Below, in pieces: positions 1 to 64,000 of a stretch of DNA of 64,000 bases. Source of the stretch: Clostridioides difficile ATCC 9689 = DSM 1296. GTDB taxonomy: Bacteria > Bacillota > Clostridia > Peptostreptococcales > Peptostreptococcaceae. Every line of letters begins with the position of its first letter. The first letter of the stretch is position 1. Under the pieces are notes generated by a model. The model did no database searches, was not told the DNA's origin, and saw nothing but the letters and a program-made list of their open reading frames with translations. The stretch covers positions 3,534,001 through 3,598,000 of the forward strand of contig NZ_CP011968.1 of the NCBI RefSeq assembly GCF_001077535.1, written 5' to 3'. Position numbers and translations under genes: made by a program.

Positions 1-190
1 TTAATAACTTATATAAATATTATCAATCTATATAAAATTTAATAATTTATATAAATATCATCAATCTATATAAAATTTAATAACTTATATAAATATTATC
101 AATCTATATAAAATTTAATAATTTATATAAATATCATCAATCTATATAAAATTTAATAACTTATATAAATTTAACTAATTTATATAAAAT
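1..190. repeat. 38-bp AT-rich tandem array
   Basis: Four full copies and a partial fifth start at 1, 39, 77, 115 and 153. Copies alternate at two positions (ACTTAT/ATTTAT and ATTATC/ATCATC), so the array also reads as a 76-bp dimer repeat. It runs off the left edge and ends just before the ribosome binding site (AAGGAG, 194-199) of the next gene, so it occupies that gene's promoter region. Confidence 0.95.
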
Positions 191-204
191 CTTAAGGAGT
201 TGCC

Positions 205-603
205 ATGATAAAAAAAATAGAGCATGTGGTCATTACTAATAATAATATAGAAAATTATATCAATTTTTATAAAAAATTTGGTTTTTCATCTAAAGAAATG
301 AGCAAAAATTATAAACTTAATGCTAGAAATGTTAAGATAAATCTTAACATAAAAGGTTATAAATTTTTACCTTATGTTAAAAATTCAAAAGCAAGTAGAG
401 ATAACTTATGTTTTAAAATAAACACAAATATTGATGAGCCAAAAAAATACTTAGAACAAAATGAGATTCAAATTAAGTGAGGAATTGTAGAATGTACAGG
501 TGTCTTTGGTAATATGAAATCTATTTATTTGAAAAAAACTAATGGAAATTTAATTGAATTATCAAATCATAGAATCACGGAGAGTAAACCTTGGAAAATT
601 TAA
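205..603 (+). pseudogene. VOC/glyoxalase-fold protein interrupted by an in-frame TGA
   Basis: The frame starts at ATG 205 with AAGGAG six bases upstream and reads a small vicinal-oxygen-chelate type protein (MIKKIEHVVI at the N-terminus). TGA at 478-480 stops it after 91 residues. The same frame continues without any shift for another 40 codons, ending SIYLKKTNGNLIELSNH and TAA at 601-603. That tail is the usual C-terminal strand of VOC proteins, with the metal-ligand glutamate in NLIEL. The intact family length (~130 aa) is reached only if the TGA is ignored. This is either a point-mutated pseudogene or a base error. Its end overlaps the TTG start of the permease, so the two look cotranscribed. 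The exact substrate class is not recognisable. Confidence 0.75.
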
Positions 604-1529
604 TCCTATCAATAAATGTTGTTCTTCCTTTGTTTCTCACAATGTCACTTGGATATGTTCTAAAAAAATTAGGTCTATTTGATACTCATACTTTAAATAA
701 AATGAATAATGTCTGCTTCAAGTCTTTCTTGCCATTATTATTATTTTTTAATATATACAATACAGATTTAGATGGTTCTCTTAATTTTAGGCTTATGGCT
801 GTAGCTGTTATAATTATTTTTTCAATCTTCTTAATCTTAGTCTTTATTATTCCTAAAATTGAAAAAGATAATAAGACAAGGGGTGCATTAATACAAGGTG
901 TATTTCGTAGCAATTTCGTTATATTTGGTATTCCTGTGACAATTTCACTATTTGGCGATAAGAGTATTGGAGTCACATCTTTATTAATTGCAGTTATTGT
1001 ACCTATGTTTAATGTATTATCTGTTGTAATTCTTGAAATTTTTAGAGGTGGCAAAGTAAATATAAAACATATGATTAAAAGCGTCTTAACAAATCCACTC
1101 ATAATCGCCTCTTTTATAGGATTGACAATGCTAATTTTAAATATTAATATACCTACATTTTTACACAAAACTATTGGTGATATTTCTAAAATAGCTACTC
1201 CTTTATCACTTATAATTCTAGGTGGCTCTTTTAGTTTTTCTGCTATAAAGGGGCATATAAACCCCATTATATTGGGCGTATGTGGAAAACTTATACTTGT
1301 ACCTGCTATATTTTTACCAATTAGCATTTTTCTTGGATTTAGAAATGTAGAATTAGCTTCACTTATGATAATGTTATCTGCTCCAACTGCAGTTTCTTCA
1401 TTTACAATGGCACAACAGATGGATTCTGACAGTGAATTAGCTGGACAAATTGTAGTATTTACTTCTGGATTTTCTATAATTACAGTATTTTTAATAATAT
1501 TTATTTTAAAGCAGAATAATCTTATTTAA
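591..1529 (+). CDS. AEC family permease (auxin efflux carrier/malate permease type)
   Basis: This 312-aa, almost wholly hydrophobic protein has about ten membrane segments arranged as two halves of five, as in the AEC family. Members export or exchange organic acids, amino-acid conjugates or malonate; the substrate here cannot be told. Typical features are the start NLILSINVVLPLFLTMSLGY and the C-terminal SAPTAVSSFTMAQQMD stretch, which matches the conserved second-half motif of AEC proteins. The start is TTG at 591 with GGAG at 579-582. It overlaps the end of the broken glyoxalase-fold frame by 13 bases, so translation was probably coupled. A bidirectional terminator follows at 1769-1799. 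Confidence 0.85.
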   Translation: MENLILSINVVLPLFLTMSLGYVLKKLGLFDTHTLNKMNNVCFKSFLPLLLFFNIYNTDLDGSLNFRLMAVAVIIIFSIFLILVFIIPKIEKDNKTRGALIQGVFRSNFVIFGIPVTISLFGDKSIGVTSLLIAVIVPMFNVLSVVILEIFRGGKVNIKHMIKSVLTNPLIIASFIGLTMLILNINIPTFLHKTIGDISKIATPLSLIILGGSFSFSAIKGHINPIILGVCGKLILVPAIFLPISIFLGFRNVELASLMIMLSAPTAVSSFTMAQQMDSDSELAGQIVVFTSGFSIITVFLIIFILKQNNLI

Positions 1530-1912
1530 TGATATTTGATAACACAAATTGGTATTATGAGAAACATATATAAAATCGATTTAATTGCGTAAAAACATAT
1601 TATTATACTATTTTTACTATATAATATAACTTTGTGTATATTATCTCATTAAACATGGTGAAAGTAGTGTTGCTATATATTTTTTAGTTTGAAAAAAATA
1701 TATAAATACAAACAATATATAAATACAAATAATAAACGCCAACAAATAGTCAATCTATAAAATAAAAACTGGACTAATCATATAAAATCATTAGTCCAGC
1801 TTTTATTTTACGTACTTTTTATGTTGATGTACTTTTATTAAAAACTAAATTTAATTTTTAAATGTCTAGCAAATGCACTAATTAAATAATGGCCAGTTAT
1901 TCAACAATATCA
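1530..1912. other. Intergenic region between convergent AEC permease and secG
   Basis: AT-rich, with no coding frame seen. It holds the bidirectional terminator at 1769-1799 and a short direct repeat (AATATATAAATACAAA, twice between about 1698 and 1730). Confidence 0.6.
1769..1799. terminator. Bidirectional rho-independent terminator
   Basis: A 10-bp perfect stem (CTGGACTAAT / ATTAGTCCAG) has an 11-nt loop. It is preceded by an A-run (AATAAAAA) and followed by CTTTTATTTTA, so it can stop the permease transcript from the left and the secG transcript from the right. Confidence 0.9.
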
Positions 1913-2137
1913 CTACTTCTTAACTATAAGTAATGCCAATGCATTTATAAAAAATAATACTGCTGTTATCTTTGTAACTCTAGCAAGAAATGCTTGTTTT
2001 CCTTTTGGTTTAAAGTAAGCTTGACTTCCTTCTCCACCAAATTCTGAAGGTAAAGCATTCTTAGAATCTTGAGGCATTATGCTAATTACTAGTAAAATCC
2101 CTAGTACTACTTGCACACCCATTAAAATGTTGCTCAT
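1913..2137 (-). CDS. secG: Preprotein translocase subunit SecG
   Basis: This 74-aa protein is the small SecYEG subunit that assists SecA-driven export across the cytoplasmic membrane. It has two membrane segments (about residues 3-20 and 52-71) joined by the SecG-type loop with QDSKNALPSEFGG near residue 23 and an aromatic-lysine stretch (AYFKPKGKQAFLARVTKITA). Length and layout are normal for Firmicute SecG. AGGAGGGGCAAGA lies just before the ATG. A sigma-A type promoter (2183-2211) is close upstream, so it is transcribed apart from eno. In many Firmicutes secG is followed by rnr and smpB; here an unrelated convergent gene follows. Confidence 0.95.
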   Translation of the reverse strand: MSNILMGVQVVLGILLVISIMPQDSKNALPSEFGGEGSQAYFKPKGKQAFLARVTKITAVLFFINALALLIVKK

Positions 2138-2182
2138 TCTTGCCCCTCCTATCTGTTTATTACTTAAATTTCATTACTCTTT

Positions 2183-2211
2183 AGTGTATCACAATAATAT
2201 AGCCATTTCAA
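2183..2211 (-). promoter_or_regulatory. Sigma-A type promoter for secG
   Basis: On the minus strand TTGAAA (2206-2211) and TACACT (2183-2188) are separated by exactly 17 bases, about 45 bases upstream of the secG start. Confidence 0.7.
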
Positions 2212-2623
2212 GACTATTATGCTATAAATAACATACAAAAAAATATATTGTTACTATAATATATTACTATATTCTCAATATAAAAATGAATAAAACTTAG
2301 AAGAGAAAACTATTTAAATTAATACATAAATTAATGCATAAATTAACACTTAAAATAATCTACTCTCATTGCATATATTATAAATAGCCACCAAAATAAA
2401 ACAATCATTTTAAAATATTGATATAACTTTTAATTTCAACATAATTTAAAATAAATAATCCACATTTAGCAATAATACTTTAATGACAATTATGATTAAA
2501 TCAAAATATGTCTTCACTTTTATTTTTTAATAAAAACCTCCTATGCAATTAGATAAAAATGAGATAGAAACATTTATTCATATTTTTTCTGAATCTATGA
2601 ATAAAATTAAGTAATAAAATATA

Positions 2624-2672
2624 AAAAAGGATAAGTGAATTGAAAAATCAATTAACACTTATCTCTTTTATA
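2624..2672 (-). terminator. Terminator after eno
   Basis: A stem of GATAAGTG plus AATTGA (2630-2643) pairs with TCAATT plus CACTTATC (2648-2663), with a two-base bulge and a four-base loop. Read on the minus strand it is followed by CCTTTTTTAT. Confidence 0.85.
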
Positions 2673-2741
2673 TCTTATAAGATGAGCTTAAATATCTTAT
2701 ATTCTCTCTTCATTAATCTTTTTTAGTAACCATTTTAATAA

Positions 2742-4621
<1,880 letters not shown>

Positions 4622-6151
4622 CTATTTTGAAATAAGTGAATGACCAGTCATTTCTTCTGGCTTTTCTAACTTCATCATATCTAAAACAGTCGGTGCTATA
4701 TCAGATAATCTTCCTCCATCCAATAATTTTGCACTTTCATATTCTTGACCAACTACAATAAATGGTACTGGATTAATAGAGTGAGCCGTTACAGTTTTTC
4801 CTGTTTCTGGGTCTAACATATATTCAGCATTTCCGTGGTCAGCAGTTATTATTGCACTTCCACCTAACTCTACTATTTTATCTATCAATTTTCCTACACA
4901 AGTATCTACAGTTTCAACAGCCTTTATAGCCGCTTCTATACTTCCTGTATGACCTACCATATCAGGATTTGCAAAGTTTAATACTATAAAGTCAAACTTA
5001 TCTTCTCCTAGTTTATCTAAAGCTTTATCTGTCAATTCATATGCTGACATTTCTGGTTTTAAATCATAAGTTGCAACCTTTGGAGAAGGTATCAATAGTC
5101 TTTCTTCACCTTTATTTGGCTCTTCTACTCCACCATTGAAGAAGAAAGTTACATGTGCATACTTTTCAGTTTCAGCAGCTCTAAGTTGAGTTTTTCCATT
5201 TTTAGCTAGATACTCACCTAGAGTGTTGGCTAAAGATTGAGGTCCAAATGCTATATGCACATTCTCTATAGTTATATCGTACTCTGTTAAGCATACAAAG
5301 AAGTTTTTAATATCTTCTCTTTTAAATCCATCAAACTCTTCACAAACTAAAGCTCTAGTTATTTGTCTAGCTCTATCTGGTCTAAAGTTGAAGAATATAA
5401 TTGAATCATTTTCCTTTATACTTCCAACTGGTTTATCATCTTTCATAATAACTGTTGGCATTATAAACTCATCATTTTTTCCATCATCATAAGAGTTTTG
5501 AATAGCTTCCTCAATAGAATTTGCTTTTTCACCAATACCTCTAACCATGGCATTGTATGCAAGTTCTACTCTTTCCCATCTCTTATCTCTATCCATAGCG
5601 TAGTATCTACCAGAAACTGTAGCAAATTCACCTACTCCAATTTCATCCATACTAACTTGTACTTCTTTGGCATATTCTAATGCACTTTGAGGGTCAGTAT
5701 CTCTACCATCAGTAAATGCGTGAACATACACCTTTTGTACGCCTTTATCTTTTGCCATTTTGATTATAGCCTTAAGATGGTCTATATGTGAATGTACTCC
5801 TCCATCAGACAAAAGTCCCATTACATGAAGAGAGTTTTCTTTTGCATTATCCATTGCTTCACATAAAACTTTATTAGTAAAAAAGTCACCATCTTTTATA
5901 GATTTTGTTATTCTAGTTAAATCTTGATATACTATTCTACCTGCACCTATGTTAGTGTGTCCAACTTCTGAATTTCCCATTTGACCATCAGGTAGACCAA
6001 CATCAAGACCACTAGCATTTATCAATGTGTTTGGATACTCTTTTTTTATTCTATCTAAATTAGGAGTTTTGGACTCAGCAATTGCATTTCCCTTAACATC
6101 CTTATTGTATCCAAACCCGTCCATAATAATTAAAGCAACTGGTTTTTTCAT
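4622..6151 (-). CDS. gpmI: 2,3-bisphosphoglycerate-independent phosphoglycerate mutase
   Basis: Interconverts 3- and 2-phosphoglycerate through a phosphoserine intermediate, using two manganese ions. The 509-aa protein starts MKKPVALIIMDGFG with the N-terminal metal aspartate. The nucleophile serine is in GQMGNSEVGHTNIGAGR, and the C-terminal metal ligands are in FANPDMVGHTG and TADHGNAE. Two ATGs are adjacent. The second (6151) is preferred because AAGGAG is seven bases before it but only four before the first. It follows tpiA by 8-11 bases, so the two are cotranscribed. Manganese-dependent GpmI enzymes in Firmicutes respond to pH, which may matter in sporulation. Confidence 0.97.
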   Translation of the reverse strand: MKKPVALIIMDGFGYNKDVKGNAIAESKTPNLDRIKKEYPNTLINASGLDVGLPDGQMGNSEVGHTNIGAGRIVYQDLTRITKSIKDGDFFTNKVLCEAMDNAKENSLHVMGLLSDGGVHSHIDHLKAIIKMAKDKGVQKVYVHAFTDGRDTDPQSALEYAKEVQVSMDEIGVGEFATVSGRYYAMDRDKRWERVELAYNAMVRGIGEKANSIEEAIQNSYDDGKNDEFIMPTVIMKDDKPVGSIKENDSIIFFNFRPDRARQITRALVCEEFDGFKREDIKNFFVCLTEYDITIENVHIAFGPQSLANTLGEYLAKNGKTQLRAAETEKYAHVTFFFNGGVEEPNKGEERLLIPSPKVATYDLKPEMSAYELTDKALDKLGEDKFDFIVLNFANPDMVGHTGSIEAAIKAVETVDTCVGKLIDKIVELGGSAIITADHGNAEYMLDPETGKTVTAHSINPVPFIVVGQEYESAKLLDGGRLSDIAPTVLDMMKLEKPEEMTGHSLISK

Positions 6152-6162
6152 CATTTCACTCC

Positions 6163-6906
6163 TTAGAAATTAACAAGGTCTAGGTAATCATTACTAGCTA
6201 AACTAGCTCCACCTACTAAAGCTCCATCTATATCACTTTGACCCATTATTTCGGCTACATTTGAAGGTTTAACACTTCCACCGTATTGTATTCTAACTTC
6301 ATTAGCTAATTCTCCATATAATCCTTTTATAACTTCTCTTATATAAGATATAACGTCATTAGCATCTTCAGCAGTTGCAGTTTTACCAGTTCCAATAGCC
6401 CAGATTGGCTCATATGCAACAACTACTTTTGCTAAATCATCTTTAAGAACATTTTCTAAAGCTTTTTCAACTTGAACTTTACAAACATCTTTAGTTTTTC
6501 CAGCTTCTCTTTGTTCTAAAGTTTCTCCAACACATAATATTGGGTCTATTCCTACTTCTAATGCTTTTAAAACTTTCTTGTTTACAGTTTCATCAGTTTC
6601 ATTGAAGTATTGTCTTCTTTCTGAATGTCCTATTACAACATAGTCCATATCTATTTCTTTTAACATAAGAGGTGAAACTTCTCCTGTAAATGCTCCTTTT
6701 TCTTCAAAGTGCATATTTTGAGCACCTATCTTTATATTTGTACCCTTAGTAGCTTCTTTTAAATCCTTTAATAAAGTAAATGGTGCACATATAACAGCTT
6801 CTACTTTATCAGAATTTACTTTATCTTTAACTTCATTTACAAATTCTAAAGCTTCTTTTATTGTTTTATGCATTTTCCAGTTTCCTGCAATTATAGGTTT
6901 TCTCAT
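6163..6906 (-). CDS. tpiA: Triosephosphate isomerase
   Basis: Interconverts dihydroxyacetone phosphate and glyceraldehyde 3-phosphate in the cytosol. The 247-aa single-domain TIM barrel has all landmarks: GNWKMHK (catalytic lysine) near residue 8, VIGHSERR (catalytic histidine) near residue 95, AYEPIWAIGTGKTA (catalytic glutamate and flexible loop 6) near residue 165, and the phosphate-binding QYGGSVKP. Length is normal. It lies between pgk (25-bp gap) and gpmI, in the order usual for Firmicute glycolytic operons, with a good GGAG site before the ATG. Confidence 0.98.
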   Translation of the reverse strand: MRKPIIAGNWKMHKTIKEALEFVNEVKDKVNSDKVEAVICAPFTLLKDLKEATKGTNIKIGAQNMHFEEKGAFTGEVSPLMLKEIDMDYVVIGHSERRQYFNETDETVNKKVLKALEVGIDPILCVGETLEQREAGKTKDVCKVQVEKALENVLKDDLAKVVVAYEPIWAIGTGKTATAEDANDVISYIREVIKGLYGELANEVRIQYGGSVKPSNVAEIMGQSDIDGALVGGASLASNDYLDLVNF

Positions 6907-6931
6907 TTTACAATCTCCTCTATATATTAGT

Positions 6932-8134
6932 TTATTTATTATCTAATGCTGCAATACCTGGTAATTCTTTACCTTCTAAAAATTCTAATGATGCTCCTCC
7001 ACCTGTTGATACGTGAGTCATCTTGTCACCAAATCCTAATTGATTAACTGCTGCTGCACTATCTCCACCGCCAATTACAGTAGTTGCATCAGTCAACTCT
7101 GCCATAGCTCTAGCTACTGATAATGTACCATTTGCAAAGTTTTCAAATTCAAATACTCCCATTGGCCCATTCCATACTACAGTTTTTGATTCTTTTATAG
7201 TTTTTACAAAGTTTGCTATAGTCTTAGGTCCCATATCTAGTCCCATGTAATCTTCTTTTACATTAGCATCTTCTGTTACTATTGGAGTAGCATCTGGTGC
7301 AAAGTGGTCTGCCATAACAACGTCTACTGGTAATAATAAGTTAACACCCTTATTCTTAGCTTTTTCCATCATTTCTTTAGCATATTCAACTTTATCTATT
7401 TCAAGTAAAGAAGTTCCTACTTCATAACCCTGAGCTTTTAAGAATGTATAAGCCATTCCTCCACCTATTATTAGATTATCAACTTTTTCTAATAATTCGT
7501 TTATAACAGCTAATTTATCAGAAACTTTAGCTCCTCCAAGTATAGCTGTAAATGGTCTTACAGGGTTTGCAACAGCTTCTCCTAAGAATTTTAATTCTTT
7601 TTGAATTAAGTATCCACAAACTCTCTCTTGTAAAAACTCGCCTGCACCAACTGTTGAGCAATGTGCTCTATGAGCAGTTCCAAATGCATCATTTACAAAT
7701 ATTTCAGCAAGTGATGCTAGTTCTTTAGAGAAATTCTCTTCGTTTTTAGTTTCTTCTTTTCTATATCTAGTATTTTCTAATAATACTACATCTCCGTTTT
7801 CCATTTTTTCAGTTGCTTTCTTTGCATTTTCTCCTACAACATTATCGTCTGCTGCAAATACAACTTCTTTTCCTAACATCTCAGATAATCTCTTTGCTAC
7901 TGGTGCTAAAGATAATTCTGGTTTAGCTTCTCCTTTTGGCTTTCCTAAGTGAGAGCATAATATAACTTTTGCCCCTTTAGAAATTAAATATTGAATAGTT
8001 GGTAAAGCTCCGTTCAATCTATTTTCATCAGTAATTACACCATCTTGTAATGGCACATTAAAGTCACATCTTACTAATACTTTTTTTCCGCACACATCAA
8101 TATCTTCTATAGTTTTTTTGTTAAGCATTGACAT
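6932..8134 (-). CDS. pgk: Phosphoglycerate kinase
   Basis: Transfers phosphate from 1,3-bisphosphoglycerate to ADP, the first ATP-forming step of glycolysis. The 400-aa two-domain protein has the N-terminal substrate motif [11 protein letters not shown], the hinge/nucleotide region LGGAKVSDK and the C-terminal glycine-rich [10 protein letters not shown] and STGGGAS. The start at 8134 ([12 protein letters not shown]) has AAAAGGAGAG with eight bases spacing; the next ATG, two codons in, is possible but too far. A hairpin separates it from gapA, so pgk-tpiA-gpmI may be a unit of its own or be fed by readthrough. Confidence 0.98.
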
Positions 8135-8276
8135 AAATATCTCTCCTTTTAATAAAGTAATTTTTTATTGCCAAGTATAATATAGTACATACTTTTACCC
8201 TATTAAATATATCATATTATCATATTTTTATATATAGTATGTAACATTATTTAGGTGTATTTTATATATTTTTTCT

Positions 8277-8333
8277 TAAAAAAAGTCCTGAGTCCGTAGT
8301 ATTAAACTACAAACTCGGACTTTGTCAATCTAC
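8277..8333 (-). terminator. Hairpin/terminator between gapA and pgk
   Basis: An interrupted stem joins AAAGTCC, GAGT and GTAGT (from 8282) with ACTAC, ACTC and GGACTTT (to 8333). On the minus strand it is followed by a T-run (complement of A-run 8277-8284). It lies just after gapA, so it would limit or process readthrough into pgk. Confidence 0.8.
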
Positions 8334-8355
8334 TTTTCTATTTTCTCAAAACTGA

Positions 8356-9375
<1,020 letters not shown>

Positions 9376-9422
9376 CTATAAAGTAAATGTATGTTTTCTA
9401 GCTCTGTGCTAGGTCTTGACTT

Positions 9423-10445
9423 TTATAATAATGACAATATCTTATAAGCACTTTCTTCATCTGTTACAAGAACCATGTTTTTATGCATATTTGATATAGC
9501 TAATAAGGCTTCTACTTTTTCAGTCCCTGCAAAGATTGCAATAGTTTCTTTTACTTGTTTAACTGTTTCTAAATCAATTCCAACAGTGTTCAGTTTGTAA
9601 ACTATTTCTCCATCTTTGTTGAAATAATATCCAAATGCTTCTCCAACTGCATTTTTAGATAATATCTCATCAACCTTGTCTTCTGGAAGTTTTCTTCTCT
9701 TTGCCATGACATCTGCTCTACCTATACTAAAAACTAAAATGTCTGTTCTTTTAATATACTCCAAAGTTGTCTTAATCTCTGGCACTTGGCTAAGAGTTTT
9801 CATTGCACTTTCATCCAACTCATCTGGTATATGTAAAAGTTTGCAATTAGAATGTAATTTCTTACTTATTGAAGCAACTATATTGTTAGATTGCATCTCT
9901 ACATCAGTTCCCATACTTCCTCTAGCTGGAACTATTGTAGAGTTTGGATATCTCTTATCAGTTTTAATAACGTTTGAAAACTCCAACATAGTGCTTCCTC
10001 CTGTTATTGAAACGATATCTCCATCTTTTAAAATGCCTAAGAAATATTCGCATCCATATCTAGTTACATCTTTTAGTAAACTTCCATTTTCATCACAGCT
10101 TCCAGGAACTAATATTACCCTTTTTATTCCAAGCTTTTCTCTGACTCTATCTTGTAACTTAGACAATCCCATGATGTCACTCATGATGTCCTTAAGTTTA
10201 TCTAACAAATCAGAACCTTCTTTAGTGATAGTCATCCCAGATACAGCTACGTCTATAAGTCCTTGTTCTTTTAAAAACTCAGTTTCTGACCTGATTATTC
10301 TTTCACTAATCTCTAATACATTTGATAATGTTCTCCTACCTATTGGTTCACTTAAAGATATTTGTCTTAAAATAGAGTATCTTCTTTCCATAAGTTCAAT
10401 TGCCTGTGGAATCAATTTCTTTTGAATTTCTAATAAGTTCTTCAT
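9423..10445 (-). CDS. cggR: Central glycolytic genes regulator CggR (SorC family)
   Basis: This 340-aa repressor has an N-terminal winged helix (about residues 20-75, GRRTLSNVLEISERIIRSETEFLKEQG) and a C-terminal sugar-phosphate sensing domain that in this family binds fructose-1,6-bisphosphate (SITGGSTMLEFSN, GSMGTDVEMQSN, IFAGTEKVEALLA). Family knowledge says it controls gapA and the triose-phosphate genes. It is first in its transcript, ahead of gapA, and an operator-like repeat lies between its promoter and its start codon, so it probably represses itself. The start at 10445 has AAGGAG upstream. Confidence 0.95.
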   Translation of the reverse strand: MKNLLEIQKKLIPQAIELMERRYSILRQISLSEPIGRRTLSNVLEISERIIRSETEFLKEQGLIDVAVSGMTITKEGSDLLDKLKDIMSDIMGLSKLQDRVREKLGIKRVILVPGSCDENGSLLKDVTRYGCEYFLGILKDGDIVSITGGSTMLEFSNVIKTDKRYPNSTIVPARGSMGTDVEMQSNNIVASISKKLHSNCKLLHIPDELDESAMKTLSQVPEIKTTLEYIKRTDILVFSIGRADVMAKRRKLPEDKVDEILSKNAVGEAFGYYFNKDGEIVYKLNTVGIDLETVKQVKETIAIFAGTEKVEALLAISNMHKNMVLVTDEESAYKILSLL

Positions 10446-10470
10446 AACATACTCCTTATTGCTTTCCTTT

Positions 10471-10508
10471 CGGGACTTTTTTTGTCCCTAGTGTTTATTT
10501 AAGTCCCA
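10471..10508 (-). promoter_or_regulatory. CggR operator-like repeats
   Basis: On the minus strand GGGAC occurs twice with a 19-base period (complements at about 10503-10507 and 10484-10488). The second copy is followed by seven A and GTCCC. This resembles the tandem CGGGAC-N6-TGTC arrangement of the Bacillus subtilis CggR operator. It sits about 30-65 bases before the cggR ATG, downstream of the promoter. Confidence 0.7.
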
Positions 10509-10520
10509 CAAGATATTTTT

Positions 10521-10549
10521 ATTTTATAGGATTTGCGTATAGATTTCAA
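10521..10549 (-). promoter_or_regulatory. Probable cggR-gapA promoter
   Basis: TTGAAA (10544-10549) and TAAAAT (10521-10526) on the minus strand are 17 bases apart, immediately upstream of the CggR operator-like repeats. Confidence 0.55.
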
Positions 10550-11242
10550 TAGTTTTTCAAAAACTTTTTTATTTTTTTATTTTATAAAATATTTCTCCAC
10601 CATTTTCAAATCACAGTATTTTTTCTTTTTATATAAGGCTTTTTATATATATTTTTTTATATTTTCATTCTAATATTTATTACTATAAATAATTTTATTT
10701 CTAGTTACTTTTATTTCTAGTTATTTTTATCTACAACTAAGTTTACTTTTATCTAGTTAAGATTTTTATTTATACCCTACGTGTTTTCCTTTTGTGATTA
10801 TTAAATTTAATAATAGTTTATTTATCTAGGTATTCTTCTTTTTCTAATATCTAATTATTCTTTACAAACACTTATTTAATTTAATCATTCTTTATAAGCA
10901 CTTATTTAATTATGTTTTCTAGTTTTTTAGCATTTTACAATATTTTAATGTTCCCCAGTTTTTCAATTCTTTTTAGTATTTTTATATTTTATAAATTTTA
11001 ATATTCTTTAAAGTTCTAATATTCCTCAAAGCTCTAATGTTCTTTAATGTTTTAATCTTCTTTAGTTTTTTATGCTCTTTGCTATCTTAATGTTTTAATG
11101 TTCCCCAGTTTTTTAATACCTTATAGCATTTTAATACTTTTCCATATTCTATTATTTTACTTTATAAAATTTTTAGCCCAATCTACATTCATCTCTTAAT
11201 TAGCCTTTTCCCCTTACCATACTGATATTTGTCTTTTACTTA

Positions 11243-12589
11243 TTAGTATTCTTTTCTCTTACTTGAAGATGGGATTCCTAATTCTTCACGATATTTGGCA
11301 ACTGTCCTTCTTGCAACATTGATTCCTTTTTCTTTTAATAACTTAGATATATGGTCATCACTTAAAGGTTTCTTTTTATTTTCGTCTTTTATTGTTTCCT
11401 TTATAATTTTTTTTATGCTTGTACTAGATGCCATTTCATTATTCTCAGTCTCAATGGCGCTACTGAAAAAGTACCTAAATTCATATACGCCAAAAGGTGT
11501 TAGCATATATTTACCATTTACACCTCTACTTATAGTAGATTCATGAAATTCTAATTTTTCTGCTATGTCTTTCATTTTCAAAGGTTTTATATATTTTGTC
11601 CCTTTTCTCAAAAATTCATCTTGAGCTTTTACTATCTCTTCTGCAATCTTAAGTACTGTAGTTTTCCTACTCTCTATATTTTTCATAAGTCCTGTTGCTG
11701 AATTTAGTCTTTCTTTTATAAATTCTTTTGCACTTTCATCAGACTGTGAATTTTTTAATATGTCTTTATAATAACTATTGATTCTTATTTGATAAGAATC
11801 TTTCTCATTTAAATATACAATAAATTCATCATCAATTTTTTCTACTGTTACATCAGGTTGAATGTATACACTTTTCTCTACTGAACAAGTTCTTCCTGGT
11901 TTGGGGTCTAATGTCTTAATTATGTTTATTAGTTCAACACATTTTTGTAATGACATATTGTACTTTTTACTTATCTCTTTATATTTATTATTTGCAATTA
12001 AATTTAAGTCTTTTGTAACGATTTCCTCTAAAATTTCATTATATATTCCTAAACTAGCCATTTGTATCATCAGACATTCTGAAAGACTTCTTGCCCCTAC
12101 TCCACTAGGTTCCAACTGCTGAACACTAATTAAACATTTTTCAAAAAGTTCTTCATCTATCTTTAAGGTATCAACAATTACTTTTTCCTCAGTTCTTAAA
12201 TATCCATCCTCATCTAAACTATCAATTATATACTCACAGACTTCCAATTCTTTGTCTGTAAGTTTATACAGGCTTATCTGAAATTTTAAATCTTCATATA
12301 AATTTGACGAATATTTAACTAAATTTTCTAGATTAACTTCATTATCAGGATTATAGCTTATCTCTGTTCTATCTAAACGTCTTGACCTATCCATGTCTTT
12401 TATATACTCTTCCCAATTTATCTCCCCACTTTTCTCGACTTCAACTAATGGGTTATTCTCTGCTTCTCTTTTTATCTCTTCTTCTAACTCTAACTTACTC
12501 ATATTTAATATTGATAATGATTGCTTAAGTTGTGTAGTCATTATTAGCTTCTGAGACTGAGTTAATTCTAGACTATTATTAAAATTCAT
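11243..12589 (-). CDS. rpoN: RNA polymerase sigma-54 factor
   Basis: This 448-aa sigma factor for -24/-12 promoters depends on AAA+ activators. Region I is glutamine-rich (LTQSQKLIMTTQLKQSLSILNM, near residues 8-30) and is followed by the core-binding middle. A helix-turn-helix type segment (MKDIAEKLEFHESTISRGVNGKYM) precedes the RpoN box ARRTVAKYREELGI close to the end, which reads the -24 element. I prefer ATG 12589, eight bases after GAGAGG; the GTG at 12598 abuts that site. In Clostridia this factor is also called SigL. It stands just before a catabolic cluster headed by a sigma-54 promoter. Confidence 0.96.
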   Translation of the reverse strand: MNFNNSLELTQSQKLIMTTQLKQSLSILNMSKLELEEEIKREAENNPLVEVEKSGEINWEEYIKDMDRSRRLDRTEISYNPDNEVNLENLVKYSSNLYEDLKFQISLYKLTDKELEVCEYIIDSLDEDGYLRTEEKVIVDTLKIDEELFEKCLISVQQLEPSGVGARSLSECLMIQMASLGIYNEILEEIVTKDLNLIANNKYKEISKKYNMSLQKCVELINIIKTLDPKPGRTCSVEKSVYIQPDVTVEKIDDEFIVYLNEKDSYQIRINSYYKDILKNSQSDESAKEFIKERLNSATGLMKNIESRKTTVLKIAEEIVKAQDEFLRKGTKYIKPLKMKDIAEKLEFHESTISRGVNGKYMLTPFGVYEFRYFFSSAIETENNEMASSTSIKKIIKETIKDENKKKPLSDDHISKLLKEKGINVARRTVAKYREELGIPSSSKRKEY

Positions 12590-12630
12590 TCTGCTCACCT
12601 CTCAATTTTATTAAACTTATTTTATAAAAG

Positions 12631-12695
12631 AAAAACCCTCCTGTATATGTATATTCTATCATTTAAAATATACCTTATGCAAAAGGGTTTTTTTT
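12631..12695. terminator. Terminator after xanthine dehydrogenase
   Basis: AAAAACCCT (12631-12639) pairs with AGGGTTTTT (12684-12692), and inner GTATAT/ATATAC sequences can pair too. Both strands carry T-runs beyond the stem; on the minus strand it closes the catabolic cluster. Confidence 0.8.
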
Positions 12696-12740
12696 ATTTA
12701 CAATTTCATCTATTTTTTTATTTAATATTTCTTTTTTTTG

Positions 12741-15302
12741 TTACTTTTTTTTACTATATGGAGTATTTTGTAGTGGTAGCTCAGTTCTAAATTCTTTATC
12801 AAATACATAATAGGCATTTTGTACTGCTGGTGCAGTAGGAACTGTACAAATTTCTCCTACACCTTTTGCCCCATAAGCCAATAAATCTTTGTTCTTTTCA
12901 ACTATTAAAGCTTGTATTTCTGGTATATCTGTAGATTTAAATAAACCTAATGTACCAAACTTAGCTGTAGGAACAGAGTTGACTACTGGGTAATCTTCGG
13001 TTAGAGCATATCCAAGACCCATAACTACTCCACCTTCTATTTGACCTTCTAAACTGATTGGATTTATAGCTCTTCCAACATCATGTGCTGCTACTACTTT
13101 TTCTAGTTTTCCATTTTCATCCAGAATTACAACTTGTGTTGCATATCCATAAGCAACATGACTTACTGGATTTTCTTTGTCACAACCCATTTTATCTGTA
13201 ATACTTTCATATTCTCCATAAAACTCTTCTCCCTCTAAATCAAGTAAAGTTTTGCCAGAGTCTAAAGCTTCTTTTAACTTATTTGATGCAACCTTAGTAG
13301 CTTCTCCCGTAAATACTGTCTGTCTTGAAGCCGTAGTATTACCAGAGTCTGGTGTTAAATGAGTATCTGGAACTTCATGCACTATATTTTCAGGAAGTAG
13401 GTTAGCAGTTTCACAAACTACTTGAGTCATAACAGTACCAAGCCCTTGACCTATACAAGAAGCACTTGTTCTTATGTGAACTTTGCCATCTTTTATCACC
13501 AATCTACATCTTCCAACATCAGGTATACCAACTCCAACCCCACTATTTTTCATAGCACAAGCTATACCTGCACGTGGATGCTTTTCATACTCTTCTTTTA
13601 CAGCTTCTAGTGTCTCTGCCATTGCTGTTCCTTCATCTGCAAATTGACCATTTGGTAAAACTTGCCCAGGTCTTATTGCATTTTTATATCTTATCTCCCA
13701 AGGAGATATTCCAACCATTTCAGCAAGTAAATTTAGATTACATTCAGTTGCAAAACAACTCTGTGTAACTCCAAATCCTCTAAATGCTCCTCCAGGAGGG
13801 TTATTAGTATATACTGCTGTTCCTGTTATATCAATATCTTGATAATTGTATGGTCCTGCTGCATGAGTACACAGTCTTTGTAGCACTGGTCCTCCAAGAG
13901 AGGCATATGCACCTGTGTCAGATATTATCGTTGCCTTCATACCTGTTAAGTATCCATTTTCATCACATGCTGTCGTAAATTCCATTTCTGTGGCATGTCG
14001 TTTTGGATGAACAATAATACTTTCTTTTCTTGTTAACTGTACTTTTACAAATCTCTTTGTATGGTATGCAAGTAAGGCTGCATGGTGTTGAACACTCATG
14101 TCTTCTTTTCCACCAAACCCTCCTCCTACCATTTTGTTTATAACTCTTACCTTCTCATATGGTAACCCTAACATATCTGCACATTCATGTTGAGTGGCAA
14201 ACACCCCTTGGTCTGTTGAATAGATTATTACTCCATCCTCTTCATAAGGACCAGCTACTGCACATTCAGGCTCTAAAAATGCGTGTTCTGTAGCAGGTGT
14301 AGTATATCTTTTAGTTACAACATATTTTGAATTTTCTATCTTTTCTTTAGCGTTTCCTCTTACTAAATGTTCCTTAACAAGTATATTCCCTGTCTCATGT
14401 ATCTTTGGAGCATCTTCTCTAAGTGCATCTGCTGTAGTACTTAATGGTGTTAATTCCTCATAATCTATCTTAACTAGCTTTTTGGCCTCTTCTAACGCTT
14501 CTCTAGTTTCTGCTGCTACTAAAACTATTCCATCTCCTAAGTATCTAGTTATTTCACCTTCTGGTATTAAAGTATCCCAATCCTTCTTTAAGTGTCCTAC
14601 CTTTATAGTTCCTGGAATATCTTTAGCTGTTAGAACTGCAACAACTCCTGGATAAGCTTTTGCTTCTTCTATATCTATTTTTTTAACTAAAGCTCTAGGA
14701 TACTTAGCTCTAACTGCTGAGCCATAAATCATACCCTCAATTCTCATATCATCTACATATTCAGAATATCCAAGTGCTTTGCCAACTGCATCAACTCTAG
14801 GAAGATTTTCACCTACTAGACCTTTACAGTTTACTTTTGGCACATCTATATTTTCTCTAAAAATCTTTGCTGCTAAATCGACAGCTTTAATTATTTTTAC
14901 ATACCCTGTACATCTACATATATTACCTTTTAAAGCTTTCTTTATATCATCTTCAGTAGGATTATTATTAACGTCTATAAGTGCTTTTGAACTAATTACC
15001 ATACCTGGAATACAAAATCCACATTGTACAGCTCCTTGACTAGCAAAAGAATATGCAAAAACATCTCTTTCTCTCTCTGATAATCCCTCTATAGTTGTTA
15101 TGTTTTTCCCAACTAATTTATCAGTTTTAAATACACATGCTTTAGTAGCTTTACCATCTATTATAACCATACATGTTCCACAAGCACCTTCTGAACATCC
15201 ATTTTTAACTGAAGTTATATTCATATCTTCTCTAAGGAAGTCTAAAAGTTTTTTGCCTTCTTTTGCAACAACTTTCTCTCCATTTAATATAAATTCTACC
15301 AT
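12741..15302 (-). CDS. Selenium-dependent type xanthine dehydrogenase (molybdenum hydroxylase)
   Basis: This 853-aa fusion oxidises hypoxanthine/xanthine-type purines or runs in the reductive direction. N-terminal ferredoxin domain: Cys36, 41, 44 and 56 ligate one [2Fe-2S] cluster and Cys94, 97, 129 and 131 the second. From about residue 165 it is the molybdopterin catalytic subunit with GGGFGGKED, FRGFGVTQS and the C-terminal GAKGVGEICT that carries the active-site glutamate. No FAD subunit is fused. The one-chain layout without FAD matches the Se-dependent xanthine dehydrogenase family and E. coli XdhD. It overlaps the dihydropyrimidinase gene by seven bases and ends the cluster. Selenium dependence is inferred from the family; no in-frame TGA is present. 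Confidence 0.88.
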   Translation of the reverse strand: MVEFILNGEKVVAKEGKKLLDFLREDMNITSVKNGCSEGACGTCMVIIDGKATKACVFKTDKLVGKNITTIEGLSERERDVFAYSFASQGAVQCGFCIPGMVISSKALIDVNNNPTEDDIKKALKGNICRCTGYVKIIKAVDLAAKIFRENIDVPKVNCKGLVGENLPRVDAVGKALGYSEYVDDMRIEGMIYGSAVRAKYPRALVKKIDIEEAKAYPGVVAVLTAKDIPGTIKVGHLKKDWDTLIPEGEITRYLGDGIVLVAAETREALEEAKKLVKIDYEELTPLSTTADALREDAPKIHETGNILVKEHLVRGNAKEKIENSKYVVTKRYTTPATEHAFLEPECAVAGPYEEDGVIIYSTDQGVFATQHECADMLGLPYEKVRVINKMVGGGFGGKEDMSVQHHAALLAYHTKRFVKVQLTRKESIIVHPKRHATEMEFTTACDENGYLTGMKATIISDTGAYASLGGPVLQRLCTHAAGPYNYQDIDITGTAVYTNNPPGGAFRGFGVTQSCFATECNLNLLAEMVGISPWEIRYKNAIRPGQVLPNGQFADEGTAMAETLEAVKEEYEKHPRAGIACAMKNSGVGVGIPDVGRCRLVIKDGKVHIRTSASCIGQGLGTVMTQVVCETANLLPENIVHEVPDTHLTPDSGNTTASRQTVFTGEATKVASNKLKEALDSGKTLLDLEGEEFYGEYESITDKMGCDKENPVSHVAYGYATQVVILDENGKLEKVVAAHDVGRAINPISLEGQIEGGVVMGLGYALTEDYPVVNSVPTAKFGTLGLFKSTDIPEIQALIVEKNKDLLAYGAKGVGEICTVPTAPAVQNAYYVFDKEFRTELPLQNTPYSKKK

Positions 15303-16687
15303 TCTCTAGCCCCCTTTGTTAGACGCCTATTTATATATCTCCCACTTGGAGTATTACAGATTAATTCTCCATCTCTAACTACTTCTTTTCCTCTTAAATA
15401 AACATGTTCTATTTGACAATCCACTTCATACCCTTCATAAGGTGTATAATCTACATTTTGTAATTGTTTTTTTGCTTCTATTTTGGATTTTTTGTTTGGA
15501 TTTAAGACTAATATATCTGCATCACTGCCTATTTCTATAGTTCCTTTATTAGGATACATTCCAAACAACTTTGCTGGATTAGTTGATGTTACTTCTACCA
15601 TCTTGTTGATAGATATTTTATTTTTACAGACTCCATATGTGTATAAAAGACTCATCCTATGTTCTACACCTGGAGAACCATTTGGTATCTTACTGAAATC
15701 GTTTATCCCAAGTTCCTTCTGTCCCTTATAATTAAAAGAACAATGGTCTGTTCCTATAGTGTCTATTTGATTATCTAAAATAGCATTCCATAATATTTCA
15801 TTATTTTCTTTATTTCTTAAAGGTGGTGACATTACATACTTAGCACTTTCAAATCCATCTAAATCATATAATTCATCATTTAATAGAAGGTATTGAGGAC
15901 AAGTTTCAACTATTACATCCACACCTCTTTGCTTAGCTTTTAAAACCTCCTCTAAGGATTCTTTACAGCTTAAGTGAACTACATATACTTTAGAGTTTGC
16001 AACTTCAGCTATCTTCATAAGTCTTGATGTAGCTTCTGCCTCCATTATAGCTGGTCTAGTTAATTGATGATATTTTGGAGATAAATTATTTTCTGACTTT
16101 GCTTTATCCACAAGTTCACATATTATGTCCCCATTTTCACAATGGAAACCAATAATCCCTCCTATCTCTTCTGCTTTTCTCAATGCTTCAAAGATTACAC
16201 CATCATCAACTTGAAGGCTTCCTTTATACGCCATATACAGTTTAAATGAAGATACTCCCTCTTTCACCATATCCTCCATTTCATTACAAACCGAGTCATT
16301 CCAATCTGTTATAGCCATATGAAAGCCATAATCTGAATAGGATTTATCCTTAGCTTTTTCATGCCATTCTTCTAATCCGTCTTTCAAAGAACATCCTTTA
16401 TCTTGTGTAGCAAAATCCAATATAGTAGTAGTTCCTCCTACTATAGCAGCTTTTGTTCCTGTCTCAAAGTTATCTGCTGTCTTAGTAACGCCTGTATCTA
16501 AGTCAAAGTGTGTGTGTGTATCTATACCTCCTGGTATAACATAAGAATCACTAACATCAACTATTTCATCATTTTCTTTTGATATATCAAGACCTATATC
16601 GACTATTTTTTCATCTTCTATTCTTACATCTGCACAGTAAGTTTTTTCACTTGTTACTACTTTCCCACCTTTTAAAACAATTCCCAT
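15296..16687 (-). CDS. hydA: Dihydropyrimidinase (D-hydantoinase)
   Basis: Zinc amidohydrolase that opens the ring of 5,6-dihydrouracil or dihydrothymine, and hydantoins, to N-carbamoyl-beta-amino acids. The 463-aa protein has the metal motif GGIDTHTHFDLD (residues ~54-65), the bridging lysine in SSFKLYMAYKG, and later metal residues in GFHCENGD, VVHLSCKES and TIGTDHCSF. It is the step after PreA, which lies just upstream, and the reading frame overlaps the following xanthine dehydrogenase. The ATG has AAGGTGGAG before it. Phenylhydantoinase activity is an alternative. Confidence 0.9.
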   Translation of the reverse strand: MGIVLKGGKVVTSEKTYCADVRIEDEKIVDIGLDISKENDEIVDVSDSYVIPGGIDTHTHFDLDTGVTKTADNFETGTKAAIVGGTTTILDFATQDKGCSLKDGLEEWHEKAKDKSYSDYGFHMAITDWNDSVCNEMEDMVKEGVSSFKLYMAYKGSLQVDDGVIFEALRKAEEIGGIIGFHCENGDIICELVDKAKSENNLSPKYHQLTRPAIMEAEATSRLMKIAEVANSKVYVVHLSCKESLEEVLKAKQRGVDVIVETCPQYLLLNDELYDLDGFESAKYVMSPPLRNKENNEILWNAILDNQIDTIGTDHCSFNYKGQKELGINDFSKIPNGSPGVEHRMSLLYTYGVCKNKISINKMVEVTSTNPAKLFGMYPNKGTIEIGSDADILVLNPNKKSKIEAKKQLQNVDYTPYEGYEVDCQIEHVYLRGKEVVRDGELICNTPSGRYINRRLTKGAREW

Positions 16688-16969
16688 ATAGACTCCACCT
16701 TACTTGTAATGTATCAATTTATTTTATATGAAAAAATTAACTTAAAGTAATCTAGTTAGTTCACTTATACGCAGTAAATCTATATTAAGATTAAACCAAT
16801 ACCTAATTAAATTAATATTCAGCTAAACTAATATTTAGTTAAATCAATATAATAAAATTATTAACTTTAGACTGTATTATTAATGCATAATGTGTGTTTG
16901 TTTATCTGATATATTTTATTATCCTAATACCTATTACTCTAAGTTAATTACCAAAATTCTATATAATTA

Positions 16970-18079
16970 TTACTCATTCATAGCTTCTACTTGATTGTAG
17001 CAGATGCTTAAAGCTCCTTTTGGACATCTAGTTACACATAATCCACATCCAAAACACTTGTCTGCATCTATGTTCAACTTATCTGTAACTTCTAAAGCTT
17101 CGTATACACAGCTTGTTACACATTGCTTACATTTGATACACTTGTTATCATCCACTACTGGAGCTACTGAATGAGTTCTAAACCCTCTAGCTGCCATTTT
17201 CTTATGAGTTAATCCTTTTATTTCATTAACATCAGCATATCCATTCTCATCTAAAAATTCATTTAATTCTTTAGCAATTTTTCCATAGATAGAAGGCCCT
17301 TTAAGGATTGCTTCTGTACATACTTGAACAGCACTTGCTCCAGCCATCATCATTTCAGCCACGTCTTTTCCACAAGTGATTCCACCAACACCGATTATTG
17401 GTATATTTACAACTTGAGAAGCTTCATATATACATCTTATTGCTAGAGGTCTTATTGGTGCACCTGATAACCATCCGTATCCAGCTTTACTTCCCATTAT
17501 AGGGTATCCTGTATTTACATCTATTGCCATACATGGTCCAAATGAGTTTATCATTACAAGTCCATCTGCACCTGCTTCTTCAACAGCTTTTGCAATAGTT
17601 TGAATGTCAGTATGAGGACTCATTTTCATAAATACTGGTACATCTAAAACAGCTTTTGCAGCTTTTAAAGCATTTACTATTGGTGCAACGTCTGTACCTA
17701 CATAATGAGTAGATAATTCAACTGCATCTGCATAAGGCTTTACTAAAGGAGCAACCTCAGCTATTTGCTCTGCTGAATATCCCATACTTACTATTACTGG
17801 AAGCCCTGTTTCTTTTACCTTTTTGTATTCTTCCTCTATCCATTGCTCTTTTGGAAGCTCTGACCATAATTCTGTGTTTAAAAAACCACTATTAGTTTTT
17901 GCCATACATGGTCTTGGTACATCAGCTGGTAATACAGATATAGTTTTTGTACATATAGCTCCTGCTCCACCTTTTGCTGCCTCTTGACAGAGAGCACCAT
18001 CTTTTGCTCCAGGTCCTGCCGCTGTCATAATTGGATTTAAAAATTCCATTCCATATAAATTAACTTTTAAATTAGCCAT
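16970..18079 (-). CDS. preA: Dihydropyrimidine dehydrogenase catalytic subunit PreA-like
   Basis: This FMN TIM-barrel enzyme of the dihydroorotate dehydrogenase family is fused to a C-terminal two-cluster ferredoxin domain. In the 369-aa chain, residues 1-300 give the barrel (NPIMTAAGPGAKDG at the start, GVGGITCGKDVAEMMMAGASAVQVCT near the phosphate site). Near residue 313 CIKCKQCVTSC and near 343 CFGCGLCVTRCP bind two [4Fe-4S] clusters. In E. coli PreA works with the flavin subunit PreT to reduce uracil/thymine. No PreT gene lies in this window, so electrons may come from ferredoxin or a distant partner. It stands before the dihydropyrimidinase. Confidence 0.85.
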   Translation of the reverse strand: MANLKVNLYGMEFLNPIMTAAGPGAKDGALCQEAAKGGAGAICTKTISVLPADVPRPCMAKTNSGFLNTELWSELPKEQWIEEEYKKVKETGLPVIVSMGYSAEQIAEVAPLVKPYADAVELSTHYVGTDVAPIVNALKAAKAVLDVPVFMKMSPHTDIQTIAKAVEEAGADGLVMINSFGPCMAIDVNTGYPIMGSKAGYGWLSGAPIRPLAIRCIYEASQVVNIPIIGVGGITCGKDVAEMMMAGASAVQVCTEAILKGPSIYGKIAKELNEFLDENGYADVNEIKGLTHKKMAARGFRTHSVAPVVDDNKCIKCKQCVTSCVYEALEVTDKLNIDADKCFGCGLCVTRCPKGALSICYNQVEAMNE

Positions 18080-18270
18080 ATTATTATCTCTCCCTTAAAT
18101 TAAATATTTTTAATATTTAGATTGTATTCTTTTATTTGTATTTGTTATTTATTTACTTTTTTATATTATTTAAAATATAAGATAGTTTTGTTGAATTATT
18201 AATATCTCTGAATTATTTTTATTAATACTTAATGACTTTAAGTCAATATAGATTTTTACTTGTTTTATTT

Positions 18271-19623
18271 TTATTTTGCTTCTTCAACTTTATTATTTTT
18301 TTCTTTTTTAGAACCTAGTTCATTGAAGAATATGTTTAAAAGCACTGCTGATAAACTACCTGTTGTTATTCCACTATGGAATATTGTTTGTACCCAAGTT
18401 GGGAAATTATGATAGAAATCAGGATTTGTTAGTGGTATCATAGACAAACCAACACTAACTGCTACTATAACCCCATTTTTAGTTCCATCAAATTTCACTT
18501 TGCTTAAAGTTTTTACTCCTCCAACCATTACCATTCCAAACATTGCAAATCCTACGCCTCCAAGAACAGGCTTAGGTATTGCTCCTATTATTGCTGCAAA
18601 TTTTGGTAAGAATCCAAGTACTAGCAATATAACCCCTGCGTAAACTGCTATAAATCTTGATTTTATACCTGTAAGACCTACTATTCCTGTATTTTGACCA
18701 AATGGAGTTATTGGAAATGAATTGAATATTCCAGATAATGCTGTAGATATTCCATCTCCAAATAGACCTCTTTTAATATTTTTACCTGTTACTTCTTTGT
18801 CTACCATTTCATGAATAGCTATCATATTACCAACTGATTCCGTCATAAGTACCAACATAATCAAACACAATGATAGTATTGCAGATGGTTCAAATCTAGG
18901 CATTCCAAATTTTAAAGGTACATTTAAGTTAAGCCAACCAACTCCATTTACTGCACTAAAATCTGCCATTCCAACTGCCATGGAAAGTAGTGTACCAAGT
19001 ACTATACCTACCAATATAGCTGTGCTATTCCAAATTCCTTTTAAGAATTTAAATGAAAGTAAAGTTATTGCCAATACTGCTAAAGCTAATGCTAATGAGT
19101 TTGGTTCAACCGCTTCCAATTTGTTGTCAGTTATCCATTTTATCCCAACTGGAAATAGTGAAATACCTATTACCATAACAACTGTTCCAGTAACTACACT
19201 AGGGAAAAATCTTATTAATTTTTCAAATACTGGAGCAAGTAATATACAAAACAATCCAGCTACTATTACAGAGCCAAATACTGTCTGTATTGCAACTTGT
19301 GAATCACTATATGATGAGGCTATTGCTGTCATACCTGCCACAGCGGCAAAACTAGTTCCTTCTATTACTGGTATTTTAGCACCTACAATATTTCCTATAC
19401 CAACACTTTGTATGAGTGTTCCTATACCTGCCATAAACAAGCAAGCATTTATTAAAAAAACAATACTAGCATGATCTAGTCGTGCAGCACTTCCTATCAT
19501 CATAGGAACTGCTACTGCTCCTGCACACATTGCTAAAACGTGCTGTAGTGAAAATACCCAAGATTTGGATACAGGTAACCTTTCATCTACTGGAGCTATT
19601 TTAGGGCTTTTATCTCGAGACAT
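18271..19623 (-). CDS. Xanthine/uracil family permease (NCS2)
   Basis: This 450-aa membrane protein has about 12-14 hydrophobic segments and imports a purine or pyrimidine base by proton or sodium symport. NCS2 landmarks are the N-terminal SLQHVLAMCAGAVAVPMMIG, the substrate region VIEGTSFAAVAGM, and the TM8-TM10 stretch ESVGNMIAIHEM then FPITPFGQNTGIVGLTG. The Asn-x-Gly-like FGQNTG motif and the run that follows fit the xanthine/urate branch (PbuX, YgfU, PucJ) better than uracil-specific UraA, but this is inference. It lies between ssnA and preA in the purine/pyrimidine degradation cluster, which supports a base-import role. Confidence 0.88.
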   Translation of the reverse strand: MSRDKSPKIAPVDERLPVSKSWVFSLQHVLAMCAGAVAVPMMIGSAARLDHASIVFLINACLFMAGIGTLIQSVGIGNIVGAKIPVIEGTSFAAVAGMTAIASSYSDSQVAIQTVFGSVIVAGLFCILLAPVFEKLIRFFPSVVTGTVVMVIGISLFPVGIKWITDNKLEAVEPNSLALALAVLAITLLSFKFLKGIWNSTAILVGIVLGTLLSMAVGMADFSAVNGVGWLNLNVPLKFGMPRFEPSAILSLCLIMLVLMTESVGNMIAIHEMVDKEVTGKNIKRGLFGDGISTALSGIFNSFPITPFGQNTGIVGLTGIKSRFIAVYAGVILLVLGFLPKFAAIIGAIPKPVLGGVGFAMFGMVMVGGVKTLSKVKFDGTKNGVIVAVSVGLSMIPLTNPDFYHNFPTWVQTIFHSGITTGSLSAVLLNIFFNELGSKKEKNNKVEEAK

Positions 19624-19760
19624 TTTGGGTCTCCCTTCTATATTTAATTTAATATTCTATTCCGTATATTTTTTATTTATATACTTCATTTAAATTCCTA
19701 TTTTTGTTTAAGCTCTGTTTTTAACATCTAAATTCTTGTTTCTTACTTGTATATTAATCT

Positions 19761-19817
19761 GAACCTCCCATGACTAAAGTCACAGGGTTCCTGCTTCATA
19801 GAATTTTGCATAATCAA
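19761..19817 (-). mobile_element. 57-nt mini-element, TTGAT to TnpB-type end hairpin (copy 1)
   Basis: On the minus strand it starts with TTGAT (complement 19813-19817) and ends with GTGACTTTAGTCATGGGAGG followed by TTC. The 57 nt are identical to copy 2 at 29681-29737. GGAACC...GGTTC and TGACTTTAGTCA form a nested hairpin of the kind that closes the right end and guide-RNA scaffold of IS605-group tnpB elements. TTGAT is the target pentanucleotide known for ISDra2-like elements and the C. difficile IStron. It begins four bases after the ssnA stop codon. No tnpA or tnpB is left. Confidence 0.65.
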
Positions 19818-19821
19818 TTAT

Positions 19822-21150
19822 TTAAATTCTATTCCATAGATTTTGACTTAATTCTCTACTTTTTGCTAGAATACTTTCTTCATCTATGTTTATTAACTTT
19901 CTATCTTTCATAAGTACCTTTCCACTTATAATAGTTGTATCTACGCTTCTTCCACTCATTCCAAAAATAGTGTGTCCCCCTATTGTATTTTCTGTCAATG
20001 GAGTATGTGGTATATAATCAACTACTATAACATCTGCATAAGCACCTTTTTTAAGTACTCCTAGGTCATTTTTATAATAAGCTTTAGCTATTTTTCTATT
20101 GTTATCAAATAACATTGTTTGTGATTCTTCAAATCCAACTCTTGGGTCTTTTAAGTGATGTTTGTGAATTATATTGGCAACTTTTAATGATTCAAACATA
20201 TCGCTAGTATATCCATCAGTTCCTAATCCTACTGTAACTCCCCTTTTTAATAACTCTATTGCAGGAGAACATCCAACTGCATTTCCCATATTAGATTCTG
20301 GATTATGAACTACAAATGTATTTGTTTTATTTAAAAGACTGATTTCTTCTGCACTTATATATATACAATGAACTGCTATTGTTTTTTCTTTTAGTACTCC
20401 AAAATCATTGAATCTTTCTAAAACCCTTTTTCCATATTTATCTACATTATATTGTAAGTCTGCTAGTCCTTCAGCAACATGTACATGGTAACCTGTATCA
20501 AGACCAGCTATCTCTGAAGCACATTTATTTAATGTATCATCAGATAGTGTAAATGCAGCATGAAGCCCAAACATTCCTTTTATCATGTCTGTATCATCTT
20601 TTTGAGCGTATTTTATAAAGTTTACGTTTTCATTGATACCTTGTTGGATTGTATTTCCACCATCTCTATCAGACACTTCATAACAAAGACACGTTCTAAT
20701 TCCCAAATCCTTTGCAACATCTGATATTGTAAACAAACTGCCTTCAATTGCATTTGGACTTGCATGATGGTCATAAACTGTTGTTACACCATTTTTTATA
20801 CATTCTATATACGTTGCATATGCACTGTATTTTGTATCTTCCAGTGTAAGCTGTTTGTCAAGTCTCCACCATAAATTGTTTAGTATCTCTAAAAAGTTCT
20901 CAGAAGGTTTTCCTGGAACTGCCATTCCTCTAGCAAATGAGCTGTATATATGCATATGTGAATTTATTAGACCCGGCATGATTATTTTCTTGCCTGCATC
21001 TATAAATTCATGTACTGGATATTTAGCTTTCATTTCTTCTGTAGTACCTATATCTTCAATTAGATTATCATTTATTACTACACATCCATCTTCCATATAG
21101 GGATTTAAAGAATCTTGGCTTATTAGCCTCCCATTCCCCACTAAAATCAT
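19822..21150 (-). CDS. ssnA: SsnA-type aminohydrolase
   Basis: This 442-aa amidohydrolase-superfamily protein is related to guanine/adenosine deaminases and chlorohydrolases. Metal motifs are visible: LINSHMHIYSS near residue 62, YHVHVAEGL near 220, the histidine in TIAVHCIYI, and GLGTDGYTSDM near 300. SsnA is repeatedly found with YgeX, YgeY, Xdh and selenium metabolism genes, exactly the company here; its true substrate is unproven, and a deaminated or ring-opened purine is likely. AAGGAGG lies before the ATG. A 28-bp gap to the D-aminoacylase-like gene indicates one operon. Confidence 0.85.
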   Translation of the reverse strand: MILVGNGRLISQDSLNPYMEDGCVVINDNLIEDIGTTEEMKAKYPVHEFIDAGKKIIMPGLINSHMHIYSSFARGMAVPGKPSENFLEILNNLWWRLDKQLTLEDTKYSAYATYIECIKNGVTTVYDHHASPNAIEGSLFTISDVAKDLGIRTCLCYEVSDRDGGNTIQQGINENVNFIKYAQKDDTDMIKGMFGLHAAFTLSDDTLNKCASEIAGLDTGYHVHVAEGLADLQYNVDKYGKRVLERFNDFGVLKEKTIAVHCIYISAEEISLLNKTNTFVVHNPESNMGNAVGCSPAIELLKRGVTVGLGTDGYTSDMFESLKVANIIHKHHLKDPRVGFEESQTMLFDNNRKIAKAYYKNDLGVLKKGAYADVIVVDYIPHTPLTENTIGGHTIFGMSGRSVDTTIISGKVLMKDRKLINIDEESILAKSRELSQNLWNRI

Positions 21151-21177
21151 AAATTTATTCCTCCTTAAAGCTAAGAT

Positions 21178-22761
21178 TTAATTTTTAAGTACTTTTCCTG
21201 CTTTAATTTTATTGTATTTTCCTTCTTCAACAACACAATTTCCATTTATAATTACGTAATCTATACCTGTAGGGTACTGCATAGAGTTGATAAAATCATC
21301 ACAACCACTAACTGTATCCTTGTCAAATATAACTATATCTGCAAAATATCCTTCTTTTAATTCGCCTCTATCTTTTATACTAAAGCTTGTAGCTGCCTTT
21401 TTAGTCATTTTATAAACAGCTTCTTCGATTGTTAACACATTCAACTCTCTAACATATCTTCCTAGTATTTTAGGGAAAGAACCATAAGCTCTTGGATGTG
21501 GTTTACCTGCTAAAAGACCATCTGTACACACATTTTGCTCGTCTCTTTTCATGAATCCTATTATATGTTCTTCTAATCCATAGAAATCTACCATCCCAAC
21601 TGCATTTTCTTCTTCTTTTAATAAATCAAACGTTGCATCTAATGGGTCTTTTCCTCTCATTTTTCCAATTTCTAATAAGCTCTTACCAATTGTATCTTTA
21701 TTCTTTTCTGTTTTTACGCTTGTTACAAATATTTGGTCTATTCCAGCAAATTCTATAAAATTATCCCAGCCTTCTATTCCATTTGCTATATCTTTTTTCA
21801 TTTTTGCTCTTTCGTTTTCATCACTTAATCTTTCTATTAACTTATCAGTTCCTCCAGAATGTGCCCAAGGAGGTAAAACTACTCCAAGCATTGTACTTCC
21901 TGCTGCATATGGATATTGGTCAAAAGATACTCTTATTCCTTCCTTTTCTGCTTTTTCTAAAAGCTCTATAACTTGTGGTATATACTTCCAGTTTGCTTTA
22001 CCACAAACCTTAAAATGTGAAAAATGAACTTTTACTCCTGATTGTTTTCCAATTTCTATGATTTCTTCCATTGAAGTTAAAATTGTATCTGCTTCACTTC
22101 TTTGGTGAACTACAAATACTCCGTCATATTTTGCTACTACCTTACACATCTCTATAATTTCTTCAGTCAATGAGTATGCACAAGGTATATATATAAGTCC
22201 AGTAGACAATCCTATAGCTCCTGCTTTTAATTCTCTCTCTGTGATTTCACACATTTTTTGAATTTCTTCTTTAGTAGCAGGTCTATCTTCAAGTCCCATA
22301 GCTTCCATTCTAACGTTTCCATGAGGTACTAAATAAGTTTCATTTAAACCTACCCCATTGTAATCCATCATTTTTAAATAATTCTCTGTTGTTTCATATT
22401 TCCAATCAATTTCATCACTTTCACCATCTAGACCTGCTAAATTTTTTCTCCAAGAAGATATATGCTCTTGAGGTAGAGGGGCCATAGATATACCATCTTG
22501 GCCCAACACTTCTGTTGTAATTCCCTGTCTAATCTTTACCTCATTATATGGATTAACTAAAATAACTAGGTCTGAATGGCTATGAGTATCTATGAAACCT
22601 GGACATATAACTCTACCTTTTGCATCTATAACTTTGTCAGCTTCTTCGTTTAAATCTTGTGATATTTTTAATATTTTCTCGTTTTCTATTAAAATATCTC
22701 CTTCATATGCTGGTGTTTTATTTCCATCTACTATAAGCCCATGTTTTATTAAAGTTCTCAT
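21178..22761 (-). CDS. D-aminoacylase / N-acyl-D-amino-acid deacylase family
   Basis: This 527-aa zinc amidohydrolase of the D-aminoacylase type hydrolyses N-acyl- or N-carbamoyl-D-amino acids in the cytosol. The metal motif is CPGFIDTHSHSDL near residue 62; histidines follow in VVHQRSEAD and KVHFSHFK, and the family signatures SFDQYPYAAGSTMLG and VCTDGLLAGKPHPRAYG lie near 275 and 435. Length fits the family (480-540). It sits 15 bases before ygeY, in the same transcript. In a purine/hydantoin pathway it may take N-carbamoyl products; that is inference from neighbours. Confidence 0.85.
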   Translation of the reverse strand: MRTLIKHGLIVDGNKTPAYEGDILIENEKILKISQDLNEEADKVIDAKGRVICPGFIDTHSHSDLVILVNPYNEVKIRQGITTEVLGQDGISMAPLPQEHISSWRKNLAGLDGESDEIDWKYETTENYLKMMDYNGVGLNETYLVPHGNVRMEAMGLEDRPATKEEIQKMCEITERELKAGAIGLSTGLIYIPCAYSLTEEIIEMCKVVAKYDGVFVVHQRSEADTILTSMEEIIEIGKQSGVKVHFSHFKVCGKANWKYIPQVIELLEKAEKEGIRVSFDQYPYAAGSTMLGVVLPPWAHSGGTDKLIERLSDENERAKMKKDIANGIEGWDNFIEFAGIDQIFVTSVKTEKNKDTIGKSLLEIGKMRGKDPLDATFDLLKEEENAVGMVDFYGLEEHIIGFMKRDEQNVCTDGLLAGKPHPRAYGSFPKILGRYVRELNVLTIEEAVYKMTKKAATSFSIKDRGELKEGYFADIVIFDKDTVSGCDDFINSMQYPTGIDYVIINGNCVVEEGKYNKIKAGKVLKN

Positions 22762-22776
22762 AAAACCATCTCCTAA

Positions 22777-23964
22777 TTATTTTTTATAAACTGATTTTAA
22801 TATACCATAATATCCTTCTGCACCTTTGAATAATTGGTCTAATTCTATATACTCATCTATTGTATGAGCAAGATTTTCCTTAGAAGGACCAAATCCTATA
22901 GTTCTTATTCCAGCCTCACCTGCGTAGTGACTTCCATTCGTACAGAATGAGTATTGAGTTATTTCTGAATCTATTCCAGCTTCTTTTAATCCCTTATACG
23001 CTGCTTGAACAAATTCATCTTCTTCATCATATAACCAACCTGGGAAGAATCTTTCACTTTCTATAGTATTTCCTGTATAGCAATCAGCTTTTTCAACTGC
23101 ATAAGAAACTTTTGCATTTAATTCTGGGTCTTCTTTCATCATTTCATCTAATAAAGCTTGTATTGGAGCTAATACGCCTTCTCTTGTTTCTCCAACTAAT
23201 AATCTTCTATCAAAAGTAGCTTTGCAATAATCTGGCACTACTGATGCTCCTGGATATGGAGAAGATTTTATATCTGTTAAAACTAATATTCCATCACCTA
23301 AAACTGGATGAGTTGGAGGTACTAATTGTTGTATCTTTTGGATTACATTAGCCATTTTATAAACTGCATTTATACCTTTTTCTGGATTAGCAGAGTGAGC
23401 TGGTTTACCAAAAGTTTCTACTACTATTTCTCCTCTACCTCTTTGACCTATCTTTAGGTTTAATTCTGAAGATTCACCTATTACAACATAATCAGGTTGA
23501 ACAGCCTTACTTATCTCTCTAGCTGAAACACCTTCAAATATTTCTTCATGAACAACACCTGCTACATACAATTCACCTTCAAAGTCTTTGTTAGTATCTT
23601 CTGCAAAATATGAAACAGCAGCCATCATAGCACTTACTTGCCCCTTCATATCAGAAGTTCCTCTACCATATATTTTCCCATCTACTATTCTCGCTTCAAA
23701 AGGAGGAACACTCCATTTACTTGCATCTGGAACTGGAACTGTATCTATATGCCCGTCAAATAATATTTTTTTACCTGGTTTATTTCCTTTTATACATCCT
23801 ACTATATTTCCATATCTATCTCTTGACCAACTATCAAAACCTAGTAAAGCAAAATTTTCTTCTATAGCTTTTACTACGTTTTCTTCTTGACCTGAATAAC
23901 TAGCATTTCTTATTAAGTCTTGGCATACTTCAGTTAATTGTTTTTTTCTTGTTTCATTTAACAT
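22777..23964 (-). CDS. ygeY: YgeY family M20 hydrolase
   Basis: This 395-aa di-zinc peptidase/deacylase of the M20 family carries GHIDTVPVPD (first metal histidine), the bridging aspartate in GRGTSDMKGQ, the general-base pair in GVVHEEIFEG, and IGESSELNLKIGQRGRGE. YgeY is the selenium-metabolism-linked branch of M20 enzymes, usually placed beside YgeX and SsnA as here. Its substrate is not established. GGGGGAA precedes the ATG. A 332-bp T-rich (A-rich in the mRNA) gap separates it from ygeX, but no terminator hairpin was seen in it, so readthrough from the sigma-54 promoter is plausible. Confidence 0.88.
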   Translation of the reverse strand: MLNETRKKQLTEVCQDLIRNASYSGQEENVVKAIEENFALLGFDSWSRDRYGNIVGCIKGNKPGKKILFDGHIDTVPVPDASKWSVPPFEARIVDGKIYGRGTSDMKGQVSAMMAAVSYFAEDTNKDFEGELYVAGVVHEEIFEGVSAREISKAVQPDYVVIGESSELNLKIGQRGRGEIVVETFGKPAHSANPEKGINAVYKMANVIQKIQQLVPPTHPVLGDGILVLTDIKSSPYPGASVVPDYCKATFDRRLLVGETREGVLAPIQALLDEMMKEDPELNAKVSYAVEKADCYTGNTIESERFFPGWLYDEEDEFVQAAYKGLKEAGIDSEITQYSFCTNGSHYAGEAGIRTIGFGPSKENLAHTIDEYIELDQLFKGAEGYYGILKSVYKK

Positions 23965-24296
23965 TTTGATATTCCCCCATATAATTTTTAGTTTGTTGAC
24001 GTTTTATTTTGATATTTCACTTTTTTAATTTATTAGCATTTCACTTAATCTATTGATTTTTTATTTCTTTATATTTTATTTATTAAATTTTTATTTAGAC
24101 TTTATTTTAATTTTATTTGGTTTTATTTAATTTTATTTAGTTTTTATTTTGAATTTTTCATTTGCTTTACTTTTTCATTTATTTAGATTTTTCATTTGTT
24201 TTAGTTTTTATTTTATTTAAAGTTTTCACTTATTTAAGTTTTTATTTTCCTTAAATTTTTCATTTATTTGTTAAGTTTTTCTTTTCCTTAAGTCTT
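23965..24296. other. Low-complexity spacer between ygeX and ygeY
   Basis: About 330 bp made almost only of degenerate TTTTTATTTTATTTA/TTTTTCATTTATTTA units of about 20 bp. There are no hairpin terminator, promoter of note or coding frame. In the mRNA this is an A-rich, unstructured stretch inside the proposed operon. Confidence 0.55.
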
Positions 24297-25511
24297 TTAT
24301 TTACTTTGGCATTCACCATTCCAAACTATATCTCTATATTTATCAGGGTCAGTATCTCCTTCTGTACTTATTAATAATACTTTAGAGTTCTCATCTAGTT
24401 TCAAAGCTTCTCTTAAGTCTTTTAAATCTTCACTTTCAAGGATTGAAACTAATGCTCCAGTTGTAACTGCTCCAGATTCTCCAGAGATTACTTTCTCATC
24501 TCCTCTTAGAGGGTTTCCTAATATTCTCATACCTTTAGCAGATACCCAGTCTGGTGCTGAAACGAATGCTGATGAATAATTTTTTAACACTTCAAAACCT
24601 ATAGTGTTTGGTTCTCCACAAGCAAGCCCTGCCATTATAGTTGGCATATCTCCTCCAACAAATCTTGGTTTTCCATCTCCAGCTTCTGCTGATTTATAGT
24701 AACAATCAGCCTCATCAGCCTCTACTACTACTGTTATTGGGCATTCATCATATATTGAAGCAACATATCCTTGAACTGCACCAGCAAGTGAACCAACTCC
24801 TGCTTGAACAAATACGTGTGTTGGTCTATCTACTCCATATTCTTTTAATTGTTCTATAGCTTCTTTAGCCATAGTTCCATATCCTTGCATTATCCATGCT
24901 GGTATTTCTTCATATCCGTCCCATGCTGTATCTTGAACCATTACTCCATGGTCATCAGCTTCTGCATAATCATTAGCTAATCTTACTGCATCATCATAGT
25001 TTAAGTCTGTTATACTAGCATCTGCACCTTCTCCTTTGATTTTATTTAATCTAAATTCAGAAGAACCTTTTGGCATTAATACAACAGATTTTTGACCTAA
25101 TTTATTAGCTGTCCAAGCAACTCCTCTACCATGATTTCCATCTGTAGCTGTAAAGAAAGTTATTTCTCCTAATTTTTCTTTTATTTCTTTTGAAGTTAAT
25201 TTATCATACCCTAACTCAGATATATCTGTATTTAATCTTTGAGCTAAGTATCTACCCATAGAGTAAGAACCACCTAAAACTTTAAATGCGTTTAAGCCAA
25301 ATCTATAAGATTCATCTTTAACATATATTCCGCTTACGCCTAGTAATTTTGCTAAGTTATCTAATTTAACTAAAGGAGTCTTTTCATATTGTGGAAAGCT
25401 CTCATGAAAAGCTTTAGCCTTTGCAATCTCTTCATCTTTTAAAAATTCAATTCCTTTTTCTTTTTCCTCTGATTTAGGTAAGTTATTTAATTTCCATTTT
25501 ATTTCTCTCAT
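24297..25511 (-). CDS. ygeX: Diaminopropionate ammonia-lyase
   Basis: PLP enzyme (DpaL/YgeX) that converts D- or L-2,3-diaminopropionate to pyruvate and two ammonia through an enzyme-bound and partly released 2-aminoacrylate. The PLP lysine is Lys77 in FGLNAFKVLGG, the same number as in E. coli. The substrate aspartate region TATDGNHGRG starts at residue 121, and QDTAWDGYEEIPAW and the PLP-phosphate loop AGVGSLAGAV follow. The 404-aa length is normal. It heads the catabolic cluster, and a near-perfect sigma-54 promoter lies 69-84 bases upstream. Ammonia and pyruvate release fits use as an energy and nitrogen source. Confidence 0.93.
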   Translation of the reverse strand: MREIKWKLNNLPKSEEKEKGIEFLKDEEIAKAKAFHESFPQYEKTPLVKLDNLAKLLGVSGIYVKDESYRFGLNAFKVLGGSYSMGRYLAQRLNTDISELGYDKLTSKEIKEKLGEITFFTATDGNHGRGVAWTANKLGQKSVVLMPKGSSEFRLNKIKGEGADASITDLNYDDAVRLANDYAEADDHGVMVQDTAWDGYEEIPAWIMQGYGTMAKEAIEQLKEYGVDRPTHVFVQAGVGSLAGAVQGYVASIYDECPITVVVEADEADCYYKSAEAGDGKPRFVGGDMPTIMAGLACGEPNTIGFEVLKNYSSAFVSAPDWVSAKGMRILGNPLRGDEKVISGESGAVTTGALVSILESEDLKDLREALKLDENSKVLLISTEGDTDPDKYRDIVWNGECQSK

Positions 25512-25579
25512 TTATTTTATATTCCCCTTTCAAATTTTTCGGTGTCATTTTAATTTTTTATCTTTGTGCCTTATAGCAA

Positions 25580-25595
25580 AGCAATTACCGTGCCA
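25580..25595 (-). promoter_or_regulatory. Sigma-54 promoter of ygeX
   Basis: The minus strand reads TGGCACGGTAATTGCT, matching the -24/-12 consensus TGGCACG-N4-TTGCW at every fixed position, 69-84 bases before the ygeX ATG. Confidence 0.92.
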
Positions 25596-25707
25596 ATATT
25601 ATTTATTCTAAAAACAATTTTTTTATGTTGGAATTACATACTTTTATAAAATTTCTTTAAAGTTTATAAATTTTGAGTGTGAAAAATAAGATTTATAAAA
25701 GAAAAAA

Positions 25708-25755
25708 TTCTCATATTGGGAAATTTTTATCAATACGAGAATTATCAATTCGAGA
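25708..25755. promoter_or_regulatory. Enhancer-like sites for a sigma-54 activator (ygeX)
   Basis: TTCTCATATTGGGAA, then TATCAATACGAGAA and TATCAATTCGAGAA. The first is inverted against the other two. The same three-part arrangement occurs at 29598-29643 before ridA. It lies about 113 bases upstream of the -24 element, a normal enhancer distance. Confidence 0.75.
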
Positions 25756-26124
25756 AATCGTTTATTTGTCTTAATTCTTCCTTTATTATGCTCTTATTTT
25801 TTATATGTCTATTGTTTTGTCAGATATATTACTACTTTTATTTTCTATAAATATATGGCTATAACCTTCTTACGCATAAACTCTATAAATTTATATACTT
25901 TATATACTTTATATTCTTTATTACCCAAAGCCTCCAAAATGGCTTAAATCTTTTCATAGCTTCTTACAGAAGTTTACATGGGCGTCCCCCCAATAAGCAA
26001 AAGTGCAATATGTGTACCATTGTGCCCTACTTGCGACTATTGAGCTGTCGAAATTCGCAACTTCGCATTTATCTGATGAAATGCACTATACAAAATATTC
26101 ATAACATCCACAACAGAGTTAAAG

Positions 26125-26664
26125 TTACCTATTCATATTCACTGTAAAAATTTCTTCCACAGGAAATGTAATTTTAACCAATCCTATTGAGACAAACTCA
26201 CCACTTATTTTTTTGAACTCACGCAGTAATACATCACTTGCCCGAAAAAAAGCCTCACTTTCATCATCTCCAGTAAGTGCTATTGTGCAATGGGGTACCC
26301 AACGATTGGGGTGGTACCATTCCCAACCATTTGAATCAAAATCTTGTAGTACCTCATATAATTCTCTCTGAAACTGATACATACTGCTATTCATTATAGG
26401 TGATACAAACACCGTTTTAGTATCATTAAACATGCCTACTGAACCAATGTAAGCAGGTATTACCTTATGGTTTTGTGCAAACCCCTTTAGCTTGTCTATG
26501 CAACAAGCCTCATCCACATCATTGAAACAAGCCAAAGTAAGATGAGGTCTTGTTTTCCATTCTAAGTACTTCGTACTAATTTTTTCATCAGCGATTTTTT
26601 TAGATAAATCAAAAAGTTGCTTTTCCGTTTTTTTATCATAATATAGCTCTATCGCATATTGCAT
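26125..26664 (-). CDS. 2H phosphoesterase / 2'-5' RNA ligase family protein
   Basis: This 179-aa protein has two HxT/S motifs spaced as in the 2H phosphoesterase fold: HLTLACF near residue 45 and HCTIALTG near residue 128. Relatives (LigT, ThpR, YjcG) act on 2',3'-cyclic or 2'-5' phosphodiester bonds in RNA or small nucleotides; the substrate here is unknown. GGAGGTG precedes the ATG. Its base composition, with runs such as GGGGTGGTACC, is richer in G+C than the neighbours. It stands between the sigma-54 activator gene and the enhancer of ygeX, suggesting a later insertion. Confidence 0.8.
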   Translation of the reverse strand: MQYAIELYYDKKTEKQLFDLSKKIADEKISTKYLEWKTRPHLTLACFNDVDEACCIDKLKGFAQNHKVIPAYIGSVGMFNDTKTVFVSPIMNSSMYQFQRELYEVLQDFDSNGWEWYHPNRWVPHCTIALTGDDESEAFFRASDVLLREFKKISGEFVSIGLVKITFPVEEIFTVNMNR

Positions 26665-26740
26665 AATAACACCTCCACCATAAAGTAAAAATACCTATCT
26701 ATAAAAACACACAAATACCTATCATTTTAATATTATATTA

Positions 26741-28546
26741 CTACTGTTCCTCTTCCAATTTTCTATATAGTGTAGCCAAACCTATGCCTAAGTCTTTTGC
26801 TATCTTCTTCTTCGTCTTTGTATCTCTTCCATACTTATTCAACAACTTGTTTATGTAAGTCAACTCTAATTCTTTAATTGAAAGTATCCTTTCTTGATTC
26901 TCTACTATCCCTCCAACTATATCATCTTCAAATATTATATTTACATCCTTATTTTTATAAATATTTCCATTAATATTATAATAGTTTAAAATATCTAATG
27001 GAAGCATATCTTTATATATTATTCCATCATCTCCAACCAAATTCATCATATATTCAACTGCATTTTCCAGTTCCCTTATATTTCCCGGCCAATTATAGTT
27101 AATCAACATATTCATTACATTTTCTTCTATTTTATTTAACTGAATACCTAATTCTAAAGAATATTTAGAAGCAAACTTCATCATTATTGCCTCAATATCA
27201 TCCTTTCTTTCCCTAAGAGGTGGCAAATTTATAGGAATTACATTCAATCTATAGTATAAATCATCCCTAAACTTACCTTCATTTACTAATTTCAATAAGT
27301 TTTTATTTGTAGCAGCAATCACTCTTATATCTAAATCTATAAGTTTATTTGACCCAATTCTCGCAAATTTTCTCTCTTGTAAAACTCTAAGTAACTTTGC
27401 TTGTAAAGGCATTGACAAATCTCCTATTTCATCAAGAAATATAACACCTTCATTTGCAAGTTCAAATTTACCTACTTTCCCTCCACTACTAGCTCCACTA
27501 AATGCACCTTTTATATAGCCAAATAGCTCACTTTCAAGGAGATTTTCTGGAATAGCAGCACAGTTTATCGCAATAAATGGCTTGTTCCATCTGCTACCTT
27601 CAGCATGTATAGCCCTAGCAATTAGCTCTTTACCCGTACCACTTTCCCCAGTTATAAGTACAGTTGAATTTGACTTTGCTAATTTCTTAGTTCTCTCTTT
27701 TACTTTTAACATTGCTTCTGAATTTCCAATTATAGACTCTATATCACTATTTCCCCAGCCACTATTCACTTTTCCATGTCCTTTATGATTGATATATGTC
27801 TTGTCAAATATTATTATTTTGTCGTATTGATTTATATATGGATATACCGGAATTATTTTGGCATTTATATTATAAATTTTGTTATCAATATCAATTTCTA
27901 GTAATTCATGTCCATTTGAGGAAGATTCAACAGATACTATATTTACTATATTTTCTATTATATTTTTATCTATATCTAATTTTTTTAGAGCTATATTGTT
28001 TATATAAGATATTTTGCTATTTATGTCTAGTATTATAACGCCTTTTTCAACATTTTCAATGATTTCTATCATCATATCCATTTTTCTACTGCTATTTTTT
28101 GACGCTTCATGTTCTTCTATTTTCATAGAAATTAAATCGCATATATGATTAACAAATTTTAAATAATTATCTATTTTTGCACTTATTTCTACTTTTTTAG
28201 TTTTATCTGTACTAATAGCACCAATTACTCCTATAGTTCGATTATTATACTTTATTGGAACTGCTATTATTACTTTATTTAAGCATTTCATGTAATGGGA
28301 ACATTCTATACAAAGCTGATTATCACATATATCCAATACGACTAATTCCTGACCTGTCTGTATAACATTGTCATAAATAAATCCTTCTGTAACAACGCTT
28401 TCATTTATCTTTGATTTATACAGACCTGTACCACTAATTCTTATTAATCTATCGTCAACTATTTCAATATCTACATCTAACACACTAGCTACTGTTTCAG
28501 TGTATTTTATCATTTCTTGTTGAAATTCTTTTAATTTACTTAACAT
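26741..28546 (-). CDS. Sigma-54-dependent transcriptional activator (GAF/PAS-AAA+-Fis)
   Basis: From the second ATG (28546, five bases after GGGGGA) the protein has 601 residues. Residues 1-140 form a GAF-like sensor with four close cysteines (C74, C79, C82, C88). A PAS-like segment spans about 160-255. The AAA+ domain has Walker A GESGTGKE (300-307), GAFSGA (347-352) in place of the usual GAFTGA, and Walker [11 protein letters not shown] (367-376). The C-terminal Fis-type helix-turn-helix is [19 protein letters not shown]. No receiver domain, so it senses a ligand directly. It lies between two sigma-54 promoters with matching enhancers, which it very likely activates. A terminator (28748-28816) separates it from ridA. 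Confidence 0.9.
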
Positions 28547-28558
28547 AGTTTCCCCCAT

Positions 28559-28941
28559 TAGAATTTAATTTACCAAATTATCAGTTTAGCTATATTTTAA
28601 CATATAGTCACTCTTTAAAATATATATAAAACATTACTTATTTATATATTTGCGTTAAAACAGACAATATTAATTTATAAAAAGTTTGTTTTATATAGTA
28701 ACCTTAATTATAATATGCAGACAATAAAATAAATCACAATACAATAATAAAAAAAAGCTTTCCTCATATAACAAATATATTTTTGACATAAAAATATACA
28801 TTATATGAGAAAAGCTCAATAGTTAAATATTTAGATAGATTTTTATATAGACTTTTTTAATATAAACTTTTTTAATTGTAGACTTTTTTTATTAGTTTTT
28901 AATTTTTATTAGTTTTGTTATTGGTTTTATTGTTATAATAC
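28559..28941. other. Region between ridA and the sigma-54 activator gene
   Basis: Holds the long-stem terminator at 28748-28816 and T-rich repeats (ATAGACTTTTTTAATATAAA-like, 28840-28930). No gene was seen. The activator promoter must lie between about 28560 and 28740, but I cannot assign it. Confidence 0.5.
28748..28816 (-). terminator. Long-stem terminator after ridA
   Basis: AGCTTT and CTCATATAA (28756-28771) pair with TTATATGAG and AAAGCT (28801-28816). The loop contains a second possible stem (AATATATTTTT/AAAAATATA). The minus strand ends in eight T. Confidence 0.8.
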
Positions 28942-29319
28942 TTATAATACTGCCATTGCTTCAATTTCTAAAACTGCATCTTTTGGTAATTGAGCAACTT
29001 GTACGCATGACCTTGCTGGTGGATTTTCTTTAAAATATGTAGCATATACTTCATTAATATCATTAAAATCCTTTAAATCTTTTACGAATACTGTAGTCTT
29101 AAATATTTTATCCATACTTGTACCAGCTTGTTCTAATATTGCTTTTACATTATCTAAAGAAGCTTTTGTTGCTTCTTTTGGGTCAGATACTAACTCGCCA
29201 GTCTTCATATCTATTGGAAGTTGACCTGATGTAGAAACTATGTTTCCAACTTGAATTGCTTGAGAATATGGTCCAATTGCTCCTGGAGCTTTCTCTGTAG
29301 CTATTACTACTTTTGACAT
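28942..29319 (-). CDS. ridA: RidA family 2-iminobutanoate/2-aminoacrylate deaminase
   Basis: This 125-aa trimeric enzyme hydrolyses reactive enamine/imine intermediates such as 2-aminoacrylate to keto acids and ammonia. Landmarks: APGAIGPYSQAIQVG at the N-terminus, TSGQLPID, and the substrate arginine in NPPARSCVQVAQLP near residue 104 followed by the glutamate in LEIEAMAVL. AGGAGGTGAAGTC lies before the ATG. It has its own sigma-54 promoter (29477-29492) with enhancer sites like those of ygeX. YgeX chemistry releases 2-aminoacrylate, so co-regulation makes sense as built-in detoxification. Confidence 0.95.
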   Translation of the reverse strand: MSKVVIATEKAPGAIGPYSQAIQVGNIVSTSGQLPIDMKTGELVSDPKEATKASLDNVKAILEQAGTSMDKIFKTTVFVKDLKDFNDINEVYATYFKENPPARSCVQVAQLPKDAVLEIEAMAVL

Positions 29320-29476
29320 GACTTCACCTCCTATTATTAAGTTATATTTACAGGAAAATAAAATTTCCTAAACACCAATATTAATACGAACCTTTAGATT
29401 AAATTTCAAATCTAAAACTTCAAATAATCAATACTTAGATGATTATGTTTATTTGTGTCTTGTTAACTTTTATTAA

Positions 29477-29492
29477 AGCAATTAACGTGCCA
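29477..29492 (-). promoter_or_regulatory. Sigma-54 promoter of ridA
   Basis: The minus strand reads TGGCACGTTAATTGCT, matching the -24/-12 consensus at every fixed position, about 160 bases before the ridA ATG. Confidence 0.92.
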
Positions 29493-29597
29493 AACTTTAT
29501 TTATATATAAAATTTTGTGAAGTCATTCAAAATAGTTACTTCTGAATTTTTTCGTCAAAAAACGCTCTAAAATTACTTTTTTATGATGTCAATTTTT

Positions 29598-29643
29598 TTC
29601 TCATATCTAGAAATTTACCAACATGAGAATTCTTGTTTTGAGA
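29598..29643. promoter_or_regulatory. Enhancer-like sites for a sigma-54 activator (ridA)
   Basis: TTCTCATATCTAGAAATTT, then CCAACATGAGAA and TTGTTTTGAGAA. This aligns with 25708-25755: the first half-site is inverted against two following GAGAA sites. It lies about 106 bases upstream of the -24 element. Confidence 0.75.
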
Positions 29644-29680
29644 ATTTACAGATTAAAGTTATTTTTTAACCTTAAATTCT

Positions 29681-29737
29681 GAACCTCCCATGACTAAAGT
29701 CACAGGGTTCCTGCTTCATAGAATTTTGCATAATCAA
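29681..29737 (-). mobile_element. 57-nt mini-element, TTGAT to TnpB-type end hairpin (copy 2)
   Basis: Identical over 57 nt (60 with flank) to copy 1 at 19761-19817, in the same orientation. It starts with TTGAT (complement 29733-29737) and ends GGGAGGTTC. Sequences outside the block differ completely, so the block itself is the repeated unit. Confidence 0.65.
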
Positions 29738-29880
29738 GTTATTACATATGAAAGAACTATAGTTGACAATCCCACTATTATAAATAATAAAACCTTTACC
29801 CATACCTTATTTACCCTAGTTATCATAGAGCCTATTGAAAATATAACAGCTAAATATAATAATAACCAAAAAATTATCAA
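29734..29880 (-). CDS. Possible 48-aa two-helix membrane protein or gene remnant
   Basis: A minus-strand frame from TTG (29880) to TGA (29734-29736) reads MIIFWLLLYLAVIFSIGS, a short basic loop (TRVNKVWVK) and a second hydrophobic stretch (VLLFIIVGLSTIVLSYVIT). Two clean membrane helices are unusual for random AT-rich DNA. The ribosome site is weak (GTGG), there is no ATG, and a neighbouring frame upstream also looks coding-like, so this may be the tail of a frameshifted gene. Its stop codon lies inside the TTGAT of mini-element copy 2. Confidence 0.3.
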   Translation of the reverse strand: MIIFWLLLYLAVIFSIGSMITRVNKVWVKVLLFIIVGLSTIVLSYVIT

Positions 29881-30223
29881 TATCTACCACTGTTGCTGAA
29901 AATCCAAAAAACTACCTTTTGATAGTATTACTTAACAATCTAATTAATCTCATAATAAATTTACAACTTATAAATAAATTGTTATATTGGCCGTATCTCA
30001 ACAACTTTCTCCTTTCCTAGTTTTAAATCTTTTATAGAATTGTACCACGTCTAAGTAAATTTTCATACTATTAAGTCTTATTTCTAATAAATCATTAGCT
30101 CTCATTCTATGCCCAATAATGTAAGATTGCAGTAATTTTATTGATTTTAATAGTTTTATTTAATATACTTATATTAATTATTTTCATATGAAATTATTAT
30201 TTATATAGGGGGATTTTTTTAAT

Positions 30224-30709
30224 ATGAGCAAAAGTGAATTAACAGCAGAAACAACAGAAGAAATGTTAGAAGTACTAAGTGGTAAAGATTATGATATTGC
30301 ATGTCATTTACATGAACTTGGTAAATCATTAGATTGTAAAATTGAACCAAAAACAGGTGCTCGTTCTTACAAAATAGTATATTCAACTAAGAAACCAAAA
30401 CGTAGCTTATTTACTATTGAATGTAATGAAAAAAAATGGAGAGTTAAAGCAAATCTTTTTCATCTAAATACATATAAAGATGCTGTGGAGGAATGCTCTA
30501 AAACTATTAAAGATAGTATAACTAAAACTCGTACTTGTAAGAAATGTAATTCAAAGTGTATTGGAGGTTCTTCGTTTGAATTAGATGGAAAGTCTTACCT
30601 GACTTGCATAGGAAGTGGTCATTATTTTGCAAATATGGAAGAAATGGATTGGAAAAACCTAGAAAAATTAATTACTAAAGAAAATAATATTATGCAGGAA
30701 TCTGTATAG
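30224..30709 (+). CDS. Hypothetical protein with a small Cys cluster
   Basis: I do not recognise this 161-aa protein. It is hydrophilic, with no signal peptide or membrane segment. Residues 1-100 (HELGKSLDCKIEPKTGARSYKIVYSTKKPKRSLFTIEC) look like a compact alpha/beta domain. Residues 100-130 hold TCKKCNSKCIGG and a later cysteine (YLTCIGSGHYF), a possible zinc site. GGGGGA lies before the ATG with normal spacing, and codon use is normal. It is monocistronic, closed by a terminator at 30819-30857. Single-domain proteins with a YdhG/DUF-type N-terminal half are the closest kind I can suggest; I give no function. Confidence 0.7.
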   Translation: MSKSELTAETTEEMLEVLSGKDYDIACHLHELGKSLDCKIEPKTGARSYKIVYSTKKPKRSLFTIECNEKKWRVKANLFHLNTYKDAVEECSKTIKDSITKTRTCKKCNSKCIGGSSFELDGKSYLTCIGSGHYFANMEEMDWKNLEKLITKENNIMQESV

Positions 30710-30818
30710 TTTTTTAAGGGTAATTATTAAAATATATGAGTAACAACAGATACTTAAATAGGCATAAAAAAATAAAGGGTATAATAAGGATATAGAATAA
30801 AAATAAATGATATAGCAC

Positions 30819-30857
30819 AAAGAGGCTGTCTCAAAATACAGATAAGCCTCTTTTTAT
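30819..30857 (+). terminator. Terminator after the 161-aa gene, carrying a MITE-end motif
   Basis: AAGAGGCT (30819-30826) pairs with AGCCTCTT (30845-30852), followed by TTTTATT. The loop contains TGTCTCAAAATA, the terminal repeat seen at both ends of the element at 35438-35545. Confidence 0.8.
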
Positions 30858-30908
30858 TGTTGAAATGATAAGAATATATTCAATTTTATACAATTTTATA
30901 CAAACATA

Positions 30909-31448
30909 CTACGCCAACTTACCCATTTCATATGCCTGTTTCATTGCCTTACTTCCCTTAATATCACCTACATTCCAAGCACCTACACCATATACTATAC
31001 CTTTTTCCTTAGAACCATTTAGACATGATGTAAATCCTCTAAATCCTTCTATTGTTCTTTCCATATCAGCCACATTTTCATCTGCTGCTGTAACGATAAA
31101 ATAGAAATCTTTATCACAAATTTCAGTATATCTAGAGCAAGTTCTATCAATCATAGTTTTCATTTGCGCATTCATAGTATAAAAATAAACTGGAGTCGCT
31201 AAAACAATCACATCTGCCTCAATCATTTTTTCAAGAATTTCTCCCATGTCATCTGTCTGTGAACAATTTGCTTCTTTTTCATAACAAGCACCACATCCAG
31301 TACAATAGTTAATATCTTTATCTTTTAAAAATATCTTCTCCACTTGATTTTTAGATTCTAATACCCCTTGTATAAACTGGTCACACAATAAATCAGAATT
31401 TCCACCTTTTCTAGGACTAGCTGATACTATTAATACATTTTTACTCAT
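30909..31448 (-). CDS. Flavodoxin-fold FMN reductase with a Cys cluster
   Basis: This 179-aa NADPH-dependent FMN reductase/iron-sulfur flavoprotein type protein has the FMN phosphate loop SASPRKGGNSD near residue 10. The cluster motif NYCTGCGACYEKEANC near residue 47 is typical of the iron-sulfur flavoprotein group, and LATPVYFYTMNAQMKTMIDR near 85 belongs to the flavin site. It overlaps the MerR regulator gene by eight bases and is the last gene of a three-gene redox operon with an aldo/keto reductase. The physiological acceptor is unknown; quinones, nitro compounds or flavins are possible. Confidence 0.87.
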   Translation of the reverse strand: MSKNVLIVSASPRKGGNSDLLCDQFIQGVLESKNQVEKIFLKDKDINYCTGCGACYEKEANCSQTDDMGEILEKMIEADVIVLATPVYFYTMNAQMKTMIDRTCSRYTEICDKDFYFIVTAADENVADMERTIEGFRGFTSCLNGSKEKGIVYGVGAWNVGDIKGSKAMKQAYEMGKLA

Positions 31449-31854
31449 AAGATACTGCCTCCATTTTCTTATTTCTACTGCTCTTTAATACTTTTTCTTT
31501 CTCAATAATACCTTCTTCATATCTATCAATCTTAAAATTTAATCGTTCCAAAGTTTTTTGCATTTCTTCTATTCTTTTTGCTAGTTGGTTTCTCTGCTCT
31601 ATTAAAAGTTCTTTTCTAGCTTTGATAGTACTGCTCCCTTGTTGAAACATAGCTACATACTCAATTAATGTCTCAATAGAAAGACCTGCACCTCTCATAC
31701 ACTTTATGAAATTAACCCACTCACAATCTTCTTCTGTAAAAGACCTAATTCCACTTTTATTTCTATTTACAGGTGGTATTAAACCAATTCGTTCATAATA
31801 TCGTAAAGTATCCGCTGAAAGCTCGTATTTTTTACTAACTTCTGAAATCGTCAT
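31441..31854 (-). CDS. MerR family regulator (AdhR/YfmP-like)
   Basis: This 137-aa protein has an N-terminal winged helix (MTISEVSKKYELSADTLRYYERIGLIPP, residues 1-28, then the wing to ~70) and a long dimerisation helix (residues 80-120). No metal-binding C-terminal cysteines of classic metal MerRs are present; one cysteine lies at about residue 43 and one at 52, as in aldehyde/electrophile-sensing AdhR-type members. It sits between an aldo/keto reductase and a flavin reductase, and a MerR-type promoter with a 19-bp spacer lies before the operon (33096-33126), so it likely activates its own operon under electrophile or redox stress. Confidence 0.88.
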   Translation of the reverse strand: MTISEVSKKYELSADTLRYYERIGLIPPVNRNKSGIRSFTEEDCEWVNFIKCMRGAGLSIETLIEYVAMFQQGSSTIKARKELLIEQRNQLAKRIEEMQKTLERLNFKIDRYEEGIIEKEKVLKSSRNKKMEAVSYE

Positions 31855-31889
31855 ACATATCTTCTCCTCTTGATATTGTATAGATTGAA

Positions 31890-33011
31890 TTATTTCTCAA
31901 AGGTTTCTGCTACATTCTTTAAAGCATCTATAATTTTAATGTGTTGAGGACAGCTTTCTTCACATTGTTTACATTCAATACAATCTGAGGCCTTTCCATA
32001 AGTTTTAGTATAATTATTATAGTAGACCATCTGTGTTGAAAATCCAGTATTAAGAGCTTGTTTTTCTGCATTGTACAACGCAAAATAGTTTGGAATAGCG
32101 ATATTTTTTGGACAGCCTTCTACACAATACTGACAGGCAGTACAAGGAACTAAAATTGATTCGTTGATAATCTCTACTGCTTCATCTATAATATTATATT
32201 CCTCTTGTACGAATGGTTTGAAATTTTGCATATATCCTGTATTGTCTAATAATTGTTCCATATTTGACATCCCACTTAAGACCATCATAACATTATCTTT
32301 ACTTGCTGCAAAACGTATTGCCCAAGATGAAATTGACATATCTGGATTGTAGTCATTCAATAATTTCTCTGCTTTTTCTGGTATCTTTGCAAGTGTACCT
32401 CCTTTTACTGGCTCCATAACAATTACAGGCTTATTATGCTTCTCTGCCACCTCGTAGCATTTTCTAGATTGTATGCTTTCATTATCCCAATCTAAATAAT
32501 TAATCTGTAATTGCACGAAGTCTACTTCTGGATGCTCACTCAAGACTTTATCCAATAATTCTGCACTATCATGAAAAGAAAAACCAATATTCTTTATTTT
32601 TCCTTCTTTTTTCTTTTCTTCAATAAACTTAAAGCTATCAAATTTTTTAGCTACTTCATAATGTGACACGCCTATATTGTGTAAAAGATAGTAGTCAAAA
32701 TAGTCTACACCACATTTTTCTAATTGCTCATTAAAAATGGTTTCTTGCTCTTCTTTTTTCTTTAAAGCCATTAATGGAAGTTTTGTAGCTATAGTAAAAC
32801 TCTCTCTTTTGTGTCTTTTTACTAGAGATTCTCTAAGTGCTATCTCACTTTTTCCCATGTGATACACATAGGCTGTATCAAAATATGTAAATCCCCTTTC
32901 TAAAAAAGTGTCTACCATTTTATTTAAATGTTCCATATCAATAGTTGTAACATCATTTTCATCTTTTATTGGTAAACGCATTAATCCAAATCCTAATTTT
33001 TTTGCCTCCAT
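31890..33011 (-). CDS. Aldo/keto reductase with C-terminal ferredoxin domain
   Basis: This 373-aa protein has a TIM-barrel reductase (residues 1-270) with the catalytic tyrosine in [13 protein letters not shown], lysine in TIATKLPLM and histidine in [10 protein letters not shown] two-cluster [4Fe-4S] domain follows: [12 protein letters not shown] near residue 292 and [12 protein letters not shown] near 345. This fusion is common in anaerobes, where electrons may come from ferredoxin rather than NADPH. It is the first gene of the operon with MerR and a flavin reductase. A good GGGGGAAG site precedes the ATG. Natural substrate unknown, probably aldehydes or ketones. Confidence 0.9.
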
Positions 33012-33609
33012 TGTTTTACTTCCCCCTTTAAAACTTGTTTGTTTTTTCTCTCTACTTTAACTATTCTTACAAGTATATAATTCTTGTATAATTATACTTT
33101 ACTACTTGGAGTTAACTTCAAGTCAATAGATTTTTTTATTTTTAAGACAAATATTATAAAAATACAGTTCTTTAATATTAATCCATTACATGTTTCTTTC
33201 ACCCTCCAATTCTCAAACTTCACAAACTCCAACATGTAAAGAAATATATACTTTAAGAAATTCAGTCCATTAATATTACTACAAATACTTTTTAGATATG
33301 TTTAAAAAGAAATTTCACCTAAAATGTTTATAAAAGATTTAGAAATAGGTCTTGTGTCTATTTTAAAATATATGAAACAGTGGTAAAGACTTATTTATAA
33401 GATAAAAAATGAATAGTGTATACCCTTTTTAAAAAGTTTTTTCCTTTTTATATTTGTGATACAATGTTAAATATAAAAAGGAAAATTTTGTATTAAAGAA
33501 ATCTTATTTGTTGATTTTGTAACTTCAAACTCAGCATCAATTTGATTTTAAGATTATATTTTATTAAGTATGCTAAATAACAAATTTTTAAAGATTGTGA
33601 GGTAAAAAT
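33012..33609. other. Divergent region between aldo/keto reductase and CWB2 protein genes
   Basis: About 600 bp. A MerR-type promoter is at 33096-33126 for the leftward operon. A weak extended -10 (TGATACAAT, 33457-33465) may serve the rightward cell wall protein gene. The rest is AT-rich with no gene seen. Confidence 0.5.
33096..33126 (-). promoter_or_regulatory. MerR-type promoter/operator with 19-bp spacer
   Basis: TTGACT (33121-33126) and TAAAGT (33096-33101) on the minus strand are 19 bases apart, the long spacer typical of MerR-activated promoters. A dyad (ACTTGGAGTTAACTTCAAGT, 33104-33123) overlaps the spacer. It lies about 85 bases before the aldo/keto reductase start. Confidence 0.85.
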
Positions 33610-35262
33610 ATGAATAAGAAAAATTTAGCTATATTAATATCAGGTATGATGTTTTTTTCTAGTTCTTCAGCAATTTTTGCAGACAATACTACAAAGCAAG
33701 AAAGATTAATAGGTAAAACAAGATATGAAACAGCAGTAGAAGTAAGTAAATTGGGATGGGTTCAATCAAAAACAGCCATTATAGTTAATGGTAATTCTAT
33801 TCAAAGTGCACTTTGTGCAAATCCATTTGCTAAGCTAAAGAATGCACCTATACTTTTAGTAAACAACAACAGTATTGAAAATTCAACTAAGGCTGAGCTT
33901 AAAAGGCTTGGTGTAGATAATGTGTACATTGTAGATAGTGGAAATAGCATTTCTTCCAAAGTAGAAAATGAAATAAAATCACTTAACATAAAAATAAATA
34001 AAATAGTAGGAAACAATATATATGAAATGTCTACAAATGTACTTAAAGAAATAGATAAGATAAAAAAGGTAGAAAATGTTGCAGTTGTAAATGGACTAAA
34101 GGGACTATCTGATGCAGTTAGTATAGCTTCTCCAGCAGCAATACATAATATGCCTATAATATTAGTATCAGATGAAAACAGCAATGATAGTAGTATAAAT
34201 TTCTTAAACAATAGGTCTATAAAAAAATCTTACATAGTTGGAGGAAATAAGATTTTATCAGACAATACAGTAAAGAAATATCCAAACAGAGAAAGAATCA
34301 GTGGTTCAGATAGAAACAATACTAATGCAAAAATTATTGATAAATTTTATAAAGATAAAAAAATAAATAATGTATTTGTAGCTAAAGATGGTATTAACCA
34401 AGAAAATGCATTAGTAGATTCATTATCAATAGGAGTACTAGCTGCTAAAGAAAATTCTCCTATAATGATATCTAATGGTAGCCTTGTAAATAGTCAAAAA
34501 GAATTTATTAAAAATAAAGATATAGATGAAATAACACAAGTAGGAGGAGGATATAATCAAAAAGCATTTGAAGATATTTTAAAACTAAAAAATGTGAACA
34601 TAAGAAATAAAACTAAAAAAATATCTTTAATACAGGCTAAAGAAATATTAAAACAAGCTCTTCCAGGAAGCAATATTTTAGTTTGTTATTATGATGAAGA
34701 TGATAATGAATATGACTGCAAAGTTATAAAGGATAATATCCTATATGAGATAGAAATTGATGCCTACTCTGGTAAAATAATAGAAATTGAAAAAGATGAT
34801 GACTTAAATGATAATAATTTAGGTACACAAAATATATCATTGGATAAAGCTAAGTCTATAGCATTAGATGCTATTCCTAATGGTAATTTAATCTATTGTA
34901 AATATGATGCTGAAGATAACGAATATGAGGCTAAAGTAATAAAAAATAAGAAAACATATGAATTAGAGATAAGTGCATTTGATGGAAGAATTGTAGATAT
35001 TGACATGGACAATGATTCTGATGATGACTTTGATGATAATGATAAGAATAACTCTAATACTAATGACAACAGTTCTATTATTAGTGCTGAAAAAGCTAAA
35101 TCAATAATGCTAGATAAAGTGCCTGGTGGGAAAATAGTAAAATTTAAGTATGATGAAGATGACAAAGAATATGAAGGTGAAATAATAAAAGGAAAAACTG
35201 AATATGAGATAACAATTAATGCAATTACTGGTAAAATATTAGAATTTGAAATAGATGATTAA
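33610..35262 (+). CDS. cwp21: Cell wall protein: signal peptide, three CWB2 repeats, three PepSY domains
   Basis: This 550-aa exported protein has a signal peptide in residues 1-24 (basic MNKKN, hydrophobic core, AIFA-D cleavage). Residues ~31-325 are three cell-wall-binding type 2 (PF04122) repeats, each with a RxxGxxRYETA-like start (RLIGKTRYETAVEVSK; then the IVGNNIYEMS and RISGSDRNNT variants); these anchor S-layer-type proteins to the anionic polymer PSII. Residues ~340-400, 410-475 and 495-550 are three PepSY-type repeats (SLIQAKEILKQALPG...EIDAYSGKIIEIE), often protease-inhibiting. The linkers are Asp/Asn-rich. From memory of gene order and architecture this is C. difficile Cwp21. A perfect-palindrome terminator follows. 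Confidence 0.85.
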   Translation: MNKKNLAILISGMMFFSSSSAIFADNTTKQERLIGKTRYETAVEVSKLGWVQSKTAIIVNGNSIQSALCANPFAKLKNAPILLVNNNSIENSTKAELKRLGVDNVYIVDSGNSISSKVENEIKSLNIKINKIVGNNIYEMSTNVLKEIDKIKKVENVAVVNGLKGLSDAVSIASPAAIHNMPIILVSDENSNDSSINFLNNRSIKKSYIVGGNKILSDNTVKKYPNRERISGSDRNNTNAKIIDKFYKDKKINNVFVAKDGINQENALVDSLSIGVLAAKENSPIMISNGSLVNSQKEFIKNKDIDEITQVGGGYNQKAFEDILKLKNVNIRNKTKKISLIQAKEILKQALPGSNILVCYYDEDDNEYDCKVIKDNILYEIEIDAYSGKIIEIEKDDDLNDNNLGTQNISLDKAKSIALDAIPNGNLIYCKYDAEDNEYEAKVIKNKKTYELEISAFDGRIVDIDMDNDSDDDFDDNDKNNSNTNDNSSIISAEKAKSIMLDKVPGGKIVKFKYDEDDKEYEGEIIKGKTEYEITINAITGKILEFEIDD

Positions 35263-35296
35263 TAAAAAATATATATTCTATTAATTATTACAAGCA

Positions 35297-35340
35297 ATAA
35301 AGCCATAAATATTGAAAATTTCAATATTTATGGCTTTATT
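35297..35340. terminator. Terminator formed by a perfect 44-bp palindrome
   Basis: AATAAAGCCATAAATATTGA... is followed directly by its exact reverse complement; 22 + 22 bases with no loop mismatch. It ends GGCTTTATTTTATTTTTTTT, an effective terminator for the cell wall protein gene. Confidence 0.9.
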
Positions 35341-35437
35341 TTATTTTTTTTAATTTAAATCCACATTATGCCATTATATATACCTATGCACTCTTGTAAA
35401 ATGGGTTATATTTCTCCAGTATATTAAAAAAAGTGAG

Positions 35438-35545
35438 TGTCTCAAAATAAATCTTCTAACTCATAAAGCACTCTCCTTTGTATTAAATCAAATATATTTT
35501 CATCATTTAAACAATTAAGAAGAGGCTTCTCTCTATTTTGAGACA
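35438..35545. mobile_element. MITE copy 1 with 12-bp terminal inverted repeats
   Basis: TGTCTCAAAATA (35438-35449) and TATTTTGAGACA (35534-35545) are perfect inverted repeats around 84 bp of AT-rich DNA. The inside aligns along its length with 43967-44082 (for example AAATCAAATATATTTTCATC against AAATTAAATATATTTTATC). No target duplication is evident. Confidence 0.7.
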
Positions 35546-35621
35546 ACTCCATTTTAATACACTATTTATACATAAACATATTTTAAACAACTAAAAAGCA
35601 ACTAATATCTTAATAAATATC

Positions 35622-36548
35622 TCAATACATATCTTCATAACACATATCACCATAATTACAAGCAGATAAAGAACTCTCCTCATTTAAATACGACTCAAAT
35701 TCATACCCAAACAGAATTGTTGGTTCTATATATATTTCCATATCTGTATATCTCCATCTTCTTACCTTTGCCTCTATAACCTTGTAAAAATCTTCTAAAC
35801 TATACCCTTCTTTTAATCTTTTATCTATAAGTGCCTTAGTTATACTCAAATCAGCTTTAAAATTTTTTCCTGATTCACTATTTAATTTTCTTATAATAAT
35901 TTCATGTATGCTTTCTGGATTTTTATAAGTAGAATCTTCAGTCAAATCTTCATCCGAATTTTCAAAGGTATTTTTATTTAAATTCTTTTTATTTAAATTA
36001 TTTTTTAATAATTCTTTTTTCTTTGTCTCATTTTCTGTTTCATACCCAGTATGAATTATCAAATCATAATCTTTGTCTATACTCTCTTGATTTATACGGC
36101 TGTATATGTTGGTATTACTGTTCTTAAACAACTCATCTCTATGTTTATATTTCATTGTTTTTTGGTTATTGTTAATAGTTGCATCAATGTATTTCTCTAT
36201 ATTTTTGAAAATATCACCATTCTTTGTTACAATTTCTGCATTACTACTTTCAGAACAAACATAACTATATACAGAACAACAATTTCCCTTTACTCCCCTA
36301 CTTATTAACCTCAATATACCTAAATCTATAAATTCATTTACAAGTCTACTTATTGTAGATATAGATACATCAAGGTCAGATGCAGCTTTCCTTACTGTCA
36401 TCATAAATTGTCCTCTTGGCAGAGTTCCTTTTAATCTTTGTATATTTTCTTTTCTCATTACATAGTGATTAAACCTTATTCTATTTACATCTCTTTTTTC
36501 ATTAAAATATAATACTGCTGAATTTAATTGATAAAAACTATTACTCAT
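35622..36548 (-). CDS. Orphan phage replication-type protein (winged helix + phage conserved C-terminal domain)
   Basis: 308 aa. Residues ~35-115 form a winged-helix domain (RGQFMMTVRKAASDLDVSISTISRLVNEFIDLGIL, GNCCSVYSYV). Residues ~120-225 are a polar, poorly conserved linker. Residues ~228-295 (IIRKLNSESGKNFKADLSIT...LIDKRLKEGYSLEDFYKVIE...EPTILFGYEFESYLNE) match the conserved C-terminal domain of phage replisome-organiser/DnaD-like proteins (phi PVL orf50 type). No phage genes are nearby, so it is a lone relic or a domesticated regulator. GGAGGAGTGGGAAT gives a good ribosome site and the frame is intact. Confidence 0.75.
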   Translation of the reverse strand: MSNSFYQLNSAVLYFNEKRDVNRIRFNHYVMRKENIQRLKGTLPRGQFMMTVRKAASDLDVSISTISRLVNEFIDLGILRLISRGVKGNCCSVYSYVCSESSNAEIVTKNGDIFKNIEKYIDATINNNQKTMKYKHRDELFKNSNTNIYSRINQESIDKDYDLIIHTGYETENETKKKELLKNNLNKKNLNKNTFENSDEDLTEDSTYKNPESIHEIIIRKLNSESGKNFKADLSITKALIDKRLKEGYSLEDFYKVIEAKVRRWRYTDMEIYIEPTILFGYEFESYLNEESSLSACNYGDMCYEDMY

Positions 36549-37137
36549 ATTCCCACTCCTCCAATTTAAATAGATAATTTGTTGTAAAGTTTTTAGATTT
36601 TTAAATAACTTATTAAATGATTATTTTTATTAAAAAGTATTCTTTGATATTTTCATTTTAAAGTTTTAAGTATAATAAGTTAATAGTGTAGATTTAACTT
36701 TTTTATTTAAACAATAAACTTAATATTATTTTTAATATAAAAATTTTATTAAATTTAGTATGTAATTTTTTAATCTTATTTTATTCCCTCTATACTCTTA
36801 TGCTAAATAATAACTTTGATAATATTTCCCTAACTTATGTTTCAACTGGTTTATATTGCAATTTATTTAATTACAGCTTATTTGCATAATAATTCGTCCA
36901 TATCATAAGTTGTGTATTTATATAAATACACAATTAAAAATAAATCACTATGGTATACTAATTATTACGAAGACTATACTTATATGCAAAGACAAATATA
37001 AGGCATCTTATATCTTTTATCAATTATAAAAAATTAAACGCTATCTTATTTATCATAAATTACAAAAACATAAAATTTTATTACTATATTGCTATAAATT
37101 AATTGATACACATTTTACACAATAAGGAGGGCTATAT
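36549..37137. other. Divergent region before the AraC-GyrI regulator
   Basis: About 590 bp of AT-rich DNA. The only structure is a 24-bp perfect palindrome at 36910-36933 followed by an extended -10 (36951-36959), which probably serve the rightward AraC gene. No small gene was seen. Confidence 0.5.
36910..36959 (+). promoter_or_regulatory. Palindromic operator and extended -10 promoter
   Basis: TTGTGTATTTAT and its exact reverse complement make a 24-bp palindrome (36910-36933). TGGTATACT (36951-36959) is an extended -10. The palindrome covers the -50 to -25 zone, where an activator or repressor would act. The AraC-GyrI gene starts 180 bases downstream. Confidence 0.5.
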
Positions 37138-38058
37138 ATGACAAATGCTAAAAGTAAAAAAGAATATCTAAATCGTATTTGCAAAGTGCAAGACTATATA
37201 GAAGAACATTTACATGAACCTCTTTCTCTTGATGAACTTTCTAATATAGCAGGTTTTTCAAAATTTCATTTTCATAGAATCTTCAAAGCAATAGAAAAAG
37301 AAACTTTGGCACAGTATGTAAATAGGCTAAAACTAGAAAATGCAACTGCTTTTCTTATTCATAGAACTGACATGACTGTTACTGATATTGCACACTACTT
37401 TGGCTTTACTGATTCAGCAGTTTTCTCGAGAGCATTTAAAAATTACTATAAAATAAGCCCTATAAAATATAGAAACAATTATAGCAAGAATTGCAAAGAA
37501 CCATATAAAATTTCTCAGTACAATAGAAGCATATCAAAACCTAAATGTAAGAATACTAGAGAGGTTAAAGGTGAAATTGAAATTCTAGAACTTGATAATA
37601 TGAATACTATTTACACTAGGTATACTGGTTCATATGGTAATCTAACCAGTACTTTCCCAAAACTTTTAGAACGGTTATTCACATATGCAAGTGAGCAGAA
37701 TCTACTTGGACTTGAAAACACACAAATATTAGCCATTTATCATGATAATCCACAATTTACACAGGAGCATCAATTAAGGACTAGTATTTGCATGACTATT
37801 CCAGATAACATAGTTGTCAAAGAGAATGACAATCTTGGCAATATGATAATACCTTCTGGAAAATATCTTGTGGGACATTTTGATATTTCAAAATCTGAAT
37901 ATAGTGATGCGTGGGATTTTATGTATAATGAATGGCTATCAAATGGTAATTATAAGCTACGTGCCTCCTTCCCTTTTGAAGTATATCTTAACAACCCACA
38001 CAATCACCCTCAAAATAGACACTTGGTCGATATATATTTACCTATAGAACCTTTTTAA
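37138..38058 (+). CDS. AraC family regulator with GyrI-like effector domain
   Basis: 306 aa. Residues 8-110 hold two AraC helix-turn-helix units (LSLDELSNIAGFSKFHFHRIFKAI and VTDIAHYFGFTDSAVFSRAFKNYY, then KISPIKYR). Residues ~145-305 form a GyrI-like/SoxS-Rob effector domain, the type that binds hydrophobic drugs. AAGGAGGGCTAT precedes the ATG. It is followed 85 bases later by a UvrA-like ABC protein and a serine hydrolase on the same strand, the kind of resistance module such regulators switch on. Confidence 0.9.
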   Translation: MTNAKSKKEYLNRICKVQDYIEEHLHEPLSLDELSNIAGFSKFHFHRIFKAIEKETLAQYVNRLKLENATAFLIHRTDMTVTDIAHYFGFTDSAVFSRAFKNYYKISPIKYRNNYSKNCKEPYKISQYNRSISKPKCKNTREVKGEIEILELDNMNTIYTRYTGSYGNLTSTFPKLLERLFTYASEQNLLGLENTQILAIYHDNPQFTQEHQLRTSICMTIPDNIVVKENDNLGNMIIPSGKYLVGHFDISKSEYSDAWDFMYNEWLSNGNYKLRASFPFEVYLNNPHNHPQNRHLVDIYLPIEPF

Positions 38059-38143
38059 TAACCTCACCTAATCTATTCTTGTATTAAGGATTAATATATC
38101 CCTATTTTACGGTTTGATAAAATTGATAAAATGAGGTGAACCA

Positions 38144-40564
38144 ATGAAAGAAATAAAAATTAATGGAGCAAAGATACACAATCTTAAAAATATAGATGTT
38201 TCTATCCCCAAAGATAAGCTTGTTGTTGCAACAGGTGTCAGTGGCTCAGGTAAGTCTAGCCTTATGTTTGACATTGTATTTGAGGAAGGGCGTAAACAAT
38301 ATCTGCAATCTTTAGGTATACTTGCAGGTATTGATAGTGAAGATAAGTTTGATAATATTCAAGGTTTAGCTCCCACTATAGCTGTTCAACAAAATATTAT
38401 TCGCCAGAGCAATCCTCGTTCAACAGTAGGCACAAGAACCAATATTCTCAACATGCTTACACTATTGTATTCAGTGGAAGGTCAAATAATGTGTACTATG
38501 TGTGATACTCCTGTAAGCGATAATCTAATTTGCAATAATTGTGGATATGAGGAAGAACGATTAAGACCAAGTTATTTCTCATACAACTCTTCAGATGGAA
38601 TGTGTATGAAGTGCTCTGGACATGGTGCATATTTTGAGATTAATATTGAAAAATTAGTCCTTGATAAGCATGACACCCTAAAACAAGTCTTAGATAGAGC
38701 AAAGATTACACCAGGATATTTGAGAGTATTTTCTAAAAAATTCAACGATTATTTAGACATACAATTCTTACAACTACCTGAAGAAATAAGAAATGAAGTA
38801 CTCTATGGTCATTATGAAAATGGTAAAAAAAGTTCCTCTTTATCAAAGGTATTTCACAATCGTTACAAAAGGGGCGAAGATTTAAATGGAGTTTATACTA
38901 TGACTGCCTGTTCAGATTGTAATGGTTTTAAAATTGGTGAAGAAGCACGTAGAGTACTTTTAAACGGAAAACATATTGGAGAACTTGGAAAAATGACGAT
39001 TTTAGAAATTGATGATTTCCTTAAACTCTTAATAAATCAAGGTAATTTAAACACATTTGGTACAAATCTTGTAAATGATATTTTATCCAAAACTCAACAT
39101 TTAATAGAATCACGATTAGGTCATCTATCCTTATACCGAGAAATGTCAACTTTGAGTGGTGGGGAAATGCAAAGACTATTTTTAAATTCACATCTCGATT
39201 CAGAGATGGACTCATTAATTTATGTGCTTGATGAACCAACAGCTGGATTGCATGAATCAGAAAAAATAGACATCTTAAAATCAATAAAGAAACTTAAAGA
39301 TTTAGGCAATACGGTCATAGTAGTTGAGCATGATAAAAACACAATTAAAATGGCAGAACATATTATTGATATTGGTCCAAAAGCTGGTGTTGAAGGTGGT
39401 CAATTAGTATATCAAGGAGATTTAGAAGGTCTACTTCAATCCAACAAATCACTTACTGGGCAGTATCTATCTGGAAAATATCCAATGCCTAATAGAACAA
39501 GCAATAAAAATATTACACATACTGATAAAATACCTTGTATAACTATTCAAAATGCAAATACAAATAATCTTAAAAATGTAACTGTATCATTACCTTTGAG
39601 TGCTATGGTTGGAATATCTGGAAAATCAGGTAGTGGCAAGAGTTCACTTATATCAGACACCCTACTTCCTCTTCTTAGAAGCCAATTTAATAACCATACT
39701 ATCAATAATCAAATAAATTCTTCAGAGAGTGAAATAGGTGAGGAAGACGATTATGCAGTTGTTGAAACTATTGCAGATAGACTGATTGGTACTAAACATA
39801 TTTCTGGATATTCAGAGATATCCCAATCTCCTATTGGCAAAAATATGAACTCAACTCCTGCTTCTTATATTGGTATATGGGATAAGATACGTACACTATT
39901 TGCAGGTCAGCCAAAATCGTTAGAACGAGGATTTACAGCTGGTCATTTCTCATTTAACTCCAAAGGTGCTTGTCCTAAATGTAGTGGTAGTGGATATGAA
40001 AAGGTCTGGTTGGGAAATAATCTAAGTATAGACCATATATGCAGTGAATGTCAGGGAAAAAGATTTAATGATGAATCTTTATCTATTAAATATAAAAATA
40101 AAAATATACATGATATTTTAAATATGAGTGTTTCTGAATCTGTATATTTCTTCAAGGATATTCCAAATATTGTTTCACACTTAAATGTATTAGAACAAAT
40201 AGGTATGGGGTATATAAAATTAGGCCAACCTACACCAACTTTAAGTGGTGGTGAATCCCAAAGAATCAAACTTGCAAAAGAAATTGGTAAAAAACGAAAT
40301 GGTAATATCCTTTATGTATTGGATGAGCCAACTACTGGTCTAAGTCTATATGATACTTCTAAGTTGATTCAATTATTAGATGAATTGGTTGAAAATGGAA
40401 ATTCTGTAATTGTTGTTGAACATGATATAGATGTATTAAATGTTTGTGACTGGATTGTTGAGCTTGGTCCAGAAGGTGGTGACAAAGGAGGTTATATAAT
40501 TGCAGAAGGTTCTCCAAAAGCTCTAAAAGAAAATCCAAAATCTATAACAGGGAGGTATCTTTAA
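38144..40564 (+). CDS. UvrA-like (UvrA2/DrrC-type) ABC protein
   Basis: This 806-aa protein has two ABC ATPase halves: Walker A GVSGSGKSSLMFDI near residue 30 and KSGSGKSSLI near 493; signatures LSGGEMQRLF and LSGGESQRIKLAKE; Walker B/D-loops YVLDEPTAGLHE and YVLDEPTTGLSLY. Two zinc modules are visible (CTMC...CNNC and CPKCSGSGYEKV...CSEC). It is shorter than DNA-repair UvrA (~940 aa) and lacks the usual UvrB-contact insertion, as in the DrrC/UvrA2 group linked to resistance to DNA-binding drugs. TAATG overlap couples it to the next gene. Regulated probably by the upstream AraC protein. Confidence 0.87.
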   Translation: MKEIKINGAKIHNLKNIDVSIPKDKLVVATGVSGSGKSSLMFDIVFEEGRKQYLQSLGILAGIDSEDKFDNIQGLAPTIAVQQNIIRQSNPRSTVGTRTNILNMLTLLYSVEGQIMCTMCDTPVSDNLICNNCGYEEERLRPSYFSYNSSDGMCMKCSGHGAYFEINIEKLVLDKHDTLKQVLDRAKITPGYLRVFSKKFNDYLDIQFLQLPEEIRNEVLYGHYENGKKSSSLSKVFHNRYKRGEDLNGVYTMTACSDCNGFKIGEEARRVLLNGKHIGELGKMTILEIDDFLKLLINQGNLNTFGTNLVNDILSKTQHLIESRLGHLSLYREMSTLSGGEMQRLFLNSHLDSEMDSLIYVLDEPTAGLHESEKIDILKSIKKLKDLGNTVIVVEHDKNTIKMAEHIIDIGPKAGVEGGQLVYQGDLEGLLQSNKSLTGQYLSGKYPMPNRTSNKNITHTDKIPCITIQNANTNNLKNVTVSLPLSAMVGISGKSGSGKSSLISDTLLPLLRSQFNNHTINNQINSSESEIGEEDDYAVVETIADRLIGTKHISGYSEISQSPIGKNMNSTPASYIGIWDKIRTLFAGQPKSLERGFTAGHFSFNSKGACPKCSGSGYEKVWLGNNLSIDHICSECQGKRFNDESLSIKYKNKNIHDILNMSVSESVYFFKDIPNIVSHLNVLEQIGMGYIKLGQPTPTLSGGESQRIKLAKEIGKKRNGNILYVLDEPTTGLSLYDTSKLIQLLDELVENGNSVIVVEHDIDVLNVCDWIVELGPEGGDKGGYIIAEGSPKALKENPKSITGRYL

Positions 40565-41586
40565 TGAATAAAAACAATTGCTTAGACTTAATTTTTGAAA
40601 AAGTAGATCCTTCAAGTGTTGGTATGAGTTCAGAAAAGCTTTCACAACTTGAACCTTTAATAATCTCACAATATAGCAATATAAATGGTATAATTATTGC
40701 AAGAAAAGGAAAAATTGTCTTTGAAAAGTACTATAATGGATATAATGCTGATGATACTTTTCATGTTGCATCAGTTACAAAAAGTATTATATCAGCCTTA
40801 ATAGGTATTGCAATAGATAAAGGATATATAAAAGATGTTGACCAAAAGGTTGTTGATTTTTTTCCTGAATATACTTGTAGTCCTTCTGAAATATGTAAAA
40901 AAGCAGTAACTATACGTCACCTACTTACAATGACTGCACCATACCCTTTTAAAAATATGACTGAGTCTTTAGAAAGACTTTGCAAACAAAAAGATTGGAT
41001 AAAATATACCTTGAATCAACTTGGTCAAAAAGGCGAAATTGGTACTTTCAAATATTCTTCAGCTGGAACGCACCTACTTTCAGCTATTATAACAAAAACT
41101 ACTGGAAAATCTGCTCGTGAATTTGCTAATGAATACTTATTTAAACCTATTGGTATGAAAGTTATACCAGATTATGATATGAAAGATTTTGGTTTTGAAG
41201 ATTTCTTTGGAAAAAATCTTAAGGGTTGGGCAAAAGATAGACAGGGTTATTCTATAGGTGGCTGGGGACTTACATTGAGTGCTAGAGATATGTTGCGATT
41301 TGGTTTTCTGTATTTAAATGATGGTATTTGGAATAATAAACGTATTATATCTAAATCGTGGATTGAAGAATCAGTTAAAATGAATAGTAATGAATACGGT
41401 TATCTGTGGTGGCTATGTAAAAAAGATGGTGTTTTGTGGTATTCAGCAATGGGAACTGGAGGAAATGCTATTTGTTGTATTCCACAATATGACTTAGTAA
41501 TAGCCATACCATCTAAAATAGTGTTTAAACCTCGTGATAGATGGGAGTTTATTGAAAAATATATACTTACTTCTATAATAGATTAA
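40564..41586 (+). CDS. Serine hydrolase of the beta-lactamase (class C-like) family
   Basis: This 340-aa protein has the acyl-serine motif SVTKS near residue 70, a YSSAG version of the YxN motif near 160, and a glycine-rich GTGGNA near the position of KTG. It has no signal peptide, so it is cytosolic. Members include esterases, D-aminopeptidases and carboxypeptidases rather than true beta-lactamases, and substrates differ widely. Its ATG overlaps the stop of the UvrA-like gene (TAATG), giving translational coupling. A 19-bp tandem array starts at its last codons. Confidence 0.83.
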   Translation: MNKNNCLDLIFEKVDPSSVGMSSEKLSQLEPLIISQYSNINGIIIARKGKIVFEKYYNGYNADDTFHVASVTKSIISALIGIAIDKGYIKDVDQKVVDFFPEYTCSPSEICKKAVTIRHLLTMTAPYPFKNMTESLERLCKQKDWIKYTLNQLGQKGEIGTFKYSSAGTHLLSAIITKTTGKSAREFANEYLFKPIGMKVIPDYDMKDFGFEDFFGKNLKGWAKDRQGYSIGGWGLTLSARDMLRFGFLYLNDGIWNNKRIISKSWIEESVKMNSNEYGYLWWLCKKDGVLWYSAMGTGGNAICCIPQYDLVIAIPSKIVFKPRDRWEFIEKYILTSIID

Positions 41587-41747
41587 TTACTCTTTCATAG
41601 ATTAATTACTCTTTCATAAACTAATTACTCTTTCATAAACTAATTACTCTTTCATAAACTAATTACTCTTTCATAAACTAATTACTCTTTCATAAACTAA
41701 TTACTCTTTCATAAACTAATTACTCTTTCATAAACTAATTACTCTTA
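41586..41747. repeat. 19-bp tandem array
   Basis: ATTACTCTTTCATAAACTA is repeated from 41586 with exact 19-base period, eight full copies and a partial ninth at 41738. The first copy differs in four bases. It starts inside the last codon/stop of the serine hydrolase gene. There are no unique spacers, so it is a VNTR, not CRISPR. Confidence 0.95.
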
Positions 41748-41757
41748 GATAGCCAAA

Positions 41758-41800
41758 CCCTCCATTATAACACCAGACTTTTGTTTGGTGTTATTATGAC
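41758..41800 (+). promoter_or_regulatory. Leader copy 1, before the tandem-HTH MerR gene
   Basis: CCCTCCATTATAACACCAGA and following bases align with the leader before the MFS pump (42581-42620). ATAACACCA (41767-41775) and TGGTGTTAT (41786-41794) form a 9-bp stem. CCTCC could pair with the AAGGAG ribosome site at 41818-41823. Confidence 0.55.
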
Positions 41801-41833
41801 TAATACTATATATCTAAAAGGAGTTGAATACTA

Positions 41834-42580
41834 ATGGACACTTACACGACATCAGAGGTAGCAGATTTAATTGGTGTACATCCTAATACAGTACGTTTAT
41901 ATGAAGAACTAAACTTAATACCTAAACCTAAGCGTAATACCAATGGTTATCGTATCTTTAATGATTTTCATATAGAACAATTTAGATTTGCTCGTACAGC
42001 CTTGAAAATTGAAGTGGTACAAAGGGGATTAAGAAAAGATGCCCTTGAGATTGTAAGAACATCAGCGAATAGGGACTTTGATAAGGCTATTAGTCTTGTA
42101 AATCAATACTTGCAACAATTAGAAATAGAAAAATCTAATGCCGAGGAAGCACTTACTATTGTTGCACAGATTTTAAATGGAAATACTCCAGAAACAAATA
42201 AACTCTTTTTAACTAGAAAAGAAACTGCAGAACACTTAAATGTTACAATAGATACTTTAAGAAATTGGGAAATGAATGGTTTGTTAAAAGTAAAAAGAAA
42301 ACAAAATGGTTATCGTGTATATACTGATGAAGATATAAAACGACTTAAAATTATAAGCGCACTTCGTTGTGCAAATTATTCTCTTTCAGCTATTTTACGA
42401 ATGTTAAATGCTTTATCTTCTAATCCTAATACTAATATTAAAACTGTCCTTGACACTCCAAAAGATGATGACGAAATTATCTCAGTGTGTGACAAACTGA
42501 TAACTTCATTGAAAGAAGCTGAACATAATGCAAAAACCATGAAATCTCATCTTCAAATTATGAAAAAACAATTTTCCTAG
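41834..42580 (+). CDS. MerR-type regulator with two DNA-binding domains
   Basis: This 248-aa protein has a first MerR winged helix at residues 1-70 (YTTSEVADLIGVHPNTVRLYEELNLIP), a short helical linker, and a second complete one at residues 126-195 (FLTRKETAEHLNVTIDTLRNWEMNGLL then NGYRVYTDEDIKRL), then a second helix to the end. Ordinary MerR proteins have one such domain and dimerise. AAAAGGAG precedes the ATG. The next gene is an MFS drug pump, and both carry a related leader sequence, so it most likely controls that pump and itself. No metal cysteines, so a drug-type ligand is likely. Confidence 0.85.
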   Translation: MDTYTTSEVADLIGVHPNTVRLYEELNLIPKPKRNTNGYRIFNDFHIEQFRFARTALKIEVVQRGLRKDALEIVRTSANRDFDKAISLVNQYLQQLEIEKSNAEEALTIVAQILNGNTPETNKLFLTRKETAEHLNVTIDTLRNWEMNGLLKVKRKQNGYRVYTDEDIKRLKIISALRCANYSLSAILRMLNALSSNPNTNIKTVLDTPKDDDEIISVCDKLITSLKEAEHNAKTMKSHLQIMKKQFS

Positions 42581-42660
42581 CCCTCCACTCTAACTCCAGA
42601 CTTTGATTTGTGTGTTATCCTTAAGAGCAAGAAAAATTCAACACACAAATCAAAGGAGGA
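42581..42660 (+). promoter_or_regulatory. Leader copy 2 with a 16-bp hairpin next to the ribosome site of the pump gene
   Basis: CCCTCCACTCTAACTCCAGA aligns with leader copy 1. CTTTGATTTGTGTGTT (42601-42616) and AACACACAAATCAAAG (42640-42655) are perfect complements with a 23-base loop, and GGAGG starts at the last stem base. CCCTCC upstream could extend the pairing over the ribosome site. A TTG at 42603 opens an in-frame leader reading into the pump. Confidence 0.65.
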
Positions 42661-42665
42661 ATAGG

Positions 42666-43916
42666 ATGGAAAACAAAAATACTAATTCTACATGGAAGAA
42701 AAAAGTCATTCTTTTTTTAGCAAGTCAATATATTTCCTTATTTGGCTCATCACTTGTACAAATGGCAATGATATGGTATGTCACACTTCAGACATCATCA
42801 GGTGTATGGGTAACAGTTTTAACTGTATGCTCCTTTATACCTCAAATGATAATTTCTTTTTTTGCTGGTGTATGGGCAGACTACTACAATCGAAAGGTAC
42901 TCATAATTGTATCAGATTCAACAATTGCTATATCTACATTAGTTCTAATTCTATTTATGATGTCATCAAATGGCACAACAAGTGAATTAATAGCCATATC
43001 AGTAATATCTGTTATACGTTCACTAGGAAGTGGTGTACAAACACCTGCTGTAAACGCAATGATTCCTCAACTTGTACCAGAAGAACATTTAATGCGTTTT
43101 AATGGTATAAATAGTAGCCTACAATCTATAGTACAATTTATAGTTCCTATTGTAGCTGCTGCAATACTTGGATTTGGTAATAAAATAAATCAAGTTCTTT
43201 TAATTGATGTATTTACTGCAATTATTGCTATTGTATTATTGATATTCATCAAAATTCCTAAACATGATATACCAAAACAAACTGAAAAAGTCTCATTTTT
43301 TGCAGATATGGTATCAGGGATAAAGTACTGTTTTTCAGATAAGTTCATTAGAAAAGTGCTTTTTACTTATGGAGCATTCATGCTTCTTTGTGTTCCATCA
43401 GGATTTCTTATAGGACTTCTTATTGAACGAACATTTGGCAAGGGTTATATATACCTGTCTATTATTGAAATGATTGGATTTTTAGGTATGGTTTTAGGTG
43501 GATTGATTATAGGAGTTTTTGGTGGTTTTAAAAATAGAAATAAGACCTTTTTTCTAGCAATATTATCCTATGCTATTTTTTCAATTATTCTAGGTCTTGT
43601 AACACAAGCTTGGCAATTTTTTATATTTATGTTTTTTACGAATTTTTCAATTCCAATTATTCAAGCATCAGCTATGACTATGTTGCAAGAGCATGTAGCA
43701 CCACAAATGCTAGGTCGAGTTCTTAGCTTACCTATTATTATATATACTGGTTTTATTCCTCTTGGTATGATGATTTTCGGACCAATGGCAGATGTAATTT
43801 CTATTAATAATTTAATAATCATAGCAGGGATTATACTTTTATTTTTTGCTTTGGCTATCCCCTATTCAAAACAATTTTACAAGCAAGGAATATCTAAGTC
43901 AAATGAATCCGAGTAA
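42666..43916 (+). CDS. MFS drug efflux protein (MefA-like)
   Basis: This 416-aa antiporter-type protein has about 12 membrane segments. The start LFLASQYISLFGSSLVQMAMIWYVTLQTSSGVWV and the loop AGVWADYYNRKVLI (MFS motif A) match macrolide-efflux/MefA-like permeases. A central hydrophilic loop lies near residue 200. ATG 42666 after AGGAGGAATAG is preferred to the in-frame TTG at 42603, which lies inside the hairpin. The upstream MerR-type gene is on the same strand. Substrate unknown; lipophilic antibiotics are likely from the family. Confidence 0.88.
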   Translation: MENKNTNSTWKKKVILFLASQYISLFGSSLVQMAMIWYVTLQTSSGVWVTVLTVCSFIPQMIISFFAGVWADYYNRKVLIIVSDSTIAISTLVLILFMMSSNGTTSELIAISVISVIRSLGSGVQTPAVNAMIPQLVPEEHLMRFNGINSSLQSIVQFIVPIVAAAILGFGNKINQVLLIDVFTAIIAIVLLIFIKIPKHDIPKQTEKVSFFADMVSGIKYCFSDKFIRKVLFTYGAFMLLCVPSGFLIGLLIERTFGKGYIYLSIIEMIGFLGMVLGGLIIGVFGGFKNRNKTFFLAILSYAIFSIILGLVTQAWQFFIFMFFTNFSIPIIQASAMTMLQEHVAPQMLGRVLSLPIIIYTGFIPLGMMIFGPMADVISINNLIIIAGIILLFFALAIPYSKQFYKQGISKSNESE

Positions 43917-44443
43917 TATATTTAAATAGTTTAACTCGATTTATCTGGTTAAAAATGAGGGGGGCTGAGGGGGGCTTAAAATGGACTTTTTAATTTATGA
44001 AGAAAATTTTTTATATGAAATTAAATATATTTTATCATTTCAACATTGAAAAATAGGTTTATCTTTATTTTGAGTCCCTCTCTTTATAGCAAATAATATT
44101 TTGATACTATCTTTATTAACTTTATATAATAATACCTTTACTTGTAGGTTATAATGATGAAATTTATCAAATCATATAATAATACCTCCATTTATATCAT
44201 AAATTAAATTTATAGTACAAATGGAGGAAAATAAAGTATTTATATAGTTTAAGTACCTATTAAGTTTTCCACTAAGTAGCTCTAATTGTACTGAACTTCT
44301 TACTAAATTATATTGAATAATTATAAAATAAAACTAACTATTACACTACATAAATTAAAGTATACAAATTGCACTACATAAATTACACTATACAAAGTAT
44401 ATTAAATCACCTATTAAATTGTCCCAATTATAATTATACTGAG
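43917..44443. other. Intergenic region with MITE copy 2
   Basis: Contains MITE copy 2 (43967-44082) and AT-rich DNA with repeated AATTACACTATACAAA-like units near 44340-44400. GAGGGGGGCT occurs twice in tandem at 43957-43976. No gene was seen. Confidence 0.6.
43967..44082. mobile_element. MITE copy 2 (diverged)
   Basis: GAGGGGGGCTTAAAAT on the left and ATTTTGAGTCCCTCTC on the right are inverted repeats matching at 13 of 16 bases. The interior aligns with MITE copy 1. The left repeat is itself doubled (43957-43966 and 43967-43976). Confidence 0.6.
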
Positions 44444-45457
44444 TTATCTACTAAAAGATAACTTTCTTTTTTTATCTAAAATAATATATATCATAAACCA
44501 TACTACACAATGTACAGCCAAAATTACAATATCTTTGATAATAATGACATTACCATTAATAATCTCCATAATACCATTAAATGTAGCAACTGAAGGCATT
44601 ATATAGCATAAATTCCCTATACCACTGGTATTAACCCCTAGAAGATATATTAACAAAGGAGTACCTATAAATAAAATCATTACTATTTTAATATAAACAA
44701 TTCCTACCATAAGACCTTCTGACAACTTTCCAATAAATAAACCTATAAGTGATGAAATAAATGCTGAAAATACAACGAGTAACAACATCATTATCATATC
44801 TAATATTGAAATATCCAAACATATAAATACAGTTATCATTGAAGATAAACACCCACATAAAAGACCCAAAAATACTTTTTGTATAATATACTGACTTCTA
44901 CTCTGTGGCAAAACTTCATTTATAAATGATATTCCATCTTCTTTTTCAGATATAATATTCATTGCATTAAAGGTGCATCCCATAAACATAGCAGTAATTA
45001 AAATCATGGCAATAAAAACATTTTGAAACTCTTTTAAAATACTATCTTTAGGCAATATTGTAACCTCAACATCTTTTAAATCACCCTTTAGTCTAAACAT
45101 CTCTGGCAATGTCTTTCCAACATTTTTTATAGCATTAATCTCATTTCCATAAAGCACAGTTTTTATCCCTTTACCATCTCTAACAACTCCAATTGTGTCC
45201 GTTTTAATATCCTTAATTTCACGTATTAAATGCATTTTTGTGTCATATACACTTACCATACCATACTTCTTCAACCACTGCTCTGTTTGTACAGGAAGTG
45301 TATCCTTCACTATACCAAAACGTATCTCCCCTAATGAAGATATATCAATTGTTCCCATAAAATTTATTAAAATCGCCATAACAACTGGTAAAAAGAAGGA
45401 AATTATACACATTTTATCTTTTTTTATACTCTTTAACTGGTAACGTAATCCTATCAA
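44444..45457 (-). CDS. ABC-2 type transporter permease
   Basis: This 337-aa membrane protein has one N-terminal helix (residues ~15-35), a large extracytoplasmic part (to ~150) and five or six helices in the second half, the ABC-2 exporter plan. It follows the sister permease by only two bases and is third in the ABC operon. Such paired permeases with one ATPase next to a two-component system usually export or resist peptide antibiotics or lantibiotics. No specific substrate motif is visible. Confidence 0.82.
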   Translation of the reverse strand: MIGLRYQLKSIKKDKMCIISFFLPVVMAILINFMGTIDISSLGEIRFGIVKDTLPVQTEQWLKKYGMVSVYDTKMHLIREIKDIKTDTIGVVRDGKGIKTVLYGNEINAIKNVGKTLPEMFRLKGDLKDVEVTILPKDSILKEFQNVFIAMILITAMFMGCTFNAMNIISEKEDGISFINEVLPQSRSQYIIQKVFLGLLCGCLSSMITVFICLDISILDMIMMLLLVVFSAFISSLIGLFIGKLSEGLMVGIVYIKIVMILFIGTPLLIYLLGVNTSGIGNLCYIMPSVATFNGIMEIINGNVIIIKDIVILAVHCVVWFMIYIILDKKRKLSFSR

Positions 45458-45459
45458 GA

Positions 45460-46488
45460 TTATCCCTCCCTAACCAACTCTTTATTAAAAATATATTTTA
45501 CAAGTAAAAATAGAACTATTATTGTCAAAGAACACACTACAAAATAAACTAATTCTTTTGAAAAATTCATGAAAAACGCATTTTTAAGCTGACTATAAAC
45601 ATGATAGAAGGGATGATATTTAATCCAATCTATTTCAAAAGATGTATTTGCAGATAGAAATATAGGTGTAGTTATGAATACAGCAACCACAAGATATATA
45701 AGAGAAAATTGCTTAAAATCTCTCAATAACATTGAGCATCCTATTCCAATCAAAGACATAATAATTGATAAAATACTAGCTTGAACTAATACTTGTGGAA
45801 GTATTTTTATTCCTTCAAAAAATCCAATATTAAATACTACTAAAAGAACTGTAAAACATAGGTCACATATCAAAAAAGCAAATATCTTTGATAATATAAA
45901 AAGACTTCTTTTTACAGGTAAAATACCAGTAATACGCATTACTCCCATCTGCTTTTCTTTAAATAATAAAGAGGCAATCCCTAAAAATCCAATAGCTACA
46001 ATTTCAAAGAATAAAATCTCACAAGTCATGTCTTTTCTTTGTTTTATCTCAGATGTATCCTTATCATTAATTTGAATTATTGCATTGTTGTCTGATATTT
46101 TGCTATTATGGTCTTTTTCTGATGATAATAATGACAATGCATAGTCAGCTCTATAATCGTCAACTCCTTTAATACTTTCATGTAAAATTACTTTCGGCTT
46201 ACTGGAACTCATATCAATACAAACTGCACTTGTATCTTCATCAAGTTTTGCTTTTAATTCACCTATAGAAGAAACTTGATTAATTAATGGAGATGCACTC
46301 ATGCTTATATTCTCTGGATTATATAGATATACATTATTGTGATAACTATCTTCATCCATAAACTTTACATAACCAAAATTAATATAACACGAATAAAGTA
46401 TGAGAGAGCCAAGTGTCAGCACAAAAAATTTACCATAAATCATCATCCAAAACTCTTTTTTTACTAAGGTAAAAAATTTAGAGTACAT
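45460..46488 (-). CDS. ABC-2 type transporter permease
   Basis: This 342-aa protein has the same plan as the next gene: N-terminal helix near residues 20-40, a ~130-residue outer segment, then six helices. Its first base overlaps the last base of the ATPase gene (46488), so translation is coupled. The two permeases probably form a heterodimer that works with the ATPase. The sequence similarity of the halves is low by eye, as usual for this class. Confidence 0.82.
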   Translation of the reverse strand: MYSKFFTLVKKEFWMMIYGKFFVLTLGSLILYSCYINFGYVKFMDEDSYHNNVYLYNPENISMSASPLINQVSSIGELKAKLDEDTSAVCIDMSSSKPKVILHESIKGVDDYRADYALSLLSSEKDHNSKISDNNAIIQINDKDTSEIKQRKDMTCEILFFEIVAIGFLGIASLLFKEKQMGVMRITGILPVKRSLFILSKIFAFLICDLCFTVLLVVFNIGFFEGIKILPQVLVQASILSIIMSLIGIGCSMLLRDFKQFSLIYLVVAVFITTPIFLSANTSFEIDWIKYHPFYHVYSQLKNAFFMNFSKELVYFVVCSLTIIVLFLLVKYIFNKELVREG

Positions 46489-47333
46489 TACACTAACATC
46501 CTTCCTGTGTATTTAATAAAAACTTCTTCTAGTGTAGGTTCTTTTGAATGTACACTTAAGATTTCATCATATTTAAAAGTTATTCCAGATTCTAACTCTT
46601 GTATATCTACAATTTCAATATCTCGATTTCCATTATATACAAATTCCACTTCAACTTTATTATTGCTATTTTTCATTTTTAAATTTTTGGGTTTATCTAT
46701 TACCATAATCTTTCCATCTGCAATAAAAGCCACATTGTTACACATTAAATCTGCATCTAGCATATTATGAGTAGTCAAAAAGATAGTTGTTCCTTTTTTT
46801 CGTTCTTCTTCAATAATCTTACGAAATAGTACAGCTCCAGATGGGTCAAGTCCACTAGTAGGCTCATCTAAAAATAACAACTTTGGATTACTTACCAATG
46901 CTCTTGCCATACTAATACGTTGCTTCATACCTTTTGAGTAGGATGATACAGGCTTATTTATAAACTCTTTCTTAAACTCTAACAAATCTAAGAGTTCATA
47001 TATATCTCTCCTTTGATTTTTAGGATAAAAAGACGAAAAATATTCTAAATTATCAATTGCACTTAAATTGGTATATAAATAAGGAAATTCAAATAAAACA
47101 CCAATCTTTTGATATAAAGATTCTGTGTATGCTTTAACTTCCTTACCAAAAATGGATACATGACCATTGTAACCTTTTAAAACACCATTTAAGATTTTTT
47201 GTGTTGTGGATTTTCCTGAACCATTAGGTCCAAGAAATCCAAATATTTCTCCTTCTTTTACTTCAAAATTAAGTCCATGCAATATCTGTTTATCTTTTCC
47301 ATAAGAAAATTTCAACTCTTCTACTTTTATCAT
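46488..47333 (-). CDS. ABC transporter ATP-binding protein
   Basis: This 281-aa ATPase has Walker A GPNGSGKSTTQK near residue 35, signature SYSKGMKQRISMARAL near 130, Walker B LLFLDEPTSGLDPSG near 152 and the switch histidine in FLTTHNMLD. The C-terminal extension (residues 220-281) fits the exporter class (CcmA/BcrA/CprA type). It shares a 4-base ATGA overlap with the preceding 42-aa membrane-protein gene and one base with the first permease gene. The operon lies downstream of a histidine kinase/response regulator pair. Confidence 0.92.
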   Translation of the reverse strand: MIKVEELKFSYGKDKQILHGLNFEVKEGEIFGFLGPNGSGKSTTQKILNGVLKGYNGHVSIFGKEVKAYTESLYQKIGVLFEFPYLYTNLSAIDNLEYFSSFYPKNQRRDIYELLDLLEFKKEFINKPVSSYSKGMKQRISMARALVSNPKLLFLDEPTSGLDPSGAVLFRKIIEEERKKGTTIFLTTHNMLDADLMCNNVAFIADGKIMVIDKPKNLKMKNSNNKVEVEFVYNGNRDIEIVDIQELESGITFKYDEILSVHSKEPTLEEVFIKYTGRMLV

Positions 47334-56827: not shown

Positions 56828-57607
56828 TTATTCTTTTTGTAAAATCCAAGTTGCTCCAACAAGGTCCTGCTGTAAATCAGTATATTCATTTTTTTGGCTA
56901 ATAACATATTGTTCAAACATATCTTTTTGAGAAGGATATTTTTTAATTAGCTCATTTGCACGAGTTATAATCCAGTTCATTTCCTCTTCAACATCATTTT
57001 CAAGTTCTAAACATGGTATACATTCAATTAGTTTCAGACCTAATTCTTTGAACAATATACACCACTCATTGTAAGTGGGATACACCCTCTCAAAATTAAG
57101 CTGTTCATTTGTAGATTTATCTACTACATATGCATCATCAATTAAAATGAACCCCTTACTTTTTATTGTAGGTAATAGCTTACTTATAGTTTCTTTATAA
57201 TTACCTAAAATATCCCCTACAGCTCCAAAAATCACACAATCATAATCGTGCTCAATTTTTACAGAACTATTAGCATCATTCATTTCAAAATCACACAAAG
57301 CATCAACCTTATATTCAATAGCCTTTCTTCTCGCATAATCAATAAATTCAGGTATCAAATCAATACCTTTGATATGTATATTCAACTCTTTTGCAAGCTT
57401 CACAGATACAGCACCTTTTCCACAAGCTAAATCCAAAACTTTTGTATCCTCATTAAAAGGTATATGCTTTCTAAATAATTGTAACATTTGTTCTGGTGAA
57501 CTTCCTAATTCCCAAAAATCTTGTAATAAATAAGGCAAATAAGGTAAAATATCAGTAGTATCAGAAGTTAGTGACTCTGCCAATTTTTCTTTTACAGTAT
57601 CATTCAT
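56828..57607 (-). CDS. SAM-dependent methyltransferase (class I)
   Basis: 259 aa from ATG 57607, with TTGGAGG upstream; an in-frame TTG would add five residues. Motif I is VLDLACGKGAVSVKLAKEL near residue 60, followed by IKGIDLIPEFIDYARRKA and, near 125, YDCVIFGAVGDILGNYKETI. The substrate is unknown; the fold is that of small-molecule methyltransferases (UbiE/arsM-like). It stands 111 bases from the DUF3781 gene on the same strand. Confidence 0.88.
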   Translation of the reverse strand: MNDTVKEKLAESLTSDTTDILPYLPYLLQDFWELGSSPEQMLQLFRKHIPFNEDTKVLDLACGKGAVSVKLAKELNIHIKGIDLIPEFIDYARRKAIEYKVDALCDFEMNDANSSVKIEHDYDCVIFGAVGDILGNYKETISKLLPTIKSKGFILIDDAYVVDKSTNEQLNFERVYPTYNEWCILFKELGLKLIECIPCLELENDVEEEMNWIITRANELIKKYPSQKDMFEQYVISQKNEYTDLQQDLVGATWILQKE

Positions 57608-57718
57608 TTTTTCAACCTCCAAAATTTAAATTATTATTCAAAAGTAATATTATTTTATATACTTCTTCATAGGTACTACAAACAGTGGAAAATACTTTTG
57701 ACCTTTGTATTTTGCAAT

Positions 57719-57970
57719 TCATTTCTTTTCTTTATGAGCTGTAATAATTGTATAACTGTGAGCGTTTACTGTTATAATACAATCATATACACTTATATAC
57801 CAGTTTTTTCCCTTTCTATTAATAATGGCATTTGGAGATTCTATTTTAGTTTTACACCAGTTTACTACATCATTTGTCTCCAAAGAAAGATTTTTCTTAA
57901 TTCTTACAACGCCTAACTCTGTTGTATGCAATCTATCTAGGTTTTTAAGTAATTCGTTTTCTACATTCAT
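57719..57970 (-). CDS. DUF3781 family protein
   Basis: 83 aa. The sequence DRLHTTELGVVRIKKNLSLETNDVVNWCKTKI and the end KGKNWYISVYDCIITVNAHSYTIITAHK fit the small DUF3781 family of Clostridia and relatives, often found beside methyltransferases or acetyltransferases. Function unknown. The promoter region upstream is duplicated (57990-58262). The ribosome site is weak (no strong GGAGG; ATAAGGTG). Confidence 0.8.
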   Translation of the reverse strand: MNVENELLKNLDRLHTTELGVVRIKKNLSLETNDVVNWCKTKIESPNAIINRKGKNWYISVYDCIITVNAHSYTIITAHKEKK

Positions 57971-58298
57971 TTTTATTAAAACACCTTATCCTTTGCAAAA
58001 TTAAATCTATTATTTAGTACTATTTTATCATAGTATTGTGTATTTTATCATAATCTTATAGTAAAACTATTTCTTTCCTACAGATTATAAATTATTTATG
58101 AATACACACCATTATAGAACTTTTCCTATGCAAAATTAAATCTATTATTTAACACTATTTTGTCATAGTATTGTGTATTTTATCATAATCTTATAGTAAA
58201 ATTATTTCTTTCCTACAAACTATAAATTATTTATAAATACATACTGCTGTAAAACTTTGCCTATATAAATCCATCTACTTTATACATAATACCTTCTT
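57971..58298. other. Duplicated region between DUF3781 and AraC genes
   Basis: Nearly all of it is the 135-bp duplication at 57990-58262. No separate gene was seen. Confidence 0.7.
57990..58262. repeat. 135-bp tandem duplication
   Basis: GCAAAATTAAATCTATTATT occurs at 57995 and 58130, and the following 120 bases match at roughly 90 percent, including the stretch AGTATTGTGTATTTTATCAT. Copies differ by scattered point changes only, so the duplication is not recent. Confidence 0.93.
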
Positions 58299-59168
58299 TT
58301 AAATGATTGGAACCCAAAACTGAATTTCACTCAAACCATTCTCATCAGTTTTTTCTCCATATTTTACAAAGTCATATAAATTATTTTCATTAAACTGGCA
58401 ACTTGAATTAGGGAACCATTCTTGATAGATATATTCTACAACATTTTGCATACTATCCTCATTTTTCCCAATAAAAGTAAAAACAATATAATTACTTTTC
58501 GGTAATACGAATTTTTCCATTCCATTAGGTAATTTGCCAAAAGTAGCTACTTGAGCACCTGCAATGTATGTAAATGTAGGAGTATTCTCAATCTCTTTAA
58601 AATTGCTATAATCACTAACTCCAATTAAAAAACCTAAATCTACCTTATTTTCTATCATCTCTTTATTTTTATGCAAATCCCTCCAACATTTTCCAATAAT
58701 ATGAAATCCTTTTCTTACTTTACCAGAATAGCCAACAATATTTATATCTGCACAATTAACTTTTTTAACATCTAAAACCATATCTCCACGTAATTTTTTT
58801 CTATTATGAATATCAAATTTTAATTGTAGTGGTAAAAAATCTTGATGTCTTCTAAAAAAATTAGGACTACGTTTAAACATTTTTTTAAACCCTCTTGAAA
58901 AAGAGCGTTGTGTGTCATACCCCGAGATTAAAGCAATCTCAATAATTGGTTTTTCTGTAAAAATTAGCATTCTCGCTGCTTCAGTAAGTCTACGTCTTTG
59001 TATATAATTATGTACACTAAATCCGACAACTGATGTAAACATTCTATGTAAATGGTATTTTGAATAGCCTATCTCTTTAGAAATTACATTTAAATCTAAC
59101 ATCTCATCTAAAAGATGTTTTTCTATATAATCTAAAGTTTTTTCAATGGTAATCAAATTGTTATCCAT
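58299..59168 (-). CDS. AraC family regulator with GyrI-like effector domain
   Basis: 289 aa. Two helix-turn-helix units in residues 8-105 (LDLNVISKEIGYSKYHLHRMFTSV and IIEIALISGYDTQRSFSRGFKKMF), then a GyrI-like ligand domain (130-289, FHIIGKCWRDL..., LPNGMEKFVLPKSNYIVF, ends WVPII). It resembles the other AraC-GyrI protein at 37138 in plan, but the sequences differ clearly. AGGAGGGGTGC precedes the ATG. The gene it controls is not obvious: its left neighbours read the same way but lie behind the duplicated region. Confidence 0.9.
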   Translation of the reverse strand: MDNNLITIEKTLDYIEKHLLDEMLDLNVISKEIGYSKYHLHRMFTSVVGFSVHNYIQRRRLTEAARMLIFTEKPIIEIALISGYDTQRSFSRGFKKMFKRSPNFFRRHQDFLPLQLKFDIHNRKKLRGDMVLDVKKVNCADINIVGYSGKVRKGFHIIGKCWRDLHKNKEMIENKVDLGFLIGVSDYSNFKEIENTPTFTYIAGAQVATFGKLPNGMEKFVLPKSNYIVFTFIGKNEDSMQNVVEYIYQEWFPNSSCQFNENNLYDFVKYGEKTDENGLSEIQFWVPII

Positions 59169-59306
59169 ATAGCACCCCTCCTATTTTAAAGATAGCATAT
59201 TATTTTATTTTGTTTTTCACATTCTTTGCTAATATTTTGATTTATTTTATGGCACACAAAAGACACTTCTATTTGAAGTGCCTATCTACTCTGTATATTG
59301 AGCTTC

Positions 59307-59396
59307 TTATTTCAATTTATTATAATCTTCAACAGATACAGGTTCTAGCCATTTATTGAAATCACCTTCAGCAGTTACCTTGTCTACAGCCAACTG
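59307..59396 (-). pseudogene. C-terminal remnant of an ABC substrate-binding protein
   Basis: The minus strand reads QLAVDKVTAEGDFNKWLEP followed by VSVEDYNKLK and TAA (59307-59309), preceded by an in-frame TAG. The style (DKVTAEGDF-x-KWLEPV) is the C-terminal end of NMT1/SsuA-type periplasmic binding proteins. There is no start or signal sequence. It is a deletion remnant; identification is from a short match. Confidence 0.5.
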
Positions 59397-59437
59397 CTAA
59401 ATTCCCTTCTATACCTTAATCTAACTTTTCCACTTCA

Positions 59438-59468
59438 AGTATACAACTTGAAGTTAGCTCTAAATCAA
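59438..59468 (-). promoter_or_regulatory. MerR-type promoter without a gene
   Basis: TTGATT (59463-59468), a 19-base spacer and TATACT (59438-59443) on the minus strand, with partial dyad (GAAGTTAGCTC). Layout and flanks (GTTA-CT-AA-TCAATAG) resemble the MerR promoter at 33096-33126. Downstream lies only the binding-protein remnant. Confidence 0.7.
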
Positions 59469-59505
59469 TAGTTTTTATCACAACAATTTGATTTTAAATT
59501 TAAAT

Positions 59506-60267
59506 TTATTCTTTTAAATTATCATCATCTATTATAGATTTTCTTATATTCAATAACTGGTCTACAAATTGGTTAGCAGGAGTATTTAAAATATTCTCAG
59601 GAGTATCATACTGTTGAACAACTCCATGATTTAATACCAAAGTCTTTGTTCCCAAAATCAAAGCTTCATAAATATCATGCGTAATAAAGATAATCGTAAC
59701 TCCTGTTTTTTTATGAATTTCTTTTATCTCTTTTTGTAATTGCTTTCGTGTAATCTCATCAACTGCACCAAAAGGTTCATCCATTAATAAAATTTCTGGA
59801 GAAGAAGCTAAAGCTCTTGCAATCCCTACACGTTGTTGCTGACCACCTGACAATTCTGATGGGTAACGCACTTTCATATCATTTGGCAATCCCACTATTT
59901 CCATCCATTTGTTTACAGCACTTTTTACTTCTAATTTATTCTTTTTACTTAGGAGATTTGGTACATATGAAATATTTTCTTCAACAGTCATATGAGGAAA
60001 AAGAACACTTCCCTGTACACAATATCCTATTCTTCTTCTTAATTTAATTAAGTCCTCGTTTTTGATATCTGTTTGGTTTATCAAAATATTTCCTCCATCT
60101 GGCAAAATCAGACCATTAATCATTTTTAAGAGTGTTGTCTTACCAGAACCAGATGAACCAATTACAGTCAAAAACTCTCCTTTTTCTATATCTAAATTAA
60201 GATTATCTATTATAGTTTTATCATTATATTGTTTTTTAATATTTTTAAATTGTATAATAGGTGTCAT
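59506..60267 (-). CDS. OpuC/EgtU-type ABC transporter ATP-binding protein
   Basis: 253 aa. Walker A GSSGSGKTTLLKMING near residue 37, signature LSGGQQQRVGIARAL near 135, Walker B ILLMDEPFGAVDEITRK near 158 and switch histidine in IIFITHDIYEAL. It belongs to the glycine betaine/carnitine/choline (QAT) family; the CBS domains that some members have at the end are missing (only ~25 residues follow). It starts 15 bases after the fused permease-binding protein gene ends, in the same operon. Confidence 0.93.
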   Translation of the reverse strand: MTPIIQFKNIKKQYNDKTIIDNLNLDIEKGEFLTVIGSSGSGKTTLLKMINGLILPDGGNILINQTDIKNEDLIKLRRRIGYCVQGSVLFPHMTVEENISYVPNLLSKKNKLEVKSAVNKWMEIVGLPNDMKVRYPSELSGGQQQRVGIARALASSPEILLMDEPFGAVDEITRKQLQKEIKEIHKKTGVTIIFITHDIYEALILGTKTLVLNHGVVQQYDTPENILNTPANQFVDQLLNIRKSIIDDDNLKE

Positions 60268-60282
60268 TATATTTCCTCCAAT

Positions 60283-61818
60283 TTATAAAAGACCTTTCTT
60301 ATTCAGAAACTCACGAGCAACTTCTCTAGGTTCTAAATTGTTGTTTTCTACGTCATAATTCATTTTAGCCATTTCTTTATCAGTCAAAATATCTCCAACC
60401 ATCTTAAATACCTTTGATAGTTCTGGATTTTCCTCTAATACTTCCAAACGAACAACATTTCCACATTGATAAGATGGGTAGAAATTTTTATCATCTTTTA
60501 GAACTACAACATCTGAAACACTATACTGACCATCAGTTGTAAATATAGGCATTACGTCAATCTTACCTTCATTGATAGCTTGGTATTTTAATCCAATATC
60601 TAAATCAACTGTATCTTTAAAGTTCAGTCCATATGTATTACACAATGGAGTATATCCATCCTCTCTCTCATAAAAGTCATATTCAGCTCCAAATGTCAAT
60701 TTAGAAGATACATCTTTTAAGTCCGTTATATTTTTTAAATTGTATTTATCTGCAACTTCTTTTCTAACTGCTAATGCATAGCTATTAGAAAAACCATACA
60801 TACCAGTCCATTGCATTTTAAGTTTAGTTTTGTATTCCGACTGTAGTTTACTAAACATACTTTCAGTATATAATTCATTTTTCTTAAGTACCATATTCCA
60901 GCCTGTACCTGTATACTCTGGATAAATGTCAAATTCTCCATTCTTCATAGCTGGCTGGATATTAGATGTTCCCCCTCCTACACCTTGTGTAATTTCCACG
61001 TTTAGACCTGTGTTTTTTTCAATTAAAATATCCAACATCTCACCAAGAATATATTGTTCAGTCATAGGTTTAGTAGCAATATGAATAGTTTGAGTCTTTG
61101 AAGGATTAAATAAATAAGACGTAAAGATAGTTGCTATAAGAATAAGGCTTCCTAGAATGGCAAAAACTTTTTTTCTATTTTTCTTTTTTCTTTTTCGTTG
61201 AAAAAATTTTTCTACCAGCCCTAAAATAAAATCAAATATTAAAGCTAATAGAGCAATAAGTATACTTCCAGTAATTGTCATTATTGTGTTATTTGTCGTG
61301 ATTCCTCTATATATGGCTACACCTAGGCCTCCAGCACCTATAAATGAAGCGATACCAGCTAATGCAATTGTCATAATCACCATATTTCTAATACCAGACA
61401 TAATAACAGGTAGGGCTAACGGAAGTTTTATTTTATACAATATCTGAAAATCTGTACTTCCCATTCCCCTAGCTGCTTCAAGAATATTTTTATCCACATT
61501 AGTAATTCCAGTATATGTATTTCTAACCATTGGCAATAATGCATAAATGGTAAGTGCAATAACAGCAGTAGTATTTCCAATTCCGGAAAATGGTATCAGA
61601 AATCCTAGCATAGAAATAGATGGAATGGTGTATAGAAAATTGATAGTTCCCAATATAGGTTTAGAAGAATTATGAAATTCACTTACAATAATACCAATTA
61701 TACCACCCAAAACAATCGCAATTATTATAGAAATAATAGAAATCATCAAATGTTCTATGGATAGCTTTATAAAAAAATCACTTCTTTCAGATAATAAGGT
61801 TAGAATATCATTTATCAT
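60283..61818 (-). CDS. Fused ABC permease and substrate-binding protein (OpuC/EgtUBC type)
   Basis: 511 aa. Residues 1-205 form the permease (six helices, with the EAA motif GITNVDKNILEAARGMG near 108). Residues 210-235 are a basic patch and a helix that anchors the rest outside the membrane. Residues 238-511 form the binding domain: ATKPMTEQYILGEMLDILIE, GVGGGTSNIQPAMKNGEFDIYPEYTG, TFGAEYDFYEREDGY. The fusion and these motifs fit quaternary-amine importers such as OpuCBC/OpuFB and the ergothioneine importer EgtU. Which compound is bound cannot be settled by eye. GGAGAGAGATGG precedes the ATG. Confidence 0.9.
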   Translation of the reverse strand: MINDILTLLSERSDFFIKLSIEHLMISIISIIIAIVLGGIIGIIVSEFHNSSKPILGTINFLYTIPSISMLGFLIPFSGIGNTTAVIALTIYALLPMVRNTYTGITNVDKNILEAARGMGSTDFQILYKIKLPLALPVIMSGIRNMVIMTIALAGIASFIGAGGLGVAIYRGITTNNTIMTITGSILIALLALIFDFILGLVEKFFQRKRKKKNRKKVFAILGSLILIATIFTSYLFNPSKTQTIHIATKPMTEQYILGEMLDILIEKNTGLNVEITQGVGGGTSNIQPAMKNGEFDIYPEYTGTGWNMVLKKNELYTESMFSKLQSEYKTKLKMQWTGMYGFSNSYALAVRKEVADKYNLKNITDLKDVSSKLTFGAEYDFYEREDGYTPLCNTYGLNFKDTVDLDIGLKYQAINEGKIDVMPIFTTDGQYSVSDVVVLKDDKNFYPSYQCGNVVRLEVLEENPELSKVFKMVGDILTDKEMAKMNYDVENNNLEPREVAREFLNKKGLL

Positions 61819-62229
61819 CCATCTCTCTCCTTTTATAAGTTTTACTTAACAAGATTTAAATTTTAATGTAGTTAATCTTTATTGTTTATACATCAGCAAA
61901 TCGTCATCAAATTATTTCACAAATTATATTAAGATTATAATCGGAACCTCCCATGACTGAAGTCACAAGTGTGTATAGCCATTTTTTAATCAAACTTGCA
62001 AGTAGACACAAAAAAGTAACTATTAGAGACTCCATCCTCGATATTCTCCATAAAAATAAGAAAAAAGGTCAGAACCGTTAAAATACTAAAATTTAAACAA
62101 ATTTCTGACACTTTATTTAATTAAATTTGAATATTTCTCACATTATTTATTACTGTTAAGTTTAATTATCATTTTATATACCCATTATATTTATTAAAAT
62201 ATCATTATAATTTTATTATATTTTATTTA
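61819..62229. other. Region between importer and UvrA-like genes with mini-element copy 3
   Basis: Contains the TnpB-type mini-element (61944-61993) and AT-rich DNA. A T-run-rich stretch with possible weak pairing lies near 62030-62080. No gene was seen. Confidence 0.6.
61944..61993 (-). mobile_element. 50-nt mini-element, TTGAT to TnpB-type end hairpin (copy 3)
   Basis: On the minus strand it starts TTGAT (complement 61989-61993) and ends GTGACTTCAGTCATGGGAGG then TTC, one base different from copies 1 and 2 in the hairpin. The middle is unrelated and shorter. The outer GGAACC arm of copies 1 and 2 is missing. Confidence 0.5.
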
Positions 62230-64000
62230 TTATACTATATATTTTGCTGTTAATGATATTTTATTGTTACATAATTGTTTTGGAATACCTTCAAATATTA
62301 CTCTCCCGCCTTTTGTTCCTCCTTCAGGTCCCAGCTCAATAATCCAATCAGCTCTTTTAATTACATCTATATTGTGTTCAATTATTATGACCGTATTTCC
62401 ATTATCTACAATCTCTTCAATTATACTTATAAAATTCTCAATATCAGCCATATGAAGACCTGTTGTTGGTTCATCTAATATATACACTGAACTTTCCTTA
62501 TTTAATTCACTAGCAAGCTTTAATCTTTGACACTCTCCTCCAGACAAAGTATCAAGAGTTTGTCCTAAAGTAAGGTATCCAATACCCATTTTTTCAATAC
62601 ATTGTAATTTCGTTTTAATCTGTTTTAAATTAAAAAACTCAATTGCGTCTAAAACAGACATTTCAAGAACTTCAATTATATTCTTCCCTTGAAACCTATA
62701 TTCTAAAACTTCTTTTTTAAATTTTTTACCTTCACAAACATTGCAGGTACTCTTTATACTCTCCATAAAAGCAAGATTCATTTCTACTATTCCAGAACCC
62801 TTACAGTTATCACAAGCTCCTTCTGAATTTGAACTGAATAAAGAAGCATTTACGCCATTTGTTTTTGAAAATATGCTTCTTATGTTGTTCATAATTCCAC
62901 TATATGTTGCCAAACTCGACCTTGAATTTGCTGAAACAGGGCTTTGGTCTATAAGTACAGCACTAGGATTTTGCTTTAAAAATTCATCCTTAATCAACGT
63001 ACTTTTACCTGCTCCTGCTACTCCAGTAACTAAAGTCAATACACCTTTAGGTATCTTAATCGATACATTTTTTAAATTGTTTTTATTACAATTTTTAACT
63101 TCTAAATATCCACTATGTTCTCTTACACTTTCTTTAATAGGAAGAAATTTACTTAAAGCATTCCCTGTCAAAGTACCACTTGTAAGTAGATTTTCATAAC
63201 TGCCTTCATACACAACTTCTCCACCATACTTACCTGCCTTTGGTCCTACATCTACAATATGGTCTGCAATCTTAATAACATCTGGGTCATGTTCAACAAC
63301 TATAATTGTATTCCCTTTATCACGCAATTTTTTTAAAAGATTATTTAATTTATACACATCTTTTGGATGAAGTCCTACACTTGGTTCATCAAAAATATAC
63401 ATTAAATCTACAAGATTACTATTTAAATACTTAACCATCTTTATACGCTGAGATTCCCCTCCTGATAGAGAAGATGTCTCTCTATCCAGTGTTAAATATC
63501 CAAGACCTATATCTATGATACTGTTTAACTTTTCTATTATTCCTTTAATTAAAGGTTGTGCTTCTGCCTCATCTATACTTTTAATAACTTCAGCCAATTC
63601 ATCAATTTGCATACTAGTTAAATCTGCTATATTATAACCATTAATTAAAGACCTATATACTCTTTCATTAAGTCTTCTTCCATCACATATAGGACATCTA
63701 TCTTCTATAAGAAGTTTACTCAATTTTTTCTTAGTAGCTTCAGATATTTCTCCCTCTCTACTTAAGTATAGGCGATTAAATTTAACCATTAGTCCCTCAT
63801 ATGTCATGTTAGTTTGACCAGCATTTTCTATCTTAATCTTTTCTGCTTTACCATGCAAAAACTTTTCCAATTCTACTTCTGAATAATCACATATCCTCTT
63901 ATTAATATCAAAAAATCCTGATTCAGCGAATATATTCCAATGCCAAGAACCCACTCCAAACCCTGAAAGCAATATAGCACCTTCATTTAATGATTTATTC
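62230..64000 (-). CDS. UvrA-like ABC protein, 5' end beyond the window
   Basis: The frame is open to the right edge (codons before the TTG at 63972 read NKSLNEGAILLSGFGVGSWHW), so the gene is partial: about 590 residues of a probable ~750-800 are here and the first Walker A is missing. Visible: CPICDGRR, LSGGESQRIKMVKYLN and IFDEPSVGLHPKD of the first half, then the second-half Walker A GVAGAGKSTLI, CDNCKGSG...CNVCEGKKF zinc module, LSGGECQRLKLASELN and YILDEPTTGLHMAD. As with the protein at 38144 it looks like a UvrA2/DrrC resistance type, not the repair UvrA. The two are only distantly alike. Confidence 0.88.
   Translation of the reverse strand, partial: NKSLNEGAILLSGFGVGSWHWNIFAESGFFDINKRICDYSEVELEKFLHGKAEKIKIENAGQTNMTYEGLMVKFNRLYLSREGEISEATKKKLSKLLIEDRCPICDGRRLNERVYRSLINGYNIADLTSMQIDELAEVIKSIDEAEAQPLIKGIIEKLNSIIDIGLGYLTLDRETSSLSGGESQRIKMVKYLNSNLVDLMYIFDEPSVGLHPKDVYKLNNLLKKLRDKGNTIIVVEHDPDVIKIADHIVDVGPKAGKYGGEVVYEGSYENLLTSGTLTGNALSKFLPIKESVREHSGYLEVKNCNKNNLKNVSIKIPKGVLTLVTGVAGAGKSTLIKDEFLKQNPSAVLIDQSPVSANSRSSLATYSGIMNNIRSIFSKTNGVNASLFSSNSEGACDNCKGSGIVEMNLAFMESIKSTCNVCEGKKFKKEVLEYRFQGKNIIEVLEMSVLDAIEFFNLKQIKTKLQCIEKMGIGYLTLGQTLDTLSGGECQRLKLASELNKESSVYILDEPTTGLHMADIENFISIIEEIVDNGNTVIIIEHNIDVIKRADWIIELGPEGGTKGGRVIFEGIPKQLCNNKISLTAKYIV

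Follow-up and report, generated by a model that had tools for sequence, protein, structure and literature searches.

A candidate DioR-controlled sigma-54 circuit pairing diaminopropionate ammonia-lyase with a RidA-type deaminase in Clostridioides difficile

Joint control of a 2-aminoacrylate-forming dehydratase (tdcB) and a RidA-type protein (tdcF) is familiar from the tdc operon of Escherichia coli. That system is a single operon with another lyase, whereas the C. difficile locus considered here has twin sigma-54 promoters. Niehaus et al. 2015 (PMC4433059), in the passages available, describe Rid genes placed, as here, beside a 2-aminoacrylate-making lyase or dehydratase, with cystathionine beta-lyase listed; the main text does not contain “diaminopropionate”, and its one “sigma” is a supplier's name. 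The closest described system is the DioR sigma-54 regulon (Nie et al. 2019, PMC6615313; Soutourina et al. 2020, PMC7438776). In the relevant sections of the two papers the activator, both promoters and the targets are identical to those here, and dpaL (ygeX) and tdcF (ridA) are already assigned to DioR (PMC6615313, Table 1; PMC7438776, Table 4); the linkage between lyase and RidA is therefore less of a discovery. The function of the regulon is entered as unknown in the 2019 table, “aminoacrylate” does not occur in the main text of PMC7438776, and RidA is not named in that of PMC6615313 (a single match to “rida” is part of another word). The sections of these papers considered contain neither the operon form, nor the paired-lyase logic, nor the aminoacrylate rationale discussed below, and no paper joining DioR, dpaL and RidA detoxification was recognised among the listings, abstracts and passages searched. 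Within that literature, neither the reason for pairing the lyase with RidA nor the second pairing found in relatives appears to have been made explicit. The reductive uric-acid cluster (PMC12507026) comprises, in the part of the article available, the identical C. difficile genes xdhD, uacX, ssnA, hyuA, uacY, ygeY and ygeX; RidA and aminoacrylate have no occurrence in its main text.

The window (the whole 64-kb stretch of DNA analysed) was scanned with a matrix built from 26 SigL sites published for other C. difficile genes, which takes the 30 rows of Table 4 in PMC7438776 minus those for dpaL2, tdcF and dpaL1 and minus one duplicate. The window has exactly two strong sigma-54 promoters, those of ygeX and ridA (Table 1), with 3.9 kb between the promoter regions. 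The next-best site reaches 12.3 bits, and 50 simulated windows held on average 0.1 sites of at least 18 bits. Both promoters have the GG-N10-GC core within the flanking consensus TTGGCA-N6-TTGCT, and across the whole genome the strict consensus matched 24 times, against 0 for the reversed control. With the 26-site matrix the 64 kb hold no third site above 13 bits, and the ygeX-headed operon therefore contains none either. In Table 4 of PMC7438776, the portion of that paper used here, the ygeX promoter appears with identical sequence, assigned to CD3186/DioR2, and the ridA promoter matches letter for letter; dpaL2 is down to 0.3 by qRT-PCR in sigL::erm, and the corresponding ridA/tdcF cell is blank.

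Table 1. Features of the locus, with positions in the window
Feature	Positions	Strand	Basis
Selenium-dependent xanthine dehydrogenase family gene	12741..15302	-	TIGR03311, 1657 bits
hyuA (hydantoinase)	15296..16687	-	TIGR02033, 610.1 bits
uacX, PydA-like reductase (name: PMC12507026)	16970..18079	-	profile search and published gene content
pbuX-type purine permease	18271..19623	-	TIGR03173, 481.4 bits
ssnA	19822..21150	-	NF005540, 714.8 bits
uacY, amidohydrolase (name: PMC12507026)	21178..22761	-	amidohydrolase models, below cut-offs
ygeY	22777..23964	-	NF009555, 537.8 bits; downstream in ygeX-headed run
ygeX (dpaL2), diaminopropionate ammonia-lyase	24297..25511	-	TIGR03528, 661 bits (cut-off 532); solved lyases 5ygr, 4d9g
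Sigma-54 (-24/-12) promoter of ygeX	25578..25596	-	TTGGCACGGTAATTGCTTT; 27.1 bits; 66 bp before ygeX
Predicted DioR enhancer unit 3 of ygeX	25708..25722	+	TTCTCATATTGGGAA, inverted; 20.3 bits, other-genera matrix
Predicted DioR enhancer unit 2 of ygeX	25727..25741	-	TTCTCGTATTGATAA; 18.8 bits
Predicted DioR enhancer unit 1 of ygeX	25742..25756	-	TTCTCGAATTGATAA; 19.9 bits; abuts unit 2 head to tail
Small 2'-5' RNA ligase-like ORF	26125..26664		between the two promoters
dioR (DioR2), sigma-54 activator	26741..28558	-	PF00158, 240.6 bits; GAF-like and PAS-like N-terminus, AAA+ with GAFSGA loop
ridA (tdcF), enamine/imine deaminase	28942..29319	-	TIGR00004, 168.2 bits (cut-off 106.25); RidA/TdcF/YabJ structures
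Predicted sigma-54 (-24/-12) promoter of ridA	29475..29493	-	TTGGCACGTTAATTGCTTT; 24.8 bits; 155 bp before ridA
Predicted DioR enhancer unit 3 of ridA	29598..29612	+	TTCTCATATCTAGAA, inverted; 13.3 bits (13.8 on - strand)
Predicted DioR enhancer unit 2 of ridA	29615..29629	-	TTCTCATGTTGGTAA; 15.7 bits
Predicted DioR enhancer unit 1 of ridA	29630..29644	-	TTCTCAAAACAAGAA; 15.4 bits

An earlier note on this DNA had reported near-consensus elements before both genes, three half-sites in the same order 106-113 bases upstream of each, and an activator gene between them. All of this holds: the independent matrix recovers both promoters, the half-sites lie at plus-strand positions 25708, 25737 and 25752 (ygeX) and 29598, 29625 and 29640 (ridA) in identical order, and the nearest one ends about 112 and about 105 bp, respectively, upstream of the -24 element, close to the distances given in the note. 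The activator gene lies where it was said to lie, together with the small ligase-like ORF, which the note did not mention. The sites, three per promoter, span about 105-160 bp upstream, and a better description than “half-sites” is a set of three 15-bp units of the form TTCTC-N5-G[AG][GT]AA. The units (53 collected, 24 unique) were gathered by exact TTCTC, so that the first half is given by construction and the second half alone is a result.

An enhancer matrix made from 13 unique 15-mers of ygeX promoters outside Clostridioides (three irregular ones excluded) ranked ygeX first and ridA second among the 24 strict sigma-54 promoters of the genome, with sums of the three best matches of 59.0 and 44.9 against a maximum of 37.0 among 1500 random sequences. 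Matches of at least 12 bits on both strands of the window number 12, of which 11 are readings of the six block units and one lies elsewhere (2272). The pbuX promoter linked to DioR1 came third (29.6), inside the random range. The third published DioR2 target, dpaL1, came fifth (22.0), also inside that range, and the matrix therefore gives it no strong support. The bare TTCTC...TTCTC...GAGAA arrangement was rejected as a genome-wide signature (3 matches, 3 in the reversed control); for a simpler dyad pattern the counts were 8 and 10. The bare pattern being weak evidence, the significance of the enhancer signal comes from this unit and its conservation.

The AAA+ sigma-54 interaction domain of DioR carries a loop of the GAFTGA type, which reads GAFSGA in the translation, a form named as a functional variant in the part of PMC6615313 available. 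At the C-terminus the Fis-type HTH model PF02954 has no match at E 0.001, yet the region looks HTH-like by eye. Residues 1-268 were modelled with AlphaFold2 as GAF-like and PAS-like domains (pLDDT 82.2, pTM 0.62). In Foldseek, DhaR(N) came next after an integrative WalK model, with CodY and the NifA GAF lower and whole-length TM low throughout; the model thus suggests a signal-sensing N-terminal domain. Cysteines 83, 86 and 92 are invariant in the 14 sequences aligned.

Promoters, units, gene identities, conservation and an alternative operon arrangement are established in this analysis. We believe, with fair though not full confidence, that DioR runs a small sigma-54 regulon comprising both promoters and, probably, the uric-acid operon, in which RidA clears the 2-aminoacrylate made by YgeX. 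The GAF-PAS N-terminus of DioR would sense a signal, probably a small molecule; the protein would bind the three 15-bp units before ygeX and the three before ridA, and by looping over about 100-160 bp would bring its AAA+ domain to the sigma-54 polymerase, which it would open at either promoter. The first promoter would drive the lyase and, probably by read-through, the downstream operon for reductive uric-acid breakdown; the second would drive the co-induced deaminase, which would hydrolyse the 2-aminoacrylate from YgeX and so spare PLP enzymes from damage.

The identity of YgeX as a diaminopropionate ammonia-lyase is given at equivalog level (TIGR03528; 4d9g, 5ygr). The ridA product belongs to the RidA subfamily by its Rid family score and by the PAR-x-C motif (PARSCVQVA) in an alignment with other Rid proteins, the arginine of which we take to be the essential catalytic residue. 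The label “purine/diaminopropionate catabolism” in the note is a fair one, since ygeX heads a co-directional run of reductive uric-acid genes. Read-through from the ygeX promoter into this operon is probable, with a 332-bp AT-rich gap between ygeX and ygeY counted against it; no terminator-like site was found in this gap on the strand of the genes. Terminator and sigma-70 scans over 11-30 kb of the window gave counts no higher than in shuffles, and therefore decide neither for nor against read-through. Also counted against the DioR model are the missing PF02954 match at the DioR C-terminus and a second full RidA in the same genome, which could cover 2-aminoacrylate. The place of this second RidA, 94 bp behind a threonine ammonia-lyase, the classical source of 2-aminoacrylate, speaks for the model. 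For Salmonella diaminopropionate ammonia-lyase, release of 2-aminoacrylate is described in the available passages of PMC9239102 and PMC9127364.

It is conceivable, though in our opinion unlikely, that DioR co-regulates both genes while the substrate of RidA is a different reactive imine or enamine, arising in this pathway or in amino-acid metabolism at large. Rid proteins do act on varied imines (RutC, from a pyrimidine operon of E. coli, is a 3-aminoacrylate deaminase according to the portion of PMC8113886 available), and the excerpts of PMC12507026 place several nitrogen-rich intermediates in the uric-acid pathway. However, a RutC identity was rejected for this protein, which at 90 bits lies well below the RutC cut-off of 169 and above the general Rid cut-off, and among the pathway steps it is the YgeX family for which enamine release is reported. 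A parallel circuit, which is new here, also speaks for 2-aminoacrylate as the target.

Six relatives have a sigma-54-driven ridA2 near another activator (CD2732-like), and in five of the six a sigma-54 promoter drives PatB, a C-S lyase; this circuit has a common enhancer of its own, unlike the ygeX/ridA unit. PatB being an unrelated lyase of the 2-aminoacrylate type paired with a RidA paralogue, the circuit supports the coupling of YgeX and RidA. We lean towards a recurrent design in Peptostreptococcaceae, in which the activator of a PLP lyase releasing 2-aminoacrylate also drives a dedicated RidA, through a second promoter that carries the enhancer found at the lyase. The design would be represented twice, by DioR with YgeX and ridA and by the CD2732-like activator with PatB and ridA2, so that the lyases (unrelated to each other), activators, enhancer codes and RidA paralogues each come in two versions; in other genera ridA is placed last in the lyase operon, to the same effect.

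The enhancer layout at ridA is present in all eight Clostridioides genomes, and that at ygeX in seven, which are all those whose fetched stretch takes in ygeX. All three Metaclostridioides keep both blocks; their ridA has only two clear units, the third being absent or degenerate. This last fact, and GAGAA/TTCTC-like words in another arrangement at a SarR-type promoter, could suggest that the two sigma-54 promoters do not share an activator, DioR acting for instance at ygeX while ridA answers to another of the many in the genome. We regard this as improbable: the SarR-type promoter scores only 17.7 with the 15-bp matrix, against 59.0 and 44.9, and the units of the two genes vary in step, the TTCTCGTTATGATAA form being used at both in Metaclostridioides. 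A local duplication that gave an adjacent housekeeping gene, ridA, a copy of the promoter, with no functional coupling, would fit two similar regions so close together, but is very improbable, since the regions align poorly by eye once the enhancer and -24/-12 core are set aside (12 of 15 ygeX and 7 of 11 ridA regions, Clostridioides near-duplicates excluded) and the same ridA is kept in an operon, in a different place, in three genera.

In these three (Romboutsia weinsteinii, Faecalimicrobium dakarense and genome G024) a ridA 79-82% identical closes the uric-acid operon headed by ygeX, directly after xdh (alignments 21-28 bp apart). Twin promoters and operon end both point to coupling of ygeX and ridA. 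The coupling is not universal, since two of the 16 genomes with dioR identity of at least 55% over the N-terminal region (both of the Paraclostridium group) have the ygeX enhancer without this ridA, and a 56% paralogue elsewhere instead. In three more distant dioR loci, at 45-46% identity (G052, G041, G023), ygeX is preceded by a sigma-54 promoter with no exact TTCTC units close to it, and this ridA is absent; the enhancer code is therefore not conserved that far. Of the 19 genomes whose dioR locus was fetched, 13 were searched for ridA; the 19 exclude further dioR-like matches at 27-34% identity. The dioR match of G024 was flagged with one internal stop codon.

The proposal of the note that one activator turns on catabolism and safeguard together is thus strengthened by the common enhancer unit and by the tie of ridA to the ygeX operon in two arrangements, and weakened by the exceptions among the 16 genomes; its novelty is reduced by the published regulon.

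C. difficile can use host-derived nutrients including uric acid and other purines, as stated in the available part of PMC11448449. By analogy with its family, the last enzyme of the uric-acid pathway, YgeX, belongs to a kind that sets free a reactive enamine, and on the present sequence evidence a single switch, DioR, appears to drive both this enzyme and the destroyer of its reactive by-product. The weight of this for the clinic or for evolution at large is modest. If true, such a pre-wired safeguard would explain why tdcF, a “regulatory endoribonuclease”, stands in the DioR regulon, for which the published table enters no known function, and would yield a testable rule by which RidA genes with sigma-54 promoters lead to further 2-aminoacrylate-forming lyases.

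The window (3534001-3598000 of a 4.15-Mb genome) carries on its minus strand, in this order, ridA, dioR, a 2'-5' RNA ligase-like ORF, ygeX, ygeY, uacY, ssnA, pbuX, uacX, hyuA, xdh and rpoN; the uac names are taken from passages of PMC12507026. Gene order, together with 98-99% agreement with named Clostridioides difficile contigs across the DioR N-terminal region, marks the sequence as C. difficile. The earlier note proposed that twin sigma-54 promoters with the same enhancer layout couple the aminoacrylate producer (ygeX) to its detoxifier (ridA). The observation itself is confirmed: both promoters and both enhancer blocks are present, and the -24/-12 elements of ygeX and ridA lie where they were claimed, with 27.1 and 24.8 bits under a SigL matrix. 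Table 4 of PMC7438776 lists 30 SigL promoters, of which 26 went into this matrix (dpaL2, tdcF, dpaL1 and one duplicate being excluded); the rest of the 64-kb window contains no site above 12.3 bits, and 50 simulated windows gave a mean of 0.1 site of at least 18 bits.

Main features of the locus (window positions)
Feature	Position	Strand
ridA	28942-29319	-
dioR	26741-28558	-
2'-5' RNA ligase-like ORF (PF13563)	26125-26664	-
ygeX	24297-25511	-
xdh	12741-15302	-
rpoN	11243-12598	-

The claimed half-sites do occur in both blocks; they are better taken as the strong ends of 15-bp units, TTCTC-N5-G[AG][GT]AA. The units were gathered by exact TTCTC, so that the second half alone counts as a result. 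In each block two units follow head to tail at a spacing of 15 bp, and a third, inverted, lies nearer the promoter. The bare spaced half-site pattern is no rarer than its reversed control and would not convince alone; for this reason, a matrix was trained on ygeX enhancers from outside Clostridioides only and scored on the 24 sigma-54 promoters of the genome (24 strict consensus places versus 0 in the reversed control). The top rank went to ygeX, at 59.0, and the second to ridA, at 44.9; the other promoters scored from 29.6 down to 0.1, and the best of 1500 random sequences reached 37.0. For ridA this is an independent result, the training data coming from another gene and from other genera. 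The window contains 12 matches of at least 12 bits on both strands; 11 of these fall on the six enhancer units of the ygeX and ridA blocks, and the twelfth is at position 2272.

A second ygeX copy, dpaL1 (L016:6118-7332, own genome), is 89% identical and heads a second purine-type cluster; the DioR-like units at its sigma-54 promoter are weak only. The core of that promoter recurs as a strict consensus at L039:1501-1518 (own genome 3622050-3622067, plus strand), downstream of which no ORF of at least 40 aa starts on the same strand within about 690 bases, the next gene facing the opposite way. Table 4 of PMC7438776 gives this sequence for dpaL1 only; a non-coding or antisense transcript is possible.

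A search of the DioR N-terminal region against 119 related genomes gave some match at E 1e-15 in 86, mostly distant activators; 16 genomes, our own counted, have a dioR match of at least 55% identity. The loci of the other 15 were retrieved, and so were three whose identity is 33-36% in this region and 45-46% for the full-length protein. A promoter with three half-sites precedes ridA in 8/8 Clostridioides and ygeX in 7/8, these seven being the ones in which the retrieved contig reaches ygeX (that of G002 stops short of it); the Clostridioides genomes are mutually close and are not eight independent cases. In Metaclostridioides mangenotii the ygeX enhancer is found in 3/3, as are a sigma-54 promoter and two clear units at ridA. 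The ygeX enhancer is also kept in Romboutsia weinsteinii, Faecalimicrobium dakarense, genome G024 and two Paraclostridium-group genomes; of these five, G058 shows two exact half-sites and the other four show three each. The three more distant dioR genomes have a sigma-54 promoter before ygeX and lack such units. When 12 regions upstream of ygeX and 7 upstream of ridA are aligned, the conserved blocks are the -24/-12 core and the enhancer.

Two gaps at the locus deserve mention. None of the loci retrieved from 18 relatives has a match of at least 50 bits to the 2'-5' RNA ligase-like ORF, which appears to be a lineage-specific insertion lengthening the dioR-ygeX gap. The ygeX-ygeY gap (23965-24296, 332 bp) is AT-rich and full of degenerate 10-17 and 34-bp tandem repeats; the 5 other Clostridioides in which it could be read have a shorter gap of about 135-250 bp.

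Among the 16 close-dioR genomes, ridA stands beside dioR with its own promoter in 11. Three others, R. weinsteinii, F. dakarense and G024, have a gene 79-82% identical to the window's ridA that lies directly behind xdh (alignments 21-28 bp apart) and ends the ygeX-headed operon, followed by rpoN. The operon is split over two contigs in F. dakarense and across record ends in G024, the pieces being examined separately; we take it to be continuous, since the breaks split ssnA and xdh. The remaining two, of the Paraclostridium group, have neither arrangement, and the sole RidA found there is a 56% paralogue. That co-expression is reached by two routes speaks for function more strongly than the promoters do alone. 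We consider co-regulation of ygeX and ridA well supported, by the enhancer ranking (first and second of 24) and by the operon form in three genera.

Downstream of this uric-acid operon, which is sigma-54-driven, and in the same orientation comes rpoN, the sigma-54 gene itself, 142 bp past xdh in the window. The same placement is seen in two Clostridioides, two Metaclostridioides, R. weinsteinii, F. dakarense and G024 (window; L121, L122, L123, L128, L129, L130), and is absent from the two Paraclostridium-group genomes, G052 and G023. Read-through into rpoN could provide positive feedback.

Two ridA paralogues from relatives also have sigma-54 promoters, in other gene surroundings. This type, ridA2, was found at E 1e-42 in 6 of the 71 genomes of the family searched, each time preceded, at a distance of no more than about 100 bp, by a sigma-54 promoter. 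In four of the six the order is ridA2, an 84-aa gene, a sigma-54 activator, patB and nhaC, with sigma-54 promoters before ridA2 and patB, which is the same plan as ridA-dioR-ygeX. The F. dakarense locus is rearranged, with two patB copies, an activator reading in two pieces and, between the sigma-54-driven ridA2 and patB, a 422-aa protein with three consecutive Rid domains (L145:6832-8100); in G038 it is nhaC that follows the second promoter, and no patB was found within the 18 kb fetched. The patB product is a PatB-family C-S lyase (the two proteins scored reach 484 and 486 bits with TIGR04350), of a family unrelated to YgeX; cystathionine beta-lyase is among the 2-aminoacrylate sources listed in PMC4433059. 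A dyad, GGTTAAA-N20/21-TTTAACC, occurs with at most two mismatches before 6/6 ridA2 and 5/6 partner promoters (three mismatches at F. dakarense patB1 and second patB) and in 22 of 1000 random sequences; the word was derived from these very promoters, and the test is not independent. It also occurs at 2/24 C. difficile sigma-54 promoters, one being that of its own patB-type gene (L034), in a genome from which ridA2 is absent.

The N-terminus of DioR has GAF-like and PAS-like parts (AlphaFold2, 14 sequences; mean pLDDT 82.2, pTM 0.62). The best Foldseek hit was an integrative WalK-YycH model, then DhaR(N), with the CodY and NifA GAF domains lower, all at low whole-length TM-scores. Cysteines 83, 86 and 92 of the sensor region (C-x2-C-x5-C; residues 83-92, window 28283-28312) are invariant in 14 orthologues and may have a metal, Fe-S or redox role. 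The AAA+ loop is GAFSGA.

The regulon is already known as a prediction, considering the tables of two papers. Table 1 of PMC6615313 places DioR with dpaL-pyrC-argE, tdcF, yqeB, pbuX and others, its function being given as unknown; Table 4 of PMC7438776 contains the ygeX and ridA promoter sequences of the window, attributed to CD3186/DioR2, with 0.3 for dpaL2 in the sigL mutant and no value for tdcF. The gene names were not found in two further SigL papers (PMC12069270 and PMC9130780). PMC12507026 describes a reconstitution of the reductive uric-acid pathway that includes the C. difficile enzymes UacX, HyuA and UacY and closes with YgeY and YgeX from E. coli; its main text never mentions RidA.

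Diaminopropionate ammonia-lyase releases 2-aminoacrylate in Salmonella, according to passages of PMC9239102 and PMC9127364, and it is plausible that RidA detoxifies the YgeX product. The genome encodes three Rid family proteins (Pfam). The second, encoded 94 bp downstream of a threonine ammonia-lyase gene, is a full family member (TIGR00004, 191.9 bits) and hence a backup RidA, whose presence makes a strong phenotype in a single mutant less likely; the third, at 56.7 bits, is under the cut-off of 106.25. Little in the core is new. What this analysis adds is the reading of RidA as a safeguard, the operon form and the parallel seen with patB and ridA2, and the recurrence is the interesting part.
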